Shown: piece by piece, positions 1 through 64,000 of the stretch
Layout of the letters: each line of letters opens with the position of its first letter
Position numbering within the stretch: the first letter of the stretch is position 1
Assembly (NCBI GenBank): GCA_937922705.1
Contig: CALAIW010000002.1
Coordinates: forward strand, 1-64,000
Origin: an uncultured bacterium
Lineage (GTDB): Bacteria; Atribacterota; Atribacteria; Atribacterales; Caldatribacteriaceae
Length of the DNA stretch: 64,000 bases
Direction: 5' to 3'
The notes under the pieces: model-generated
What the model saw: only the letters and a program-made list of their open reading frames with translations
The model's database searches: none
What the model was told of the DNA's origin: nothing
Made by a program: the position numbers and the translations under genes

Positions 1-1284
1 ATCACCTTTCCCGCCCTTCGAGAAAGCACTTTAGCTCTTGTGGATATCGATGAAGAGCGACTCGAGCTTATAACGAAACTTACCGAGAGGTTGAAAGAGC
101 AAGAGGATTTGTCCATAACGATTGAAGCTACAAAAGAAAGAAGGAAAGTTCTCAAGGGCGCTCAATATGTTATCAACATGATTCAGGTAGGCGGGCTTGA
201 GGCGTATCGTTTGGATGTTACCATCCCTCGCAAGTATGGAGTTGATCAAACGGTAGGGGATACACTCGGGCCGGGGGGTGTCTTTCGGGCGTTACGCACA
301 ATCCCTGTGCTTCTCGCCATCTGCCGTGATATAGAAGAGCTCTGTCCCAATGCTTTGCTCATTAACTATACAAACCCTATGGCTATGCTCTGCTGGGCAA
401 TGAATAGAACTACTCGTGTGCGGAATATAGGTCTTTGTCACAGTGTTCAAGGAACAGCTCGAACTCTTGCAGAGTACATTGGTGTGTCCGAAAACGCAGC
501 GCAGTACGAGGATGAAGAGCACAAATTTTTCTACAAACCGGTGCCCCGAGATATTGACTACTGGGTTGCAGGAATCAACCATCAAGCCTGGTTTCTGGAA
601 TTCAAGTACAAGGGTGAAGATGCATATCCATTGCTTTGGAAAGCCATGGGGAATCCCGAGATATATCGTCAAGATATCGTTCGCTTTGAGATTATGCGCC
701 ACTTTGGGTATTTTGTGACCGAATCGAGTCACCACATGTCGGAATATGTGCCTTATTTTCGAAGAAATCCGGAACTTGTTGCGAGGTACATTCCAGAGCG
801 CTGGGATTACTATGAAATATGCCGTGCTGGACTTACCCCGTATATGGAGCGGATAAGGCGCCAAATTCGTGGGGAGGAACCGATAGAAATTCGACGGAGT
901 CTTGAGTATGGGGCTTACATCATCAATGCTATGGAAACCGGGGAACCCATTCGGGTTAACGGCAACGTTGCCAACACAGGACTTATTACCAACCTTCCTA
1001 AAGGGTGTTGTGTGGAGGTGCCGTGTCTTGTGGACCGCTTGGGGATTCATCCCTGCTTTGTTGGTGATCTTCCACCACAGCTTGCGAGCATCAATAGAAC
1101 AAACATTAATGTTCAGGAACTTGCAGTAGAGGGTGTGCTCCAGAGGAGAAAAGAGTACATTTATGAGGCAATAGCTCTTGATCCCTTGGTGTCAAGCATT
1201 TTGACCCTCGATGAAATTACGAAAATGGTTGATGAAATGTTTGTGGCAGAACGGGAGTATCTTCCAGAAGACTTACGATTTTAG
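1..1284 (+). CDS. GH4 family alpha-galactosidase-like glycosidase (5' partial)
   Basis: The frame is open from the first base, so the gene starts upstream of the window; at least 427 residues are present. It belongs to glycoside hydrolase family 4, whose enzymes hydrolyse alpha-glycosides by an NAD- and Mn-dependent redox mechanism in the cytoplasm. Visible signatures are the GDTLGPGGVFRALR block, NYTNPMAMLCW, the metal-binding GLCHSVQ and GINHQAW. Within GH4 the CHSV signature is associated with alpha-galactosidases. The missing N-terminus should carry the Rossmann GxGS motif. A paralogue follows 22 bp downstream, so the two are probably co-transcribed for oligosaccharide use. Family assignment is secure; the substrate is inferred from one motif. 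Confidence 0.88.
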   Translation: MTFPALRESTLALVDIDEERLELITKLTERLKEQEDLSITIEATKERRKVLKGAQYVINMIQVGGLEAYRLDVTIPRKYGVDQTVGDTLGPGGVFRALRTIPVLLAICRDIEELCPNALLINYTNPMAMLCWAMNRTTRVRNIGLCHSVQGTARTLAEYIGVSENAAQYEDEEHKFFYKPVPRDIDYWVAGINHQAWFLEFKYKGEDAYPLLWKAMGNPEIYRQDIVRFEIMRHFGYFVTESSHHMSEYVPYFRRNPELVARYIPERWDYYEICRAGLTPYMERIRRQIRGEEPIEIRRSLEYGAYIINAMETGEPIRVNGNVANTGLITNLPKGCCVEVPCLVDRLGIHPCFVGDLPPQLASINRTNINVQELAVEGVLQRRKEYIYEAIALDPLVSSILTLDEITKMVDEMFVAEREYLPEDLRF

Positions 1285-1306
1285 GAGGTAGAAGGAGGTG
1301 AGTCCT

Positions 1307-2626
1307 ATGAAGGTGACCTTTATCGGCGCAGGAAGTCTTGTATTCACCCAGAGGCTTCTTGTAGATCTTGCGAGGCTTCCCTTTCCTCGAGAGGAGATTG
1401 AGGTTGCCCTCGTAGACATTAACGAGCGTCGTCTTTCGTATATCTCGCGCATTGCCCAGAGGATTTTTCGGGAGAACAACATCCCTGTAGAGAAGATTTT
1501 TGCTACTACGGATCGGAGAAAAGCCCTTCCTGGTTCTCAATACGTGTTTATTTCGATTCTTGTGGGTGATATTGAGGCTATTCGGAAAGATATTGAAATT
1601 CCTCTTCGGTATGGGGTCGACCAGTGTATTGGAGACACTATAGGTCCTGGAGGTGTGTTCAGGGCCCTGAGAACGGCGCCGGTCATTCTTGATATCTGCC
1701 AAGACGTAGGGGAACTTTGTCCAGAGGCCTTTGTCTTCAATTACACGAATCCAATGTCTATCCTCTGCTGGGTGGTAAAAGAACGGTATCCTAACCTGCG
1801 GTTTTACGGTCTTTGTCACAGTGTGCAGAACACCGCAAGGCAAATTGCCGAGTACATGGGTTGGCCTTTTGAAGGGCTCGAATATTGGGTTGCAGGAATC
1901 AACCATCAAGCCTGGTTTCTAGAACTTCGTTTGAATGGAAAGGACGTGTATCCACTTTTGCGCAAGAGAGTCGAGGATCCGGAACTCTGGAAGATGGACA
2001 CAACGAGAATAGAGATGTTCAAACACCTTGGGTATTACGTAACCGAATCGAGTGGTCACAATTCTGAATACAATCCGTGGTTTCGAAAAAGGCCGGACCT
2101 TGTAGAGCGGTTTACCCCTGGTGGAGGATGGAATGGAGAAACAGGTTTCATCTTAAAGCTTTATGGTGTAGATAGGGAAAGGTACGAAGAAGAACTTGAG
2201 CGCATTGCGAATGGGGAAGTATCTATACCCTATGAAGAAAGCGGAGAATATGGGATGAAGATCATTTATGCCCTTGAGGGTGGCGGCATTTTTCGAGCAA
2301 ATATGAACCTCCCCAATCGGGGTGTTATTACTAACCTTCCCCCTCAATGTATTGTTGAGGTTCCTTGCTTTGTAGAGAGGGGACGTATTCGTCCTGCCTT
2401 TGTGGGAGATTTACCAGTGCAGCTTGCTGCTCTCAATCGAATGGTTGTGCAAAGCCAGGAAATGGCAGTACGGGCTATCCTTGAGGGGAAAAAAGAATAC
2501 GTTTACTATGCCCTTTACTATGACCCCCTCACGGCAGCAGTTCTCTCGCTTGACGAAATTACAAAAATGGTTGACGAGATGTTTGTAGCTGAGCGAGAGT
2601 ACCTTCCAGCAGTCTTCTATTTCTAA
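1307..2626 (+). CDS. GH4 family alpha-galactosidase-like glycosidase
   Basis: The 439-residue protein is a second GH4 enzyme beside the one upstream. The N-terminus has the NAD-binding start MKVTFIGAGSLVF. Further on are GDTIGPGGVFRALR, NYTNPMSILCW, the metal-ligand motif GLCHSVQ and GINHQAWFLE, so cofactor and metal sites look complete. The CHSV signature again points to alpha-galactosidase-type activity. ATG at 1307 is chosen because GGAGGTG at 1294-1300 lies at the right distance; the earlier in-frame GTG at 1298 sits inside that ribosome site. The two paralogues differ around the segment before GINHQAW, where the upstream copy has an insertion. Substrate specificity is inferred. Confidence 0.9.
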   Translation: MKVTFIGAGSLVFTQRLLVDLARLPFPREEIEVALVDINERRLSYISRIAQRIFRENNIPVEKIFATTDRRKALPGSQYVFISILVGDIEAIRKDIEIPLRYGVDQCIGDTIGPGGVFRALRTAPVILDICQDVGELCPEAFVFNYTNPMSILCWVVKERYPNLRFYGLCHSVQNTARQIAEYMGWPFEGLEYWVAGINHQAWFLELRLNGKDVYPLLRKRVEDPELWKMDTTRIEMFKHLGYYVTESSGHNSEYNPWFRKRPDLVERFTPGGGWNGETGFILKLYGVDRERYEEELERIANGEVSIPYEESGEYGMKIIYALEGGGIFRANMNLPNRGVITNLPPQCIVEVPCFVERGRIRPAFVGDLPVQLAALNRMVVQSQEMAVRAILEGKKEYVYYALYYDPLTAAVLSLDEITKMVDEMFVAEREYLPAVFYF

Positions 2627-2644
2627 AAAAATTTCTCCCCCTTC

Positions 2645-2672
2645 TTGACTATTCCTATCGCTATGCTATAAT
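2645..2672 (+). promoter_or_regulatory. Housekeeping promoter of the Met-type T-box operon
   Basis: TTGACT at 2645-2650 and TATAAT at 2667-2672 are separated by 16 bp. Transcription should start near 2679, immediately upstream of the T-box leader. This is one of the best promoter matches in the window. Confidence 0.85.
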
Positions 2673-2678
2673 ATGCCT

Positions 2679-2924
2679 AGCGTGGCAAAGCGGTGAAGGG
2701 GATGAGTAGTCAGGAGGGGGATGAGAGAGAGCCGGGGGAAGGTGGAAGCCCGGTATCCCTGGCCTGATGAACATGGCCCTGGAGCTTTGGTGATGAAAGG
2801 TAAGTAGTTACCAACGCTTGGTCCCCGTTACAGGACCCGAGGTAACGAGGCCAGTTCTTTTGCACTGGCGAAGAAGGGTGGTACCACGAGCATAAACCCC
2901 TCGTCCCTTCGGACGAGGGGTTTT
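2679..2924 (+). promoter_or_regulatory. T-box riboswitch leader, probably methionine (AUG specifier)
   Basis: The leader ends with the conserved T-box AAGGGTGGTACCACG at 2874-2888 followed by a strong intrinsic terminator. Stem I features (GATGAG near 2701, AGAGAG, GGTGGAAGCC) precede a specifier segment GAACATGGCCCTGGAGC near 2769-2785. Aligned from its 3' side with the second T-box in the window, the specifier reads ATG at 2773-2775, the methionine codon. The UGGU in the T-box bulge fits a tRNA with discriminator A73, as in tRNA-Met. Uncharged tRNA-Met would favour antitermination and expression of the homocysteine module that follows. The class is certain; the specifier assignment is inferred from alignment and gene context. 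Confidence 0.88.
2897..2924 (+). terminator. Regulated terminator of the Met-type T-box
   Basis: A perfect 10-bp GC-rich stem (2897-2906 with 2911-2920, loop CTTC) is followed by TTTT. Pairing of the T-box with the 5' arm would form the competing antiterminator. Confidence 0.9.
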
Positions 2925-2955
2925 GCTTTATACTACAAATAGGGGGGTGGCACCT

Positions 2956-4185
2956 GTGAGCAAGACGCTTCGGACTTATGAGGAAATCAACGAAAAGATT
3001 GCAAAAGGACAAGTGGTCGTAGTCACTGCCGAGGAGGTTATTGACCTTGTTCGAGAGAAAGGGATTGAACGGGTAGCCCGAGAGGTGGATGTAGTTACTA
3101 CCGGGACTTTTGGTATTATGTGTTCTTCGGGAGCTTTTTTAAACATAGGTCATACTAAGCCCCGGATGAAAATTCACGAAGCCTATCTCAATGGGGTCAT
3201 GGCTTACGCTGGTCTTGCAGCTGTAGATCTCTATATTGGGGCAACACAACCTGCTAAAGACGATCCTCTTAACAAGGTCCACCCTGGAGAGTTTCGCTAC
3301 GGAGGGGGTCATGTCATCGAAGATTTAGTGGCGGGAAGAGACGTCCTTCTTGAAGCCTATGCGTATGGAACAGATTGTTACCCAAGGAAAAAGCTTGTTA
3401 CCTGGATCAACATTCGAGATCTTAACGAAGCGTACCTTTTTAATCCTCGGAATGCCTATCAGAACTACAATGTAGCTGTGAACCCTTCTGATAAGACTCT
3501 TTACACGTACCTTGGAGTTCTCCTTCCTCGCATGGGTAATGCTGGATACTCCTCGGCAGGACAGCTCTCGCCCCTTCTGAACGATCCTTTTTATCGAGTA
3601 ATTGGTATAGGAACACGGATTTTCCTTGGTGGAGGTATTGGGTATGTGGTCTGGCAGGGAACCCAGCATAATCCAAGCGTTGCGCGGAATGAACGGGGTA
3701 TACCCAAAGGAGGAGCTGGAACTCTTGCGGTTATAGGAGATCTCAAAGGCATGAGCCCGAAATGGATCCAAGGAGTAAGTATCCGTGGGTATGGATGTTC
3801 CCTTGCCCTTGGCCTTGGAGTTCCCATTCCCATCCTCGATGAGGAAACTCTGTACTACTGCTCGGTGAGCGATGAGGAGATTCTTGCTCCTGTGGTGGAC
3901 TACAGTCACGCGTATCCTCACGGGACAGGAGAAGTCCTTGGGTATGTGAGTTATGCTGAGCTTCGAAGCGGTATCATAAAAATACAGGGCAAGGAAGTTC
4001 CCACTGCCCCCATGTCAAGCTACAGTAAGGCAAGGGAGGTTGCGCTCACCTTGAAACAGTGGATTCAAGAAGGAAAGTTCACCCTGACAAAGCCTGTGGC
4101 TCCACTTCCAGGAGTAGAATCTGGTGTACGGTTCAAGAATCTTGTCGAGCGGCCTGTTGAAACAAGTGTCCTTGTTGGGAGGTGA
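2956..4185 (+). CDS. DUF39/HcyBio family homocysteine biosynthesis protein
   Basis: The 409-residue protein belongs to the COG1900 (DUF39) family. In methanogens and some anaerobes this family makes homocysteine from aspartate semialdehyde and a sulfur donor, bypassing homoserine esters. Visible family features are the Cys-containing MCSSGAFLNIGHTKPR segment, the Gly-rich GGGIGYVVWQGTQHNP stretch and a conserved-looking YYCSVSDEEI Cys. The protein ends without the tandem CBS domains found in longer relatives. GTG at 2956 follows AGGGGGGTGG. An upstream methionine-type T-box and downstream NIL-ferredoxin and COG2122 genes strongly support a role in methionine supply. The enzymatic details of the family are incompletely known. 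Confidence 0.88.
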   Translation: MSKTLRTYEEINEKIAKGQVVVVTAEEVIDLVREKGIERVAREVDVVTTGTFGIMCSSGAFLNIGHTKPRMKIHEAYLNGVMAYAGLAAVDLYIGATQPAKDDPLNKVHPGEFRYGGGHVIEDLVAGRDVLLEAYAYGTDCYPRKKLVTWINIRDLNEAYLFNPRNAYQNYNVAVNPSDKTLYTYLGVLLPRMGNAGYSSAGQLSPLLNDPFYRVIGIGTRIFLGGGIGYVVWQGTQHNPSVARNERGIPKGGAGTLAVIGDLKGMSPKWIQGVSIRGYGCSLALGLGVPIPILDEETLYYCSVSDEEILAPVVDYSHAYPHGTGEVLGYVSYAELRSGIIKIQGKEVPTAPMSSYSKAREVALTLKQWIQEGKFTLTKPVAPLPGVESGVRFKNLVERPVETSVLVGR

Positions 4186-4190
4186 CTCCT

Positions 4191-4604
4191 GTGAATGGAA
4201 ATGGGAAAAAGATTGTTCTCCGTTTTCCTCAAGAAGTTGCTGACCGACCCATAGTATGTGAACTTGCTTTGCGCTTTGGGTTGCAGTTTAATATTCTTCG
4301 AGCCTCTATCTCTCCACACCGAGAAGGCATCATGGTGATGGAGGTTATCGGAAGCCGAGAAAAACAAGAAGAGGGTCTTGCATTTCTTGCAAGTCGCGGA
4401 GTTCTTGTTGAGCCTTTGAGTCAGGACATCCGTATGATAGAGGAGCGGTGTTACCACTGTGGGGCCTGTGTTGGGCTTTGCCCAACAGGGGCTCTTTTTA
4501 TGGAGCGTCCTTCTTTCCTTGTGCGATATGATCCAGGAAAATGCATTGCCTGTGAACTTTGCGTTCTTGGTTGTCCTGCCCGCGCTATGGAGGCGTTGAT
4601 CTGA
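4191..4604 (+). CDS. NIL-domain 2[4Fe-4S] ferredoxin of the homocysteine module
   Basis: The 137-residue protein has an N-terminal NIL-like domain (about residues 1-80) and two C-terminal [4Fe-4S] motifs, CYHCGACVGLCP and CIACELCVLGCP. In methanogens a NIL-ferredoxin of this type works with the DUF39 protein in homocysteine formation, probably in sulfur mobilisation or electron transfer. GTG at 4191 is chosen because GGGAGGTG at 4177-4184 lies 6 bp upstream; the alternative GTG at 4182 overlaps that site. The preceding gene's stop lies at 4183-4185, so the two are translationally close. The family call is secure. Confidence 0.88.
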   Translation: MNGNGKKIVLRFPQEVADRPIVCELALRFGLQFNILRASISPHREGIMVMEVIGSREKQEEGLAFLASRGVLVEPLSQDIRMIEERCYHCGACVGLCPTGALFMERPSFLVRYDPGKCIACELCVLGCPARAMEALI

Positions 4605-5336
4605 GTGCATCGGTATGTTGAACGATGGTACCGGAGGTACATGCAAGCCGATGGTCTTGTGTCCTTCTCGGTGAAGGTGCGGGAGAGTGACCTTTACATC
4701 TTCGCCGAGAAGGACCTAAAGGAACAAGCAGAAGCCCGTCTTATAAGAGAGCGGAAGAACCTTGAGGCGTACATTCGTTACGATCCCCGTTTCTTAGTGT
4801 CTCTTGCTCCTATTGTTCTTTCTCCCTTTGCCCCACCTATATGCCGTCGCATGAGCTGGGCGGCGCAAGAAGCTGGAGTGGGTCCAATGGCAGCAGTTGC
4901 TGGAGCCATTAACGAGGCTGTTGCTGAAGAGCTTCTTCCCTTAAGCTCTGAGCTCATTATTGAAAACGGTGGAGACCTTCTTGTAGCCTCGTCACAGGAA
5001 AGGGTTGTAGCTATTTACGCCGGTGAAGAATCGCCGTTCAGTTTCAAAGTTGGTATCAAACTTCCGGGAGGGAAAATCTGGGGAGTTGCTACTTCCTCGG
5101 GGAAGGTTGGTCCTTCCTTAAGCTTTGGGCGTGCTGATGCAGTGGTAGTTGTGGCGACTTCTGCAGCACTTGCCGATGCGTGGGCAACGAGCCTTGCAAA
5201 CCGTGTTCGAACACGAAGTGACGTCACTTCTGCTTTGCGCCTTGCCCGACGCATTTCCTCTCTTCAAGGAGTAGTTGTTGTTTTTGAGGATCTCCTTGGG
5301 GTTGAGGGAAACATTCAGCTTGAGAAGCTGATATAG
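4605..5336 (+). CDS. COG2122/UPF0280 family ApbE-like protein
   Basis: The 243-residue protein matches the UPF0280 family, distantly related to the flavin-transferase ApbE. The central segment MSWAAQEAGVGPMAAVAGAI and a later GVATSSG stretch are typical. The family co-occurs with DUF39 and NIL-ferredoxin genes in anaerobes, and the three are consecutive here: the stop of the ferredoxin gene (TGA, 4602-4604) directly abuts the GTG start. A role in sulfur handling for homocysteine synthesis is inferred from this context; the biochemical activity is not established. The last residues are followed by a short gap before a separate TPR gene. Confidence 0.82.
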   Translation: MHRYVERWYRRYMQADGLVSFSVKVRESDLYIFAEKDLKEQAEARLIRERKNLEAYIRYDPRFLVSLAPIVLSPFAPPICRRMSWAAQEAGVGPMAAVAGAINEAVAEELLPLSSELIIENGGDLLVASSQERVVAIYAGEESPFSFKVGIKLPGGKIWGVATSSGKVGPSLSFGRADAVVVVATSAALADAWATSLANRVRTRSDVTSALRLARRISSLQGVVVVFEDLLGVEGNIQLEKLI

Positions 5337-5382
5337 CTCTTTTCTGCTAAAATTTAAGAAAAATGTGAAAAAGGGGTAGGAT

Positions 5383-6480
5383 GTGGTGTTTCTTCTGTTT
5401 CTTGCAGCGCTCGCACTTGTGGCGTTATATCTTTCGCGTATTGAAGTTCGGGACATTTTTTCTCCAGAGCTCCGAAAACTTGTGCTTCTGGCTTTTACGC
5501 ATCTTCGGGAAAAGCGCTATACTGAGGCTATTCAGGCGTACAACGTTCTTCTTGAGTTGAAGCCTGACTATCCTGAAGGCTATGTCAATCGTGGAAACGC
5601 TTATTTTGCTCTTGGTGAGCTAGATAAAGCTATCGCTGATTACTCAAGGGCTATTGAATTGCGACCCAATTTCGCCGAGGCTTATAACAATCGGGGTAAT
5701 GCCTACCTTTCTCAAGGCCGGATTACAGAAGCCCTGCAAGATCTTTCAAGGGCTTGCGAGCTTAACCCTCACCTTTCTGAGGCCTTTTTTAACAGAGCTA
5801 TGGCACTTTCGGAGGTTGGGAAGTCAAAGGAGGCTCTGGAGGATCTTTCGCGATGTATTCTTCTTAACCCCTCTGATCCTGAAGCCCTCTATTACCGAGC
5901 GCTTTTTGTCTTGCGGTACCAAGGATGTGATGAAGGGGTAGCCCAGGATGTGTCAAGGGCGTTGATGTTGAGGCCTATGGATCCAAAGCTCTACATGCTT
6001 CGAGGCACGTACTTTTTCCAGAGAGGAGAATATGAGAAGGCACTTGAAGATTTTTCCAAGGTTATCAGTCTACGGCGGGAAAACCTTCGGGCTCACTACC
6101 TTAAAGGATCTGTTTTACTTGAGCTTGGGCGATATGAAGAGGCTAGAGAGAACTTTAGTAACGCTATAGCTATTGACCCCGCTTTCTTTCGAGCGTATTT
6201 TGCCCGTGGTTTTTGCTTTTACAGAGAAGGGAAATATGAAGAGGCTCTTCAGGATTTCTCGGCAGCACTCCTCCTTCGTCCTGATTTTCTTCGGGGATAC
6301 GCTTTTCGGGCACTTACCTATAGAGCTTTGGGGAGATATGAAGAGGCCGAAAAGGACCGAGCGTATCTTGAGGAACAGGGTTTCCCTTGGAAAGGTTTTC
6401 TGGAAACGGGAGAAGCAACGGGTGATTACCTCGAGGAAGAAGTGGGGGTTTTGGAGTTTTCAGAAAACGTGTTACCGTGA
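5383..6480 (+). CDS. Membrane-anchored TPR repeat protein
   Basis: The 365-residue protein starts with a hydrophobic segment (about residues 1-18), probably a membrane anchor. About eight tandem tetratricopeptide repeats follow, with the typical G-Y/N-A-Y---A-Y--A---P pattern (for example GNAYFALGELDKAIADYSRAIELRP). Such proteins are scaffolds for protein-protein interaction; the partner cannot be told from sequence. Start is GTG 5383 or GTG 5386, both after the weak site AAGGGGTAGG. The gene is separated by 46 bp from the homocysteine module and is followed 6 bp later by a radical SAM gene, with which it is probably co-transcribed. Confidence 0.8.
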   Translation: MVFLLFLAALALVALYLSRIEVRDIFSPELRKLVLLAFTHLREKRYTEAIQAYNVLLELKPDYPEGYVNRGNAYFALGELDKAIADYSRAIELRPNFAEAYNNRGNAYLSQGRITEALQDLSRACELNPHLSEAFFNRAMALSEVGKSKEALEDLSRCILLNPSDPEALYYRALFVLRYQGCDEGVAQDVSRALMLRPMDPKLYMLRGTYFFQRGEYEKALEDFSKVISLRRENLRAHYLKGSVLLELGRYEEARENFSNAIAIDPAFFRAYFARGFCFYREGKYEEALQDFSAALLLRPDFLRGYAFRALTYRALGRYEEAEKDRAYLEEQGFPWKGFLETGEATGDYLEEEVGVLEFSENVLP

Positions 6481-6486
6481 TGGAGT

Positions 6487-7536
6487 ATGGAAGAACCGTA
6501 TGAGGGATGTTGTGAGCTTTGTGGAGAGCGGTCCTTTCTTGTTGCAGATGTCCTAGGTCTTTGCCGGCGATGCATTATAGAAAGGTTTTCGGAGGCACTT
6601 CCTCGCATAGAGAAAGTTCATGCCAAGGTTCGTAGGTCTTTTGGCCTTCCTTATCCTGCAGAGAGTGAGTCTCCAGCATGCAGGCTTTGCATGCACAACT
6701 GTGGAGGAGGGGGTGTGAGTTTCTGTGGACTTCTTGAAGGAGGAGAGCGCTTCGCAGGGACTGCAAGAAAGGGGCTTCTTGAATGGTACTATGATGATCT
6801 TCCGACCAATTGTGTAGCAACTCCTTTTTGCCCTGAGCAGAAACACTTTGGCTACCAAAACCTTGCGGTCTTTTACGCCGGCTGCTCCTTTAACTGTCTT
6901 TTTTGTCAAAACTGGCATTTTCACGAGCTTCTCAGCAGACGTGAACCTCTGGTAAGCGTTGAAGAACTCCTTCAGGCGGTTCATCCAAGGGTTTCCTGTG
7001 TGTGTTTTTTTGGAGGAGACCCCGGCCCCCAGATAGCTCATGCTCTTGCTTTTGCCCGGAAAGTGCGGGGGAGGCTACGCATTTGCTGGGAGACAAACGG
7101 AGCTATGGACTTCAGGATTCTGCAAGAGATGTACAAGCTTTCTTGTGAGAGTGGTGGAATTCTTAAGGTGGATATAAAAGCGTTTGATGAGCGGATTCAC
7201 TTTGCTCTCACCGGGGTTGCGAACCGAAGAACTCTTGAGAATTTCTTATGGCTTGCTACGGAGAGCAAAAAGCACAATCGGTACACTGTTGTCGCCAGTA
7301 CTCTTCTTGTTCCTGGTTACATTACTGAAGACGAAGTTGAAAAGATAGCCAGTTTCATCGCTCAGGTTAATCCAGATATTCCCTATGTACTCCTTGGCTT
7401 TGCTCCGAATTTCTTTTTCCACAATCTTCCGACAACATCGGTTAATCATGCTCAAGAGGCACTGCAAAGATGTAAAAAGGTAGGACTCAAAAATGTTTCA
7501 GTGGGCAATACATTCCTTCTCTCCCACTGGTACTAA
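6487..7536 (+). CDS. Radical SAM protein, pyruvate formate-lyase activase-like (COG1180/1313 type)
   Basis: The 349-residue protein has a radical SAM CxxxCxxC at Cys133/137/140 (CSFNCLFCQNW) that should bind a [4Fe-4S] cluster and S-adenosylmethionine, followed by FGGDPGPQ and a downstream TIM-barrel. An unusual Cys-rich N-terminus precedes it: a zinc-ribbon-like pair (Cys9/12 and Cys26/29) and a second group (Cys65/68/72/80). Members of this family activate glycyl-radical enzymes or modify proteins; no glycyl-radical enzyme lies nearby, so the target is unknown. ATG 6487 lies 6 bp after the TPR gene stop. The gene converges on the RNA candidate that follows. Confidence 0.8.
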   Translation: MEEPYEGCCELCGERSFLVADVLGLCRRCIIERFSEALPRIEKVHAKVRRSFGLPYPAESESPACRLCMHNCGGGGVSFCGLLEGGERFAGTARKGLLEWYYDDLPTNCVATPFCPEQKHFGYQNLAVFYAGCSFNCLFCQNWHFHELLSRREPLVSVEELLQAVHPRVSCVCFFGGDPGPQIAHALAFARKVRGRLRICWETNGAMDFRILQEMYKLSCESGGILKVDIKAFDERIHFALTGVANRRTLENFLWLATESKKHNRYTVVASTLLVPGYITEDEVEKIASFIAQVNPDIPYVLLGFAPNFFFHNLPTTSVNHAQEALQRCKKVGLKNVSVGNTFLLSHWY

Positions 7537-7537
7537 C

Positions 7538-7772
7538 AAAAAACCACGGACCCTAACAAACCCCTCAGTCCTAATTTTTGCTTCAGGGACCGGAGCTCTA
7601 CAATCCCCGTAGGAGCATCAGGAGTAACCCCTCAGCTCGTTAGGACCTTGAGATTCCTCAGGATCCGTGGCATATCCCACAGGCTCCAGCAAACCTTCAA
7701 TCGCTGAAACCCAGCACTTTGGGTAACCCTCTATGCCAGACTTCTGACATCCAGCCTCCTCGAACCTGCGGT
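7538..7772 (-). ncRNA. Putative independently transcribed structured RNA, family not recognised
   Basis: This 619-bp gene-less interval contains, on the minus strand, a strong promoter, about 235 nt with strong pairing potential, and an end with six T residues. Two domains can be drawn. In the first, CCGCAGG (7771-7765) pairs with CCTGTGG (7683-7677) around small hairpins such as GTCAGaagtCTGGC. In the second, CCACGGA (7670-7664) pairs perfectly with TCCGTGG (7550-7544), directly followed by TTTTTT (7543-7538). No open reading frame of note lies on this strand and no minus-strand gene follows, so it looks like an independent small RNA rather than a leader. I compared it by memory with 6S, SRP, RNase P and common riboswitches without a match. 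Confidence 0.6.
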
Positions 7773-7778
7773 AAGCTT

Positions 7779-7807
7779 ATTATCCCCCTTTGTGTTCCCT
7801 TTGTCAA
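7779..7807 (-). promoter_or_regulatory. Minus-strand promoter of the RNA candidate
   Basis: On the minus strand, consensus TTGACA (7807-7802) and GATAAT (7784-7779) are separated by exactly 17 bp. Transcription should start near 7772 and run toward 7538. It is back to back with the trp promoter at 7832. Confidence 0.75.
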
Positions 7808-7831
7808 GGGGTTAAAAAATTCTTGTACCTC

Positions 7832-7860
7832 TTGACTGAAGGGTGTTTGCATGGTATAAA
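7832..7860 (+). promoter_or_regulatory. trp operon promoter
   Basis: TTGACT (7832-7837) and TATAAA (7855-7860) are separated by 17 bp. Transcription should start near 7867, at the 5' end of the tryptophan-type T-box leader. Confidence 0.85.
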
Positions 7861-7866
7861 AAGGCC

Positions 7867-8142
7867 AAAGTTTATAGGGCTTGGGCGATGAAGAGGGGGA
7901 GTAGCCTCTTGTTTGGGGCTTAGAGAGAGCCTGGGTTAGGTGGGAGCCAGGTAGTCCCTGAGGGGTGAATGGGCCTCGGAGCTTTTCATCGAAATCCCTG
8001 CAAGGGAGAGTAGATTGAAAAGGGTCTTTCCCTTTAAAGGAAGACGGGTATCAAAGCGTACCCGGTTGAGTGGGTAGCGTATGCTACCAACAAGAGTGGC
8101 ACCACGAGGAAAAAGCCCTCGTCTCTTGACGAGGGCTTTTTT
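7867..8142 (+). promoter_or_regulatory. T-box riboswitch leader, tryptophan (UGG specifier)
   Basis: The leader has typical Stem I elements (GATGAAGAG, AGAGAGAGCC, GGTGGGAGCC), the T-box core AAGAGTGGCACCACG at 8092-8106 and a terminator. The specifier segment GTGAATGGGCCTCGGAGC gives TGG at 7970-7972 when aligned from its 3' side with the other T-box here, the only tryptophan codon. The bulge reads UGGC, whose last base would pair with G73, the usual discriminator of bacterial tRNA-Trp; the methionine-type leader has UGGU for A73. The trp operon lies immediately downstream, so low charging of tRNA-Trp should switch it on. Confidence 0.93.
8115..8142 (+). terminator. Regulated terminator of the Trp T-box
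   Basis: A perfect 9-bp stem (8115-8123 with 8128-8136, loop TCTT) is followed by six T residues. Its 5' arm can alternatively pair with the T-box to form the antiterminator. Confidence 0.92.
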
Positions 8143-8155
8143 GTTTGGGGTGAGT

Positions 8156-9574
8156 GTGTTGGAAATTCGTCCTTCACAAAGGGAGTTCAATGGGTTGAGC
8201 ACACAGTATGGGTATGTTCCCCTTTACGCAGAGTGCCTTGCAGACCGCTTAACGCCTGTAGTACTTTTTGAGCACCTTCGAAAGGAAGGCCCCGTATTTC
8301 TCCTTGAGAGTGCTGAAAGGGGAGAGACGTGGGGGAGGTACTCCTTCCTCATCAGAGATGTCGAAGACGAAACGTACTTTTTCGACTTTACGGACCTTAT
8401 TACTATCCTTGAGAAAAAATACCCGCCTGTTTCTGTATATCCCTCACTTTCTCTACCTTTTCTGGGTGGAGCGGTGGGTTTTTTGAGTTACGATGCAGTG
8501 AAGACCTGGGAGAAGACTGTTCCCAAAAAGCCCATAGATTTTCCTCTTGCCTATTTTGCCACTGTACGGCGGTTCCTCTTTTTCGACCATCTCAAGCATC
8601 TTCTTGGGGCAGTCTATATTGCTCGGGCAGGAGATGAAGAGGACTTTGTACGGGGAACGATGTGGATCAAGGAGATTATGGCGGAGGCTCGAAAGGTTTC
8701 ACATGTCCCACAAAGGGAGAAAAAGTTCTCTCTTTGTGGGCCGATCCGGTCAAACTTTACTGAGGAGGCTTTTAAGCAAGCAGTTCGCAGGGTTATCGAG
8801 CTTATTGAGGAAGGACATGCCTCTCAAGTGGTTATTTCCCAGCGATTTACGGTGTCCTATGAAGGAGATCCTTTTCAAGCGTACCGAGTTCTGCGGTCGT
8901 TAAACCCGTCACCATACCTTTTTTACCTTGAGACACCGAGTTTTACGCTTCTTGGTTCTTCTCCGGAAATGATGGTGAAAGTCGAGGGTACAAAGGTCAT
9001 GACCCGCCCTATTGCGGGTACACGTCGGCGCCTGCAGGGTGTACCGGAGGAAGAGATTATTCAGGATCTTCTCCAAGATGAGAAGGAAAATGCTGAGCAC
9101 GTTATGCTTCTTGACTTGGGAAGAAATGACCTTGGGCGGGTGTGTGAGTTGGGAAGTGTACAGGTTGAAGAGTATATGAAGATTGAGCGGTACTCTCACG
9201 TTTTTCACATTGTTTCTACGGTTTCTGGTATTTTGCGACCTGGAATGACTCCTTGGAGAGCGTTACAGGCTTGTTTCCCAGCAGGAACAGTAAGTGGGGC
9301 GCCAAAGGTACGGGCAATGGAAATTATTGAGGAAATTGAGCCAGAAAGTCGTGGTCCCTATGCAGGAGCCTTAGGATACGTAAGCTTTCATGGCAATATG
9401 GATACCTGTATCGTCATTAGAAGCATCCTCTTCAAGGATGGTATTGCCCGGGTTCAAGCAGGAGCGGGTGTGGTGTACGATTCTATTCCAGAACGCGAGT
9501 ATGAGGAAACAAAGAGCAAGGCCGAAGCCTTGCTCTTGGCATTACAACTTGCTGCAAAGGGGGAGAGCGTATGA
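8156..9574 (+). CDS. trpE: Anthranilate synthase component I
   Basis: This protein of about 472 residues converts chorismate, with ammonia from TrpG, to anthranilate, the first step of tryptophan synthesis. The C-terminal chorismate-binding domain is clear: LLGSSPEMMVKVEG, TRPIAGTRRRL, DLGRNDLGRVC, FPAGTVSGAPKVRAMEIIEEIEP and the final QAGAGVVYDSIPEREYEET. An N-terminal LLES segment near residue 48 is the usual tryptophan feedback site. GTG 8156 or TTG 8159 after TTGGGGTGAG are the likely starts; longer in-frame starts lie inside the T-box terminator. The last codons overlap the start of trpG by 4 bp. Confidence 0.96.
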   Translation: MLEIRPSQREFNGLSTQYGYVPLYAECLADRLTPVVLFEHLRKEGPVFLLESAERGETWGRYSFLIRDVEDETYFFDFTDLITILEKKYPPVSVYPSLSLPFLGGAVGFLSYDAVKTWEKTVPKKPIDFPLAYFATVRRFLFFDHLKHLLGAVYIARAGDEEDFVRGTMWIKEIMAEARKVSHVPQREKKFSLCGPIRSNFTEEAFKQAVRRVIELIEEGHASQVVISQRFTVSYEGDPFQAYRVLRSLNPSPYLFYLETPSFTLLGSSPEMMVKVEGTKVMTRPIAGTRRRLQGVPEEEIIQDLLQDEKENAEHVMLLDLGRNDLGRVCELGSVQVEEYMKIERYSHVFHIVSTVSGILRPGMTPWRALQACFPAGTVSGAPKVRAMEIIEEIEPESRGPYAGALGYVSFHGNMDTCIVIRSILFKDGIARVQAGAGVVYDSIPEREYEETKSKAEALLLALQLAAKGESV

Positions 9575-10147
9575 TTCTTGTCATCGACAATTACGATTCT
9601 TTTACGTACAACCTTGTTCAGTATCTCGGTGCGCTGAGCAAAGAGGAAATTCAGGTGTTTCGTAATGATGAGGTAACCATTAGGGATATCGAGAAAATGC
9701 ACCCAAGCCGCATTGTGATTTCTCCAGGTCCAAAAGACCCTACCGATTGCGGCATAACCAATGAGGTTATCGCTCGCTTTGCTCCTTTTATTCCTATTCT
9801 GGGGGTGTGTCTTTGGCCACCAATGTATTGCCTATGTTGAAGGAGCACGAATTGTAAAGGCTCAAAAACCGTGTCACGGAAAAAGATGGAAGGTCCTTCT
9901 CCTTCCCTCCCCTATCTTTCGGGATCTTCCTCGGGAAATATGGGTTGGTCGGTACCACTCCCTTGTTGTTGACCCTCAGAGTCTTCCCTCGTCTCTTCGG
10001 GTGACGGCTTGGACTGAGGAAGGGGAAATCATGGCTCTAGAGCACAAAAGATACCCTCTCTTTGGAGTCCAGTTCCATCCCGAGTCTGTTTTGACCCCTC
10101 AGGGGAAGATTATTCTTCGGAATTTCCTGGAGGTGGGGAGGAAGTGA
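9571..10147 (+). CDS. trpG: Anthranilate synthase component II (glutamine amidotransferase), read through a +1 frameshift
   Basis: TrpG releases ammonia from glutamine for TrpE. The sequence is split between two frames. Frame one gives residues 1-81 up to ILGVCL, including the catalytic Cys80. The next frame resumes with GHQCIAY and runs to 10147 with the remaining signatures, RYHSLVV and FGVQFHPES, so the catalytic Cys-His-Glu triad is complete only when joined. One extra T at 9812-9814 (CTTTGG instead of CTTGG) causes the break; without a shift, translation ends at 9840 after 89 residues. Joined length is about 191 residues, normal for TrpG, with no other damage. Programmed frameshift, recent mutation or sequencing error are all possible. 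Confidence 0.85.
9801..9817 (+). promoter_or_regulatory. Candidate +1 programmed frameshift site in trpG (CUU-UGG-C)
   Basis: The zero-frame codons are GGG GTG TGT CTT TGG CCA. Joining the two halves of trpG needs the ribosome to skip T9814, reading CTT then GGC. The E. coli prfB site has a Shine-Dalgarno-like run, then CUU, then the slowly decoded UGA followed by C. Here GGGGGTG at 9801-9807 precedes CTT by 3 nt and the codon after CTT is UGG, the tryptophan codon. A tryptophan-starved ribosome would pause there. The SD-like run and CTT also encode the conserved GVCLGH motif, so part of the resemblance may be coincidence. Confidence 0.4.
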
Positions 10148-11190
10148 AGGAGATATTTGTCCGGTTGCTTAACGGAGAGGTTCTGACTACGTCCCAGGCG
10201 TACACCTTGATGTACAACCTCATGCAGGGAAATTTTACCCCTGCGCAGATAGGGGCAATCCTTGGCGCTTTGCGGATTCGAGGTGAGAAGAAAGAAGAAC
10301 TCCTTGGTTTTGCTCAAGCCATGCGGGATTTCGCAGTACCGTTTTCGATCCCTTCTGGAGCTTTCGTTGCCGATAACTGTGGAACCGGTGGCGATGAGAA
10401 ATGCACCCTGAATATCTCTACAGGTGCTGCTCTCCTTGCCTTTGCTTTGGGTGTTCCTGTAGTCAAGCACGGCAATCGTTCCGTTTCGAGCCGTTCTGGA
10501 AGTGCTGATTTTCTCGAAAACCTGGGTTTCCCTATCGATCTCCCCAAGGACTCCATGGAAAAACTCTTTGCTTGGACAGGCTTTGCCTTTTTGTACGCCC
10601 CACTTTACCATCCTGCTATGCGTACCGTACAAGGGGTGCGAAAGGAACTCGGAGTTCGCACCGTGTTTAACATCCTCGGCCCTTTAACCACTCCTTGTTC
10701 TATAGCGTACAAAATGGTTGGGGTGTACGATCCGAGGCTTCTTGAACCAGTAGCGTATGTGCTGCCTCTTCTTGGGGTACGGCGGGGTTTAATTCTCTGG
10801 GGAGAACCTGGGGTGGATGAAGTGAGTGTCAGTGGTACAACCCACTGTGTTCTTGTAGATGGGGAAGGAGTACATGCGTTTACCTTTCATCCTCGCGAAC
10901 TGGGTCTTTCTGTGTACCCCGTAGAGGCAGTTCGGGGAGGAGATGCCAGCGATAATGTTCGTATCTTCCTTGAGGTTCTTAAGGGCGAACGACAGGGAGC
11001 TCACCGTGATGCACTTGTCCTCAATGCGGCTTTCCTCGTATGGCTTGCTGAAAGGGCAAAGACGATACCTCAAGCTTTCAAGCAGGTTATGGAAGTTATT
11101 CAAAGCGGTAAAGCCCTTGCCAAAGTTCAGGAGCTTGTTGCTGTAGCCCGTGGGATTCGGGAGGGTGAGGAAGATGGAAAACATTCTTGA
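10144..11190 (+). CDS. trpD: Anthranilate phosphoribosyltransferase
   Basis: The 348-residue enzyme transfers phosphoribose from PRPP to anthranilate. The PRPP and anthranilate sites are intact: CGTGGDEKCTLNIST near residues 79-93, KHGNRSVSSRSGSADFLENLG, and GVRKELGVRTVFNILGPLT. Length is usual for the family. The GTG start overlaps the trpG stop (GTGA), so translation of trpD is probably coupled to ribosomes finishing the second frame of trpG. This coupling matters for the frameshift idea, because only shifted ribosomes reach this point. It is followed by trpC with a 17-bp overlap. Confidence 0.96.
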   Translation: MKEIFVRLLNGEVLTTSQAYTLMYNLMQGNFTPAQIGAILGALRIRGEKKEELLGFAQAMRDFAVPFSIPSGAFVADNCGTGGDEKCTLNISTGAALLAFALGVPVVKHGNRSVSSRSGSADFLENLGFPIDLPKDSMEKLFAWTGFAFLYAPLYHPAMRTVQGVRKELGVRTVFNILGPLTTPCSIAYKMVGVYDPRLLEPVAYVLPLLGVRRGLILWGEPGVDEVSVSGTTHCVLVDGEGVHAFTFHPRELGLSVYPVEAVRGGDASDNVRIFLEVLKGERQGAHRDALVLNAAFLVWLAERAKTIPQAFKQVMEVIQSGKALAKVQELVAVARGIREGEEDGKHS

Positions 11191-11971
11191 AACCATTGTG
11201 GTTGCGAAGAAACGAAGGCTTTTTGCTCAGATGAAGCAGTACTTACTCACTGATGTGGCATGTTTTTTTGCCAATCCCCAGAAAAGTGCCTTTCTTGCTT
11301 CTTTACGTAGTTCTGGCCCCAACATTATTGCTGAAATTAAGCTTGCTTCGCCCTCTCGGGGAAGGTTCATCTCTCGCCAGGATGTCCCCTACTTTCTTTC
11401 TTCGTACGAAGAAGGTGGAGCGAAAGCTATCTCGGTTGTTACTGAAGAGGATTATTTCCAAGGGGATTCTGGGCTACTTCGGGAAGTTGTCCAGAAAACA
11501 CGTCTTCCGGTTCTGCGCAAGGATTTTATACTTGAGGAGACACAGCTTTACGAGACGAAAGAGGTTGGTGCGCATGCTGTTCTCCTCATCGCACGTATTG
11601 TCTCAAAAGAGCGTCTCAAGCATTTTGTGGAGCTTGCTGAGCTCCTTGGTCTTACCCCGGTTGTTGAAATCCATGACGAAAGAGACCTCGAAAAGGCCTT
11701 ATTTGCTTCAGCTCGGGTGGTGGGCATCAACAATCGGGACCTTTCCACTTTCCGGGTATCCCTTGAAACCACGCTTCGACTCCTTCCTTTCATTCCGGAA
11801 GGAATAGTAGTCATTGCTGAAAGTGGCATTACTACCCGTAAAGACATAGAAGTCCTTTTTGAGGCGGGGGTACGAAATTTTCTCATAGGGGGATCGCTTC
11901 TGAGTTCCAGAGACCCTATACAAAAACTTCGTGAACTCCAGGGGGAGGAGGAGGTCATTGCCCGCCATTAA
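11174..11971 (+). CDS. trpC: Indole-3-glycerol phosphate synthase
   Basis: The 265-residue TIM-barrel enzyme closes the indole ring from CdRP. Family motifs are IIAEIKLASPSRG, SVVTEEDYFQGD, LRKDFI, VVEIHDERDLEKAL, VGINNRDLSTF and VIAESGITTRKDI, covering the catalytic Glu, Lys and Asn residues. ATG 11174 follows GAGGGTGAGGAAG at good spacing; longer in-frame starts would run deep into trpD. The start overlaps the end of trpD by 17 bp and the end overlaps trpF by 14 bp, as expected in a tightly coupled operon. Confidence 0.95.
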   Translation: MENILETIVVAKKRRLFAQMKQYLLTDVACFFANPQKSAFLASLRSSGPNIIAEIKLASPSRGRFISRQDVPYFLSSYEEGGAKAISVVTEEDYFQGDSGLLREVVQKTRLPVLRKDFILEETQLYETKEVGAHAVLLIARIVSKERLKHFVELAELLGLTPVVEIHDERDLEKALFASARVVGINNRDLSTFRVSLETTLRLLPFIPEGIVVIAESGITTRKDIEVLFEAGVRNFLIGGSLLSSRDPIQKLRELQGEEEVIARH

Positions 11972-12590
11972 GGTATGCGGTGTAACGGAGAAGGACGACG
12001 CGATATCTATCGCATCTCTTGGTGTTTGGGCTCTTGGGTTCATTTTTGTTCCTGAGAGTCCCCGTTACGTTGATCCTGAAAAGGTTCGGGACATTGTTTC
12101 TCATCTTCGAAGAAGGATCCTTACCGTAGGAGTTTTTCAGAACGCATCTTTTAGTGAAGTCCGGCATATTCGTGATTTCTGTGGGCTTGACCTTGTGCAA
12201 CTTCATGGTGAGGAGGACCCGTCCTTCTGTGAGCGGCTTGGAGGAGGTGTTATTAAAACCTTTGGAGTTGGGGAAGAAGTGTTTTCTTGGGAAGTCGAAG
12301 AGTACATTCCCTGGGTGTCTTATGTCCTATTTGACACTGTACATGCGGGAAAGAGAGGAGGTACTGGGGTTCCATTTTCGTGGCGGTTGATTGTGCCTCT
12401 CCTTGGGCGTATCCCCCGTCCGGTTATCGTCGCAGGGGGATTGACAGCGGAGAATGTTTCTTATCTCCTTGAAGAGATGCATCCTTTTGCCCTTGACGTG
12501 AACAGTGGTGTTGAAAAAGCCCCGGGAAAGAAGGACTTGCAAAAAGTGAGGGAATTTATCGCGGTCGTGCAGAGGAAGGTGGGACTGTGA
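11958..12590 (+). CDS. trpF: Phosphoribosylanthranilate isomerase
   Basis: The 210-residue TIM-barrel enzyme performs the Amadori rearrangement of PRA to CdRP. The N-terminal [11 protein letters not shown] holds the catalytic Cys; the conserved Asp lies in [26 protein letters not shown] and [15 protein letters not shown] form the phosphate site. TTG 11958 is the best start: it gives the short typical N-terminus MPAIKVCG and follows a GGAGGAGGAGG run. It is translated from within the end of trpC. TrpC and TrpF are separate proteins here. Confidence 0.94.
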
Positions 12591-13768
12591 AGAAGGGGTT
12601 TTTTGGTGAGTTTGGTGGACAGTTTGTACCAGAGACCTTGATGCATCCTCTTGAGGAGCTTGAGGAAGCTTACGAATACTATCGGAACGATCCCTCCTTT
12701 TGGATGGAGCTTGAGTTGTACTTTAAGACGTATGCTGGGCGACCTACGCCGCTCACTTATGCAGCAAGGCTCTCTGAGGAACTTGGAGGGGCACGAGTCT
12801 ACCTAAAACGGGAGGATTTGAACCATACCGGGTCGCATAAACTCAACAACACCTTGGGACAGGTGCTTCTGGCCAAAAAAATGGGCAAAAAACGCATCAT
12901 TGCGGAAACTGGGGCAGGGCAACATGGTGTGGCAGCGGCAACGGCTTGTGCTCTTCTTGGTCTTTCGTGTCAGGTGTATATGGGAGCTGTAGACGTGGAG
13001 CGACAAAAGCTCAATGTTTTCCGAATGCAAATTCTTGGAGCAGAAGTGATTCCTGTATACTCTGGAAGCCAAACCCTGAAAGATGCGATTAATGAAGCGC
13101 TGCGAGATTGGGTTCGAAATGTGGACACTACCCATTACGTAATTGGATCCGTGGTAGGTCCACATCCATATCCTGCTATGGTGCGTGACTTCCAGTCGGT
13201 CATAGGGCGAGAGGCAAAGGAGCAATTCCTTGAGCGAGAAGGAAGGCTTCCCGATTACGTCATTGCTTGTGTCGGAGGAGGAAGCAATGCTATGGGAATT
13301 TTTTCTGCTTTTCTCCCCCACAAGGAAGTGAAGCTTATAGGAGTCGAGGCTGGTGGTCTTGGGCTTGAAACCGGAAAGCATGCTGCGAGTATTGGCAGGG
13401 GGAGGAAGGGAGTCCTCCACGGGAGCATGAGTTTCATCCTCCAGGATGAGTTTGGACAGATTCAAGAAACTCATTCGATAGCTGCTGGTCTTGATTACCC
13501 TGGGGTGGGTCCTGAGCACTCGTTTCTTGCAGTTACTGGGAGAGCACAGTACGTAGCAGTTACCGACAAGGAGGCACAGGAGGCTTTCTGTCTCCTGGCA
13601 AGAACCGAAGGGATTATTCCGGCTCTTGAGAGTGCCCATGCCATTGCGTATGCCCTAAAGATTGCTCCTTCCTTGCCTCGTGAGGCAACCATTCTTATAT
13701 GCCTTTCGGGACGAGGGGACAAAGACGTTGGTGTGGTCATGGAATCTCTTGTTAGGGAGGAAAAGTGA
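12587..13768 (+). CDS. trpB: Tryptophan synthase beta chain
   Basis: The 393-residue PLP enzyme condenses indole with serine. The PLP lysine is Lys85 in [23 protein letters not shown] and [10 protein letters not shown] bind cofactor phosphate and substrate. The form is the standard TrpB1 that works with TrpA, not the longer TrpB2. The GTG start overlaps the trpF stop (GTGA). Preceding and following genes are the rest of the pathway. Confidence 0.97.
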
Positions 13769-14556
13769 ACATGGATCCGTTGCGCGATGTTCTTTTGGAA
13801 CGAAGAAAAAAACACAAGCTTTTTATTCCGTATCTTACCTTTGGGTACCCTGACGTGGTGAGTTTTTGCGAACTCCTTCGAATTTGTGAAGAAGAGGGAG
13901 CAGACGCCATTGAGGTTGGTATTCCTCACTCCGACCCTGTGGCTGATGGACCAGTTATCCAGACCACCTCTTTTGTGGCTCTTAAGCAAGGAGTAACCCC
14001 ACGAACGGTCCCCGAAGTCCTCTCTCGTTTCCATTTTTCTATTCCCCTTATAGCCATGACCTACGGGAACATTGTACTTCAGTATGGGGTGGGAAAGTTT
14101 GCAAAAGATTACCGAGAAGCAGGTTTTCTTGGGCTTATCGTTGCCGATTTCCCCCTTGAGGCTTGGGAATTCCTCGAAGGAGCTCGGGGTGTGCTTTCTC
14201 GTGTTCTTCTTGCTTCGGTGACCTCACCTCTTGAACGAGTTCGTCGTATTGCTGAACGAGCCGAGGGATTCGTGTACCTTGTTTCTGGTAAAGGTGTAAC
14301 GGGAAAAGCGGAAGTTGACTTCCAAGCTATTGTTGAACGCGTTACGTATGTGAAGCACTATGTTCCTGCGCTTGTTCTTCCTGGTTTTGGAATTCACTCC
14401 CCGGATCAGGCAGAGTACATTGCTGCGTGTACCGATGGGGTTATTGTCGGGTCAGCACTTTTGGAGTACATTATAGAGCACAGAGGAGAAAAAGATTTCG
14501 TTCGGGGTTTTGCTGATCTTATTCAGGCATACCGAGAAGCCCTGGATCGGGCGTAG
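13765..14556 (+). CDS. trpA: Tryptophan synthase alpha chain
   Basis: The 263-residue TIM-barrel protein releases indole from indole-3-glycerol phosphate and channels it to TrpB. Catalytic residues are in [17 protein letters not shown] (Glu and Asp) and the phosphate site in [11 protein letters not shown] 13765 overlaps the trpB stop; ATG 13771 is an alternative start two codons on. With this gene the operon E-G-D-C-F-B-A is complete. No terminator follows; a YfiH-family gene begins 20 bp later, so transcription may continue. Confidence 0.96.
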
Positions 14557-14576
14557 AAAGATCTGGGATTTTGCTT

Positions 14577-15302
14577 ATGCTTTCTGAGGAACGCGAGGGT
14601 GTCCTTGTTCTTCGCTTCGCAAGGTTTTGCGCTTTTCCTCAGCTTGAACACTTCTTCGTAACCCGCTGTACACCTTATGATGTTACTACCAAAGAAGGCC
14701 AAGAAGCCATCGCGAGGCTCTTTGGTATTACTTCCATTTTTGTGCCCCATCAGGTTCACGGGGCAAGCTTTCTCGTCTTTGACGAAGGATTATGGTACAA
14801 TGCTTCTTGTTGTGTGGCAGATGCGGTGCTTACCAGAAAAAAAGGGCTGTACTTTGGCATTCTTGTCGCCGATTGTGTGCCGCTACTCCTTTTTGCCCCC
14901 GAGAGTGGTGTACTGGCTCTCGTGCACGCAGGATGGAGGGGCATTGTTTTGGGTATTCACCGCAGAGTTTTACAGGCCATGCAGGAGCGTTTCTCTGTGA
15001 AGCCCTCTGATGTCTTAGGCGGCGTGGGTCCGGCAATCGGTCCTTGTTGCTTTAAGGTGGGAGGGGAGGTTGCGGAGATTTTTATAGCTCAGGGCAAGAA
15101 GGCTTTTCTTAAGTGGCGAGAAGGGTCAACCTTTGTAGACCTTAAAGGTATTGTGGTGGCAGACCTCTTGGAGAGAGGAATGAAGGCGAAAAATCTCGAA
15201 GTGAGCAATTTTTGTACTTCCTGTGAGGAGGAGCTTTTTTATTCCTTCCGCCGAGATCGGACCGAAAAGAGGTGCCTTCTTGTTGCTGGATTGAGGGGGT
15301 GA
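14577..15302 (+). CDS. YfiH/LACC1 family purine nucleoside phosphorylase-like protein
   Basis: The 241-residue protein matches the multicopper-polyphenol-oxidase-named family (DUF152, YfiH), now known to act on purine nucleosides in several members. The characteristic residues are in VPHQVHGA (His), VADCVPLLLF (Cys), VHAGWRGIV (His) and GPAIGPCCFKVG. They form the zinc-linked active site. ATG 14577 is chosen over TTG 14571; the ribosome site is weak in either case. It lies between trpA and speD and probably shares their transcript; a role with either is not evident. Confidence 0.86.
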   Translation: MLSEEREGVLVLRFARFCAFPQLEHFFVTRCTPYDVTTKEGQEAIARLFGITSIFVPHQVHGASFLVFDEGLWYNASCCVADAVLTRKKGLYFGILVADCVPLLLFAPESGVLALVHAGWRGIVLGIHRRVLQAMQERFSVKPSDVLGGVGPAIGPCCFKVGGEVAEIFIAQGKKAFLKWREGSTFVDLKGIVVADLLERGMKAKNLEVSNFCTSCEEELFYSFRRDRTEKRCLLVAGLRG

Positions 15303-15307
15303 GGGTA

Positions 15308-15688
15308 TTGAGCGCGAAAGCAGTGGTACGGCATCTCCTTGTGGAGATTGTGGGGTCGCAACTCCTCAACGACGCGAAGCTTGTCGAAGGATTTTTTCGT
15401 GACCTTGCAGAAGCTTACGGGAAAGAGATACTTGCCCTCCATGTGTATCAGTTTGAGCCGTATGGTTTAAGCGGGCTTCTTGTGATGCCTGAATCACATG
15501 TTGCTATTCATACTTGGCCCGAGTATGGTTATGCAGCACTTGATGTTTTCCTTGGAGCATCCTGTGACCCCCAAATAAGTCTACCCCTTATTAAGCAGTA
15601 CTTTGAGCCTCGGGATGTCAAAGTTGTGGAGCTTGAGAGAGGAGTGGACAAATCGAATGGAACTTTGGTACGTCCAGAATTACATTGA
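15308..15688 (+). CDS. speD: S-adenosylmethionine decarboxylase, small bacterial type
   Basis: The 126-residue proenzyme is cleaved to form a pyruvoyl group and supplies decarboxylated SAM for spermidine. The cleavage motif is PESHVAIHTWPEYGY; the Ser becomes the pyruvoyl cofactor. Length matches the short form known from Thermotoga and Bacillus. TTG 15308 follows GGGGGTGAGGG at good spacing. Its end overlaps the start of speE by 32 bp, an arrangement that supports co-expression of the two enzymes. Confidence 0.93.
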   Translation: MSAKAVVRHLLVEIVGSQLLNDAKLVEGFFRDLAEAYGKEILALHVYQFEPYGLSGLLVMPESHVAIHTWPEYGYAALDVFLGASCDPQISLPLIKQYFEPRDVKVVELERGVDKSNGTLVRPELH

Positions 15689-16475
15689 AAACTACCAGAT
15701 GGCGCTTAAGGTTAGAGAAACGCTCTTTGTGGGGCGAACAAGATTCCAGGAAATCGCGGTTATCGATACGTACCTTTATGGAAGGGTTCTTCTTCTTGAT
15801 GGTATTGTGCAGACGACGGAAAAAGACGAGTTTATGTATCATGAAATGCTTGTACATCCTGCCATGGTAACGCACCCTCATCCCCGAAAAGTATTTATTG
15901 TTGGCGGTGGTGATGGTGGAGCGGCCCGAGAAGTCCTCAAGCACCCGGTAGAAGAAGTCGTGCTTGTAGACATTGATGAAGGCGTCATTGAGGTGTGTCA
16001 AAAGTACTTCCCGCAGCTTGGAAAGTGGGAAGATCCTCGGCTCCGGATTCACATCGGTGATGCTGCAGAGTATGTTGCTGAAACAGAAGAGATATTTGAT
16101 GTCATTATTATGGACTCCACCGATCCCGTGCCAAGGGGGGTAGCAGAACCCCTTTTCTCCCCCGAATTTTACCAAAAGGCCTATGAGCGCCTTTCTCCTG
16201 AAGGGGTTCTTGTTTCTCAGATGGAGCCGCCCTTCTTTGAACCCGAGCGGGTAAAGAAGCTCTGGAGGCATCTTGGGGTTTTTCCAATCCTTCGCCTTTA
16301 TTGGGGGCTTGTGCCAACGTATCCTGGAGGGGTGTGGAGCTACGTTATTGCTTCAAAAAAGTACGACCCAATTGAGAGAGGACGAAACTTGCCTTTCCCA
16401 ACTCGTTACTATTCCGCTCGGGTACACCAGGCAGCCTTTGTGCTTCCTGTTTTTCTTGAAGAGATGTTCAAATAA
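15657..16475 (+). CDS. speE: Spermidine synthase (aminopropyltransferase)
   Basis: The 272-residue enzyme transfers an aminopropyl group from decarboxylated SAM to putrescine or a related amine. Signatures are GRVLLLDGIVQTTEKDEFMYHEML, the SAM-binding VGGGDGGAAREVLKH, VDIDEGVIEV and the catalytic DVIIMDSTDP. ATG 15657 gives the usual N-terminus starting with MELWYVQNY. It overlaps speD and converges on hisD, with a short hairpin between them. Confidence 0.94.
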   Translation: MELWYVQNYIENYQMALKVRETLFVGRTRFQEIAVIDTYLYGRVLLLDGIVQTTEKDEFMYHEMLVHPAMVTHPHPRKVFIVGGGDGGAAREVLKHPVEEVVLVDIDEGVIEVCQKYFPQLGKWEDPRLRIHIGDAAEYVAETEEIFDVIIMDSTDPVPRGVAEPLFSPEFYQKAYERLSPEGVLVSQMEPPFFEPERVKKLWRHLGVFPILRLYWGLVPTYPGGVWSYVIASKKYDPIERGRNLPFPTRYYSARVHQAAFVLPVFLEEMFK

Positions 16476-16477
16476 CA

Positions 16478-16497
16478 GGGGAGGTTATATCCTCCCC
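16478..16497. terminator. Possible bidirectional hairpin between speE and hisD
   Basis: GGGGAGG (16478-16484) and CCTCCCC (16491-16497) form a 7-bp stem with loop TTATAT between the convergent stops. There is no clear T-run on either strand, so termination efficiency is uncertain. Confidence 0.4.
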
Positions 16498-17804
16498 CAT
16501 TCTTGCTCGATGTCGGTGAGGAGTTTCTTGCCAACGCGGGCAAGGAGGGACCGACGGTGGAAGAAAAGCCCCTCGTAGAAAGCAAGGGTTGCGTATTTCT
16601 CGTATGCGAGCGATGGGTCCGAAGGTAGGGGAAAGATGAAAGAAGATGACGTGTAGAAGTCTCGAACTGAAAGAGGAGAAGAAAAGGCTGCACTTCTTCC
16701 AGTGGGAAGGACGTGGTTGGGTCCATATCCGTAATCTCCTAAGGCGACCGGAGCGTATGGTCCAAGGAAGAACGCTCCGCCCTTACGGAGGCGTGGAAGG
16801 AGGGCAAGGGGGTTTTCCACCATAATCTCCACGTGTTCCGGAGCAAGGAAATTCACAAGATCCACTGCCGTGTCGAGACTCTCTACCTGGTAGAGAAAAA
16901 TTGGTGCAATACGATCGTGGGGAAAGGGAGCGCTGAGTAGTTCTTTCTCAAGATGCCTTTTTACTTCCATAAGGAGAGCTTCACTTGGTGAGGCAAGAAT
17001 GCTTACTGCAAGGGGATCGTGTTCAGCCTGGGCAAGAAGGTCAAGAGCAATCCACTCGGAAGGAGTGCTTTGGTCAGCAACGATGACGACTTCAGAGGGA
17101 CCAGCTAGGGTGTCAATGCCCACAATGCCCTGCAGCATCTTTTTCGCTGTAGTAACGTAGATGTTTCCGGGGCCCACGATTTTCTCTACGGGGGGGATGG
17201 TTTCGGTCCCAAAGCACGCTGCGGCAATGGCTTGTGCACCACCCACCCGGTATACTTCGTGCACCCCAAGAAAGAAAGCTGCAGCCAATGTTTCCCTGCG
17301 AACGTTTCCATCTTCTGCAGGCGGGGTAAAAAGGACGATTTCCTTAACGCCAGCAATTTGGGCTGGAATGACGGTCATGAGGCATGAGGAAGGGTAAGCA
17401 AACTTTCCCCCAGGAATGTAGCAACCCACTCTCTGGAGTGGCCGAAAAACTTCCCCAAGGAGAGATGCAGAACGCTCTACGAGACAAGACTTGGGTTTCT
17501 GCTTTTCGTGGAAATCTCGGATATTCGAAGCTGCAAAAGTGATCGCCTCTTTAAAGTCTTCTGGTGCTTTCTCCCAGGCTTCCTTAAGTTCCTCGTAAGA
17601 CACCCGGAAATCGGAAATCTCGCATCGGTCGAATTTTTTTGTATATTCTTGCAAAGCTTTGTCCTTTCTCTCTTTAACGTCCTCAACGATTTTCCGAACA
17701 TCCTCCTCAACTTTTTGCAAGGTATTGTAAAGGGAACAGCGGTCTGCTCTTAAATCTTTTGCAACCTCCTCAGGACTTCCAACCGGTCTTAGGACAATCT
17801 TCAT
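16485..17804 (-). CDS. hisD: Histidinol dehydrogenase
   Basis: The 439-residue NAD- and zinc-dependent enzyme performs the last two oxidations of histidine synthesis. Family motifs include [61 protein letters not shown] and, near the end, [17 protein letters not shown]; the zinc and catalytic residues are in the last two blocks. The start overlaps the end of hisG by 35 bp. It ends the three-gene minus-strand his group. Confidence 0.95.
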   Translation of the reverse strand: [439 protein letters not shown]

Positions 17805-18432
17805 TGCAGATCACTTCCTCCAAAGCTTTAGTGAATTCCTCAATCTCCCGGGTTTTTGTTTTTATGCTCACGTGGTTAGCTACAAGGCGGGTAGAGATAG
17901 GAATGATTTCTTCAAGAACGTGCAGGCGATTCTCTCGAAGGGTCCTTCCAGTAGATACAAGGTCAACGATACCGTCAGCAAGACCAATAGCTGGGGCAAG
18001 CTCAATAGATCCATACAAGGCTACGATGTCAGCGTGTATCCCCCGTTCTTGGATATACCGGCGGGTAAAGCGGGGGTACTTTGTAGCGATGCGAAGGTGT
18101 TCTCTTTGCAAGAGGTCCTCTATCTTAGTGTTTTCGGGTCCAGCAAGGACCATGACGCACTTTCCAATGCAGAGGTCAAGAAGTTCGTAAACCTCATTTT
18201 CCCGTTCAAGGAGGATATCCTTGCCCACGCATCCAAGGTCTGCTACACCATGTTCAACATAAGTGGCCACATCCTTTGGGTGCGAGAGAATAATCCGCCA
18301 CGGGAGGGAAGCATTCTCGATAACCAGCTGCCGAGAGGGAAGGGCAAGGGGGGTAGAAAGGAGGCGCGAGAGAAGCTCAAGAACCTCATCCTTTAATCTT
18401 CCAGTAGGAATGGTAATAGTGAGTTTTTTCAT
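17770..18432 (-). CDS. hisG: ATP phosphoribosyltransferase, short catalytic form
   Basis: The 220-residue enzyme starts histidine synthesis by joining ATP and PRPP. It is the short HisG form, lacking the C-terminal histidine-binding domain; such enzymes need HisZ, which is encoded directly upstream. Motifs are PTGRLKDEV, VEHGVADLGCVGKDIL, RIATKYPRFTRRY and the PRPP loop GLADGIVDLVSTGRTLRENRL. ATG 18432 overlaps the hisZ stop by 4 bp. Confidence 0.94.
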   Translation of the reverse strand: MKKLTITIPTGRLKDEVLELLSRLLSTPLALPSRQLVIENASLPWRIILSHPKDVATYVEHGVADLGCVGKDILLERENEVYELLDLCIGKCVMVLAGPENTKIEDLLQREHLRIATKYPRFTRRYIQERGIHADIVALYGSIELAPAIGLADGIVDLVSTGRTLRENRLHVLEEIIPISTRLVANHVSIKTKTREIEEFTKALEEVICNEDCPKTGWKS

Positions 18433-19619
18433 AACCCTTCCCCCTTAAGGAGGCGCTCAAAGACTTCTTCCTCAAGTTCTTCGAAAGCAAAAGAACCGTA
18501 TGCGGTAGTAAGGGTAAAGCCTTCTTTTTCGCTCTCCTCAAGAACAAGAGGAATTCCTTGGTCTCGGATGTACTTTGCGAAGCGAAAGACCCTTTTTCGA
18601 AAGAGAGGGGGGTAAAAAAGCACGGGGGGTGAGTAACGTTCCTTCTTCCAAGAAAATCCTTTTTCTAAGGCTTCAAGGATTCGCTCGAGAAAAATCGCAA
18701 AGCCACAGGCTGGGAGATCTTTCCCAAATATTTGGAAGAGCTCGTCGTACCTTCCTCCTGCCAGGAGGGGATATCCTACCTGTGGCGAGAATCCTTCAAA
18801 TATAATCCCGGTGTAGTAATCAAAGTCGCGCACAAGCCCAATGTTTACCGAAAGGTATTCAGAAAGCTCAAAATCCTCAAGAATTGCCCAGGTGTCAAGG
18901 AGCTCCTGTATCGCTTTCTGCCACTTTTCGTTTTCGGGAAAAAGCGGTGCGAGGTTTTCAAGGAGGTCTCTTTTCCCACGCAGGAAGGGAAAGCGTGGTA
19001 GGAGCGTCCTAAGGGGGGAGGGGAAGTTACTGTCCTTGCAAAGACCTTGCAGTGTGGTAAAGTCTCTCCTTTTCATGGCTTTTTTCACTTCCTCTTTTTG
19101 AGAAGGAGAGAGGGGAAGGGATTCAAGAATCCCTCGAAAGATTCCAGCATGGCTTAGATCAACCTCGAAGTTCTGTATCTCCGTCTCCTTAAGGGCAAGA
19201 ATGGCAAGAGCAATGACTTCTGCGTCCTTTGATGGACCGCCTCTACCGACGCACTCAAGTCCTACCTGAGTGAATTCACTCTCAGTACGGAAAGGAGAGG
19301 AAGGATAACGAAAAACCTTACCACTGTAATAGACTCGAAGAGGAAGCGGGCTACTTTCTCGGGAGCACATACGGGCAACAGAAGTGGTAAATTCAGGACG
19401 AAGACACACAAGTTTACCATCCCGGTTTAGGAATTTGTAAATACGTTCTTTCATTTCTTCATTCATCGTTTTTTCGAATAGAGCATAGTACTCGAGGGTT
19501 GGTGGCTCAACTTCAGCATATCCCCACCGTTCAAAAAGCTCTCGAAGGCGCATTTCTATATTTCTACGGATTTTTGCTTCCCAGGGATATACATCTTTCA
19601 TCCCAAAAACCAGTTCCAA
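18429..19619 (-). CDS. hisZ: ATP phosphoribosyltransferase regulatory subunit HisZ
   Basis: The 396-residue protein resembles the catalytic core of histidyl-tRNA synthetase but pairs with short HisG as allosteric subunit. Class II motif remnants are visible: a motif-2-like LRPEFTTSVARMC with YYSGKVFRY and ESEFTQVGLECVG, and a HisA-like YYTGIIFEGFSPQVG. The absence of a clear anticodon-binding domain and the hisG neighbour favour HisZ over HisS. TTG 19619 follows AGGGAAGGGG; ATG 19601 is an alternative start. Confidence 0.88.
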   Translation of the reverse strand: MELVFGMKDVYPWEAKIRRNIEMRLRELFERWGYAEVEPPTLEYYALFEKTMNEEMKERIYKFLNRDGKLVCLRPEFTTSVARMCSRESSPLPLRVYYSGKVFRYPSSPFRTESEFTQVGLECVGRGGPSKDAEVIALAILALKETEIQNFEVDLSHAGIFRGILESLPLSPSQKEEVKKAMKRRDFTTLQGLCKDSNFPSPLRTLLPRFPFLRGKRDLLENLAPLFPENEKWQKAIQELLDTWAILEDFELSEYLSVNIGLVRDFDYYTGIIFEGFSPQVGYPLLAGGRYDELFQIFGKDLPACGFAIFLERILEALEKGFSWKKERYSPPVLFYPPLFRKRVFRFAKYIRDQGIPLVLEESEKEGFTLTTAYGSFAFEELEEEVFERLLKGEGL

Positions 19620-19651
19620 TTTTTTGGCCCCTTCCCTATAATGTTGGAAAA

Positions 19652-19680
19652 AGTATAGAAGTATTCACGATGCTTTGCAA
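19652..19680 (-). promoter_or_regulatory. his operon promoter
   Basis: On the minus strand TTGCAA (19680-19675) and TATACT (19657-19652) are spaced 17 bp. Transcription would begin near 19645, giving a leader of about 25 nt with no visible attenuator. Confidence 0.65.
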
Positions 19681-19697
19681 GAACCTGGAGGCATATC

Positions 19698-20720
19698 ATG
19701 GGAAGCGTAAAGGATCTTGTCGTTCTTGCGTCACCGCGTGAAGAAGAGCCTGGTCGGGGGAAGTTCGTCTTTTCTGACCGATACTCGGTATTTGACTGGG
19801 GGGAGATGCCTGATACCATTCCCTACAAGGGAATGTCCCTTTGTCTTATCGGTGCTTACTTTTTTGAGAAACTCGAGAAAGCAGGTATCCGTACTCACTA
19901 CCTTGGCCTTGAAGAAGGAGGGAGAATCAAGAGGCTCTCGGAACTCCGGGAACCGGTAAGCACCATGCACATACAGCTCGTCCGTGTCATTCTCCCTTCT
20001 CGAACAGAAACAGGGTACGACTACGGACTCTACCGGTATGTTCGGGGAAACTTTCTCATCCCTTTTGAGTTCATTTACCGCAACATGCTTCCCGAGGAGT
20101 CAAGCCTTAGAAAGCGTGTGGTGGAGGGGAAAGTGACCCTTGAAGAGCTTGGACTTTCTGAACTTCCCTCACCGGGGGTGCCCCTTCCCGAGCCGATTCT
20201 TGATGTTTCCACCAAACTCGAAGAACAGGATAGATATGTAAGCTGGTCTGTAATCGAGGAACTTGGTATTCTTAGTGCTGAGGAGATACGGAACGTTAAA
20301 GAAACTCTGCTTTTTGTAGACCGTTTCATTACCCGGGAAATGCGCCGTATAGGTATTGAGAATGAGGATGGAAAGATCGAGCTTGCCCTTGATGGGAATC
20401 GTAATCTTATCCTCGTAGATGTCGTGGGAACTCCTGATGAGTGCCGCTTTACCTTTCGAGGCATGCCCATGAGTAAAGAGATTCTTCGCTCTTTTTATCG
20501 AAAAACAGAGTGGTACAGAGAGGTTCAAAAAGCAAAGCAGAACCATCCATTTGACTGGAAAGCTTGTGTTACAAGTACACCGCCTCCTCTTCCTTCAGAC
20601 CTTATACAGCTTGTTAGTTGGTTGTATCAGCGTATCGCTATGGATTTGACGCAACGGGAATGGTTTCCTGGTGTTCCCTCTCTTGAGGAAATCGTTGAGA
20701 AATTTTGCCAGCTTGTTTAA
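19698..20720 (+). CDS. purC: Phosphoribosylaminoimidazole-succinocarboxamide (SAICAR) synthase, long form
   Basis: The 340-residue protein matches SAICAR synthetase, which joins CAIR and aspartate in purine synthesis. Recognisable are FSDRYSVFDWGEMPDTIPYKG at the ATP site, MHIQLVRVILP, RYVRGNFLIPFEFIYRN, and LVDVVGTPDECRF near the active site. It is about 100 residues longer than the E. coli or Bacillus enzyme and resembles the long archaeal-type form. ATG 19698 follows CTGGAGG. It is divergent from hisZ; TATAAT at 19637-19642 could be its -10 but lacks a clear -35. A tRNA gene follows 21 bp after the stop. Confidence 0.9.
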   Translation: MGSVKDLVVLASPREEEPGRGKFVFSDRYSVFDWGEMPDTIPYKGMSLCLIGAYFFEKLEKAGIRTHYLGLEEGGRIKRLSELREPVSTMHIQLVRVILPSRTETGYDYGLYRYVRGNFLIPFEFIYRNMLPEESSLRKRVVEGKVTLEELGLSELPSPGVPLPEPILDVSTKLEEQDRYVSWSVIEELGILSAEEIRNVKETLLFVDRFITREMRRIGIENEDGKIELALDGNRNLILVDVVGTPDECRFTFRGMPMSKEILRSFYRKTEWYREVQKAKQNHPFDWKACVTSTPPPLPSDLIQLVSWLYQRIAMDLTQREWFPGVPSLEEIVEKFCQLV

Positions 20721-20741
20721 AATTTAGATAGTAGTCATGGT

Positions 20742-20817
20742 GCGCCCGTAGCTCAAAGGATAGAGCAGCGGTCTCCTAAACCGCAGGTTGAGGGTTCGAG
20801 TCCCGCCGGGCGCACCA
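20742..20817 (+). tRNA. tRNA-Arg (anticodon CCU)
   Basis: A full cloverleaf can be drawn: acceptor GCGCCCG with CGGGCGC, D arm GCTC/GAGC, anticodon stem GCGGT/ACCGC with loop CTCCTAA (anticodon CCT), and T arm with GGTTCGAGTCC. Discriminator A and an encoded CCA follow. It decodes AGG. It sits between purC and a FIST-GGDEF gene, with only about 55 bp to the next start. Confidence 0.97.
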
Positions 20818-20872
20818 GAAAAGGAGGATGTTATACCTATCCTTACCCCAGGATGCTTCAGAAGGTGCCTTC

Positions 20873-22903
20873 ATGAAGGTGAGGCTTGCTGTAAGCACCG
20901 CCTCCTGTGAAGAAGCAGTGTTTCAGGAGATTCTCCCTTGCATTGTCTCTGAAAGTTTGGGACCAGCTTTTCTTTTTCTCTTTATTACCCCTCAATATGA
21001 CCCTGAGAAGCTGGTAGCGAGTTTTCGAGAGAAGTTTCCATCCACCAAAGTTCTTGGATGCTCTGCTGAGGGAGTCATTGCAGGCCAAAGGGTCTTTTTC
21101 CAAGGAGTTGTAGTCTGTGCTCTTTTTGGAGAGGATTTTCAAGCTTGGACATTTGTTCCCCCTGGGGATGGGAATAATCCCTATACCCTGGGACGGCAAG
21201 CTGGGGAGATGATTCGTAGGACATTGCTCCAAGAGGGAACGGTTATTATACTTCCTGATCCTTCCCTTGAGATTCCTGTTTTTCTCCAGGGACTTTATAA
21301 CGTTCTTGGGCCTCGCTTCCTCTACCTAGGGGGAGGGACAGGAAGATTTCGCTTCACCGAAAAGGGTTGTGCTCGTGGACCTGTGAGTATTGGAGTTTTT
21401 GGAGGGATTGTCTTCTCTTCCTTTGCCGCACATGGATGGTCTCCAACCCGGGAGCTCCTTGTGATTACGAAAGCAAGAGGAAGAGAGGTAGTTGAAATCG
21501 ATGGAATTTCTCCCTTTGAGGCGTACCGGGAACGAGTGGGAGACTTCCCCCAAGATGCACTTCCCCAAATTGGGACTCTGTACCCTTTGGGGTTCCCAAG
21601 CATATGTGGAGAGTTCCTTATCCGAGACCCAGCGTATTTCACCCCAGACGGAGCCATGGGGTTTGTAGGTGCCAGTGTGCCTCAGGGGGCAGTAGGATAT
21701 ATCATGAAGGGGAAAAAAGAGAGTATTCTTAAAGCGGCAAAAGAGGCCGGGAAAAGAGCAAAAGCCTCTGTGAGAAACCCTCTTTTTGCCCTTCTCTTTG
21801 ATTGCGTGAGTCGTTCTCTTTTACTTGGAGAGGGTTTCCAAGAAGAACTTGCTAGTATTCAGGACAGTCTCGGCAACATTCCTCTTTTTGGCTTTCTCAG
21901 CGGTGGGGAGATTCACCCTTACGGGAAAGCGCCGCTTTTTCGAAACAAAACTGTTGTAGTAGCTGTTGCTGGAGAGGGAAGGAAAGAGGGTTGTCTTTTA
22001 CCTCCTTCTGATGTTCCTCTTGAAGCAGAACTTGCTGTTCTCCACGAGATTGCTGCACTATCTCTTTCCGAACCTCAGGAACGGTTCTTCCAGGAAATCG
22101 TAGAGCGGGCAGTGCGTCTTTTTGGGGTACAGCGGATGGCGCTTCTCTGGAGGAAGAATGAGGCCCTCTGGGGTTTCTCTTCGAGGAGGGAAGCAGAAGA
22201 AGTGATGCAAGAGCCCGGAAAGGAACGGTGGTTTTTTTCGATGCATATAGGAGGTATAGAAGCTTTACTCTTTCTTGAAGCTCCCTTTCCTCTTACTCGA
22301 AGAGAGTGCCGCTTGTATACGCTTCTTGCTAAGAAGATTGAGGAGATCCTTCGCTTTATGCAACATTCTGAAGAGAGAGAACAGCGAATTCAGGAGCTTG
22401 AATACCTTTCACTCACCGATGATCTCACCGGGCTTTACAACCGGAGGGGGTTTCTTGTTCTGGCAGAGCATGCCCTGCTCCAAGCAAAGCGCGAGGGAAA
22501 AGGGGTTGGGATCCTCTTTATCGATCTTGATAACCTCAAGTGGATTAATGACCAATTTGGCCATGAAGAGGGGGACAAAGTGCTTCGAGAATTTAGTAAA
22601 ATCCTTCGAAAGGTTTTCCGGCGGTCAGACATTCTTGCCCGCATCGGTGGAGATGAGTTTGCGGTCTTTTTAAAGGGGGTAAAGGATACAGACCTTCAGC
22701 GAATCCTCGACCGCCTCAAGACTCTTGTCGAGGAATGGAACAGAGATATTTCGCGTTCGTACCACCTTTCCTTCAGCGCTGGGTGGGTACCCTCACCTCC
22801 TTTAGAGGCGCAGAGAATTCAGGAGCTTCTCTCTCTTGCCGATGCCGAAATGTATCGTGAGAAGCGTAGGAAGAGAGGAAATGATTCCTTCATTTCTTTG
22901 TAA
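20873..22903 (+). CDS. FIST sensor domain diguanylate cyclase (FIST_N-FIST_C-GGDEF)
   Basis: The 676-residue protein begins with FIST_N and FIST_C domains (about residues 1-390; LGCSAEGVIAGQ, LFDCVSRSLLLG, FGFLSGGEI), a cytoplasmic small-ligand sensor proposed to bind amino acids. A linker follows, then a GGDEF domain with the intact motif GGDEF near residue 592 and an upstream RxxD inhibitory site (RRSD). It should make cyclic di-GMP in response to a ligand. ATG 20873 follows GAAGGTG; the earlier ATG at 20828 has no spacing from its site. The gene directly follows tRNA-Arg, and its end overlaps the convergent pgi by 14 bp. Confidence 0.87.
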   Translation: MKVRLAVSTASCEEAVFQEILPCIVSESLGPAFLFLFITPQYDPEKLVASFREKFPSTKVLGCSAEGVIAGQRVFFQGVVVCALFGEDFQAWTFVPPGDGNNPYTLGRQAGEMIRRTLLQEGTVIILPDPSLEIPVFLQGLYNVLGPRFLYLGGGTGRFRFTEKGCARGPVSIGVFGGIVFSSFAAHGWSPTRELLVITKARGREVVEIDGISPFEAYRERVGDFPQDALPQIGTLYPLGFPSICGEFLIRDPAYFTPDGAMGFVGASVPQGAVGYIMKGKKESILKAAKEAGKRAKASVRNPLFALLFDCVSRSLLLGEGFQEELASIQDSLGNIPLFGFLSGGEIHPYGKAPLFRNKTVVVAVAGEGRKEGCLLPPSDVPLEAELAVLHEIAALSLSEPQERFFQEIVERAVRLFGVQRMALLWRKNEALWGFSSRREAEEVMQEPGKERWFFSMHIGGIEALLFLEAPFPLTRRECRLYTLLAKKIEEILRFMQHSEEREQRIQELEYLSLTDDLTGLYNRRGFLVLAEHALLQAKREGKGVGILFIDLDNLKWINDQFGHEEGDKVLREFSKILRKVFRRSDILARIGGDEFAVFLKGVKDTDLQRILDRLKTLVEEWNRDISRSYHLSFSAGWVPSPPLEAQRIQELLSLADAEMYREKRRKRGNDSFISL

Positions 22904-24566
22904 GAAGTGTGGCGATTTGTTCAAGGGCTTCTGCCGCTTTCGTGTTTGAAACAACAAGAGTAAGAGTGTTCCGCCCTCTTTCCCGAAGGGCTTCGCGGTC
23001 AGCAAGCGCCTGAATCATTTTAAGGGTGCCAAAACTTAAAGAGCTTTTAGGTTTTCCTGCTTCATCAGGAATGGGAAGGTCCTCATCGCTTACGGTGATG
23101 ATTTGGAGAAAGCTTCCTTTCCCCCCATCCCCTTTGTGAAGTTGTCCTGTAGAGTGGAGATATCGGGGACCATATCCTAAGGAGACAACTGTTTTGTATT
23201 TTTCTTCAAGCCTTGTGGCAAGAATTTCAAGGACTCGTGAGAGTGCAGCATTGTAGGGTGTAAACGCCTGAATAGCCAGGTATCCGTCTGGTTTTAGCCT
23301 GCTGGTAAATGATTCGAGCGCCTCTCTAAGGGAAGAGACGTCTTCTTCCCAAAGAAAGGCAAGTGCTTCGTTGCTCTGTACGCTCTCGGGAAGTTTTTCT
23401 TTTCCAGCACGAAGTATTTCTCGGGTGAAGCGTTTAGTGAGCTCCACATCAGGTTGGTCAAAAGGGTTGATACCGATAAGGTATCCCGCAAGGGCTACAG
23501 CAAATGCGAAAAGGTAAGCCTGCTTCCCAAGGGCATATGGAGTTTCTATGGGTATGGCAATGTATGGAGAACCGTTGCTCTCGAGGGTTTCGAGAAAGCT
23601 GAGTAGATTGTCGTTTTCGCTTTCAAAAAAGACGATATATGCTACATCTTTGCGGGCGAAATGAACCAGATGTTTCTTCACTACTGGGAGAATACCCTTG
23701 CCATTCTTTCCGGTACTTTCCGCGATAAGTTGTTCGAGCCACATGCCAAAGGTTGCAAATTGAGCCGAGGGGAAAAGGAGAATCGCCTTGTCACATCCAG
23801 AAAGGGCAAGGCTTCCAAGGAAGGTTCCAAGAATTGCCCCTTCATTGTCCTCAAGCGGATGGTCAGGAAAGCACATTTCCATACCTTTCTGTGCCTCCTT
23901 AAGAAGGGCAAGAAGGTCTACACCAAGCAAGGATGCTGGGAGGAGGCCAAAAAATGAGAAGATAGAGTACCGTCCTCCAAGGTTGGGGTTGTTGCCAAAG
24001 ATATTCCGGAAATGATACCTTTGGACTTCCCTGACGAGGGGACTTCCCGGATCAGTGATGGCTATAAAGTGTGTTCCAGGGTTTTCTACACCAATTTCTT
24101 TAAGGAGCGTGTAGAAGTATCGGAAGAGTACCGCCGTTTCAAGTGTTGTCCCCGATTTTGTGGATACAATGTAGAGAGTTGTTCGGGGATCATCGGTACA
24201 CGCCCTGATTTCCTCTGGATCGGTGGTGTCAAGAACACAAAGGGGTAAAGAATCTTTCTCCTTTGGAAAGGCCTCAGAAAACATGAGTGGGGCAAGGCTT
24301 GAACCACCCATGCCAAGAAGGACGGTCCTTGTGAAACCTGTCTTACGCACATCGTCCGCAAGCTGGTTCAAAATCCCTATCATGCCTTGCATCCTGCAAG
24401 GTGCTTCAAGCCAGTCAAGACGGTCGGTGATTTCTTTGGGATCCTCGCTCCAGAGGGTGTAATCCTTGTTCCAGATTCGCAAAATAACTCTTTGGTGACG
24501 TACAAGTTTCAGGGATTCTCTAAAGGCCTCTTCGTAGTCTCCAAGAAAGATTCTCCACTTTCCCAT
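22890..24566 (-). CDS. pgi: Glucose-6-phosphate isomerase
   Basis: The 558-residue protein is a phosphoglucose isomerase of the type seen alone or fused to transaldolase (COG0166). Recognisable pieces are VLLGMGGSSLAPLMFSEAF, the SIS-like TKSGTTLETAVLFRYF, NLGGRYSIFSFFGLLPASL and GYGPRYLHSTGQLHKGDGGKG near the C-terminus. ATG 24566 is chosen because AAGGGGG lies 7 bp upstream; a much longer upstream extension in this frame has no family similarity. It shares 14 bp with the convergent FIST-GGDEF gene. Confidence 0.92.
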   Translation of the reverse strand: MGKWRIFLGDYEEAFRESLKLVRHQRVILRIWNKDYTLWSEDPKEITDRLDWLEAPCRMQGMIGILNQLADDVRKTGFTRTVLLGMGGSSLAPLMFSEAFPKEKDSLPLCVLDTTDPEEIRACTDDPRTTLYIVSTKSGTTLETAVLFRYFYTLLKEIGVENPGTHFIAITDPGSPLVREVQRYHFRNIFGNNPNLGGRYSIFSFFGLLPASLLGVDLLALLKEAQKGMEMCFPDHPLEDNEGAILGTFLGSLALSGCDKAILLFPSAQFATFGMWLEQLIAESTGKNGKGILPVVKKHLVHFARKDVAYIVFFESENDNLLSFLETLESNGSPYIAIPIETPYALGKQAYLFAFAVALAGYLIGINPFDQPDVELTKRFTREILRAGKEKLPESVQSNEALAFLWEEDVSSLREALESFTSRLKPDGYLAIQAFTPYNAALSRVLEILATRLEEKYKTVVSLGYGPRYLHSTGQLHKGDGGKGSFLQIITVSDEDLPIPDEAGKPKSSLSFGTLKMIQALADREALRERGRNTLTLVVSNTKAAEALEQIATLLTKK

Positions 24567-24617
24567 GATCATACCCCCTTCTTGCTCATTGTACCTTAAA
24601 GCGGGTCGAGGAAAAAG

Positions 24618-24628
24618 CATGGTATAAT
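24618..24628 (+). promoter_or_regulatory. Extended -10 promoter of the membrane protein gene
   Basis: TGG-TATAAT (24620-24628) is an extended -10 element about 35 bp before the GTG start at 24664. No good -35 hexamer is visible. Confidence 0.5.
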
Positions 24629-24663
24629 GGAGGCCATAAAATAGGGATTGAGGAGGGGTAATT

Positions 24664-25269
24664 GTGCGAGTTGACTTTCGGGAAGTGCTGCAAAAGCCTC
24701 TTGAAATCCTTGGCCGTGTTCCAATAGTACTTATTCCTGCTCTCTGTGCTGGGGTGGTGAACCTTGCCATAAGTTTTGTGAGGCTTCGGACATGGACGGT
24801 CTTTGTATTCTCTGTCCTTGGTATGTTTGTAACCCTCTTTTGCCTTGCCTGGGGAGTTCTTCTTCTTGAGAAGTACCTCAGGGGTGAGAAACCAGACCTT
24901 GTCAAGAGTTGGGACACTCTCTCTCAGAAAGTTCCAAACGTCATCGTGGCGGCAATTATCGTTGCTATCCTTGTTACCTTTGGTGCTTATTTCTTTATCC
25001 TTCCAGGCATACTCCTTGAAGTTATCCTGATCATAACCATTCCCCGCACGGCGCAGGAAAACGCGACCTTTGACAAGGCCTTGCTGTATTCTTTACGGTT
25101 TGCGTTTCAAGAGATGTATTTCCTCATTCTTCTCCTCTATGTGGCAATTGCTTTTGGTCTTGCCTTTATTCCGTATGTTGGGGAAATACTGAGTAGTGTT
25201 TTTATTATTGTGTGGGTTTCATACCTTTACCTCACTCGCAGCCAAGAGTTCGTTGACAGACCTTTGTAG
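24664..25269 (+). CDS. Multi-pass membrane protein of unknown function
   Basis: The 201-residue protein has about five hydrophobic segments (near residues 20-40, 45-65, 95-125, 150-170 and 172-192). Its layout resembles the membrane domains found next to glycerophosphodiesterases and the DUF4013 group, but no catalytic motif is visible. GTG 24664 follows GAGGAGGGG. The gene precedes an amino-acid ABC operon by 36 bp and may be co-transcribed with it. I cannot assign a function. Confidence 0.65.
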   Translation: MRVDFREVLQKPLEILGRVPIVLIPALCAGVVNLAISFVRLRTWTVFVFSVLGMFVTLFCLAWGVLLLEKYLRGEKPDLVKSWDTLSQKVPNVIVAAIIVAILVTFGAYFFILPGILLEVILIITIPRTAQENATFDKALLYSLRFAFQEMYFLILLLYVAIAFGLAFIPYVGEILSSVFIIVWVSYLYLTRSQEFVDRPL

Positions 25270-25305
25270 AAGCAGTATATTCGAGAAAAAAGGAGGGAAT
25301 GTGCA

Positions 25306-26067
25306 ATGAAAAAGCTTATATTCTGTGTGCTTTTTGTACTTTTTGGGCTGAGTGCTTTGGGGCATGCTTCAACGCTTGACGAGATTAAGGCTCGAGGGAA
25401 AATCTACATCGGAACCGATGCTACGTATCCGCCTATGGAGTTCCGTGACGAGAAGGGCGAAATCGTAGGATTCGATATCGATCTTGGGCGAGCTATTGCG
25501 GAGGAACTTGGGGTGGAAGCCGTATTTATCGATACCGCATGGGATGGAATTTTCCCCGCTCTAGATGCTGGAAAGTTTGACGTTATCATTTCCTCGACCT
25601 CCATTACCGAGGAGCGACTGAAGTCGAAAGAGATGAGCGACCCGTATTACGTGACCTCTCAGGCCATAGCGGTTCGCAAAGACAACGATACTATCAAAGG
25701 ACCCGAGGATCTCAGGGGGAAAGTTGTGGCAGTGCAGATTGGAACAACGGGGGATCTTGCGGTGAGCGAGATGGAAGGAGTAACGGTTAAGCGTTTTGAT
25801 ACCATTGACAAGGCATACATGGAAGTCCTGAACGGCCGAGCTGATGCAGTGGTAAATGACCTCTCTGAGGTTGCATACCGGATGCAAATGCTCCCAGGTA
25901 TGAAGATCGTGGCCACGTTCCGGGAAGGAGAGGAAAGATATGGGGTGACGATGCGCAAAGGAGACGTGGAACTTCTTGCGGCAATTAACGAGGCGCTTAG
26001 AAAAATCAAGGAATCTGGAAAGTACGACGAAATCTACAAAAAGTGGTTTGGGGAGTTAGTAAAGTAA
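25306..26067 (+). CDS. Polar amino acid ABC transporter substrate-binding protein
   Basis: The 253-residue protein has an export signal (residues 1-22, ending near HAS) and a family 3 solute-binding domain. Typical motifs are IYIGTDATYPPMEFRDEKGEIVGFDIDLG, FDVIISSTSIT and VQIGTTGDLA. It captures polar amino acids such as arginine, glutamine or histidine outside the membrane. The signal lacks a clear lipobox Cys. Permease and ATPase follow in the same direction. The exact ligand cannot be told. Confidence 0.92.
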   Translation: MKKLIFCVLFVLFGLSALGHASTLDEIKARGKIYIGTDATYPPMEFRDEKGEIVGFDIDLGRAIAEELGVEAVFIDTAWDGIFPALDAGKFDVIISSTSITEERLKSKEMSDPYYVTSQAIAVRKDNDTIKGPEDLRGKVVAVQIGTTGDLAVSEMEGVTVKRFDTIDKAYMEVLNGRADAVVNDLSEVAYRMQMLPGMKIVATFREGEERYGVTMRKGDVELLAAINEALRKIKESGKYDEIYKKWFGELVK

Positions 26068-26068
26068 C

Positions 26069-26725
26069 GTGAGTTTTGACTTTTCTGCCCTCTACAGAGC
26101 GTTGCCCTCGCTTCTTATGGGGGCAACGGTAACACTTCGTATTACGTCGCTTTCTATCGCTTTAGGTCTTTGTATTGGTATTGTAGCTGGACTTTGCCGG
26201 GTCTGGCCTAGTTCCGTACTTCGAGCTTTATCTGGAGTGTACATCGAGATTATCCGGGGTACGCCGCTTCTTGTGCAGATTTTCCTCGTGTACTTTGGAC
26301 TTCCTGCTTTGGGGATAAATCTTGACCCTTTCCTTGCTGGTGTTATAGCCATGGGCATAAATAGCGGAGCGTATGTTGGGGAAATCGTTCGGGGAGGTAT
26401 AGAGTCCATCGCCCGGGGGCAGATGGAGGCAGCGCTTTCTCTTGGTATGACCTGGCGACAAGCTATGTACTATGTCATTCTCCCTCAGGCTTTTGTACGC
26501 ATTCTTCCCCCTCTGGGAAATGAGTTTATCGCTCTTTTAAAGGATTCATCTCTTGTTTCAACCATTGCTATTGCTGAGCTTACCCGAACGGGGCAGATTA
26601 TTATCACCCGGACATTTAAGTCTTTTGAGATTTGGAGTGGAGTAGCTCTCTTTTACTTTCTCATGACTTACGCGATTTCTCGGATTGTAAGGTTTTCGGA
26701 AAAGAGGTTATGGTACAGTGAGTGA
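26069..26725 (+). CDS. Polar amino acid ABC transporter permease
   Basis: The 218-residue inner-membrane permease belongs to the HisM/GlnP family with about five membrane segments. The EAA loop is visible as [25 protein letters not shown], where the ATPase docks. A GTG start directly follows the previous stop. Only one permease gene is present, so it should act as a homodimer. The end overlaps the ATPase gene by 8 bp. Confidence 0.93.
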
Positions 26726-27458
26726 GTGGATTGTCGAGGTTCGAAACCTCAATAAGTACTTTGGTCGACACCATGTGCTCAAGGACATCAATCTTCGCGT
26801 TCGTTTTGGGGAAGTTGTGTCCATTATTGGGGCTTCAGGGTCGGGAAAGAGTACGCTTTTGCGTTGCCTCAACGGTCTTGAGCCGATACAAAGCGGAGAA
26901 ATCTTTATCGATGGTGTGTGTATAACCCGAAGTGGAGTAAACCTCAGCAAAGTTCGCCAATCCATAGGAATGATTTTCCAGAGTTTTAACCTCTTTCCCC
27001 ATATGACGGCCCTTGAGAACATCACCCTTGCCCCTCGAAGGGTGAAAAAAATTCCGCAGGCTGAGGCAGAGAGAATTGCTCTGGAACTTCTTCGGAAGGT
27101 TGGTCTTGAAGAAAAGGCGTATTCCTATCCGGCACAGCTTTCAGGGGGGCAAAAACAGCGAGTAGCTATAGCTCGGTCCCTTGCTATGAATCCTAAGGTT
27201 ATGATGTTTGACGAACCCACCTCAGCTCTTGACCCGGAGACTGTGAAGGATGTTCTTGATGTTATGAAAGAACTTGCTCAAGAAGGTATGACTATGATTG
27301 TTGTGACGCATGAGATGGGATTTGCTCGAGAAGTTTCGCATCGGATTGTTCACCTTGATGATGGGAGGATTATCGAGGAGGGTTCTCCTGAGGAGGTTTT
27401 GTACCGACCAAAGCATCCGCGAACAAAGGAATTTCTGAGTAAAGTCATCAATATCTGA
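26718..27458 (+). CDS. Polar amino acid ABC transporter ATP-binding protein
   Basis: The 246-residue ATPase is of the GlnQ/HisP type. Walker A is GASGSGKST, the signature is [16 protein letters not shown], Walker B is [12 protein letters not shown], and the switch His is in VTHEM. It energises the permease encoded upstream. The GTG start overlaps the end of the permease gene. Homoserine dehydrogenase follows after 9 bp, so transport and amino-acid synthesis genes may share a transcript. Confidence 0.95.
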
Positions 27459-27467
27459 GGTGAGACA

Positions 27468-28763
27468 ATGTCGGGGTTAGTAGTGAAGATTGGAATTATT
27501 GGTTTTGGGACGGTGGGAGCAGGAACAGTTAAAGTTCTTTGGGAACGACAGAGCGACATTGAAAAGGAGCTTGGGGTAAAAATCCAGGTTGCCCGGGTTG
27601 TGGATAAGGATTGGACACGAGAACGCCCAGTAGTTATTCCTCCAGAATTACGAGGAGAGGACCCCTCACCTGTCCTTGATGATCCAGAAATTCAGATTGT
27701 CGTTGAGGCTATTGGTGGGGTATCCCCAGCCTTTGAAATCGTATCTTGTGCGCTCTCTCGGGGAAAGAGCGTGGTTACTTCGAACAAAGAGCTTATTGCC
27801 AAACGTGGGGGAGAGCTCCTTGAAATTGCAAGAGAGAGTGGTAGTGACCTTTTCTTTGAAGGGGCGGTTGGAGGAGGTATTCCTATCATTCATGCCCTTA
27901 AGGAGCAACTTGTAGGAGACGATATTGAGGAGGTTATTGGTATCGTTAATGGAACAACGAATTTCATCCTTTCGGAAATGTCTGTGCACCGAACTTCGTA
28001 TGAAGAAGCCCTTCTTGAAGCAAAACGTCGTGGTTATGCCGAGCCCGTTCCTACGATGGATGTGGAAGGGTTTGACGCGGCATATAAGCTCGCTATCCTT
28101 GCTTCTTTGTGTTTCCACACGAAAGTCAATGTGGAGGATGTCTTTCGGGAGGGAATCACGCGCCTTATCCCCGAAGATCTTGAATTTGCGAGAGAACTTG
28201 GCTTTGCGGTGAAGCTCCTTGCCATTTCGAAGAAGCGTAATGGTCGGGTAGAACTTCGAGTTCACCCTGTCCTTTTACCCCTAGAGCATCCTTTGGCAAG
28301 TGTCTCTGGGGTGGAAAACGCTATCTACGTCAAGTCAAAGACCAGAGCTTTGACTTTCAGGGGTCCCGGAGCTGGGGGAGAGGCAACAGGAAGTGCTCTT
28401 GTAGGTGATATTATCGAAGCAATTCGTAATTTTAAGTACAATTGTCGGGGACGGGTAGGATGTACGTGTCTTGGGGAACTTCCGGTGCAACCGATTGAAG
28501 AGCTCGTGACTCAGTATTGCGTGCGCATCCTTGCCCTTGATGTTCCGGGAGTTCTTGGGAAGATTGCCACCCAGTTTGGGGAGGCGGGGGTAAGCCTTTC
28601 GGCGGTGAAACAGCCAGTGAGTACTCCCGGAAAGCTTACCAACATTTACTTTCTTACTCACGAGGTTGAAGAGGCAAGGCTTCGGGATTCTCTTGAGCGT
28701 ATTCAGAAACTTGAGGTCGTTAAGGATGTGTATGCTATTCGGGTAGAAAGGGGGGATGCGTAG
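27468..28763 (+). CDS. hom: Homoserine dehydrogenase with ACT domain
   Basis: The 431-residue enzyme reduces aspartate semialdehyde to homoserine for threonine and methionine synthesis. The NAD(P) site is GIIGFGTVGAGTV; substrate and catalytic regions are VVTSNKELIAKRG, FEGAVGGGIPIIH, GIVNGTTNFILSEM and VEGFDAAYKLAILASL. A C-terminal ACT domain (about residues 350-425) suggests feedback control. ATG 27468 follows GAGGTGAGA. Its presence along with the DUF39 module means aspartate semialdehyde can feed both homoserine and homocysteine in this organism. Confidence 0.95.
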   Translation: MSGLVVKIGIIGFGTVGAGTVKVLWERQSDIEKELGVKIQVARVVDKDWTRERPVVIPPELRGEDPSPVLDDPEIQIVVEAIGGVSPAFEIVSCALSRGKSVVTSNKELIAKRGGELLEIARESGSDLFFEGAVGGGIPIIHALKEQLVGDDIEEVIGIVNGTTNFILSEMSVHRTSYEEALLEAKRRGYAEPVPTMDVEGFDAAYKLAILASLCFHTKVNVEDVFREGITRLIPEDLEFARELGFAVKLLAISKKRNGRVELRVHPVLLPLEHPLASVSGVENAIYVKSKTRALTFRGPGAGGEATGSALVGDIIEAIRNFKYNCRGRVGCTCLGELPVQPIEELVTQYCVRILALDVPGVLGKIATQFGEAGVSLSAVKQPVSTPGKLTNIYFLTHEVEEARLRDSLERIQKLEVVKDVYAIRVERGDA

Positions 28764-28776
28764 AGTGGAGGAAGTT

Positions 28777-29073
28777 ATGACTTCTTTTCTTTGTCTTGCT
28801 TGCCAGCGGGAAACAAAACACCGGGTTTCCTACCAGGGAGGTATCGCAAAATCCGTTACCTGTCAGGAGTGTGGCCTTGAGATTGGGCTCGATCGAGCAA
28901 AACTCGTTGCCCTCTATGGAGAGCAGCTTGTACAGAGGATTTTGACCAAGCCCCAGCGTCTTACCGAAGAATACCAGCGAGACCTTGTAGAATTTTTCAG
29001 CACTATTCCTTTTCGCATCATTACCAAACCCTACCGGATGCTGAAGGAGTTCGAATCACTTTGCGAAGACTGA
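28777..29073 (+). CDS. Small zinc-ribbon protein
   Basis: The 98-residue protein has two CxxC pairs near its N-terminus (CLAC and CQEC), likely binding one zinc ion, followed by a helical region. The function is unknown; nothing else in it is familiar. ATG 28777 follows GGAGG at 5-bp spacing, 13 bp after hom. It converges on the DUF1638 gene with an 18-bp overlap. Confidence 0.6.
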   Translation: MTSFLCLACQRETKHRVSYQGGIAKSVTCQECGLEIGLDRAKLVALYGEQLVQRILTKPQRLTEEYQRDLVEFFSTIPFRIITKPYRMLKEFESLCED

Positions 29074-29835
29074 CCGACGGAAGATGCACTCATCTCCGCT
29101 TGCCTCAAGAGTTTCTCCAGGCGCAAGGATGAGGAATCGTTCGGTATCCCACCGACCCTCAAGGAAGTCTGTCAAGAGTTTTTTGTCCCCCTCGATGACT
29201 CTCCACTCCCATCCCAAGAACTCAGCGCATTCCTGGGTAAAGGCTATGTACTTTGCGTCTACAGGTAAACCCCAGCTTATGTAGAAGGCGTAATGGTACT
29301 CCTTTTGCCAATTTTCCTCAAGTTGCATAAGGTAGCGGGCATTGTCTTCACCGTATTTTTCTCGGTATGTCTCGTACACAAAGATGTATCGTTCTCGTCC
29401 TGGTTCAAGGGAATGCTCAATCCATCCAGGGGAATACCAATAGATACCACGGTACTCATTTACAAGTTCTGCGTACCTTTGGTGAGAACCAAGGAGAAGA
29501 GCAATACAGTCGTGGACTCGGGGAATGACAATGGGGTACCTTGGAGAAGTAACTCCTTCTGTGCCCCGGCTGCAGAGACCGTATGCCAGAAGGATGGCAT
29601 CGTAGTCATAACCTGTTTCCAGGACTCCCTTTTCGTAGGCAAATCTCTGGGGACCTGTGGTTCCAATTGCTTCCTGTAGCGCTTTTTGGAGATTTTCTGG
29701 GTTGTTGTGAAGACCAAGAGGGAGGAAGACCACATCACAGGCACTTTCCACTTGAGAAATAAGAAGAGATATTTCCCGGTACATTGACCGGCAGGCGATA
29801 ACTTTGAACCGCTTTCTCACAACCTGGTGCATCAT
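29056..29835 (-). CDS. DUF1638 domain protein
   Basis: The 259-residue protein matches DUF1638, a family often found beside corrinoid proteins and methyltransferases in anaerobes; its activity is unknown. Typical are the N-terminal KVIACRSMYREI, YDAILLAYGLCSRGTEGV and IPRVHDCIALLLGSHQRY segments. ATG 29835 follows AAGGAGTGA. No corrinoid protein lies next to it, although a URO-D-like gene occurs about 9 kb away. It is divergent from hisJ. Confidence 0.75.
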   Translation of the reverse strand: MMHQVVRKRFKVIACRSMYREISLLISQVESACDVVFLPLGLHNNPENLQKALQEAIGTTGPQRFAYEKGVLETGYDYDAILLAYGLCSRGTEGVTSPRYPIVIPRVHDCIALLLGSHQRYAELVNEYRGIYWYSPGWIEHSLEPGRERYIFVYETYREKYGEDNARYLMQLEENWQKEYHYAFYISWGLPVDAKYIAFTQECAEFLGWEWRVIEGDKKLLTDFLEGRWDTERFLILAPGETLEASGDECIFRRSVFAK

Positions 29836-29867
29836 GCTCACTCCTTCTGAGCATTGTACGCTTTCCC

Positions 29868-29896
29868 TTGCTCTCTGTAAAGGGAAACGGGATAAT
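29868..29896 (+). promoter_or_regulatory. hisJ promoter
   Basis: TTGCTC (29868-29873) and GATAAT (29891-29896) are spaced 17 bp. Transcription should begin near 29903, leaving a very short leader before TTG 29916. Confidence 0.6.
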
Positions 29897-29915
29897 GTCA
29901 GTGGAGGTGGTAGTT

Positions 29916-30743
29916 TTGCTTTGCTGTGACTATCACATGCACACATTCCGCTGTGGTGATGCCTCGGGAACATATGAAGAATACGTTGCAAAAGCCCTTG
30001 AGCAGGGGCTCAAAGAGATTGGTTTTTCCGGACACTCTCCGCAGTACTTCCTTCCAAAAGACATGCGCCGGAGGGAATCAGCGATTCCAGAAGAAGAGCT
30101 TGAGCTCTATGTGAGAGAGGTGGAAACTCTTCGAGAAAAATACGAGGGTTCTATTGTGATTCGTCTTGGACTTGAAGTCGATTTTGTTCCGGGTCATGAC
30201 AAGGAACTTGAGAAGCTCGTTTTTTCTTACCCCTGGGACTATCTTCTTCTTTCGGTGCACTATCTCAACGACTGGCCTTTTGACCACCCCAAGTACATTG
30301 CTCGCTACAGCGAGTGGGATATTAACGAACTTTTTGCGACGTACTATCAAGTACTCAGAAGGGGGATAGAAACAGGGTTTTTTGATGCTGTGGCACATCT
30401 TGACCTCCCTAAGAAATTTGGTTTTCGTCCTACTCGGGAGATTCCAGAACTCGAAGAGGTCCTTACGAGTTGTGTGAAGTATGGTGTTGCCGTTGAGCTC
30501 AATACTGCGGGCTGGCGAAGACCGGCACAAGAAGCCTATCCTTCCCTTTCTATCCTGCAGCGGGCAAGAGATTTTGGACTCTCTGTCTGTGTTGGTTCTG
30601 ATGCCCATCGGCCAGAAGAGGTAGGAAGATATTTCAAAGAAGCGGAGGAGTTTCTTCGAAAGGCGGGATTCACCTCAGTTATCCGCTTTGTGCAGCGGAA
30701 GAAGATCCCAGTACTTCTTGAGGGAAATCCTTTATGCGAATGA
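29916..30743 (+). CDS. hisJ: PHP-family histidinol-phosphatase
   Basis: The 275-residue protein is a PHP-type metallophosphatase of the HisJ/HisK group, converting histidinol phosphate to histidinol. Metal ligands appear in DYHMHTFRCGD, GFSGHSP, LGLEVDF, SVHYL, VAHLDLPKKFG and GSDAHRPEEVG. The missing step between this enzyme and the hisZGD group lies outside the window. TTG 29916 follows GGAGGTGG and gives the usual short N-terminus; other in-frame starts lie upstream. The end overlaps a small membrane protein gene by 10 bp. Confidence 0.85.
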   Translation: MLCCDYHMHTFRCGDASGTYEEYVAKALEQGLKEIGFSGHSPQYFLPKDMRRRESAIPEEELELYVREVETLREKYEGSIVIRLGLEVDFVPGHDKELEKLVFSYPWDYLLLSVHYLNDWPFDHPKYIARYSEWDINELFATYYQVLRRGIETGFFDAVAHLDLPKKFGFRPTREIPELEEVLTSCVKYGVAVELNTAGWRRPAQEAYPSLSILQRARDFGLSVCVGSDAHRPEEVGRYFKEAEEFLRKAGFTSVIRFVQRKKIPVLLEGNPLCE

Positions 30744-30898
30744 TCATCGCTATGGCGCTTCTCTCTATTGCTTTACCCTTTGTGTATGTTTTCGCAGCGA
30801 CACGCTTTCCTGGATCTCCTCTCGTCCAGAATTTCATCTGGTTGTACCTTTGCGTTGTTTTTGGGGTTTTTCTTATGTACCTTGTGGAGAAGCGATGA
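30734..30898 (+). CDS. Small membrane protein, 54 residues
   Basis: This short frame begins with ATG inside the last codons of hisJ and ends just before the glp promoter. It encodes two hydrophobic segments (about residues 3-22 and 32-50) separated by a short TRFPGSPLVQN loop, ending in LVEKR. Such two-helix proteins are common in bacteria, but I do not recognise this one. Coupling to hisJ and the sensible hydrophobic pattern support it being real. No separate ribosome site is obvious. Confidence 0.55.
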   Translation: MRMIIAMALLSIALPFVYVFAATRFPGSPLVQNFIWLYLCVVFGVFLMYLVEKR

Positions 30899-30912
30899 AA
30901 ATGTGGTATACT
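30882..30912 (+). promoter_or_regulatory. Promoter of the glycerol-3-phosphate operon
   Basis: An extended -10, TGG-TATACT (30904-30912), with TTGTGG (30882-30887) at 19-bp spacing lies just before the glp leader. Transcription should start near 30919. Confidence 0.6.
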
Positions 30913-30934
30913 TAGGTTTGGCTTGGAGAAAAAA

Positions 30935-30970
30935 GAAAGCCTTCCGTTCCTGCGGAAGGCTTTCTTTTTT
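30935..30970 (+). terminator. Leader terminator upstream of glpP, candidate GlpP antitermination site
   Basis: A 12-bp perfect stem (30935-30946 with 30953-30964, loop TTCCTG) followed by six T residues lies between the glp promoter and the glpP ribosome site GGAGG at 30971. Transcription should stop here unless antitermination occurs. In Bacillus subtilis GlpP acts on such a leader terminator upstream of glpD when glycerol-3-phosphate is present. Confidence 0.85.
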
Positions 30971-30979
30971 GGAGGGAAA

Positions 30980-31573
30980 ATGGAGCATTTTGTAACGGTT
31001 ACTCGGGGTTTTCCTATCATTGGGGCGCTTCGGAGCACAAATATCCGAGACCTTACGCGGGAAGATTTACGTTTGTGTGCGGTGTACTTCCTCCTCGAAG
31101 GAGATATTTTCGAAGTGAGGAGGGTTCTTGAGCTTGCTGATACAGGCGCATCGTTTTTCCTTCATATGGACCTTTTTGGGGGTGTTGCTCCTGATGAGTC
31201 AGGATTCTTACTCCTGCGGGAACTTTTTCCAAGAGTTCAGGGAATTATATCCACTCGTGCGAAGACTCTTGTTCTTGCAGGGCGCATGGGGTTTGCCACT
31301 ATTTTCCGGCTCTTTTGCATTGACAGCGAATCTCTACGAACAGGACTTAAAGTCGTTCAGGAGGTGAAACCTGACGCGGTGGAAATACTTCCAGGGATTA
31401 TCTTTCCAAGAATTCGTGAGTACATCCCTCTCGATGCCTTTCCTCCGATAATCTGTGGGGGCTTTATCCGGAAAAAGAAAGAAGTTACTGATATTTTGAA
31501 GAGCGGAGCTCTTGCAGTATCAACGAGTTCGAAAGAACTCTGGAGGATGAACTGGGGGGAACGGCGTTTGTGA
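30980..31573 (+). CDS. glpP: Glycerol-3-phosphate responsive antiterminator
   Basis: The 197-residue protein is a GlpP-family RNA-binding antiterminator with a TIM-barrel-like fold. Typical segments are FPIIGALRS, FFLHMDLFGGVAPDESG, IISTRAKTLVLAGRMG, RLFCIDSESLRTG, PDAVEILPGIIFP and ICGGFIRKKKEV. It binds glycerol-3-phosphate and prevents termination in a target leader. Here a terminator lies directly before its own gene, so it probably controls its own operon. ATG 30980 follows GGAGGG. The stop overlaps the next start. Confidence 0.9.
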   Translation: MEHFVTVTRGFPIIGALRSTNIRDLTREDLRLCAVYFLLEGDIFEVRRVLELADTGASFFLHMDLFGGVAPDESGFLLLRELFPRVQGIISTRAKTLVLAGRMGFATIFRLFCIDSESLRTGLKVVQEVKPDAVEILPGIIFPRIREYIPLDAFPPIICGGFIRKKKEVTDILKSGALAVSTSSKELWRMNWGERRL

Positions 31574-33018
31574 AGACATACGATGTGGCCATTGCTGGGG
31601 GAGGAGTAGTGGGCTGTGCAGTTGCTTGGTACCTCGCCCACTTTTCCCTGGATGTCCTTCTCCTTGAAAAACGTGAAGATGTTTGTTGTGGAGTAAGTAA
31701 GGCTAATACTGGTATCCTTCACTCCCGAAGCTATGTCACCCCGGGAACCCTCAAGGGAGAATTGCATCTTCGGTCTCTTTCCTGGTTTTCTCAGGCATTT
31801 CAGGAGCTTGGTCTCAAACCGTTGCGCTGCGGAGCACTTACTCTTGCCTTCTCAAAAGAGGAGGCACAACATCTTAAGGTCTTACAAGAGCAAGGAAAGA
31901 TTGAAGGAGCATCCATTCTTTCGCCAAAGGAGGTCCTTGCTCTTGAGCCTCGCCTCAATCCTAAAGTTTACGCGGGATACTTCGACCCCGAAACTATGGT
32001 CATTTCTCCATTTGCCGTAACTATTGCCCTTGCCGAGTGTGCAGCCCTTAACGGGGTTACCATGCACTTTGAAAAGGAAGTCGTTTTTGTTGAAGCTTCT
32101 TGGGACCACCTTCTTATTCACTGTGCTAGTGGGGAAAGGTATGCTGCTAAGTTTTTCGTGAACTGTGCAGGAATTGGTGCACCTCAACTTGCACAGAATA
32201 TTGGGGACGTTATACCTCCCCTTTGTTTTTTCCGGGGACAGTACTTTGTTCTCGATCGTGAGTGCCAGGGATTCGTAAGTCACGTGCTGTATCCCGTGCC
32301 TACTGAGGAGAGTAAGGGTATTCTTGTTTCTCCAACACCAGAAGGGAATATTCTCCTTGGGCCAAATTTTGAACCAGTGTCATACGAGAATACAGCAACA
32401 ACGATTCAGGGGCTTGAGGAAGTTGAGAAAGGAGCGCGAAAACTTGTTCCCGAGATACCCCTTGACAAGGTTATTGCTACTTTTTCCGGGGTTCGTCCGG
32501 CACTTCCTAAGCGAGACTTTTACGTTGCTTTTTCTCTTCGTCTCCCCTCGGTTCTTCACCTTGCGGGTATTGAATCCCCAGGACTCACGGCATGCTTTGG
32601 TATCGCGGAATACGTAGGGGAACTCCTTGGAAAACGGGGACTTCCTCTTAGGGAAAAGAAAAACTTTCAATCTCGGGTTCCACCGCTTGTCTTCCGAGAG
32701 TGTTCCCTGGAGGAACGAGAGCGTCTTATAGCAGAAGACCCGGACTGGGGAAAAATTGTCTGTCGGTGTGAGGAGGTCACTCTTGCTGAGGTGAAAAGGG
32801 CATTGCGATCTAGTCCTCCTGCTCGGACCCTGGATGGGCTCAAGCGAAGAACCCGGGTCTTTGCAGGGAGGTGCCAAGGAGGATTTTGCGGTATGCATCT
32901 TCCTGGAATCCTTGAAAGAGAGTGCGGTCTTTCATCCTCGGATATCCGAAAATCTGGTCCTGGCTCTTTTTACGTTCTGCGAAAAGGTGAGGTGGCACCA
33001 GATGCCAAAGTTTGTTGA
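31570..33018 (+). CDS. Anaerobic glycerol-3-phosphate dehydrogenase GlpA-like, FAD-dependent
   Basis: The 482-residue flavoenzyme oxidises glycerol-3-phosphate to dihydroxyacetone phosphate. The FAD-binding GGGVVGCAVAWYLA is at the N-terminus. A C-terminal BFD-like [2Fe-2S] domain contains CRCEEVTLAEV and GRCQGGFCGMHL. GTG 31570 overlaps the glpP stop by 4 bp. In many anaerobes it forms a complex with the FAD/NAD oxidoreductase and the small DUF1667 protein encoded next, passing electrons onward. Confidence 0.88.
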   Translation: MKTYDVAIAGGGVVGCAVAWYLAHFSLDVLLLEKREDVCCGVSKANTGILHSRSYVTPGTLKGELHLRSLSWFSQAFQELGLKPLRCGALTLAFSKEEAQHLKVLQEQGKIEGASILSPKEVLALEPRLNPKVYAGYFDPETMVISPFAVTIALAECAALNGVTMHFEKEVVFVEASWDHLLIHCASGERYAAKFFVNCAGIGAPQLAQNIGDVIPPLCFFRGQYFVLDRECQGFVSHVLYPVPTEESKGILVSPTPEGNILLGPNFEPVSYENTATTIQGLEEVEKGARKLVPEIPLDKVIATFSGVRPALPKRDFYVAFSLRLPSVLHLAGIESPGLTACFGIAEYVGELLGKRGLPLREKKNFQSRVPPLVFRECSLEERERLIAEDPDWGKIVCRCEEVTLAEVKRALRSSPPARTLDGLKRRTRVFAGRCQGGFCGMHLPGILERECGLSSSDIRKSGPGSFYVLRKGEVAPDAKVC

Positions 33019-34297
33019 AGCAGAGGTTGTCGTCATTGGCGGAGGTCCAGCGGGAATGGCAGCAGCTCTATCCGCCTGGGAATACGGCATGCGGAAGATT
33101 TTTCTCCTTGAGCGAAATGCTCACCTTGGGGGTATCCTTAATCAGTGTATTCACCCGGGTTTTGGACTCCACATCTTTGGAGAGGAACTTACTGGTCCTG
33201 AGTATGCTGAGCGTTATATGGAAGCACTTGGCCGCACTGGTGTTGAAGTGCTCACGGATACTACGGTCCTTGAGGTACACAAAGACCGAGCGGTGGTAGC
33301 GGTGAACCGAGGAGGGATTTGGATATTCCATCCCCAGGCAGTGGTCTTTGCAATGGGGTGTAGGGAGCGGACCAGGGGGATGATTCGCCTTCCAGGGACA
33401 AGGCCTGCGGGGATTTTCACTGCAGGGTGTGCTCAATACCTTGTGAATGTTGAGGGGTATCTCCCGGGAAAGAGAGTTGTCATTCTTGGTTCTGGAGATA
33501 TTGGTCTTATTATGGCTCGCCGTCTCACTCTTGAAGGAGTGAAGGTCGAAGCGGTAGTTGAAATCCGTCCCACACTTAGCGGTCTTCTGCGTAACTATGT
33601 TCAGTGTCTCCAGGATTTCCACATTCCTCTCCTTCTCTCCCATACTGTTTTTGAGGTTCTCGGGCAAGAGCGGGTAGAAGGGGTTCTTGTGGGGGAAGTG
33701 GATGCCAAAGGGAAACCTAAGGGACGATTGCGTCATATCCCCTGTGATACCCTACTTTTGTCGGTTGGGCTTATTCCTGAGGTTGAGCTTCTCAAAAGGG
33801 CGGGGATTCCTCTATGTTCCTCAAGTGGTGGACCCTTTGTGGATGAAGATTTTGCCTGCGATGTACCAGGGTTCTTTGCCTGTGGAAATGTGGTGGCCGT
33901 TTTTGACCTTGTGGATTATGTGACAAGGAGTGCCGAGCGAGTTGGAAAGCGAATCTCTGAGGGATTGCGAGATGAGAAACCTCCCCTTATTTTGGTTCCT
34001 GGGAAGGGGGTTGCTGCCATTGTCCCCCAGAGGATACGGGAAAGGAGAGAAGGATTCCTCTATGTGCGGCCAAAGGAAAGTCTAAGGAAAGCCAAACTCT
34101 CCTTAGTGCAGCAGGGTAGGGAATTGTACCACGTGAGTGTGCCTCTATGTCGGCCTGGTGAGATGATACACCTTGAAATTTCTCAGATACCCTGGCCGAA
34201 GGAAAGGAAAGAGGTGGAAGTTGTCCTTGAGGGAGAAAAACACGTTGATCTCTTCTCGGGTGCTTTGTATTGTATGTCCTCTGGGATGTCAGATTGA
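33002..34297 (+). CDS. FAD/NAD(P)-dependent oxidoreductase of the glycerol-3-phosphate operon
   Basis: The 431-residue protein is a pyridine-nucleotide-disulfide-type oxidoreductase: FAD motif VVVIGGGPAGMAAALSAWEYG, the redox-type NQCIHPGFG, the second dinucleotide motif VVILGSGDIGLIMARRL, and ATG-like CGNVVAVFDLVDYV near the C-terminus. In related operons it works between the dehydrogenase and the electron acceptor. ATG 33002 follows AGGTGAGGTGG and lies inside the end of the previous gene; an upstream extension in this frame has no family features. It overlaps the DUF1667 gene by 53 bp. Confidence 0.87.
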   Translation: MPKFVEAEVVVIGGGPAGMAAALSAWEYGMRKIFLLERNAHLGGILNQCIHPGFGLHIFGEELTGPEYAERYMEALGRTGVEVLTDTTVLEVHKDRAVVAVNRGGIWIFHPQAVVFAMGCRERTRGMIRLPGTRPAGIFTAGCAQYLVNVEGYLPGKRVVILGSGDIGLIMARRLTLEGVKVEAVVEIRPTLSGLLRNYVQCLQDFHIPLLLSHTVFEVLGQERVEGVLVGEVDAKGKPKGRLRHIPCDTLLLSVGLIPEVELLKRAGIPLCSSSGGPFVDEDFACDVPGFFACGNVVAVFDLVDYVTRSAERVGKRISEGLRDEKPPLILVPGKGVAAIVPQRIRERREGFLYVRPKESLRKAKLSLVQQGRELYHVSVPLCRPGEMIHLEISQIPWPKERKEVEVVLEGEKHVDLFSGALYCMSSGMSD

Positions 34298-34634
34298 GGT
34301 GAAGGAGAAAGATGGCAAGCTCTCTTTTCATGGGGGATGTGCACGGGGGAAATCTTACGCTAAGCAGGAGGTAACCTATCCTTGCCGCATGGTCACTACT
34401 ACGGTTAGCATACGGGGTGGAGAGATTCCTCGTCTTCCGGTGCGAACCTCCCGTCCTTTCCCTAAAGACCGTATTCTTGCCCTTATGGAATTTTTACGCT
34501 CCTTTGAGGTGGAAGCTCCGGTTAAGCGAGGCGAGGTGCTTTTTCGAAATCTCCTTGGGACTGGAATAGACCTTATTGCCACCCGGACTATTCACCGCCT
34601 GGAGAAGGAAGGGGAAGACTCAAGGGAAGCCTGA
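34245..34634 (+). CDS. DUF1667 family iron-sulfur-type small protein
   Basis: The protein of about 129 residues matches DUF1667, normally the third member of this glycerol-3-phosphate dehydrogenase group. Four Cys residues are visible: CIVCPLGC and two more in the GGCARGKSYA and TYPCRM segments, probably ligating a cluster or zinc. TTG 34245 after GAGGGAG is the most plausible start; no ATG is available near the family N-terminus. The end overlaps the convergent TPR gene by 47 bp. Confidence 0.82.
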   Translation: MISSRVLCIVCPLGCQIEVKEKDGKLSFHGGCARGKSYAKQEVTYPCRMVTTTVSIRGGEIPRLPVRTSRPFPKDRILALMEFLRSFEVEAPVKRGEVLFRNLLGTGIDLIATRTIHRLEKEGEDSREA

Positions 34635-35535
34635 GTTGCAACATCCCGATTTTCATCTTAGCTACAGGGATAAGGGTGATTTCGTTCTTTTTTTCTGCGA
34701 TTTCCAGTACGAGCTGGTACACCTTAAGTGCTTCAATAACATTGTCCTCTGCCTCATAAATAGAACCGAGGAGGTTTAGGGCGGTAAGATTCTCTGGGTC
34801 TTGTGCAAGAATTTGAGCTATGCGGGTTTTAGCCTGATCAAAAATGCCGCCTCGGAAATACCATCCCGCTTCTTCGAGAAGAAAGTCCTCGTTTTTTCCG
34901 TAGAGGATGCGAGCACGCTCACGAAAATGTTTTGCCTCCTCCTCCTTTCCAAGTCTCTCGGCTGCGATAGCAGCGATAACGTATGGTGTAGGTCGTTCTG
35001 GAAACACAGCTATGGCTTCTTCAGAAGATGCCAGAACCTTTTCCCAATTTCTCTCTCCCAGGGCTTGCTCGGCAGCGGTGAGAGCAGAAAGATAGTGCTC
35101 TTCTGCAGGAGGGAGGCGAAAGACAAAGAGGTACAGCACCACAAGGATAAGAACCACAACGCCAAGAGTTGTTGCTACTCTTTTGAGGCGCTTCTTTCTT
35201 TCTTCCTCAACCTTCTTATCAAGCCACCAGAAGAAGCGATCTTCCGGTGGGGCAACTTTTTCTCGCTCCTCTTTGAGGGTCTTCTTTCCCACGATTTTAA
35301 GGAAGAGCGCCGCATTTTTTTCCAGAAGAGCATCAAAATTCCGTACTCGAATCCATTCGGGCTCTACAGAAGCCCCTTGGGATTCATAGAACCTGAGCCA
35401 TTCTTCAATAGCATCTCGCAGCTTCAGAAGGTCAACGCCCTTTCCTTTCTCATCCCGAATGTTTGCCACTCGCTTTACATAGCTTTCTATCCACTGCCGA
35501 ACCTCATCGAGTTCTGGTATTCTTTTCTGTTCCAC
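34588..35535 (-). CDS. Single-pass membrane protein with C-terminal TPR repeats
   Basis: The 315-residue protein has a charged N-terminal region, one hydrophobic helix at about residues 121-139, and a C-terminal domain with degenerate TPR-like repeats (ALTAAEQALGERNWEKVLAS and following). The repeats are expected outside the cytoplasm. I do not recognise a function. GTG 35535 follows GAGGTGG; a longer start at 35598 would overlap the smpB promoter. It is divergent from smpB and converges on the DUF1667 gene. Confidence 0.68.
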   Translation of the reverse strand: MEQKRIPELDEVRQWIESYVKRVANIRDEKGKGVDLLKLRDAIEEWLRFYESQGASVEPEWIRVRNFDALLEKNAALFLKIVGKKTLKEEREKVAPPEDRFFWWLDKKVEEERKKRLKRVATTLGVVVLILVVLYLFVFRLPPAEEHYLSALTAAEQALGERNWEKVLASSEEAIAVFPERPTPYVIAAIAAERLGKEEEAKHFRERARILYGKNEDFLLEEAGWYFRGGIFDQAKTRIAQILAQDPENLTALNLLGSIYEAEDNVIEALKVYQLVLEIAEKKNEITLIPVAKMKIGMLQLRLPLSLPLPSPGGE

Positions 35536-35576
35536 AGGAACCACCTCGTGTACATTGTATACTATGCTTTCCCCAT

Positions 35577-35586
35577 GTGGTATACT
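35577..35586 (+). promoter_or_regulatory. smpB promoter (extended -10)
   Basis: TGG-TATACT (35578-35586) lies only 10 bp before the smpB ATG at 35597. The start would be near 35592-35594, so the mRNA may have almost no leader. Confidence 0.5.
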
Positions 35587-35596
35587 CATAAAGACC

Positions 35597-36046
35597 ATGA
35601 AAGTCGTTACGGAAAATCGAAAAGCTCGACATCTTTATGATATCCTTGAGCGTTTTGAAGCAGGGATTGAACTTAAAGGAACTGAAGTAAAATCTCTGCG
35701 GAATCACACGGTGAGTCTTGACCAGAGTTTCTGCCACGTAAAAAATGGAGAAATGTGGCTCCATAATATGTATATTGCGCCCTATCACTATGGCAGTGTC
35801 TTTAACCATGACCCGAGAAGACCAAGAAGACTCCTTTTGAAGAAGCGGGAAATTCTTCGCCTTGGATCTCTTGTTGAACAAAAAGGCTTGACAATCGTTC
35901 CGCTGCGGGTGTATTTTACCGACAGAGGCAAAGCTAAGGTAGAGATTGCCCTTGTCAAGCCCAAAAAACTCTACGATCGACGTCGAGAGCTCATAGAACG
36001 GGAAGAACAAAAAACCCTTGAGCGTTTAATGAAGTATAGGATATAA
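35597..36046 (+). CDS. smpB: SsrA-binding protein
   Basis: The 149-residue protein binds tmRNA and helps free stalled ribosomes. Family motifs are ENRKARHLYDILERFEAGIEL, GTEVKSLR, SLDQSFCHVKNGEMWL, HDPRRPRRLLL, and VPLRVYFTDRGKAKVEIALVKPKK, with a basic C-terminal tail. ATG 35597 has almost no Shine-Dalgarno site and lies within a few bases of the predicted transcript start. Its RNA partner ssrA follows directly. Confidence 0.96.
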   Translation: MKVVTENRKARHLYDILERFEAGIELKGTEVKSLRNHTVSLDQSFCHVKNGEMWLHNMYIAPYHYGSVFNHDPRRPRRLLLKKREILRLGSLVEQKGLTIVPLRVYFTDRGKAKVEIALVKPKKLYDRRRELIEREEQKTLERLMKYRI

Positions 36047-36050
36047 ATAT

Positions 36051-36405
36051 GGGGGCGTAAGGGTTTCGACAGGGCCAAGAGGGGTTGAAGAGGCGAGCCG
36101 AGGTCTCCACCGGGGCTCGTAAAAAAGGTGGAACACAAACAAACGCCAACGCTGACTTGGCACTTGCTGCGTAATTGATACGCAGCGCGCCTCTGGGCAG
36201 ACCGCCTGCTATGCCCAGAAGGTGTCACATCGCGGGCTGGCTCCCAGGAGTCCTCAGGTACTGGGGGTAAGAGGTGACTGAGGGTGTGTATGGTTCATCC
36301 GGCCTCAGGGAGGGACCATACACGAGAAGAAAGCTGAGGCTACGCTCGTAGGCTCTTCAGTCTTTCAGGCTCTGGACGTGGGTTCGACTCCCACCGCCTC
36401 CACCA
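36051..36405 (+). ncRNA. ssrA: tmRNA
   Basis: The 5' GGGGGCGTAAGGGTTTCGAC and 3' GGTTCGACTCCCACCGCCTCCACCA segments form the tRNA-like end with encoded CCA. The tag frame can be read from GGA at 36130 to TAA at 36172-36174 and encodes GTQTNANADLALAA, ending in the usual proteolysis signal. Length of about 355 nt is normal, and smpB lies directly upstream. The resume codon (GGA) is inferred. A T-rich stretch after 36406 may terminate it. Confidence 0.97.
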
Positions 36406-36682
36406 GTTTTTGGGGTTTTTTCTTGTCTTAAAAGGTGTAAAGACGACAACTCCTGCTTTGTGGCGGCTGTGTATTGACGGTGCTACTTTAGGTCATAGGA
36501 TTATGCAGAATGGATAACTCGATTTTTAGGGTTTTGAAAGGACCCACTTATCTTAAGTCCCTCTCTTTTTAGAGGTAGCTTGGTTGGGGTTACGGAGAAA
36601 ATGCACGGGGTCAAGTCCTTTTGGTTTCTCGTAGGAGGAACGTCCTGTATACTTAAGAATCCTTTCCTGGGATTTTTGTGAT

Positions 36683-37309
36683 ATGGAGGGACTACAAGTT
36701 CTTTCCTTGTTTGGAAGCGCTTTCATCGTTGGATTTTCTGGAGCACTCATGCCTGGTCCGCTCCTTGCTCTTGTGCTTTCTGGAACACCAAGTCTTGGCT
36801 TTCGCGCTGGTCCTCTGACGGTTGTGGGGCATGCTCTTCTTGAACTTGTCATGGTGGTAGTTTTGGTCTTGGGTTTTGGTCGGATTCTGGGAACTCCATT
36901 TGTCCAGAAGTTTATTGGTCTTGTCGGAGGTGCTACCTTGGTATACCTTGGGGTAGATATGTTGAGGTCTTTTAGACGCGTTTCTTTTGAATGCACGGAT
37001 GGTACGAAGGTACCAAGAAGTATAGTATTTCAAGGGGCAGTAGCGAGCATTTCCAATCCGTACTGGGTTATGTGGTGGGCAACCGTTGGGTTTGCCATGC
37101 TTCTTGCAGCAAGCCGTTTCAAGCTCCTAGGAGTAACCGTGTTTTTCACAGGGCATATCCTTGCCGATTTTGTTTGGTACAGTGCGGTTTCCTTTGCCCT
37201 TGACCGGGGGAAAAGAGTGTTGAGGAACTCTTTCCTTCGGCTCCTCGTGGGGATATGTGGCGGTGTGCTTATCTTCTTTGGTGGGTACTTCATTGTGGGG
37301 GTGGTATAA
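36683..37309 (+). CDS. LysE/RhtB-family exporter
   Basis: The 208-residue protein has about six membrane helices and the family N-terminal pattern [14 protein letters not shown], typical of LysE-type exporters of amino acids or related solutes. The C-terminal half contains [10 protein letters not shown], also conserved in the family. The substrate cannot be told. The 277-bp gap before it holds only a possible -10 (TATACT, 36648-36653) without a convincing -35. A small hypothetical gene follows 3 bp after its stop. Confidence 0.83.
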
Positions 37310-37311
37310 CT

Positions 37312-37614
37312 ATGCTTCGCCTCATCTTCGAACCAGTACCATACCGCCACGAGGAGACAGTGTATATCTATTGGGAGTACGAACTTGAGCGACCGTATCA
37401 GCTTTGTCTTGTTCCCTTTCGTGCTCTCAATGCGTTTCTTGAAGAAGCGATAGCGAGAGAAGAAGAGTTTCCAGAAAATATTCGTGTTTCCTTTGAGGAT
37501 GGTCGTATTCGTGTATGGACACCCTTTGCCTCTTATTCTGAGTATCTTTTTGAGCGCTTAAGCCAGTTCCTTCGAGAGAGGGTACGAGCACTACTTGAAG
37601 AGATCATGTTCTGA
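37312..37614 (+). CDS. Hypothetical protein, 100 residues
   Basis: The protein is acidic, rich in Glu and aromatic residues, with no membrane segment or recognisable motif. ATG 37312 is 3 bp after the LysE-like gene stop, so both are probably co-transcribed. The last 11 bp overlap the convergent uppP. It may be a small cytoplasmic regulator or partner, but nothing supports a function. Confidence 0.6.
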   Translation: MLRLIFEPVPYRHEETVYIYWEYELERPYQLCLVPFRALNAFLEEAIAREEEFPENIRVSFEDGRIRVWTPFASYSEYLFERLSQFLRERVRALLEEIMF

Positions 37615-38362
37615 GGAGAAGGAAGACAAGGAATAGCGCTCCCACGATGATTCGGTAGTATCCAAAGGGTGCAAGCCCTCTTTCTCGAACAAGCCTCAAA
37701 AGCACTACACAGGAGAAAGTCCCGCTTCCCAGGGCAGCCATAAAGCCAGGAAAGGCGTCTCTAAAAGAAAGGGCTTCCTGTGCGTGTTTTGCAAGGATGA
37801 GGATTACCGCTCCCCCAATAGTGGTAAGGGAAAGAAGGAAAGAAAAGAGCACCGCTTCAGCCTGTTGGAGACCTAAGCCAATCCCTACAAGGATGGTAAT
37901 CCCAGAGCGTGATACCCCAGGAATAAGGGCAAGAGCCTGGGACAGCCCAATAAGAAAAGCATCTTTGGTGGTTGTGGTCTCGAGGGTTTTATTTCCTCGT
38001 TCTCTTACGAAGAGAAAGACGCAACCTACAAAGAGGAGAGTGCCGCTTACTATGAAGAGATTTCCTCGAAACATTCTTTCGACTTCTTCTTCAAAGAAGT
38101 ATCCAAAAATTCCTGCTGGAATGGTAGCAAGGATGACCTTTCCAAGAATTGCAGGGCGCCTGAGGACACGACTGATGAAAGGAGTAAAAACCAAGAGCAC
38201 AGCAATCCATGTGCCTCCGTGGAGCAGGACGTCTAAGGATAGGCTTGCTTCCCCAAGAGGAAAAAGTGCCCGAAGAAGGAGAAGGTGTGCCGAAGAGGAA
38301 ATGGGAAAAAACTCGGTGAGGCCTTGGATAAGACCGAGAGCAATGCTTCTTGTAGTGTCCAC
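37604..38362 (-). CDS. uppP: Undecaprenyl-diphosphatase
   Basis: The 252-residue membrane protein is of the BacA/UppP type that recycles the undecaprenyl carrier for cell-wall synthesis. Active-site motifs are GLTEFFPISSSAHLLL near residue 14 and PGVSRSGITILVGI. About seven membrane helices are predicted by eye. A GTG start at 38362 is used. It stands alone on the minus strand. Confidence 0.94.
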   Translation of the reverse strand: MDTTRSIALGLIQGLTEFFPISSSAHLLLLRALFPLGEASLSLDVLLHGGTWIAVLLVFTPFISRVLRRPAILGKVILATIPAGIFGYFFEEEVERMFRGNLFIVSGTLLFVGCVFLFVRERGNKTLETTTTKDAFLIGLSQALALIPGVSRSGITILVGIGLGLQQAEAVLFSFLLSLTTIGGAVILILAKHAQEALSFRDAFPGFMAALGSGTFSCVVLLRLVRERGLAPFGYYRIIVGALFLVFLLLRT

Positions 38363-38531
38363 GTTCTCACCCTTTCACAAGCGTTTTTCTTATTGTACCC
38401 GTAGAGCGCTGAAAGGGTAGATCTTCCAAACCGCGGAACTTGGTAAACTTTGGGGAGAATAGGAATATTTTCCTATTGCCTCGTATTTTTTCTCGGCCTA
38501 CACTGGGGAAGAAAGTTTGGAGGGTTTTACC

Positions 38532-38915
38532 GTGGAGATTGCGACTGAGAGGCAAGTTATCCGGGTTTTTTTGGTGGATGACAATCGTTTCTTCCTTGAG
38601 GGTTTGACCCTTCTTCTCGAGCGACAAGGAGATTTCAAAGTTGTTGGGGTAAGTCCCCGGGGGAAGGGGCTTCTGCGACGCCTTGCAAGAGTACGACCGG
38701 ATGTGGTGCTCTTGGACGTATGCCTCGAGGATATTAACGGACTTACTGTCCTTCAAGGTATCGTGCGTGAGCTTCGTACTCCTGTTGTTATGATAAGTGT
38801 CTACGAGGAGTATAAAGAACAGGCCCTCAAGAGTGGCGCTTTTGCGTACCTTGTTAAGGGTGGAGACCCTCTGGAGCTCTACCAGGTGCTTCGAGAAGCC
38901 GCCCGGAGAAAGTAA
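38532..38915 (+). CDS. Single-domain response regulator
   Basis: The 127-residue protein is one receiver domain: acidic pocket VDDNR, phosphoacceptor Asp in VVLLDVCLED, Ser/Thr position in VMISVYEE and Lys in YLVKGG. It lacks an output domain, so it should act by phosphorylation-dependent protein contact, as CheY or Spo0F do. No histidine kinase is nearby. GTG 38532 follows TTTGGAGGG. It precedes the URO-D-like cluster by 57 bp. Confidence 0.85.
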   Translation: MEIATERQVIRVFLVDDNRFFLEGLTLLLERQGDFKVVGVSPRGKGLLRRLARVRPDVVLLDVCLEDINGLTVLQGIVRELRTPVVMISVYEEYKEQALKSGAFAYLVKGGDPLELYQVLREAARRK

Positions 38916-38972
38916 CGAACCCCTCTTTTTCTGATATACTACTTCTGAAATTGCTTAAAGGGGGGAGATTGG

Positions 38973-40163
38973 GTGACTCCGGAGGAAAAGTACCAGGTCC
39001 GCCTAAAAAGGTACGTTACTGCTCTTCATAACGAAAAACCTGATATGATCCCTATTCGTCCCTTTGTTGCTGAGTTTGTAGCGAAATATGCAGGAGTAAG
39101 TATTCAAGCAGCAACACACGATTACCGGGTTGCCTTTGAAGCTTGCCTTCGTTGCGCTGAAGACTTCGATTGGGATGCAGTTGTTCCGAACATGATTTAC
39201 GTCTGGACCGGTCTTGTCCAGGCAATAGGACTCAAGTACTATGGGATTCCGGGACTTGACCTTCCAGAAAATGTAGCCTTCCAGTATAAAGAGCCCCCAG
39301 AGGAAAATGCTTTCATGAAGCCTGATGAATACGACCTTCTCATTGCCGATCCTACCGACTATCTCCTTAATGTATGGCTCCCAAGGGTTTCACACTTCGT
39401 CCAGCCTCCTGGGGAAAACGTTACAAAAGAACACAACCTTGCCCTCCTTAAAGGAGGCATGGCCATGATAGAATACTTTAACGCCTTAGGAGGTCTTGTT
39501 CAAGAGCTCAAAAAACGCTGTGGTACAGTAGCAGCGATAAGCGGGATGCTTAAGGCACCTCTTGATATTATTGCCGATAAGCTTCGCGGTTACTACGGTC
39601 TTGTGAGTGATCTTTACGCACGCCCGGAGAAGGTTCTTGCTGCTTGTGAAGCCCTTATGCCACATCTTTTCCGGATTGCTCTTGATGGTGCGGATCCGGA
39701 GAAAAATGTACCCATTGCCTTTTGGATGCATCGAGGATGTGTGCCCTTCATCACGCCAGAGCATTTCCGAAAAATATACTGGCCAACACTTAAACCGATC
39801 GTAGAGGAACTTTGGAAACGGGGTCACCAGGTTCTCTTCTATGCTGAAGGGAACTGGGACTACCATCTTGAAACCTTCCGAGAACTCCCCCCAGGAAGCA
39901 TTGTGTACCATGTTGATAAGGGAGATATTTTTAAGGTGCACCGTGTTCTTGGGGACCGCTTTGCGATTAGTGGAGGCTTGCCTAATGACCTCCTTGCTTT
40001 AGGTACCCCTGAAGAAGTCCGGGCGTACTGCAAGCGAATCATCGATGCGGTTGCTCAAGACGGCGGATATATTATGGATGCGGGGGCTATTATTCAGGAC
40101 GATGCAAAGATAGAGAACGTGCGGGCTATGACGGAGTTTACTCGAGAGTACGGGCAATACTGA
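38973..40163 (+). CDS. Uroporphyrinogen decarboxylase (URO-D) family protein, methyltransferase-like
   Basis: The 396-residue protein belongs to the URO-D superfamily. The methyltransferase-like features favour a MtaA/CmuA-type role over haem synthesis: a WMHRGCVPFITPEHF segment, a FYAEGNWDYHL His-rich part and a C-terminal GAIIQDDAKIENV segment. Members transfer methyl groups to or from corrinoids or thiols. No corrinoid protein is adjacent, so the substrate is unknown. GTG 38973 follows AAAGGGGGGAGA. Sugar-type genes follow in the same direction. Confidence 0.75.
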   Translation: MTPEEKYQVRLKRYVTALHNEKPDMIPIRPFVAEFVAKYAGVSIQAATHDYRVAFEACLRCAEDFDWDAVVPNMIYVWTGLVQAIGLKYYGIPGLDLPENVAFQYKEPPEENAFMKPDEYDLLIADPTDYLLNVWLPRVSHFVQPPGENVTKEHNLALLKGGMAMIEYFNALGGLVQELKKRCGTVAAISGMLKAPLDIIADKLRGYYGLVSDLYARPEKVLAACEALMPHLFRIALDGADPEKNVPIAFWMHRGCVPFITPEHFRKIYWPTLKPIVEELWKRGHQVLFYAEGNWDYHLETFRELPPGSIVYHVDKGDIFKVHRVLGDRFAISGGLPNDLLALGTPEEVRAYCKRIIDAVAQDGGYIMDAGAIIQDDAKIENVRAMTEFTREYGQY

Positions 40164-40176
40164 GAGGGGGGAGAGT

Positions 40177-40326
40177 ATGGATCGTCCTGGAGTATGTATG
40201 GCTTGGGAAGAGGCGAAGAGGTATTTCCCAGTTGTCCAAGGAAATGAAGACATCGTTCGCGACATTTGGGAAAAGATTGAGTACTGGCCTTGGCTTTTTA
40301 TATGGCATGTGCTTCTCTCTTTCTGA
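40177..40326 (+). CDS. Small ORF, 49 residues
   Basis: ATG 40177 follows a strong site (GAGGGGGGAGAG) and the frame runs to TGA 40324-40326. The protein is Trp-rich near its C-terminus (YWPWLFIW). It may be a real small protein or the start of a damaged gene. It lies directly between the URO-D-like gene and the epimerase gene, 14 bp before the latter. I do not recognise it. Confidence 0.45.
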   Translation: MDRPGVCMAWEEAKRYFPVVQGNEDIVRDIWEKIEYWPWLFIWHVLLSF

Positions 40327-40340
40327 GGCGGTGGAGGACC

Positions 40341-41150
40341 TTGTTCCAGTGGCTTGCTGTCTCAACGAATACCTACCATGGGTTCCCCCTTGAAGAGGCT
40401 CTTGAGGGGATAGCGAAAGCTGGATTTCGTTTCGTTGAACTCTCCTGTGTTATTGGTTGGACAGAGCATTTTCGTTGTGACCGGGCAAACGAGAAGGATC
40501 TTCATAACCTCCGAAAGAAAATCGAGTCTTTTGGTCTTTCCGTGGTGAGTTTGAGTGCTCATGCAGACCTTGCCACGGAGGAGGGATGCTCCTATCTCTC
40601 TTCGGCTCTTCTTTCTGCTTCTCTCCTTGGGGCACAGGTAGTCAATACAGGAACGGTGGAGCGGGAGGAAAATCTAGAGCTTTTAAAGAGAAATCTCGAA
40701 AAGCTTTCAAGAGAGGCTGAAACCTTTGGAGTTTCTATAGGTCTTGAGGTCCATGGAGATGTGTTCTCTTCAGGAAGACGGCTTCGGGGTCTCCTTGAAG
40801 AGCTTGGACTTCCTCGACTGGGCATAAATTATGACACTGGAAACGTCATTTTCTATGGAAATACACGACCCGAAGAGGATATACCTTTCTGTCTTCCATA
40901 TGTTGTTCACATGCATCTTAAGGATAAGCGAGGGGGATACAAGGTTTGGGATTTTCCGCCTCTTGGGGAGGGAATAATTAATTTTCCAGAGATTCTGCGA
41001 TTTTTGCGCGAAGCTCAAAGGGATATTCCATTGAGTGTAGAGATTGAATTTGACGGTCTTTTCCGCCACCCCCGCTCGTTTGTAGATGCGGCGGTACAGC
41101 GTTCCCTTCAGTACCTTAAGAGAATACTGGCAGAGGAGGATATGCAGTGA
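40341..41150 (+). CDS. Sugar phosphate isomerase/epimerase (xylose isomerase-like TIM barrel)
   Basis: The protein of about 269 residues matches the AP-endonuclease-2/xylose-isomerase-like barrel. Metal-ligand segments are visible: FVELSC, SLSAHADLATEEG, IGLEVHGDVFSSG, GINYDTGNV, VHMHLKDKRG and SVEIEFDG. It should interconvert a keto sugar or inositol-like substrate. TTG 40341 after GGTGGAGG is the likely start, at short spacing; the N-terminus fits the family. Deacetylase and dehydrogenase genes follow with overlaps, suggesting a shared sugar pathway. Confidence 0.8.
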   Translation: MFQWLAVSTNTYHGFPLEEALEGIAKAGFRFVELSCVIGWTEHFRCDRANEKDLHNLRKKIESFGLSVVSLSAHADLATEEGCSYLSSALLSASLLGAQVVNTGTVEREENLELLKRNLEKLSREAETFGVSIGLEVHGDVFSSGRRLRGLLEELGLPRLGINYDTGNVIFYGNTRPEEDIPFCLPYVVHMHLKDKRGGYKVWDFPPLGEGIINFPEILRFLREAQRDIPLSVEIEFDGLFRHPRSFVDAAVQRSLQYLKRILAEEDMQ

Positions 41151-42016
41151 AACGAGAGGACTTTGTTTTTTTTGACCTGAGGGGGAAGACTAAAAGTACT
41201 TCTATTGACCTCCTTTTTCCTGGGTGGAAGGAAGGGGATGAGCGGGTTATCTTTTTTTCACCTCACGACGATGATGCCCTTCTTGGAGCCGGGTATCTTC
41301 TCCAGGCAGTTCCTCTCTTTGGTGGAGAAGTTCATGTGGTCGTATTTTGTAATGGTTCTGGTGGATACAGTATTATTGAGCACAAGCATATTATCACTGC
41401 CCTTAGGGCTCGTGAAACTGTAAAAGCGTATGAAAGAGTAGGTATCCCTCCTGAGCGTGTGCACCGCCTTGAATATGATGACTACAGTGTCTGGCCTTTT
41501 ATTGGCTGGAAGCTTCCTTCTGGGGAGGGAACGGTTGCAAAAGTTATTCCTCTTTTGCGGCGCCTTAGAGCAACCCGAGTCGTACTTCCCAATGGGCATC
41601 AGGAACATCTTGACCATACGGCAGTCTTTATGATTGGGGCTTTTGATACCCCTCAAGTAGGGGATCCAGTTATGGCTGACTGGGGGGAGAGTGCTCCGGT
41701 TCGTTCAATACTTCAGTATGCGGTGTGGAGCGATTTCTCCTTCGAGGATGCCCTTTGTGGTGGAGATGATCTTACGATGCGGGCTAACCGTGCTTTGCAG
41801 GCACCATATGAGGTAGAGGAGCGTATTCAGGGAGCAATGCGGGAGTTCCAAACACAGGCGAAGATTGTAGAGGGGCTCCTCGAAGCCCGAAAGGAACGGA
41901 GGCTTGGGGAACAGAAGGTCCTTGAAGTGTATCTTGCTTTTGAACCCCGCCCAAAGTGTAATTATCGGAAATACGTCACGAGAGTTCTTGAGATTGAAAA
42001 GGAGGGTGCTGTCTGA
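41147..42016 (+). CDS. PIG-L/LmbE family N-acetyl sugar deacetylase-like protein
   Basis: The 289-residue protein has the PIG-L zinc motif SPHDDDALLG near residue 40 and a later His in GHQEHLDH, the expected metal ligands. Family members remove acetyl groups from N-acetylglucosaminyl compounds. GTG 41147 overlaps the epimerase stop. Next comes a Gfo/Idh/MocA dehydrogenase, so amino-sugar catabolism is plausible but unproven. Confidence 0.82.
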   Translation: MKREDFVFFDLRGKTKSTSIDLLFPGWKEGDERVIFFSPHDDDALLGAGYLLQAVPLFGGEVHVVVFCNGSGGYSIIEHKHIITALRARETVKAYERVGIPPERVHRLEYDDYSVWPFIGWKLPSGEGTVAKVIPLLRRLRATRVVLPNGHQEHLDHTAVFMIGAFDTPQVGDPVMADWGESAPVRSILQYAVWSDFSFEDALCGGDDLTMRANRALQAPYEVEERIQGAMREFQTQAKIVEGLLEARKERRLGEQKVLEVYLAFEPRPKCNYRKYVTRVLEIEKEGAV

Positions 42017-43020
42017 TGCAAAGAGTTGCTCTCCTGGGCTCAGGCTTTATCGCCTCGGTCCATATGGAGGCTTGGAAAAAAATAGATGGTGCAGAGGTTT
42101 GTGCGTTCTTTGAAGTGCATCCAGATAAGGCCTTGGACTTCCAAAAAAAGCATGACGTACCTCATTACGATTCTTTCCGTAATCTCCTTGAAAGGGAAAA
42201 TGTCGATATTGTTGACATTTGCTTGCCTACCTTTTTGCATCGGGAGTACACGGAAATGGCAGCAAATGCGGGAAAACACGTATTTTGCGAAAAGCCCATT
42301 GCTTTAACTTTAGACGATGCTCTGGCAATGAAAGATGTCTGCGTGAGGAACGGGGTGTACCTTATGATAGGTCATGTCCTCCGCTTTTGGGGAGAGTATG
42401 TCGAGACCAAAAAGCTTCTTGATGCAGGAGTTTGTGGCAAGGTTCGTTTCGTGGAAGCCTTTCGTCTTTCGGTGACGCCAGTGTGGTCTGTTGGGGGATG
42501 GATTCTTGATCCCCGCCTCAGTGGTGGGGCATCCCTTGATCTCCACATTCATGACCTTGATTATGTGAATTGGCTTCTTGGTGAACCTGAAAAGGTGTTT
42601 GCTCAAGGTATCTGTTCTGAGAAGGGTTCTCTTGATCATATCACTACCCAAGTTCAGTACAAGAATGGTGCATTAGCAATGGTTCAAGGGGGATGGATGA
42701 TGCAAGGTGATTTCCCCTTTACCTGTGGGTTTCGGGTAGTAGGAGAAAAAGGGGTTCTCGAGTGGACCTTTCGAGCAGGGGTGAATATTGAGGAGCGGGG
42801 GAAAGCCAATCCTGTGGTTCTATACCGGGAGCATGAAACGCGAAGAGAAATCCAAGTTCAGGCGCAGGATCCTTACCGAGCAGAGCTTCAGTATTTCCTG
42901 AACTGTGTGGAAAGAGGAACACCGCCAGAGCTTGGAACTGCGGATCAAGCGATTCTTGCTTTGAGAGTAGCTCTCGCTGCCCAGCGTTCTGCTTTGGAGG
43001 GAAGCCCGGTCATTTTATGA
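42016..43020 (+). CDS. Gfo/Idh/MocA family oxidoreductase
   Basis: The 334-residue NAD(P)-dependent dehydrogenase begins with RVALLGSGFIASVH and has the family EKPIALTL (catalytic Lys) and a GGASLDLHIHDLDYVNWLLG segment with the likely catalytic His. It oxidises a sugar or cyclitol; substrate unknown. ATG 42016 overlaps the preceding stop by one base. The regulator that follows starts within its last codons. Confidence 0.9.
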   Translation: MQRVALLGSGFIASVHMEAWKKIDGAEVCAFFEVHPDKALDFQKKHDVPHYDSFRNLLERENVDIVDICLPTFLHREYTEMAANAGKHVFCEKPIALTLDDALAMKDVCVRNGVYLMIGHVLRFWGEYVETKKLLDAGVCGKVRFVEAFRLSVTPVWSVGGWILDPRLSGGASLDLHIHDLDYVNWLLGEPEKVFAQGICSEKGSLDHITTQVQYKNGALAMVQGGWMMQGDFPFTCGFRVVGEKGVLEWTFRAGVNIEERGKANPVVLYREHETRREIQVQAQDPYRAELQYFLNCVERGTPPELGTADQAILALRVALAAQRSALEGSPVIL

Positions 43021-44321
43021 AGTCGCTTCGGAAAGTCCTGCTTGTCGAAGACGATGCTCTATTGCGAGAGCGGTGGGAGAACCTCTTGCGGGACGAGGGG
43101 TACTACGTCATTTCTGTTCGAGACCGTAGTCTTGCGTTGAACTGTCTCGACAGAGAAGAGATTGACATTATGCTTGTTAAAGAGGAAGTTGTGAGCGAGA
43201 ATAGCTTTGAGCTTCTTGCCTTTGTTCGGCAGCATTTTCCTGACATGGTTATCGTTGTTACTGGGAAGGAAGAAAGCCCTGCGCGGGTTCGAGAGTTCTT
43301 GGCCAAGGGAATATACGAATACCTTTCTCCACCCTTCACGCCGTCGCGAATCCTCTCTGTTGTCCGTCGTGCTGATGCCCATCTTGCGCTCCTTGAGGAA
43401 AACAAAGACCTTCGGCGCAAGTTCACGCACCGCTTTTCCTTTGCTGGAATCACGGGAGTATCTGAAAAGATGCAGCGCATTTTTAACCTTATTCTCCAGG
43501 TTTCTCAAGTAAAGCGTCCTGTTCTTCTTGTAGGAGAACAGGGAACTGGGAAAGAGATGGTTGCTCGAGCGATTCATCGCTATGCTTTTGGGGAAACAAA
43601 GCCTTTTGTCAAAATCCTTTGTGGGGCAACACTTCATGAGTTTCCCCAGGATGCAGTGCAACGCCTTGAAGAAGGAACACTCTATTTTGAAGATGTTCAC
43701 CTTCTTTCTCTTCCCTTTCAGGCAGAACTTCTCGAGTTTTTAGAAGAACAACGCTTTGGAGGAAAAAGTGGAAATGTTCGTATCATTGCCTCTTCAGAGA
43801 TACCCTTGGAAGAAAAAGTAGCACAGGGTTCCTTCCGTAACGACCTCTATTACTTTTTGAGCGTTATAAAAATCGAAATTCCTCCCTTGCGAGAGAGAAG
43901 GGAGGATATTCCCTTCCTTGTGGACCAGTTTCTTCGAGACATTGCTGAGGAAACTGGGCGGGGTCCAGTTCGCATTGATCGAGAGGCTTTAAAGATACTT
44001 ATCGAGTATGATTGGCCGGGAAATGTGGTCGAACTCAAGAACACCCTTGAAGGGATAGTTATTCTCTCCCAAGGTGATGTCATTACTCCTGAAGATATTC
44101 CCGAGCACATCCGGCGGGGAAATATTTTCAAAGAGGGGGTTATCGGTATACGCCTTGGGACTCCCCTTAAAGAGGTGGAGAAACTCCTCATTCGGGAGAC
44201 TCTTCGGGCGCATCGCTTCAACAAGACCAAAACAGCTCAGGTCCTTGGGATAAGTCTCCGGACACTCTATCGAAAAATTGCAGAGTACCATCTTGGAGAG
44301 GAAATTCCCCAAAAGGTGTAA
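43017..44321 (+). CDS. NtrC-like AAA+ regulator with degenerate receiver and no GAFTGA motif
   Basis: The 434-residue protein has a receiver-like domain (1-118), a AAA+ domain (about 140-370) and a Fis-type helix-turn-helix (about 390-430; NKTKTAQVLGISLRTLYRKI). In the receiver the acidic pair is VEDDAL, but the phosphoacceptor region reads IDIMLVKEEV, lacking the usual Asp. The AAA+ domain has Walker A GEQGTGKE, but between it and Walker B (GTLYFEDVHLL) the usual FGxxxGAFTGA loop is missing. It therefore probably does not activate sigma-54. It may work like TyrR- or HupR-type regulators with sigma-70. It ends the sugar cluster and precedes groESL. Confidence 0.85.
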   Translation: MKSLRKVLLVEDDALLRERWENLLRDEGYYVISVRDRSLALNCLDREEIDIMLVKEEVVSENSFELLAFVRQHFPDMVIVVTGKEESPARVREFLAKGIYEYLSPPFTPSRILSVVRRADAHLALLEENKDLRRKFTHRFSFAGITGVSEKMQRIFNLILQVSQVKRPVLLVGEQGTGKEMVARAIHRYAFGETKPFVKILCGATLHEFPQDAVQRLEEGTLYFEDVHLLSLPFQAELLEFLEEQRFGGKSGNVRIIASSEIPLEEKVAQGSFRNDLYYFLSVIKIEIPPLRERREDIPFLVDQFLRDIAEETGRGPVRIDREALKILIEYDWPGNVVELKNTLEGIVILSQGDVITPEDIPEHIRRGNIFKEGVIGIRLGTPLKEVEKLLIRETLRAHRFNKTKTAQVLGISLRTLYRKIAEYHLGEEIPQKV

Positions 44322-44368
44322 AAAATTTTTTGACTTTTTGTCAAAGGAAAGGTGTTCTTCTTTGTCGT

Positions 44369-44407
44369 TTTGGCAAATATAAGAGGAGAATTTTTGCCAA
44401 ATTGGCA
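44369..44407. promoter_or_regulatory. Inverted repeats upstream of groESL, candidate operator
   Basis: TTTGGCAAA (44369-44377) and TTTGCCAAA (44393-44401) are exact inverted repeats spaced 15 bp. The second repeat overlaps a 13-bp palindrome TGCCAAATTGGCA (44395-44407). They lie 32-70 bp upstream of the predicted -35. No CIRCE sequence (TTAGCACTC-N9-GAGTGCTAA) is present. The binding protein is unknown. Confidence 0.5.
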
Positions 44408-44438
44408 GAAAACTGACCTTGACCGATGTTGTCCTCTC

Positions 44439-44466
44439 TTGCAATGTACCCAAAACGGAGTACAAT
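44439..44466 (+). promoter_or_regulatory. groESL promoter
   Basis: TTGCAA (44439-44444) and TACAAT (44461-44466) are spaced 16 bp. Transcription would start near 44473, 39 nt before groES. Another TTGACC at 44419 lacks a paired -10. Confidence 0.55.
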
Positions 44467-44511
44467 AAGAGGCGCAGCTTGGAAAACACACCGAGAAAGG
44501 GGTGAAGCACC

Positions 44512-44802
44512 ATGAAGATTAAACCACTTGGTGACCGGGTTCTTGTAAAACGGGTTGAAGAAGAGGAAGTGCGGAAAGGGGGAATTATACTCCCTGACAC
44601 AGCAAAAGAAAAACCGCAACAGGGTCGCGTGATTGCCGTGGGGACAGGTAAAATTGATGAGAACGGCAATCGCAGACCGCTTGAAGTGAAAGAGGGCGAC
44701 CGGGTTCTCTTTGGAAAATATGCTGGCACTGAGGTTAAAATTGACGAAGAAGAGTATCTTATCATGCGTGAGGACGACATTCTAGGAATCATTGAGGAAT
44801 AG
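44512..44802 (+). CDS. groES: Co-chaperonin GroES
   Basis: The 96-residue protein caps GroEL. Family signatures are [15 protein letters not shown], the mobile-loop region [23 protein letters not shown]-like IAVGTGKID and [17 protein letters not shown] 44512 follows AAAGGGGTG. The partner groEL follows after 17 bp. Confidence 0.97.
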
Positions 44803-44813
44803 AAAGGAGGTAG

Positions 44814-46433
<1,620 letters not shown>

Positions 46434-46441
46434 TAGGGGAG

Positions 46442-46490
46442 TATAATAAAGGAGAGAGGTCGCCCGGTGAGAGCGCTCTCACCGGGCGAC
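46442..46490 (+). repeat. -10 box followed by a 32-bp perfect palindrome
   Basis: TATAAT at 46442-46447 is followed 11 bp later by a perfect palindrome: the arm 46459-46474 (starting GTCGCCCGG) is the exact reverse complement of 46475-46490, without a spacer. The following bases are GTGTTC, not a T-run. It could be a groEL terminator without T residues, a stable 5' hairpin on the fmdB transcript, or an operator. A -35 hexamer is not visible. Confidence 0.6.
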
Positions 46491-46511
46491 GTGTTCATGG
46501 GGGTGGTAGCA

Positions 46512-46793
46512 ATGCCCATCTATGAGTATCAGTGCCTGGACTGTGGAAAGGTTTTCGAAGAGTGGCAATCCTTTAGCGACAAACCTGTGTCCCAGTGCCC
46601 ATTCTGTAAAGGGAGAGTAAAGAGGCTTCTTAGCAAAAATGTTGGTTTCGTCTTTAAGGGGAGTGGATTTTACACCACAGATTACCGCTTGGGAAGCTCT
46701 ACCTCCTCAAGCTGCAGCTCTTGTACGTCTACGAATTGTGCAGCCTGTGGGAGCTCAGGCTCTTCAAATTCAAGCGACAAAGAGAAGTCATGA
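46512..46793 (+). CDS. FmdB-family zinc-ribbon protein
   Basis: The 93-residue protein begins with the typical MPIYEYQCLDCGKVFE and has a CPFC pair, forming one zinc ribbon. Its C-terminal tail is Ser/Cys-rich. FmdB proteins are proposed regulators, but their role is unclear. ATG 46512 is chosen because it begins the family sequence. The stop overlaps the next gene (ATGA). Confidence 0.88.
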   Translation: MPIYEYQCLDCGKVFEEWQSFSDKPVSQCPFCKGRVKRLLSKNVGFVFKGSGFYTTDYRLGSSTSSSCSSCTSTNCAACGSSGSSNSSDKEKS

Positions 46794-47419
46794 ATTTCTT
46801 CGGGTACCTTCTCATTATTGGCGTGCTCCTTCTTGTGGGTATTTTCTGGGGGACAAAAAGGAAGGGTGCTCAGGTATCGGTTGCTGAATTCTGGCAGGAG
46901 AAAGAAAGGGAGTTCGGGGAAAAGCGCATCCTCTCGAGTTTCGCTCGTTACATCGGAGGCCATCCCCGTTTTGAGAACATGACGGATGGCCTCTTGTTTT
47001 TAATGTCGAAAAGTCTTTGGTTTGAAAATTTTGAGAAGGGACCAAATATTTTTGGTTTTGCTCCCCCTTTTGAGAAGGTTGTTTTCCGCATCCCTCTCCA
47101 CTGCATTCGGAGTGTTGAATCTGTTTCTGAGAAGGAAATGATTGCAAGCGAGTTTGGTCCTCGTCTTTTTCGCTTCCACCGATTAAACCGTGCTCCAGTA
47201 TATCTTGGGGTCCGCTATGTTGATGAGTGGGACAAAGAGCACACTCTCTATTTTGACAGTATGGTTGATATAGCCACCTGGCAGGAAGAGCTCGACAAGG
47301 CAAGAGCTTCATACGTCCCCGAGGAGGAACACAAACAGGAGGGCGTTTGTCCTTCTTGTGGAAAACGTGTTGCTCCTGATTTTCTTCTCTGTCCCTATTG
47401 TGGAAGAAGGCTTTCCTGA
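46790..47419 (+). CDS. Membrane-anchored protein with C-terminal zinc ribbon
   Basis: The 209-residue protein has an N-terminal membrane helix (about residues 3-22), a central beta-rich region and a C-terminal zinc ribbon CPSCGKRVAPDFLLCPYCGRR. I do not recognise the central domain. It starts within the fmdB stop and ends 8 bp before the P1 peptidase start. Confidence 0.7.
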   Translation: MNFFGYLLIIGVLLLVGIFWGTKRKGAQVSVAEFWQEKEREFGEKRILSSFARYIGGHPRFENMTDGLLFLMSKSLWFENFEKGPNIFGFAPPFEKVVFRIPLHCIRSVESVSEKEMIASEFGPRLFRFHRLNRAPVYLGVRYVDEWDKEHTLYFDSMVDIATWQEELDKARASYVPEEEHKQEGVCPSCGKRVAPDFLLCPYCGRRLS

Positions 47420-47427
47420 GGTGCGTT

Positions 47428-48318
47428 GTGCTTAGGGGCTTTCGTGTTGGACATCGGGAAGACCTTCGCCTTGCTACCGGGTGTACCGTGTTTCTCTTTG
47501 ATGTGCCCAATGTGGCGGTGGCTTCTGTCTGCGGTGGTGCTCCTGGGAGTCGCGAACTCCCAACGCTCTTTCCCGGTCGCCTTGTTCCTGGAGTTGATGC
47601 CATTGTTTTGAGTGGAGGTAGCGCCTTTGGACTGCGCTGTTCTGAGGGTGTGGTAACTTTTCTGCGGGAGCGAAAAAGGGGATTTGCTACCAGAACTACT
47701 CCGGTGCCTATTGTGGCTCAAGCGGTAATCTATGATCTTGAGGTTGGAGAAGTTGCTTTTCCCGAAGCCGAGTGGGGGTATGAAGCAGCCCTGCGGGCTG
47801 ACACTACTGTACGTGAGGGGACAGTCGGTGTAGGAACGGGAGCAACGGTAGGGAAAAAGTTTGGAATGCAATGGGCAATGAAGGGAGGCTTTGGAGCAAG
47901 TGAGGTACGTCTTCCGGAGGGTTCCATATGGGCCTTTGTGGTCACTAATGCCCTGGGAGATGTTTATGACCCGAAATCGGGAACGCTTCTTGCTGGATCC
48001 CGAGGAGAAAATGCTGAGAGAGCATCTTTTCCCTCCTTTAACACTACTTTGGCAGTGGTCATTTTTGAACTTTCCCTTCTCCGGGAAGAACTTCTAGCGC
48101 TTGCCTCTTTGGTTCACTCAGCTCTTGCCACCTGTATCCGTCCATTTGGTACGCTCTATGATGGTGATGTCCTTTTTCTTGTCGCCCTCGGGAAAAAGCA
48201 ACCGAAGGACTATCTTCTTCTCGTGCAGGGAGTGTACGAAGCAGTAACCGAGGCCGTCATCAACTCGGTGAAAAAGGCGTCTCCTCTTTGCGGTATTCCA
48301 TCGTGCATAACGCAGTAG
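47428..48318 (+). CDS. P1 (DmpA-type) family N-terminal-nucleophile aminopeptidase
   Basis: The 296-residue protein matches the P1/S58 family, self-processing aminopeptidases of the DmpA type. Signatures are GFRVGH, TGCTVFLF, RELPTLFPGRLVPGVDAIVLSGGSAFGL, VGVGTGATVGK and FPSFNTTLAVVIFE, in which the NTT region holds the nucleophile. GTG 47428 follows GAGGTG. It may degrade small peptides; the substrate is unknown. A gene-poor interval follows. Confidence 0.88.
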   Translation: MLRGFRVGHREDLRLATGCTVFLFDVPNVAVASVCGGAPGSRELPTLFPGRLVPGVDAIVLSGGSAFGLRCSEGVVTFLRERKRGFATRTTPVPIVAQAVIYDLEVGEVAFPEAEWGYEAALRADTTVREGTVGVGTGATVGKKFGMQWAMKGGFGASEVRLPEGSIWAFVVTNALGDVYDPKSGTLLAGSRGENAERASFPSFNTTLAVVIFELSLLREELLALASLVHSALATCIRPFGTLYDGDVLFLVALGKKQPKDYLLLVQGVYEAVTEAVINSVKKASPLCGIPSCITQ

Positions 48319-48473
48319 GGTAAGCTATTGACCAAGAGATAGGAGAATTCCCTGGATAATCGTCCTTTCCTCAGGTTAGTGTTCGTGGTGTCTTGCCCTT
48401 ACCCTGAGGGCGGTTCCCTCGATTGTATCTTTGAGTAAACCCTCTTCGTTTCTGCGACGATTGTGTGTATTCT

Positions 48474-48482
48474 TGCTATAAT
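48474..48482 (+). promoter_or_regulatory. coaX promoter (extended -10)
   Basis: TGC-TATAAT (48474-48482) is an extended -10. No good -35 is visible. It would give a leader of about 120 nt before coaX, containing the short frame at 48540. Confidence 0.5.
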
Positions 48483-48539
48483 AGGGAGGATTACAGGAAG
48501 GCTTTTCATTGAGTTTTTTTCAGAGGATATCCTGACGTT

Positions 48540-48602
48540 ATGGTGAGAAGTTCTTTTTCTGTAGCGTTTTCCCACCTCTCTGGATGTTTTAGAAGGCGGT
48601 GA
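48540..48602 (+). CDS. Possible 20-codon leader peptide upstream of coaX
   Basis: An ATG at 48540 opens a frame of 20 codons ending with TGA at 48600-48602, in the same frame as coaX and 6 nt before its probable ATT start. The peptide is Ser- and Arg-rich with no recognisable motif. The AGAGGAT ribosome site at 48522 is weak. It could couple translation into coaX, or be chance. Confidence 0.25.
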   Translation: MVRSSFSVAFSHLSGCFRRR

Positions 48603-48608
48603 AGTCCG

Positions 48609-49376
48609 ATTTCGATTCTTGTCATTGATGTTGGCAATACCCATACGACTTTTGGAGTCTTTGAGGGGAAGAAGCTTCTTGCTCACTGGCGGGTAGCTAC
48701 TTCATCTCGTCGTACTGCTGACGAATGGGGGTTTCTCTTCCGCTTCTTGATGGTGGAGAAGAGGATTACCAAAAGAGCTCTGAAGCGAGCTGTCATTTCC
48801 TGTGTTGTTCCCCCTGTTCTTGATGCTTTACGGCAGCTCTTTGGAGGGTTATGGGACATTCCCTACCTCATTGTGGGTCCTGGAGTGAGAACTGGTCTTT
48901 CTATTCGCGCTGAAGCAAAGGAAGTTGGCGCTGACCGCATCGTGAACGCTGTAGCTGCTGCAACACTTTATGGGGGGAATCTCATCATCGTTGACTTTGG
49001 AACAGCGACAACCTTTTGTGCTGTAACGGCAAAAAGAGAGTACCTTGGAGGAGCTATTGCTCCGGGCATTGGTATTTCCTGTGAAGCTCTCTATGAAAAG
49101 ACTGCGAAACTCCCTCGGATAGACGTGGAAGTCCCCGAACGCTGCATCGGGCGCAATACGGTAGAGGCGATGCATGCGGGAGTCTTTTTTGGCTATATTG
49201 GTCTTGCTCGCGAAATTGTACAACGTATGAAAAGAGAGTTTGCTGAGGATGCCCGGGTCATAGGTACTGGGGGGTGGGGCATGTTCATTGCCCGGCATTG
49301 CGATTTTATTGATATCTTTAATCCAGTACTTACCTTGGAGGGATTGCGGATTATCCATGAGCTCAACGGTTCTTGA
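48609..49376 (+). CDS. coaX: Type III pantothenate kinase, probable ATT start
   Basis: The 255-residue enzyme phosphorylates pantothenate in coenzyme A synthesis. The ATP site is ILVIDVGNTHTTFG at the N-terminus; further motifs are GPGVRTGL, GADRIVNAVAAA, IVDFGTATTFCAV and LGGAIAPGIG. The family N-terminus begins before any ATG, GTG or TTG: an in-frame stop at 48600-48602 leaves only AGT CCG ATT TCG ATT before ILVID. ATT 48609 lies 6 nt after AAGGCGGTGA, close to the ideal ribosome site. Starting at TTG 48747 would delete the ATP motif. The end overlaps bactofilin by 20 bp. Confidence 0.88.
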   Translation: MSILVIDVGNTHTTFGVFEGKKLLAHWRVATSSRRTADEWGFLFRFLMVEKRITKRALKRAVISCVVPPVLDALRQLFGGLWDIPYLIVGPGVRTGLSIRAEAKEVGADRIVNAVAAATLYGGNLIIVDFGTATTFCAVTAKREYLGGAIAPGIGISCEALYEKTAKLPRIDVEVPERCIGRNTVEAMHAGVFFGYIGLAREIVQRMKREFAEDARVIGTGGWGMFIARHCDFIDIFNPVLTLEGLRIIHELNGS

Positions 49377-49773
49377 AAACACTCCCGAAGTTGCCATTGT
49401 GGGGGAACACGCAAAGGTTCGAGGGTCTTTTGTAAGCAATGGGACTCTTATTGTTGAGGGAGTGTTCAATGGTTCAATCCAGTGTCCTCGCCTCATAGTA
49501 ATGGAAAGGGGGGAGGTCGCTGGTCTTGTACAAGCAGATGATGTGGAGGTTTGGGGAACCGTCGAAGGGTTTACACGAGCTGGGAAGATAGTATGTCGGA
49601 AAACAGCTCGAGTTTTGGGGTGTGTGATGGTGCAAAGTGCTGCTCTTGAACCGGGAGTGGTTCTTGAGGGAGCAATTGTTTTTGTGAAGTCTGAGGGTGA
49701 CGAAAATGAAGGGGAAAAGGGTCGTGAGTGTGAGTCTGGGTTCCTCAAAGAGGAACCATCGGGTAGAAATTGA
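49357..49773 (+). CDS. Bactofilin-family polymer-forming protein
   Basis: The 138-residue protein matches DUF583 bactofilins, beta-helical proteins that form filaments at the membrane. Repeats of the type VRGSFVSNGTLIVEGVFNGSIQC and RGEVAGLVQADDVEVWGTVEG give the right-handed helix. A short charged tail ends the protein. ATG 49357 lies inside the end of coaX. The next gene begins before its end. Confidence 0.85.
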   Translation: MSSTVLENTPEVAIVGEHAKVRGSFVSNGTLIVEGVFNGSIQCPRLIVMERGEVAGLVQADDVEVWGTVEGFTRAGKIVCRKTARVLGCVMVQSAALEPGVVLEGAIVFVKSEGDENEGEKGRECESGFLKEEPSGRN

Positions 49774-50635
49774 GCTTTTGGGATGCCGATTCGTGGTTGA
49801 GCGGATCGGCGTTGATGGGGATAAGAAAAAATTTGTTGCGCTTCTCCAAGAACTTGATGGTCAGGTTGATTGTTTTGGGCTTGGGGGTGCGGACCTCTAT
49901 CTTCGGGCAGGGCGGTATCGATATGAGGTAGTTGATGTAGCCCGCCTTGTCTCTGTTCTTAAGAAAACCCCTATTGTTGATGGGGGAGAACTTAAGGAGA
50001 CCTGGGAACGGGAAGTTCCTCGCTATCTCGAGGAGGAAGAACATATCCCCCTGCGGGGAAAAACAGCCCTTATCATGAGCGGTATGGATCGATATGGCCT
50101 TGCCGAGGGACTCTCATTGATAGGATGCCACCTTCTCATTGGAGATATGCCTTTTGCCTTGGGAATTCCAATTTTTTTACGAAGTCTCTGGACTCTCCGT
50201 TTCCTTTCAGTGATGATGATGCCGGTTTTGCGGCGTCTTCCAATCGATTTTCTGTATCCTACGGGGAAAGCTCAGGAGGAGCCAAAACCCCGTTTTCCGT
50301 GGGCATTCCAGAGGGCAGACATTGTGGCAGGAGATTTTCTCTATATCCGGAGATTCATGCCCGAAAATGTCCAGGATACAATGATTATCACCAATACCGT
50401 AACCCCTGGGGATATTGAGGACCTCAAAGCGAAAGGGGTGGCTCTTCTTGTAACCACAACACCTGAAATGGGAGGAAGGTCTTTTGGAGCCAATGTGCTC
50501 CAAGCAATGTTTGTCGCACTCCTTGAAAGGCACCCGAAGGACATCCGTCCTGAAGAGTACCTTGCGCTTTTACGGGAACTCAACATACGCCCGCGAGTTG
50601 TACGTTTGAAGGAGGTGGAAAAATGGAAACGCTAA
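49706..50635 (+). CDS. Conserved protein annotated elsewhere as quinate 5-dehydrogenase
   Basis: The 309-residue protein resembles a family in anaerobic Firmicutes carrying this name, but I see no standard shikimate or quinate dehydrogenase motif at its N-terminus. The KRVVSVSLGSSKRNHRVEIELLG start and a later GRSFGANVLQAM are characteristic of the group. The true reaction is unknown. ATG 49706 follows GAGGGTGA; it overlaps bactofilin and the aminotransferase (13 bp). With the next three genes it forms a conserved-looking cluster. Confidence 0.65.
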   Translation: MKGKRVVSVSLGSSKRNHRVEIELLGCRFVVERIGVDGDKKKFVALLQELDGQVDCFGLGGADLYLRAGRYRYEVVDVARLVSVLKKTPIVDGGELKETWEREVPRYLEEEEHIPLRGKTALIMSGMDRYGLAEGLSLIGCHLLIGDMPFALGIPIFLRSLWTLRFLSVMMMPVLRRLPIDFLYPTGKAQEEPKPRFPWAFQRADIVAGDFLYIRRFMPENVQDTMIITNTVTPGDIEDLKAKGVALLVTTTPEMGGRSFGANVLQAMFVALLERHPKDIRPEEYLALLRELNIRPRVVRLKEVEKWKR

Positions 50636-51900
50636 GCTTTGAGGAAAAGAAGAAAATTGTGGAGGAGACTATCGAGAAGTACATGAAATATCTGAATCCA
50701 GGTCTTGCGCGTCTTTACAAGTTTGCCAACCTTACCACGGTGGAGTGGAGGGGTGCAGGGGCAAAGGTATTTGATGTCTTTGGAGAAGCGTACATCGATT
50801 GCGTCGGGGGATTTGGGGTGTTTAATGTAGGGCGAAACCATCCAAGAGTTGTGGCCCGAGTCATGGAGCAGCTGCAACTCCTTCCCCTTTCCAGCCGAAC
50901 CCTCTTCAATAAGCACCAGGCAGACCTTGCTGAGATGCTTGCTCAAGTTACCCCTGGAAATCTCCAGTACTCCTTCTTTTGTAATAGTGGTGCCGAAGCT
51001 GTAGAGGGAGCACTGAAACTTGCCCGCATGTACACAAAGCGGAAAAAGTTTGTGTCTGCTTTGGGAGGCTTCCATGGGAAAACTTTTGGAGCCCTGAGTG
51101 TTTCGGGTCGCGAGGTATACAAAAGACCTTTTGAACCTCTTCTTCCTGGTACAGAGCAGGTTCCCTTCAATGACCTCGAAGCTATGGAAAAAGCTGTCGA
51201 TGAGGATACTGCAGCAGTCATTCTTGAGCCAATTCAGGGTGAGGGTGGAGTCATTCTTCCTTCTCCTGAATATCTCCAAGGGGTTCGGGAAATATGCACT
51301 AAGAAGGGGGCTCTACTTATTCTCGATGAGGTCCAAACAGGTCTTGGGCGAACGGGGAAAATGTTTGCCTGTGAACATTACGGTGTAGTTCCAGATATTA
51401 TGACCCTTGCGAAGGGTCTTGGTGGGGGAGTTCTGCCTCTTGGAGCTTTTATAAGTACAGCGGAAATCTGGAAAGTCTTTGAAGAGAATCCCTTAATGCA
51501 TAGCTCTACTCTTGGCGGAAACCCCCTAAGTTGTGTGGCTGGTATCGAAACCCTGAGAGTTCTCCAGGAGGAAGACATGCCTGCACAGGCTGCAGAGAAA
51601 GGAACATATTTTCTTGGTAGGCTGAAGGCTCTCCAAGAGGAGTTTCCAGACATTATTCGAGAGGTTAGAGGTCTTGGGCTCCTCATCGGGATGGAGCTTT
51701 TCGTGGAGGATGCGGCGTCGCTTCTTGCTATGGAGATGGCCCAAAGGAAAGTTCTCGTTGCCTATACTCTAAATAACCCCAAAGTCATCCGCTTCGAGCC
51801 ACCACTCACCATTACCTATGAAGAAATTGATGTGGTTCTCTCCACTCTTTATGAGTCCCTTACGGGAGTGAGGGCTATAATTCAAGAGATTGGAGCGTAA
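50623..51900 (+). CDS. Class III aminotransferase (putrescine/ornithine type)
   Basis: The 425-residue PLP enzyme has the class III features CNSGAEAVEGALKLAR, FHGKTFGALSVSG, LEPIQGEGGV, ILDEVQTGLGRTGKMF and the PLP lysine in LAKGLGGGVLPLGAF. It resembles putrescine and ornithine aminotransferases. A role in polyamine or lysine-type metabolism is possible; spermidine synthesis genes lie 35 kb upstream in the window. ATG 50623 lies within the end of the preceding gene. Confidence 0.9.
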   Translation: METLSFEEKKKIVEETIEKYMKYLNPGLARLYKFANLTTVEWRGAGAKVFDVFGEAYIDCVGGFGVFNVGRNHPRVVARVMEQLQLLPLSSRTLFNKHQADLAEMLAQVTPGNLQYSFFCNSGAEAVEGALKLARMYTKRKKFVSALGGFHGKTFGALSVSGREVYKRPFEPLLPGTEQVPFNDLEAMEKAVDEDTAAVILEPIQGEGGVILPSPEYLQGVREICTKKGALLILDEVQTGLGRTGKMFACEHYGVVPDIMTLAKGLGGGVLPLGAFISTAEIWKVFEENPLMHSSTLGGNPLSCVAGIETLRVLQEEDMPAQAAEKGTYFLGRLKALQEEFPDIIREVRGLGLLIGMELFVEDAASLLAMEMAQRKVLVAYTLNNPKVIRFEPPLTITYEEIDVVLSTLYESLTGVRAIIQEIGA

Positions 51901-51913
51901 AGGAGGGGTTTTT

Positions 51914-52354
51914 GTGGCCCGCATTGCTGTGTCTTTGCGTATCCCAAAAAATGTCGAGGTTGTGTATGAAAAGGCAAAGAGCATCGAGGCCCTTGCTCAT
52001 TTTCTTCCAGATCTTGAAGAAGTTCGAGTTCTGAAGCGTGAAGGACAGGAAGTTGAAAGTTTCTGGAAAGGGAGGTTTCAGGGTCGGGAAGTAAAGTGGA
52101 CAGAAAGAGACATCTGGGATGACATGAAAAAGGAGTGTCGATTCTTTGCCTTGGAGGGAGACTTTAAGAAGTATGAGGGGGCGTGGCGTTTTCGGGAAGA
52201 CGATCCTTCAAGTACCTTGGTAGAACTTGAAATCGAATACGACCTTGGGATTCCTCTTGTGGGAGCCCTTATTCATGCTTTTCTCAAAAAGAAGATGGAG
52301 GAGAATGCTCTGGCTATGTTGCAAGCGCTTAAGAAGGCCCTTGAGGAGGAGTAA
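51914..52354 (+). CDS. SRPBCC (polyketide cyclase/START-like) domain protein
   Basis: The 146-residue protein fits the SRPBCC fold: an N-terminal VSLRIPKNVEVVYEKAKSIEALAHFLPDLEEV followed by beta strands and a long C-terminal helix. Such proteins bind hydrophobic ligands in a deep pocket. It sits between the aminotransferase and the acyl-reductase-like gene, suggesting a shared substrate carrier. GTG 51914 follows AAGGAGGGG. Confidence 0.75.
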   Translation: MARIAVSLRIPKNVEVVYEKAKSIEALAHFLPDLEEVRVLKREGQEVESFWKGRFQGREVKWTERDIWDDMKKECRFFALEGDFKKYEGAWRFREDDPSSTLVELEIEYDLGIPLVGALIHAFLKKKMEENALAMLQALKKALEEE

Positions 52355-52357
52355 CCT

Positions 52358-53434
52358 ATGGATAGTTTTGCCTTCATTATCCACGCCATGAGTGTAGAAG
52401 ACATCAAGCGACATATTCCTTTATTCCGTCCTCTTCCACCCTCTTGGGTAGAGTACCTTGCTTCTCGCATTCCACCCTTTGTTCTTTCCCATGTTCGTGG
52501 AGTGCGATCGGCATACAACGGAAAGGAAATTGAAGGGTGGTTCATAGGTCTTCCTATGACTCCACGAGCACTTCTTGAGTACCCCTTTTCTTTTGTAGCT
52601 GACCGTATTCGCCGCTGTGGTTTTCTTGCAGAGAAAAAGGGTGCAGGAATCATTGGGCTTGGAGCCTTTACCTCTGTGGCAGGAGATGGAGGCATCACTG
52701 TAAAGAAAGGTCTTCGCATTGCAGTGACCACAGGGAATAGTTACACTGTGGCTACCGCCCTTGAAGCACTCGAGCTTGCTTGTGCAAAGATGGACATTGA
52801 TCTTGCGAGCGAGACAGTGGCAGTAGTAGGAGCCACTGGGTCTATTGGCAAGGCCTGTGCGCTTATTCTTGCTGAACGGGGAAGGAAAGTGCGCGTTGTG
52901 GGGCGGGACCCCGAGAGGGTGGAAAGAGTTCGAAGGGAAGTTGCATCAGTGAGTTCGTATCCAGTTGAAGGGTTTGTAGATGTGGAGGAAGGCATTAAGA
53001 ATTGTCGGGCAGTTCTCACCGTGACTTCAGCTATTGGCAGTATTATCGAATCCTCTTGGATTGCCCGACATGCCGTAATCTGTGACGTTTCTCGACCAAG
53101 GAATGTTGCTGAAAAGGTAGCAAAGGCTCGTAGGGATGTTTTGGTTATCGAGGGTGGCGTTGTGGATGTACCTGGAGAACCAGACTTTGGTATGGATTTT
53201 GGATACCCTCCTAAAAAAGCCTACGCTTGCATGGCAGAAACTATGATTCTTACTCTTGAAGGACGCTTTGAGGATTACACTCTCGGAAAGGAAGTAGACG
53301 TTGCGAAGGTAAAAGAAATTGAAGTCCTTGCCCGGAAACATGGGTTTAAAGTCTCGGGTCTTCGAAGTTTTGGAAGAGAGGTTTCTGAGGAGGAAATCGA
53401 GAGAATAAAGAAGTCTAGGGTTTCTGTGCTATAG
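52358..53434 (+). CDS. Acyl-ACP reductase-like / shikimate-dehydrogenase-like oxidoreductase
   Basis: The 358-residue protein has an N-terminal domain and a Rossmann domain with VAVVGATGSIGKACALILAERG near residue 154. The overall pattern resembles cyanobacterial long-chain acyl-ACP reductases (COG5322), including LGAFTSVAGDGG and VDVPGEPDFGMDFGYPP. The substrate is unknown. It is the last gene of the 49706-53434 cluster; a 517-bp gap follows. Confidence 0.75.
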   Translation: MDSFAFIIHAMSVEDIKRHIPLFRPLPPSWVEYLASRIPPFVLSHVRGVRSAYNGKEIEGWFIGLPMTPRALLEYPFSFVADRIRRCGFLAEKKGAGIIGLGAFTSVAGDGGITVKKGLRIAVTTGNSYTVATALEALELACAKMDIDLASETVAVVGATGSIGKACALILAERGRKVRVVGRDPERVERVRREVASVSSYPVEGFVDVEEGIKNCRAVLTVTSAIGSIIESSWIARHAVICDVSRPRNVAEKVAKARRDVLVIEGGVVDVPGEPDFGMDFGYPPKKAYACMAETMILTLEGRFEDYTLGKEVDVAKVKEIEVLARKHGFKVSGLRSFGREVSEEEIERIKKSRVSVL

Positions 53435-53884
53435 CTTGCATGATTCCTGAGAGGTTGTTGCAGTGCCTATACCTAGAATAACCGCATGTCAGGAAAAAAG
53501 AGGCTTTGGTCTCCCTTAAGGAGGAATTTCCCTTCATACTCCTACTTTTGTGTTCCTTAGATGGCGATGCATTAGGGATGCCATCCTCCTAGGGAGAAAA
53601 GAAAAAGCGAGTATTGCCCTTCCTTTGAAGGCCAAAAGTCTTAGCTTTCCACAAAGGGTTTTCCTGTAGAGGGATCACAGAGCGAGAGTCTTGGAGACTA
53701 AGGAAAACTTTGTGGAGAATCCTGGAATAAGTGTGTTCCCTTGACTCGAGGTTTACTCTTTTCCCAGCAACGTTACCTACCGCGGTGACAGAGCTATCTC
53801 GAACACTACTTCGTTTCTCTTTTGCGTTTAGAAGGATACCTGTGGTGTGAAGACCGCTGTGGATTATAGGAGAGGAAAAAATCC
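53435..53884. other. Gene-poor interval with hairpin, no confident gene
   Basis: The region has no convincing coding frame. A long imperfect hairpin pairs CCACAAAG (53649-53656) with CTTTGTGG (53708-53715), and TTTTCCT (53659-53665) with AGGAAAA (53701-53707). Inside it AGTCT/AGACT forms a smaller hairpin. A minus-strand promoter at 53863-53891 could transcribe through it toward a run of T residues at 53499-53494. It may hold an RNA gene or a gene relict. Confidence 0.45.
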
Positions 53885-53891
53885 TTGTTGA
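53863..53891 (-). promoter_or_regulatory. Possible minus-strand promoter divergent from fur
   Basis: On the minus strand TCAACA (53891-53886) and TATAAT (53868-53863) are spaced 17 bp. The -35 overlaps that of the fur promoter. No gene follows on this strand for 400 bp. Confidence 0.4.
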
Positions 53892-53936
53892 CAGGAATGC
53901 TTCGTGGTATAATGGAAAATGATAATACTTCTCATT
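53885..53936 (+). promoter_or_regulatory. fur-feo promoter with candidate Fur box
   Basis: TTGTTG (53885-53890) and an extended -10 TGG-TATAAT (53908-53913 for the hexamer) are spaced 17 bp. Directly downstream, 53918-53936 (AATGATAATACTTCTCATT) is a 19-bp imperfect palindrome with 11 matches to the classical Fur box. Its place over the transcript start suggests iron-dependent autorepression. Confidence 0.6.
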
Positions 53937-53951
53937 AAAGGGTGAAAATCC

Positions 53952-54395
53952 TTGCAAGAAGGGTGGAGAGAGGTTTTCCGCAGTTTTAACAAGAGGGTAA
54001 CGCCCTCCCGATACGCCATCGTAGAGGTTTTTGAGGAAAAAAAGAAGCATCTCTCAGCAGAGGAGGTTTATGAGTGTCTCAGAGCGAAAAAGAAAAAAGT
54101 CGGCATTGCGACTGTGTACCGAAACTTAGACCTTTTCCAACGTATGGGCATTCTCAGGAAAGTGCATTTTGGGGATGGAAAAGAACACTACGAGATGGTT
54201 CCCCAAACGCCGCAGCATCATCATCTCATTTGTAAAAGGTGTGGGAAAGTAATAGATTGCGAAAACACCGGACGAGAAGAGGGAGAGTTTTTTGCGCACC
54301 TCAAGGATGATTTTGCAAAGAGGTATCGTTTCTCTGTAGAGTCGTATCATGTTTACTTTTACGGGTTGTGTGCTTACTGTCAGAACAAATCGTAG
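53952..54395 (+). CDS. Fur-family metal-responsive repressor
   Basis: The 147-residue regulator has an N-terminal winged helix (TPSRYAIVEVFEEKKKHLSAEEVYE, VGIATVYRNLDLFQRMG) and a metal-binding dimerisation domain with HHHLICKRCGKV and a C-terminal CAYCQ, giving a structural Cys4-type zinc site. Position before feoAB suggests the iron sensor Fur; PerR or Zur cannot be excluded. TTG 53952 follows AAAGGGTGA. Confidence 0.88.
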   Translation: MQEGWREVFRSFNKRVTPSRYAIVEVFEEKKKHLSAEEVYECLRAKKKKVGIATVYRNLDLFQRMGILRKVHFGDGKEHYEMVPQTPQHHHLICKRCGKVIDCENTGREEGEFFAHLKDDFAKRYRFSVESYHVYFYGLCAYCQNKS

Positions 54396-54412
54396 TCAAG
54401 GGGTGTGATCTT

Positions 54413-54652
54413 GTGGAAGAAGTACGCTCACTGGTTGAAATGGAAACAGGAAGCAAAGGTGAAATTGTCCATATCGATGGTGGCGAAGGGATGGTGAGGA
54501 GGCTGTGGGTTCTTGGGGTCATACCTGGGAAAAAAATAGAAAAGGTAAGTTCCATTATCGGCAGGGGGCCGGTTGTCATTCGGCTAGGACAGCAGGAGAT
54601 AGCCCTTGGTCGGGGGATAGCTCAGCGGATTCTCGTAAAGGTCGAGCGTTAA
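54413..54652 (+). CDS. feoA: Ferrous iron transport protein A
   Basis: The 79-residue protein is a small SH3-like FeoA domain with KGEIVHIDGGEGMVRRLWVLGVIPG and GPVVIRLGQQEIALGRGIAQRI. It assists FeoB. GTG 54413 follows AAGGGGTG. Its TAA stop (54650-54652) overlaps the first bases of the feoB coding frame, and no standard feoB start is visible. Confidence 0.9.
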   Translation: MEEVRSLVEMETGSKGEIVHIDGGEGMVRRLWVLGVIPGKKIEKVSSIIGRGPVVIRLGQQEIALGRGIAQRILVKVER

Positions 54653-56358
54653 AACGCATCGTTCTTGCTGGAAATCCAAATGTGGGGAAGAGCGTCATTT
54701 TCACTCAGCTGAGTGGAATTTATGCCTTCTCCTCGAATTACCCTGGAACAACTGTTGATTTTGTACGGAGCCATGTCGAACTCCAGGGCGAGCTCTTTGA
54801 AATCGTTGATGCTCCAGGAACATACTCTCTTGAAGGGACAGCCGAGGCAGAAAAAATTGCTGCCCGTCTCGTAGAAGATGCGGATATCGTGGTGAATGTC
54901 GTTGATGCAGGAAACCTAGAACGGAATCTTTACCTGACCTTTGAGCTTATGGAGAAAGAGAAACCTATGGTAGTGGCTCTTAACATGTGGGATGAAGCAA
55001 GAAAGCAGGGTATTGAAATTGACCTTGAAAAGCTTGAAAAGATTCTTGGTGTTCCGGTTGTTCCCGTTGTTGCTACCACTGGGGAGGGGATTCGGGACCT
55101 TCTTGCTGCACTTTCGAAAGCACGGGTGTCCCATCCTGTGTCCTCAGATCACGCGCGCCGCTGGGAAGATATCGGGAAAGTCATTACCGAGGTCCAAAAG
55201 TTCTCCTACCGCCGCCTTACCTGGCGGGATGCTTTACAGCGGATAACCATTTTACCTGGGATAGGGTTCGTTTTTGGCCTTTTCGCCCTTGGGGGGATTT
55301 TCTTCGCAGTTCGCTTCATTGGGGAGGGACTTATTGAGTACGTTCTTGATCCCCTTTTTCAGGGGTATTATCTTCCCCTTCTTGAGCGACTAAGTGTACT
55401 TCTTTCCCGATACCCTCTCTGGCACGAGGTGTTTCTTGGGAAGCTTATCGATGGCCATATTGATTTTGAAAGGTCTCTTGGTATCCTCTCAACAGCGGTG
55501 TACGTCTCTTTTGGGGCTGTGCTGCCTTACGTTTTGGCTTTTTACCTTATTCTTGGGATTCTTGAAGATATAGGATACCTACCTCGTCTTGCAGTATTTC
55601 TCGATGGGTTTTTGCATCGTCTTGGACTCCACGGGTACTCTGTAGTGCCTATGCTCCTTGGATTGGGATGTAACGTCCCTGGTCTTATGGCGACACGGGT
55701 TCTTGAAGACAAAAAAGAACGTTTTATAGTTGCCACCCTTATTACTGTTGCTATCCCCTGCTCGGCGCAGCAAGCCCTCATTTTTGGTGTTCTTGCTCCT
55801 TATGGTATTACTCCTATCCTTGTCGTGTATGGGACGCTCCTTGTGGTTATGATCTTTCTTGCGCTGCTTCTTAAGTATTTAGTTCCAGGCTTCCGGTCTC
55901 CTCTCGTTTGTGAAATTCCCCCATATCGCCTTCCCCTTCCCAAGGCTGTTTTCTCGAAGCTCTGGATTCGTCTGCGAGGATTTCTACGAGATGCGCTTCC
56001 CGTCGTTTTTCTTGGGGTTTTTGTGGTGAACCTTCTGAGTCTTTCCGATGCCTTTTCATACCTTACAAGGATTATCAGTCCTTGGGTGGCTCATGCCTTG
56101 GGTCTCCCTCAAGAAGCGCTTCTTGTTATTGCTCTGGGAATCCTTCGGAAATATCTGGCCATGGGGCTTCTTTTGCCTCTTGGGCTTTCGGTGAAGCAAC
56201 TTGTGATTGCCAGCATCGTCCTTTCCCTCTTTTTCCCATGTGTTGCTTCCTTTGTGGTGTTTCTCCGGGAATTCGGTTGGAGGAGACTGTTTGTAGCGAT
56301 AAGCATCATGCTTTCTTTTGCCTTTTTGGTGGGGAGTTTACTTAATCTCCTTCTCTGA
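54649..56358 (+). CDS. feoB: Ferrous iron transport protein B, start codon uncertain
   Basis: The protein of about 569 residues imports Fe(II). G-protein motifs near the N-terminus are GNPNVGKS (G1), DAPGTYSL (G3) and NMWDE (G4); the rest is a membrane domain with two Gate-like halves (PMLLGLGCNVPGLMATR and the helices around it). The family sequence begins LKRIVLAGNPN, but no ATG, GTG or TTG precedes it in frame except GTG 54505, which would add 51 residues read out of frame from feoA. The start may be TTA 54649, ATC 54658, or entry from feoA by -1 shift. Coordinates use the family N-terminus. Confidence 0.85.
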   Translation, partial: LKRIVLAGNPNVGKSVIFTQLSGIYAFSSNYPGTTVDFVRSHVELQGELFEIVDAPGTYSLEGTAEAEKIAARLVEDADIVVNVVDAGNLERNLYLTFELMEKEKPMVVALNMWDEARKQGIEIDLEKLEKILGVPVVPVVATTGEGIRDLLAALSKARVSHPVSSDHARRWEDIGKVITEVQKFSYRRLTWRDALQRITILPGIGFVFGLFALGGIFFAVRFIGEGLIEYVLDPLFQGYYLPLLERLSVLLSRYPLWHEVFLGKLIDGHIDFERSLGILSTAVYVSFGAVLPYVLAFYLILGILEDIGYLPRLAVFLDGFLHRLGLHGYSVVPMLLGLGCNVPGLMATRVLEDKKERFIVATLITVAIPCSAQQALIFGVLAPYGITPILVVYGTLLVVMIFLALLLKYLVPGFRSPLVCEIPPYRLPLPKAVFSKLWIRLRGFLRDALPVVFLGVFVVNLLSLSDAFSYLTRIISPWVAHALGLPQEALLVIALGILRKYLAMGLLLPLGLSVKQLVIASIVLSLFFPCVASFVVFLREFGWRRLFVAISIMLSFAFLVGSLLNLLL

Positions 56359-56372
56359 AGGGGGTTGCTGAG

Positions 56373-56567
56373 ATGCGTCGGTATTTCTTTGGAGATGTGG
56401 GTTGTTTCTGCTTTGGGATGCACTTCTTTCCAGGTTTTGGTCCTCGGTGGTGGACCTTTACCCGGGAAGAAGAGCTTGAAATGCTTCGAGAAGAGGCAGA
56501 GTTTCTACGCCGGAGGCTTTCCTGGATTGAACGGCGTATAAAGGAACTCGAGGAAGAAAAAGTCTGA
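56373..56567 (+). CDS. Small DUF5320-like coiled-coil protein
   Basis: The 64-residue protein has a Gly/Phe-rich N-terminal half followed by a charged helix (REEELEMLREEAEFLRRRL and onward) likely to form a coiled coil. Proteins of this layout, named DUF5320, are common in anaerobes beside metal and redox genes. The role is unknown. ATG 56373 lies 14 bp after feoB. Confidence 0.65.
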   Translation: MRRYFFGDVGCFCFGMHFFPGFGPRWWTFTREEELEMLREEAEFLRRRLSWIERRIKELEEEKV

Positions 56568-56633
56568 TAGCTCTTTTCTTTGTTTCTTTGCGGTAGTGCA
56601 AAATTGCAAGAGTTTCAGGAGAGGTGATTTTTT

Positions 56634-57539
56634 GTGCTCATCATTGTCCACGGTGGTATTTGTGTTGAGGAAATTCCAGATGTCTTTGAGCCTTTGTATC
56701 GGGCTTGTCTCACAGGAATGAATGTCTTGCAAGAAAAGAACGCAGTTGATGCAGTAGAGGAGGCGGTAAAAGTTCTTGAGGATGACCCTCGTCTCAACGC
56801 AGGAACGGGGGCTTTTCCGAATCTTTTAGGAGAAGTCGAGCTTTCAGCAAGCATCATGAAGGACGACCTTTCTTGTGGTGGGGTCGCGGCCATCAAGAAT
56901 GTGCGACACCCTATTTCTGTTGCCCGGGCCGTTATGGAAAGAACCCGGCATATTCTTCTTGTCGGGGAGGGAGCAAATCTTTTCGCGCGCCTTTTGGGGT
57001 TTGAGGAGTACAATCCTGTTGCTGAGCTTACCGTAAGGACCCTTAAAAAGTCCATTGAGAGGGCCTCACAGGAAAGGGACTCCATTTACCATTACTATCT
57101 GAAGAGGGCTCGTGAACGTCTCCGAAGGCTGCATCTTGGAACGGTGGGGGCTGTAGCTTTAGATGCCTCTGGGCACATTGCAGCTGGAACCTCAACGGGA
57201 GGCATTGAGATGCAACTCCCAGGGAGGGTCGGTGATTCCCCTATTATTGGGTGTGGAACATTCGCCTGGGAATGGGGTGGAGTCTCCATGACTGGAGAGG
57301 GAGAGGGTATTGTTACACTTGGTCTTGCCCGAAAGATTGCAGAGTGGATGGAAAAAATGTCCGCACAAGAAGCAGTCAACCAAGGAATGGAGCTTGCCCG
57401 TAGATTTGGCGTTGTTTGTGGAGCTATTGCTGTAAGAAAAACTGGGGAAATTGGCTTTGGAGAGTGTGGAGGAAGACTTACCTTTGGATATTTTACCGAA
57501 GGGATGGAAAGCCCCCGCGTTTTCCCACCGAGTAGTTGA
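56634..57539 (+). CDS. Isoaspartyl peptidase/L-asparaginase (Ntn-hydrolase, T2 family)
   Basis: The 301-residue proenzyme is a plant-type asparaginase that cleaves itself before a threonine. The nucleophile is the Thr of HLGTVGAVALD near residue 167; GGIEMQLPGRVGDSPIIGCG and SMTGEGEGI form the active site. It hydrolyses asparagine or isoaspartyl dipeptides. GTG 56634 follows AGGAGAGGTGA. The ABC branched-chain operon follows with its own promoter. Confidence 0.9.
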   Translation: MLIIVHGGICVEEIPDVFEPLYRACLTGMNVLQEKNAVDAVEEAVKVLEDDPRLNAGTGAFPNLLGEVELSASIMKDDLSCGGVAAIKNVRHPISVARAVMERTRHILLVGEGANLFARLLGFEEYNPVAELTVRTLKKSIERASQERDSIYHYYLKRARERLRRLHLGTVGAVALDASGHIAAGTSTGGIEMQLPGRVGDSPIIGCGTFAWEWGGVSMTGEGEGIVTLGLARKIAEWMEKMSAQEAVNQGMELARRFGVVCGAIAVRKTGEIGFGECGGRLTFGYFTEGMESPRVFPPSS

Positions 57540-57565
57540 CGTTTGTGGGGAAAAAAGGGTATAAC
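57536..57565 (+). promoter_or_regulatory. livJ promoter
   Basis: TTGACG (57536-57541) and TATAAC (57560-57565) are spaced 18 bp. It overlaps the end of the isoaspartyl peptidase gene. Transcription would start near 57572. Confidence 0.7.
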
Positions 57566-57593
57566 ATGACCAAACCTTTAAGGAGGTGGTTGT

Positions 57594-58763
57594 ATGAAGA
57601 GGTTTGTGATTCTTGGTGCGGTGGTATTGGTTCTTGTTTTTGCTTTCTCTGCATTTGCTGCTGAGCCTATTAAGGTTGGAGTTGTCATGGGTCTCACTGG
57701 TCCGTGGGCCTCTATTGATACTCCAGCGTTGAACGGAGTAAAGCTTGCAGCAGAGGAAATTAATAAAGCAGGAGGGGTTTTGGGGAGACCAATTGAGCTT
57801 AAGGTGGTGGATACAAAGGCTGATGAAGGTGAAACTGTTGCCGCAGTTATTCGCCTTATCGAGAATGAAAAAGTTTCAGCGCTTGTTGGATATTGCGATA
57901 CCCACTGGGTGAATATTGCCGCACCCTTAGCTCGTGAATACGGCGTACCCTTTATTACTCCGGGAGCGACTCATCCTCGCATCCCTGAGCGGACTGGTGC
58001 CTGGCTTGCCTGTTTTGGCGACAACGCTCAGGCCGCGGTCATTGCTGAGTACGCAGTGAAGGACCTTGGTCTTAAAAGAGGGGCTATTTGGGTAGATACG
58101 GCGGTAGACTTCAGTGTTGCCGTATGTGCTTACTTTGCCGATGCCTTAAAGTACTACGGGGGCGAGGTTGTTTACGAAGACTATTTTGAGACGAGTTGGA
58201 CAGACTTTTCAAGTATGGTTGCTCGTCTTAAGGAGTATCAGGATCGGGGAGAAGTCGACTTTGTGTACGTTGGAGCTATCCCCGGGAACTGTGGGCTTAT
58301 TGTAAAGCAAATCCGGGAAGGCGGTGTTACCATCCCCATCTTTGGTGAAGATGGCTTTGATACGCCACTTCTTGTAGAAACTGGTGGAGAAGCCGCCGAG
58401 GGTGTGGTCTTTGCCACGCACATGTCTCTTGAGGATCCAAGTCCCGTGGTACAAAAATTTAAGAGCGATTACCAGGCAATGTTTGGCAATCCCCCAGAAA
58501 ACGCTTTTGCTGCTCTTGGATACGATGCCATGAAGCTTCTTGCCAAGGCTATTGAAATTGTTGGTACCGATGACCCCAAAAAGATTCCCGAAGGTCTTGC
58601 CCAGATTAGGGATTTCCAAGGCGTTTCTGGAACTATTTCCTACGAAGGTGGAAGCCAGGTACCGAACAAATCTGTGGCGGTCATTGAGGTGAAAAACGGG
58701 AAGTTTGTTACCGTAAAACAAGTTGCCCCTGCGTATCTCCCAGATCCGAAGATTGCAAAGTGA
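57594..58763 (+). CDS. livJ: Branched-chain amino acid ABC transporter substrate-binding protein
   Basis: The 389-residue protein has an export signal (about 1-22, ending AFAA) and a periplasmic-type binding domain of the LivJ family (IKVGVVMGLTGPWASIDTPALNGVKLAAEEINKAGGVLG). It binds Leu, Ile, Val or a similar ligand outside the membrane. It is preceded by its own promoter and followed by a strong terminator, so it is probably made in excess over the transporter. Confidence 0.9.
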   Translation: MKRFVILGAVVLVLVFAFSAFAAEPIKVGVVMGLTGPWASIDTPALNGVKLAAEEINKAGGVLGRPIELKVVDTKADEGETVAAVIRLIENEKVSALVGYCDTHWVNIAAPLAREYGVPFITPGATHPRIPERTGAWLACFGDNAQAAVIAEYAVKDLGLKRGAIWVDTAVDFSVAVCAYFADALKYYGGEVVYEDYFETSWTDFSSMVARLKEYQDRGEVDFVYVGAIPGNCGLIVKQIREGGVTIPIFGEDGFDTPLLVETGGEAAEGVVFATHMSLEDPSPVVQKFKSDYQAMFGNPPENAFAALGYDAMKLLAKAIEIVGTDDPKKIPEGLAQIRDFQGVSGTISYEGGSQVPNKSVAVIEVKNGKFVTVKQVAPAYLPDPKIAK

Positions 58764-58773
58764 AAGGAGGTCT

Positions 58774-58800
58774 GGGGAGGGCTAAAGCCCTCCCCTTTTT
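58774..58800 (+). terminator. Intergenic terminator between livJ and livG
   Basis: A 9-bp GC-rich stem (58774-58782 with 58787-58795, loop TAAA) is followed by five T residues. It would reduce expression of the downstream membrane genes relative to livJ. livG begins 9 bp later. Confidence 0.88.
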
Positions 58801-58808
58801 GCACTTCG

Positions 58809-59588
58809 ATGGGTGAGTGGATCCTTGAAGTTGAGAATCTGTGGAAGCATTTTGGAGGCCTTACGGCGGTCAGTGGCTACGAATTGAAGCTTCCTCGAGG
58901 GGCAATTTACGGGCTTATTGGCCCAAATGGTGCGGGAAAAACTACGGTTTTCAATCTTATAAGTGGTGTTTTAAAGCCTTCGCGAGGTAAAATCTTCTTT
59001 AAAGGGAGAGATATTACCCATCTTCGTCCTGATGCGATTGCTGCTTTGGGGCTCACACGGACTTTTCAGAACCTACGTCTTTTCCCCTCTCTCACTGTTG
59101 AAGAGAACCTCAAGGTTGCTGCGCATGTACACGCCCGGTGTGGATTTGTACCCACGCTTTTTTGTGCCCCCTTTTTCTTCCGGGAAGAAAAAGCAATTGA
59201 GCGAAAAGTCGATGCGATGCTTGAACGCTTTGGGATGCGTGAATTTCGAAAAGAACTCGCCACGAATCTCCCTTATGGGCTGCAACGAAAGCTGGATATT
59301 GCTCGTGCACTCATGACCGAACCAGAGCTCATTCTCCTTGACGAACCGTCAGCGGGAATGAATACCAAAGAAGCCGAAGATTTAGCTCGTCTTGTGGTAG
59401 AAATGAAACGCGACCTTAGTCTTACCATGGTTATTGTTGAACACCGCATGTCCTTCGTTATGGGCCTTGCCGAGGTTATTCAGGTTCTCGATTACGGTTC
59501 TATCATTGCTGTGGGAACTCCTGAAGAAATTCGTAGAAATCCTCGAGTTATCGAAGCCTATTTGGGGACAGGTGATCTTGTTGCTTAA
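58809..59588 (+). CDS. livG: Branched-chain amino acid ABC transporter ATP-binding protein LivG
   Basis: The 259-residue ATPase has Walker A GPNGAGKTT, signature-like LPYGLQRKLDIARAL, Walker B LILLDEPSAGM and switch VIVEHRM. It energises the LivHM permease. ATG 58809 is just after the terminator. The last codons overlap livF by 8 bp. Confidence 0.94.
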   Translation: MGEWILEVENLWKHFGGLTAVSGYELKLPRGAIYGLIGPNGAGKTTVFNLISGVLKPSRGKIFFKGRDITHLRPDAIAALGLTRTFQNLRLFPSLTVEENLKVAAHVHARCGFVPTLFCAPFFFREEKAIERKVDAMLERFGMREFRKELATNLPYGLQRKLDIARALMTEPELILLDEPSAGMNTKEAEDLARLVVEMKRDLSLTMVIVEHRMSFVMGLAEVIQVLDYGSIIAVGTPEEIRRNPRVIEAYLGTGDLVA

Positions 59589-60285
59589 GCTTGAGCGAGT
59601 TACAGTAAAGTATGGCGTGATTCCTGCAGTGTGGGAACTTAACCTTGAAGTTCGTGAAGGACAGATTGTGGCGCTTCTTGGAGCGAATGGGGCGGGAAAG
59701 ACCACAACGCTTAAAACCATTGTTGGGGTTCTCCGACCGGCAAGTGGCCGGATTTTTTACAACGGAAGGGATATCACCATGCTTCCTGCACCCCAACGTG
59801 TCCGCATGGGGATTTGTCTCGTTCCCGAAGGGAGAGGGATTTTTAACCGTCTGACCGTTCGAGAAAATCTCCTCCTTGGAGCGTATCACAGAAAGGACCA
59901 GGAAGAGGTGCTTAAGGACCTTGAGGAAGTGTACCGCCTTTTCCCCCGTCTTAAGGAACGAGAAGACCAAATTGCCGGAACGCTCTCTGGTGGAGAACAG
60001 CAGATGCTTGCCATAGGAAGAGGTCTCATGTCTCGGCCGAGGTTGATGCTCCTTGACGAGCCCTCTCTTGGTCTTGCCCCCCTTATTGTTCGGGAGCTTT
60101 ATGCCCTTATTCGCAACATTCGGGAGAATGGCGTGACCATTCTCCTTGTGGAGCAAAGTGCTCCCATGGCGATAGGGATTGCTGATTACGTATATGTTCT
60201 GGAAACAGGGGTGGTCAAGATTTCTGGCACTCCTGAGGAAGTGGAATCTCTCGAAGAGGTAAAAAAAGTCTATCTGGGGGGATGA
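59581..60285 (+). CDS. livF: Branched-chain amino acid ABC transporter ATP-binding protein LivF
   Basis: The 234-residue ATPase has Walker A GANGAGKTT, signature LSGGEQQMLAIGRGLM, Walker B LMLLDEPSLGL and switch LVEQS. It pairs with LivG. TTG 59581 after AGGTGATC gives the usual short N-terminus MLKLERVTV; TTG 59578 is also possible. Longer in-frame starts lie inside livG and are unlikely. Confidence 0.93.
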   Translation: MLKLERVTVKYGVIPAVWELNLEVREGQIVALLGANGAGKTTTLKTIVGVLRPASGRIFYNGRDITMLPAPQRVRMGICLVPEGRGIFNRLTVRENLLLGAYHRKDQEEVLKDLEEVYRLFPRLKEREDQIAGTLSGGEQQMLAIGRGLMSRPRLMLLDEPSLGLAPLIVRELYALIRNIRENGVTILLVEQSAPMAIGIADYVYVLETGVVKISGTPEEVESLEEVKKVYLGG

Positions 60286-60286
60286 T

Positions 60287-61186
60287 ATGCTTTCGCTTTC
60301 GTACTTTCTCCAGCAGAGTATGAATGGTGTTATTCTTGGGTGCATTTACGCCCTTCTTGCCCTTGGAATGACCGTGGTTTATGGAATCCTTCGACTTATC
60401 AACTTTGCCCATGGGGCCCTTATTACCCTGGGGGCCTTTTGTGTATATTTCGTCTTCTTTCGTCTTGGTTTTCCCTTTGTGGCTTCGATTTTTCTGGTTC
60501 TTGGATTTGGGGGGCTTATGGGCCTTATTCTTGATTTTGTGGCTTACCGAAAGCTTCGGGGAGGACCAGAGGTTGCACTCCTTATTACTTCGCTCGGGTT
60601 TTATACCTTTATTGAAAACTTCACCAAACTCCTTGTATCACCCCAGCCCTATGCCTTTAAAACCCCCGCTTTTCTTGCTACTCTTTACCGAACACCTTTT
60701 CTGACTTTTCGGATTGTAGACATTTTTATTATCCTCTCGTCCCTTGCCATAATGCTTTCTTTTCACTTTTTCGTAAAGCGGACAAAAATGGGTATCGCTA
60801 TGCGGGCTACCTCCGAGAACCTTGAGATTGCCAATCTTATGGGGATAGAAGTCAATCGAGTGATTTCAGTTGCTTTTGTTCTTGGTTCGGCGATCGCTGC
60901 CTTTACGGGGTTTCTCTGGGGAGCAAAATATGGGCAAATTTCTTATGATATGGGCTTTCTGACGGGGGTCAAGGCATTTGTGGCTGTTGTCGTTGGGGGG
61001 GTAGGAAGCGTTCCGGGTGCTATGCTTGGTGGATTCGTTCTTGGGCTTGCTGAGATTCTTTCTATAGCCTTTCTGCCTACCCGTTTTGCAGAGTATCGCG
61101 ATGGAATCGTTTTTGCCATTCTCATCCTTGTTCTTCTTGTGCGTCCTTCAGGGATTATGGGGATGAAGGAAGAGGTGCGGGTATGA
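60287..61186 (+). CDS. livH: Branched-chain amino acid ABC transporter permease LivH
   Basis: The 299-residue membrane protein has about eight helices. LivH motifs are MNGVILGCIYALLALGMTVVYGILRLINFAHG at the start and VVGGVGSVPGAMLGGF near the end. It forms the channel with LivM. The ATG lies one base after livF, and the stop overlaps livM (ATGA). Confidence 0.94.
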   Translation: MLSLSYFLQQSMNGVILGCIYALLALGMTVVYGILRLINFAHGALITLGAFCVYFVFFRLGFPFVASIFLVLGFGGLMGLILDFVAYRKLRGGPEVALLITSLGFYTFIENFTKLLVSPQPYAFKTPAFLATLYRTPFLTFRIVDIFIILSSLAIMLSFHFFVKRTKMGIAMRATSENLEIANLMGIEVNRVISVAFVLGSAIAAFTGFLWGAKYGQISYDMGFLTGVKAFVAVVVGGVGSVPGAMLGGFVLGLAEILSIAFLPTRFAEYRDGIVFAILILVLLVRPSGIMGMKEEVRV

Positions 61187-62202
61187 GGAAAGAGCTCTGG
61201 TTTGTCATTGGGGGACTTGTGCTTTTTGGAGCACTCTTTGTAGCTGAGCGCACACTGAATCGGTACATTTTGCATATCCTTGTCCTCATGGGGATTTACT
61301 CTATTGCTACCGTAAGTCTCAATCTTACAAACGGATATACTGGTCTTTTTTCCTTGGGGCATGCGGCATTTATGGCTATTGGTGCATATACCTCAACTCT
61401 CCTTACTTTTCCTGTTTCCTTGCGAGAAGCCTATGAGCTTCCTCGTCTCCCATGGTTTCTCGGAGGACCGGATGCTTCCTGGCCTTTTTTCCCTGCCCTT
61501 CTTGTTGGGGGAGCTTTGGCAAGTTGTGCAGCTCTTCTTGTAGGTGCCCCGGTTTTGCGCCTTCGGGGGCATTACCTTTCTGTGGCTTCTCTCGGCTTTA
61601 TGGTGATTGTGGTGACTTTTGCCAAGACCCTGAAGAATATAACCCGGGGACCAATGGGTATAAGCGCCATTCCTCTTTACACTAACCTGTACTGGACGTT
61701 CCTTTGGCTCCTCATCACAGTGTATGTGGTGTGGAGAATTGTTCATTCCCGCTTTGGTCGGGCTATGATGGCCATTCGGGATGATGAAACTGTGGCTCAG
61801 GTTCTTGGAATTTACCCTATGAAGTACAAGCTCTTTTCCTTCGCTGTGGGAGCGTTCTTTGCAGGAGTGGCTGGCGGACTGTACGCCCACTTTACCAAAG
61901 CTATTCGCCCTTTTGAGTTTTCTTTTGCCATGACTTTCCAAATTGTTGTCATGCTTATCGTTGGTGGTATGGGGACAATGAGTGGGCCAATTGTTGGAGC
62001 AGTGCTTCTCCTTACTCTTCGCTATGCGTTGAAACCTCTTGAGGAACATTTAAGACTTTATGGATTCATTGAACTCGTATATGCACTACTCCTTATTCTT
62101 GTCATGCTCTGGAAACCAGAAGGTCTTATGGGTAGAAAAAGAACCGCCCTGAGAGAGAGAAAGGAGGAGAAGGCATGGGCCGAGTTTTCCATTCCGAGAT
62201 GA
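61183..62202 (+). CDS. livM: Branched-chain amino acid ABC transporter permease LivM
   Basis: The 339-residue membrane protein has about nine helices and LivM motifs ATVSLNLTNGYTGLFSLGHAAFMAIGAYTS, RLRGHYLSVASLGF, RAMMAIRDDETVAQVLGI and LIVGGMGTMSGPIVGA. ATG 61183 overlaps the livH stop. The end overlaps the creatininase-family gene by 28 bp. Confidence 0.94.
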   Translation: MRKELWFVIGGLVLFGALFVAERTLNRYILHILVLMGIYSIATVSLNLTNGYTGLFSLGHAAFMAIGAYTSTLLTFPVSLREAYELPRLPWFLGGPDASWPFFPALLVGGALASCAALLVGAPVLRLRGHYLSVASLGFMVIVVTFAKTLKNITRGPMGISAIPLYTNLYWTFLWLLITVYVVWRIVHSRFGRAMMAIRDDETVAQVLGIYPMKYKLFSFAVGAFFAGVAGGLYAHFTKAIRPFEFSFAMTFQIVVMLIVGGMGTMSGPIVGAVLLLTLRYALKPLEEHLRLYGFIELVYALLLILVMLWKPEGLMGRKRTALRERKEEKAWAEFSIPR

Positions 62203-62933
62203 CCTATGTGGATTTCAAAGAGGGGAGCTTTGATAAGGCTATTATAGCTGTTGGCTCAAGCGAAAATCATGGGTTCCATCTGCCTTTTGGGACTGATACT
62301 CTTGTGGCCCAGGCCATTGCCCTTGAGGTAGCAAAGAGAGTCCCAGGAATGCTGGTTCTTCCACCTCTTTACTATGGCGTGAGTTTCCACTACGATGCCT
62401 TTCCTTTTACCTTGACCCTTCGACCGGAAGTCATGGTAGAAGTTCTTAAGGATGTTTTCACCTCTTGTATCAAACAAGGAATCTCTCGCATCATTATTAT
62501 CAACGGTCACGATGGGAACATTGCTCCTATTGAAATTGCTGCTCGTTCTGTAAAGGTAAGTTACCCCCATGCCTTCTTGGCTTGTCTTCCTGCCTGGTGG
62601 ATAACGGCTGGAGAGCTTTTACCTTCGGGAACTTTTGAGGTGTGGGGAGGACTTGGGCATGCCGGGGAGGGGGAGACCTCCATTGTTCTCTACCTTTTTC
62701 CCGAGCTCTGCCACATGGAGGAGGCTCGAGGTGTAGTGCCGGATCTCCCAGAAGGGCTTGAAATCAAATGGCGGTTTGAAGAACTCACGCCCTATGGGGC
62801 CACTGGGGACCCGAGAAAGGGAACGAGAGAAAAGGGAGAAAAAATGTTCCAAGCACTTGTCGATTATGTGGTGCGTTTTGTCGAGGAAATGGAGAAGCGA
62901 GGGTGGAAATATGGCGAAAAGTCCCGTGTTTGA
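62175..62933 (+). CDS. Creatininase-family amidohydrolase
   Basis: The 252-residue protein belongs to the creatininase family of metal-dependent amidases. Ligands appear in GSSENHGFHLPFGTDT, VSFHYDAFP, INGHDGN and GHAGEGETS. It opens a cyclic amide or hydrolyses a related compound; the substrate is unknown. ATG 62175 follows AAAGGAGGAG and lies in livM, so it may act on what the transporter imports. The end overlaps asnS by 23 bp. Confidence 0.85.
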   Translation: MGRVFHSEMTYVDFKEGSFDKAIIAVGSSENHGFHLPFGTDTLVAQAIALEVAKRVPGMLVLPPLYYGVSFHYDAFPFTLTLRPEVMVEVLKDVFTSCIKQGISRIIIINGHDGNIAPIEIAARSVKVSYPHAFLACLPAWWITAGELLPSGTFEVWGGLGHAGEGETSIVLYLFPELCHMEEARGVVPDLPEGLEIKWRFEELTPYGATGDPRKGTREKGEKMFQALVDYVVRFVEEMEKRGWKYGEKSRV

Positions 62934-64000
62934 AAAAGGATGGACTTCTCGTGCCTTCCCCTGGGCTTCCATCGAGAGTATCGACTGGTGGGATGGAAAA
63001 GAGGTTGAACTTCGAGGATGGTTGGCAAACCGCCGTTCAAGTGGAAAAATTGTCTTTCTCATTATTCGAGACGGAACAGGCTTCATTCAGGCTACAGTTG
63101 CTTTAAATGAGACTTTTTCGAGGGAAGATTTAAAGTTCTTGGAGCGTCTTCCCTTTGAGTCTGCTCTCCTTGTACGGGGGAGGGTAAAACGGGAACCTCG
63201 AGCGCCTTTCTGTGGATATGAACTTGAGGTTCAAGGTGTGCGGGTTCTTTCTATTCCTCAAGAAGAGTACCCGATTCAGAAGAAAGAGCACTCTGTCGAA
63301 TTCCTCATGGAGCACCGCCACCTCTGGCTTCGCTCTCGAAAACAAAACGCCATCCTCAGAGTCCGTAATGCTGTTATCATGGGAATCCATGAATTCTTGC
63401 AAAAAGAGGGATTTATCCTCATCGACCCTCCTATCCTTACTCCTGCTGCTTGTGAAGGGACAACAACGCTTTTTGAACTCGACTATTTTGACCTTGGAAA
63501 GGCGTATCTCTCGCAAAGTGGACAACTCTATATGGAAGCGGCTTGTATGGCTTTCGGAAGAGTATACTGTCTTGCTCCAGCCTTTCGTGCTGAAAAGTCT
63601 AAAACCCGTCGCCATCTTACTGAATTCTGGATGGTGGAGCCTGAAGCAGCCTTCTTTACTTTTGAAGACAATGTAAAACTTCAAGAGCAGCTTGTCTCCT
63701 TTATCGTCCAGAAAGTCCTTGCTGAGTGTTCACGGGAGCTTGAAGTACTTGAGCGAGATATAAAGCCGCTCGAGAGGGTTGTGCCACCATTCCCCCGTAT
63801 TTCGTACTCTGAAGCGATAGAGATTCTCCAAAGAAAAGGGTTTTCCATCCAGTGGGGTGATGATTTAGGTGGGGATGAAGAAACGGCCATTTCCGAAGAG
63901 TTTGATCGCCCCGTTTTTATCCATCATTATCCCAAGGCTATAAAAGCCTTTTACATGCAACCAGATCCTGAAAACCCTGATCTTGTCCTGAACGATGACC
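62911..64000 (+). CDS. asnS: Asparaginyl-tRNA synthetase (3' partial)
   Basis: The frame stays open to the window end, giving at least 363 residues. An N-terminal OB-fold (VELRGWLANRRSSGKIVFLIIRDG) binds the anticodon; the class II core shows motif 2 as FRAEKSKTRRHLTEFWMVEPE and the preceding YLSQSGQLYMEAA. The absence of the Asp-type signature favours AsnRS. ATG 62911 lies in the end of the creatininase-family gene. Confidence 0.9.
   Translation, partial: MAKSPVFEKGWTSRAFPWASIESIDWWDGKEVELRGWLANRRSSGKIVFLIIRDGTGFIQATVALNETFSREDLKFLERLPFESALLVRGRVKREPRAPFCGYELEVQGVRVLSIPQEEYPIQKKEHSVEFLMEHRHLWLRSRKQNAILRVRNAVIMGIHEFLQKEGFILIDPPILTPAACEGTTTLFELDYFDLGKAYLSQSGQLYMEAACMAFGRVYCLAPAFRAEKSKTRRHLTEFWMVEPEAAFFTFEDNVKLQEQLVSFIVQKVLAECSRELEVLERDIKPLERVVPPFPRISYSEAIEILQRKGFSIQWGDDLGGDEETAISEEFDRPVFIHHYPKAIKAFYMQPDPENPDLVLNDD

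Follow-up and report, generated by a model that had tools for sequence, protein, structure and literature searches.

A stand-alone structured RNA gene of Atribacterota, its multi-copy family and its likeness to Dictyoglomi-1 RNA

What is encoded on the minus strand beside the trp T-box leader of an uncultured Caldatribacteriaceae bacterium? The initial annotation of a 64,000-nucleotide stretch of its genome (contig CALAIW010000002.1, positions 1 to 64,000, referred to here as the window) read at this place an RNA of about 235 nt, regulatory or housekeeping, that matched no known class. Here we describe the gene, the family to which it belongs, and the functions that its conservation might reflect.

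A two-module RNA gene with its own promoter

By sequence, positions 7771 to 7538 of the minus strand form a stand-alone RNA gene of about 235 nt that has a sigma-70-type promoter of its own and ends in U6, and we consider it near certain that this is the gene for a structured RNA. The features of the locus are as follows.

7812 to 7821, minus strand: UP-element-like A/T tract AATTTTTTAA, then CCCC, 5' of the -35 hexamer (sequence comparison)
7802 to 7807, minus strand: -35 hexamer TTGACA (sequence; position kept across the family)
7779 to 7784, minus strand: -10 hexamer GATAAT (sequence; predicted start near 7772)
7677 to 7771, minus strand: module 1, a divergent copy of the family module, with closing helix CCGCAGGUUC.../...GAGCCUGUGG and a G.G mismatch at 7758/7690 (fold)
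7543 to 7671, minus strand: module 2, with helix 7671-7658 / 7556-7543 and a G.G mismatch at 7657/7557 (fold, covariance model R1, covariation)
7538 to 7543, minus strand: U6 tract directly 3' of the closing helix; a U-rich end is kept in nearly all copies
6487 to 7536, plus strand: convergent radical-SAM-like open reading frame (CxxxCxxC, as seen in the letters), whose end lies 2 nt away from the 3' end of the RNA
7879 to 8129, plus strand: trp T-box leader, the divergent neighbour (Rfam)

The layout first read from the letters was found in place: TTGACA and GATAAT (7807-7802 and 7784-7779) are separated by 17 nt and match 11 of 12 consensus bases, six T residues stand at 7543-7538, the downstream neighbour is the convergent frame rather than a gene on the minus strand, and the promoter lies back to back with that of trp (plus-strand TTGACT-17-TATAAA at 7832-7860). 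Taken by itself, the promoter match is at chance level, with one found against 1.5 expected in shuffles; it is significant because of its conservation across the family. In 60 of 68 copies (first modules), TTGAC occurs 30-34 nt 5' of the model start, against 0.6 expected in shuffles, and 54 of these 60 have an NA...T hexamer at a spacer of 16-18 nt, 49 of them at exactly 17. The second modules of two-module RNAs lack a promoter of their own. This conservation of promoter and structure suggests that the window RNA is transcribed.

An A/T tract and C run (A5T6-type, as at 7812-7821 and near 2630) precede TTGAC in many family copies and at strong promoters of the genus and of two Dictyoglomus genomes. 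Since the window's first T-box has a similar tract in front of it, this seems to be a feature of strong promoters in general.

The minus strand folds at -112.1 kcal/mol, compared with -79.2 +/- 4.2 for shuffled sequences (z -7.8; 0/200 shuffles as good), whereas the plus strand of the same stretch reaches only z -2.5. Two self-pairing domains, 7771-7677 and 7671-7543, were confirmed, although the closing helices are not the perfect 7-bp helices originally proposed: they are longer and interrupted by mismatches. In the predicted fold, that of module 1 consists of 10 bp, a mismatch, 2 bp, the G.G and 5 bp, and that of module 2 of 14 bp, an invariant G.G and 7 further bp, followed by two inner hairpin domains. 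Module 2 scores 136 bits with R1, a covariance model built from nine module-2 sequences of relatives and including its own sequence. The single structured RNA of two domains is rather a tandem of two copies of one module. Genomes G003, G004, G006 and G008 show the same arrangement, in which both modules have one and the same closing element; all four have homologues of module 1. In G006 and G008 this module has the interior of the commonest type in the family (the main type, below), so that the modules combined in this tandem belong to two types that elsewhere occur as separate genes. As the U6 tract follows directly on the closing helix of module 2, this helix probably doubles as the terminator stem.

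An undescribed family with a covarying closing helix

The window RNA belongs to an undescribed multi-copy family that is absent from Rfam and occurs in nearly every genome of one Atribacterota order. With R1, the family was detected in 24 of 25 genomes from the host's order (genus Caldatribacterium), at 1-10 copies per genome; in the other 25 Atribacterota genomes the model gave no convincing member, its only match being at threshold. A second model, R2, run across 386 genomes, returned the same 24 genomes and one partial match elsewhere. At the DNA level, two genomes of the genus carry full-length homologues (76-79% identity), and others of the order carry partial ones. The genome of the window carries the family at four places (the window, C21, C11 and C15), and several genomes of the order have a single copy only. 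Since it is kept in nearly every genome of the order, the family is probably not dispensable.

Several weaker matches were set aside. Those in G045, G347, G066, G113 and G399 were partial, very short or near threshold and were judged to be chance, and three matches outside Atribacterota in the genome collection (Sphingopyxis, Oscillospiraceae and Alphaproteobacteria) were not the family RNA. Viral contigs gave no match to the 3' motif and 20 matches to the 5' motif alone, none of them with the RNA; these were also attributed to chance.

The Rfam search called for at the outset gave the window RNA no match that reached a gathering score; when E values up to 10 were admitted, the matches were chance ones that fell far short of any cut-off, in agreement with the first impression that no known class applies. 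Similarly, the proposed check for compensatory changes and conservation in relatives has now been made, and both were found. All copies share a 19-bp closing helix, in which 98.2% of pair cells are standard among 57 distinct copies, with double (compensatory) changes in 13 of the 19 pairs; 0/500 shuffles were as good on any measure, and sliding the partner strand lowered pairing to 33-53%. The 57-copy alignment was fitted by a model that contains the closing helix, which biases it somewhat in favour of pairing; a MAFFT alignment of the nine seed sequences agrees with it. The inner helices of module 2 also show covariation. Furthermore, in one member from each of the 24 genomes the sense strand folded with a mean z of -7.2, against -3.9 for the antisense strand, and all sampled genomes folded well. 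Rfam non-matches, covariation and promoter conservation together bear out the reading of a structured RNA that stands alone and has a promoter of its own.

The single mismatch interrupting the closing helix is G.G in 57/57 copies, and the pairs that flank it vary. The interiors, in contrast, differ widely and fall into 14 sequence clusters, the largest of which, the main type, comprises 43 copies in 19 genomes; the interior type of the window's module 2 has 12 copies in 11 genomes. Any function proposed for the family must therefore explain an invariant G.G in a covarying helix that is common to RNAs with differing interiors. One such proposal is a regulatory RNA that pairs with mRNAs or rRNA and whose closing helix serves only for stability and termination. 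Stand-alone genes, multiple copies, variable interiors and a conserved GGAGG-containing stretch in the main type are all in keeping with it. However, the fold is very compact, with few conserved single-stranded stretches, and a terminator stem needs no invariant G.G, so that we regard base pairing with other transcripts as rather unlikely.

Neighbouring genes and possible copy dispersal

The position next to the trp T-box raises the question of whether the RNA acts on its neighbours, either as a leader or attenuator in cis or as an antisense regulator of the trp or radical-SAM-like mRNA. Its end 2 nt from the convergent gene and its promoter back to back with that of trp would suit such a role. 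Across the family, however, the next gene shows no orientation bias (30 on the same strand vs 34, p 0.71), and therefore the family is not a leader; neighbours also differ between copies. The homologous RNA of G003 and G004 retains its radical-SAM-like convergent neighbour but not trp, so that the link to the trp T-box drawn at first is incidental. We consider regulation of a neighbouring gene very improbable.

The window and G004 align continuously over window positions 1319-7811, and the alignment ends just past the -35 of the RNA; beyond this break, G004 carries an FMN-riboswitch gene instead of trp. Synteny with Ca. Caldatribacterium californiense thus breaks just upstream of the RNA promoter (window 7811 against L143:6545), as if the RNA gene marked a point of rearrangement. 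Elsewhere in the window, a T-box leader (RF00230, 129 bits) lies within 2684-4604, 5' of frames that by sequence are HcyBio-like (homocysteine biosynthesis) and NIL/ferredoxin-type; an RF00230 T-box of this region is also present in G004 (L143:11453-11695).

Near-identical paralogs (mostly 89-98% identical) were observed in G014, G015 and G017 (L076, L080, L081, L084-L086, L124 and L125). Their homology is confined to promoter and RNA: it begins 41-130 nt upstream and extends no further than 0-17 nt beyond the U-tract; one pair in G014 is part of a larger duplication. These paralogs may reflect gene conversion or dispersal of the unit, and their sharing of promoter and RNA only could mean that the two disperse together as a genetic unit.

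Such copies invite a different reading, in which the family is a non-autonomous, MITE-like mobile repeat, its closing helix being the terminal inverted repeats of a unit that spread through genomes. This was considered first, on account of a 3' 25-mer that recurs in many genomes, and it is favoured by the multiple copies, many of them at contig ends, and by the narrow limits of homology in G014, G015 and G017. Against it, the inverted repeat does not include the promoter, which is nevertheless conserved and co-duplicated, and the compensatory changes preserve an RNA helix and its G.G, for which DNA repeats have no need. In addition, several genomes have only a single copy, and for 42 of 76 copies at least two of the adjoining gene families recur beside a copy in another genome, a conservation of position as expected of ordinary genes. 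On these tests of position, promoter and covariation, the repeats were rejected as MITE ends, and we judge a mobile repeat to be improbable.

Proposed function and relation to known RNAs

The reading that we prefer, and to which we give about even confidence, is that of a structural RNA, stand-alone and about 235 nt long, composed of two tandem family modules, that serves as the RNA of a ribonucleoprotein with the closing helix as its handle. Such an RNA would be made constitutively and in quantity and would terminate at its own closing helix; the closing helix and G.G pair would form a common protein-binding handle, and each type of interior would confer a different task or target, the window transcript carrying two such units together. 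A protein-binding handle is suggested because conservation is concentrated in the closing helix and G.G while the interiors differ. The idea derives solely from the location of this conservation, and RNA-RNA pairing, catalysis or RNA oligomers would fit it too.

A protein partner of another kind was also considered, the RNA being a sponge like CsrB or RsmZ that titrates CsrA through GGA motifs. CsrA is encoded in the genome and there are about six GGA per RNA (z +4), but ANGGA is not enriched (z -0.8), only 0-0.5 GGA per RNA fall in hairpin loops in every type, and conservation sits in the closing helix instead. We therefore find CsrA titration extremely improbable.

Established housekeeping RNAs were each assigned elsewhere in the same genome. 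Like the window RNA, 6S RNA has a long imperfect rod-like helix; the genome's only 6S match (RF00013) is at C26 and not at the window locus. The only RF00169 and RF00010 matches (SRP RNA and RNase P RNA) are at C19 and C2:78492-78845, and tmRNA is a separate gene.

As a ribonucleoprotein RNA, the family has an analogue, though by analogy only, in the Y RNAs of the Ro60 particle, where a terminal stem is the protein handle, the interior is variable and the 3' end is U-rich. It was rejected as a Y RNA, as no TROVE (Ro60) protein was found in the genome and the bulged-C motif of Y RNA was not seen. The large bacterial non-coding RNAs raiA, OLE, ROOL and GOLLD are likewise stand-alone and compact, with functions that are largely unknown; neither the window RNA nor two paralogs matched any of them in Rfam at E up to 10.

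The closest likeness is to Dictyoglomi-1 (RF01703). A 2010 paper reported it as a probable RNA from the phylum Dictyoglomi and gave its cis-regulatory role as ambiguous (PMC2864571); this was the only description found in our literature search. It is present in 6 of 7 Dictyoglomota genomes, at about two copies per genome. RF01703 gave no listed match for the window RNA when E values up to 10 were admitted, and, judged by its gathering score of 150 bits, none in the 25 genomes of the order; a main-type paralog gave a full-length, same-strand match of 11.7 bits, far short of that score, and did not fit the interior helices of RF01703, with deletions and large unmatched stretches in the alignment. 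Searching in the other direction, models made from Atribacterota sequences only matched both copies in the Dictyoglomota genome G127 with correct boundaries (R1, E 7e-4; R2, E 7e-6; in about 27 kb). Among six copies from other Dictyoglomota, R2 matched one, weakly, and R1 one, not significantly. A whole-genome R2 search of Dictyoglomota, in which 150 of about 1,500 candidates per genome were scored, recovered none of the known copies; R2 matched two when given the loci directly, and R3, which includes the two G127 sequences, recovered copies in the other Dictyoglomota genus. Several Dictyoglomota loci (L171-L175 and L186-L191) hold Dictyoglomi-1 copies well below the Rfam cut-off and with a different interior (62 bits in G127), and thus RF01703 itself seems too narrowly defined.

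The Dictyoglomi-1 closing helix (GCCACAGG..UCAA[G]GG.../...CC[G]UUGAGCCUGUGGC) is of the same length as that of the Atribacterota family and close to it in sequence, with a G.G mismatch at the same spacing. Both RNAs start straight after a TTGAC...TATAAT promoter and have a U-rich end, whereas their interiors are unrelated in sequence. We accordingly regard the Atribacterota RNAs as a related family with the Dictyoglomi-1 closing helix rather than as members of RF01703. The two probably descend from a common ancestor, though transfer, or convergence on one handle, may account for the likeness instead. More tentatively, and with somewhat less than even confidence, we propose a superfamily of abundant ribonucleoprotein RNAs in two phyla, with one handle (a 19-bp helix with an invariant G.G), lineage-specific and unrelated interiors, and sometimes two units per transcript. 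If this is true, Atribacterota and Dictyoglomota would have in this superfamily a core RNA-protein machine whose protein partner awaits discovery. With the present family, a little-studied phylum gains a well-supported class of RNA, and the orphan Dictyoglomi-1 RNA is joined by a related family of many more sequences; as some Dictyoglomus species are cultured, the function can be tested there.
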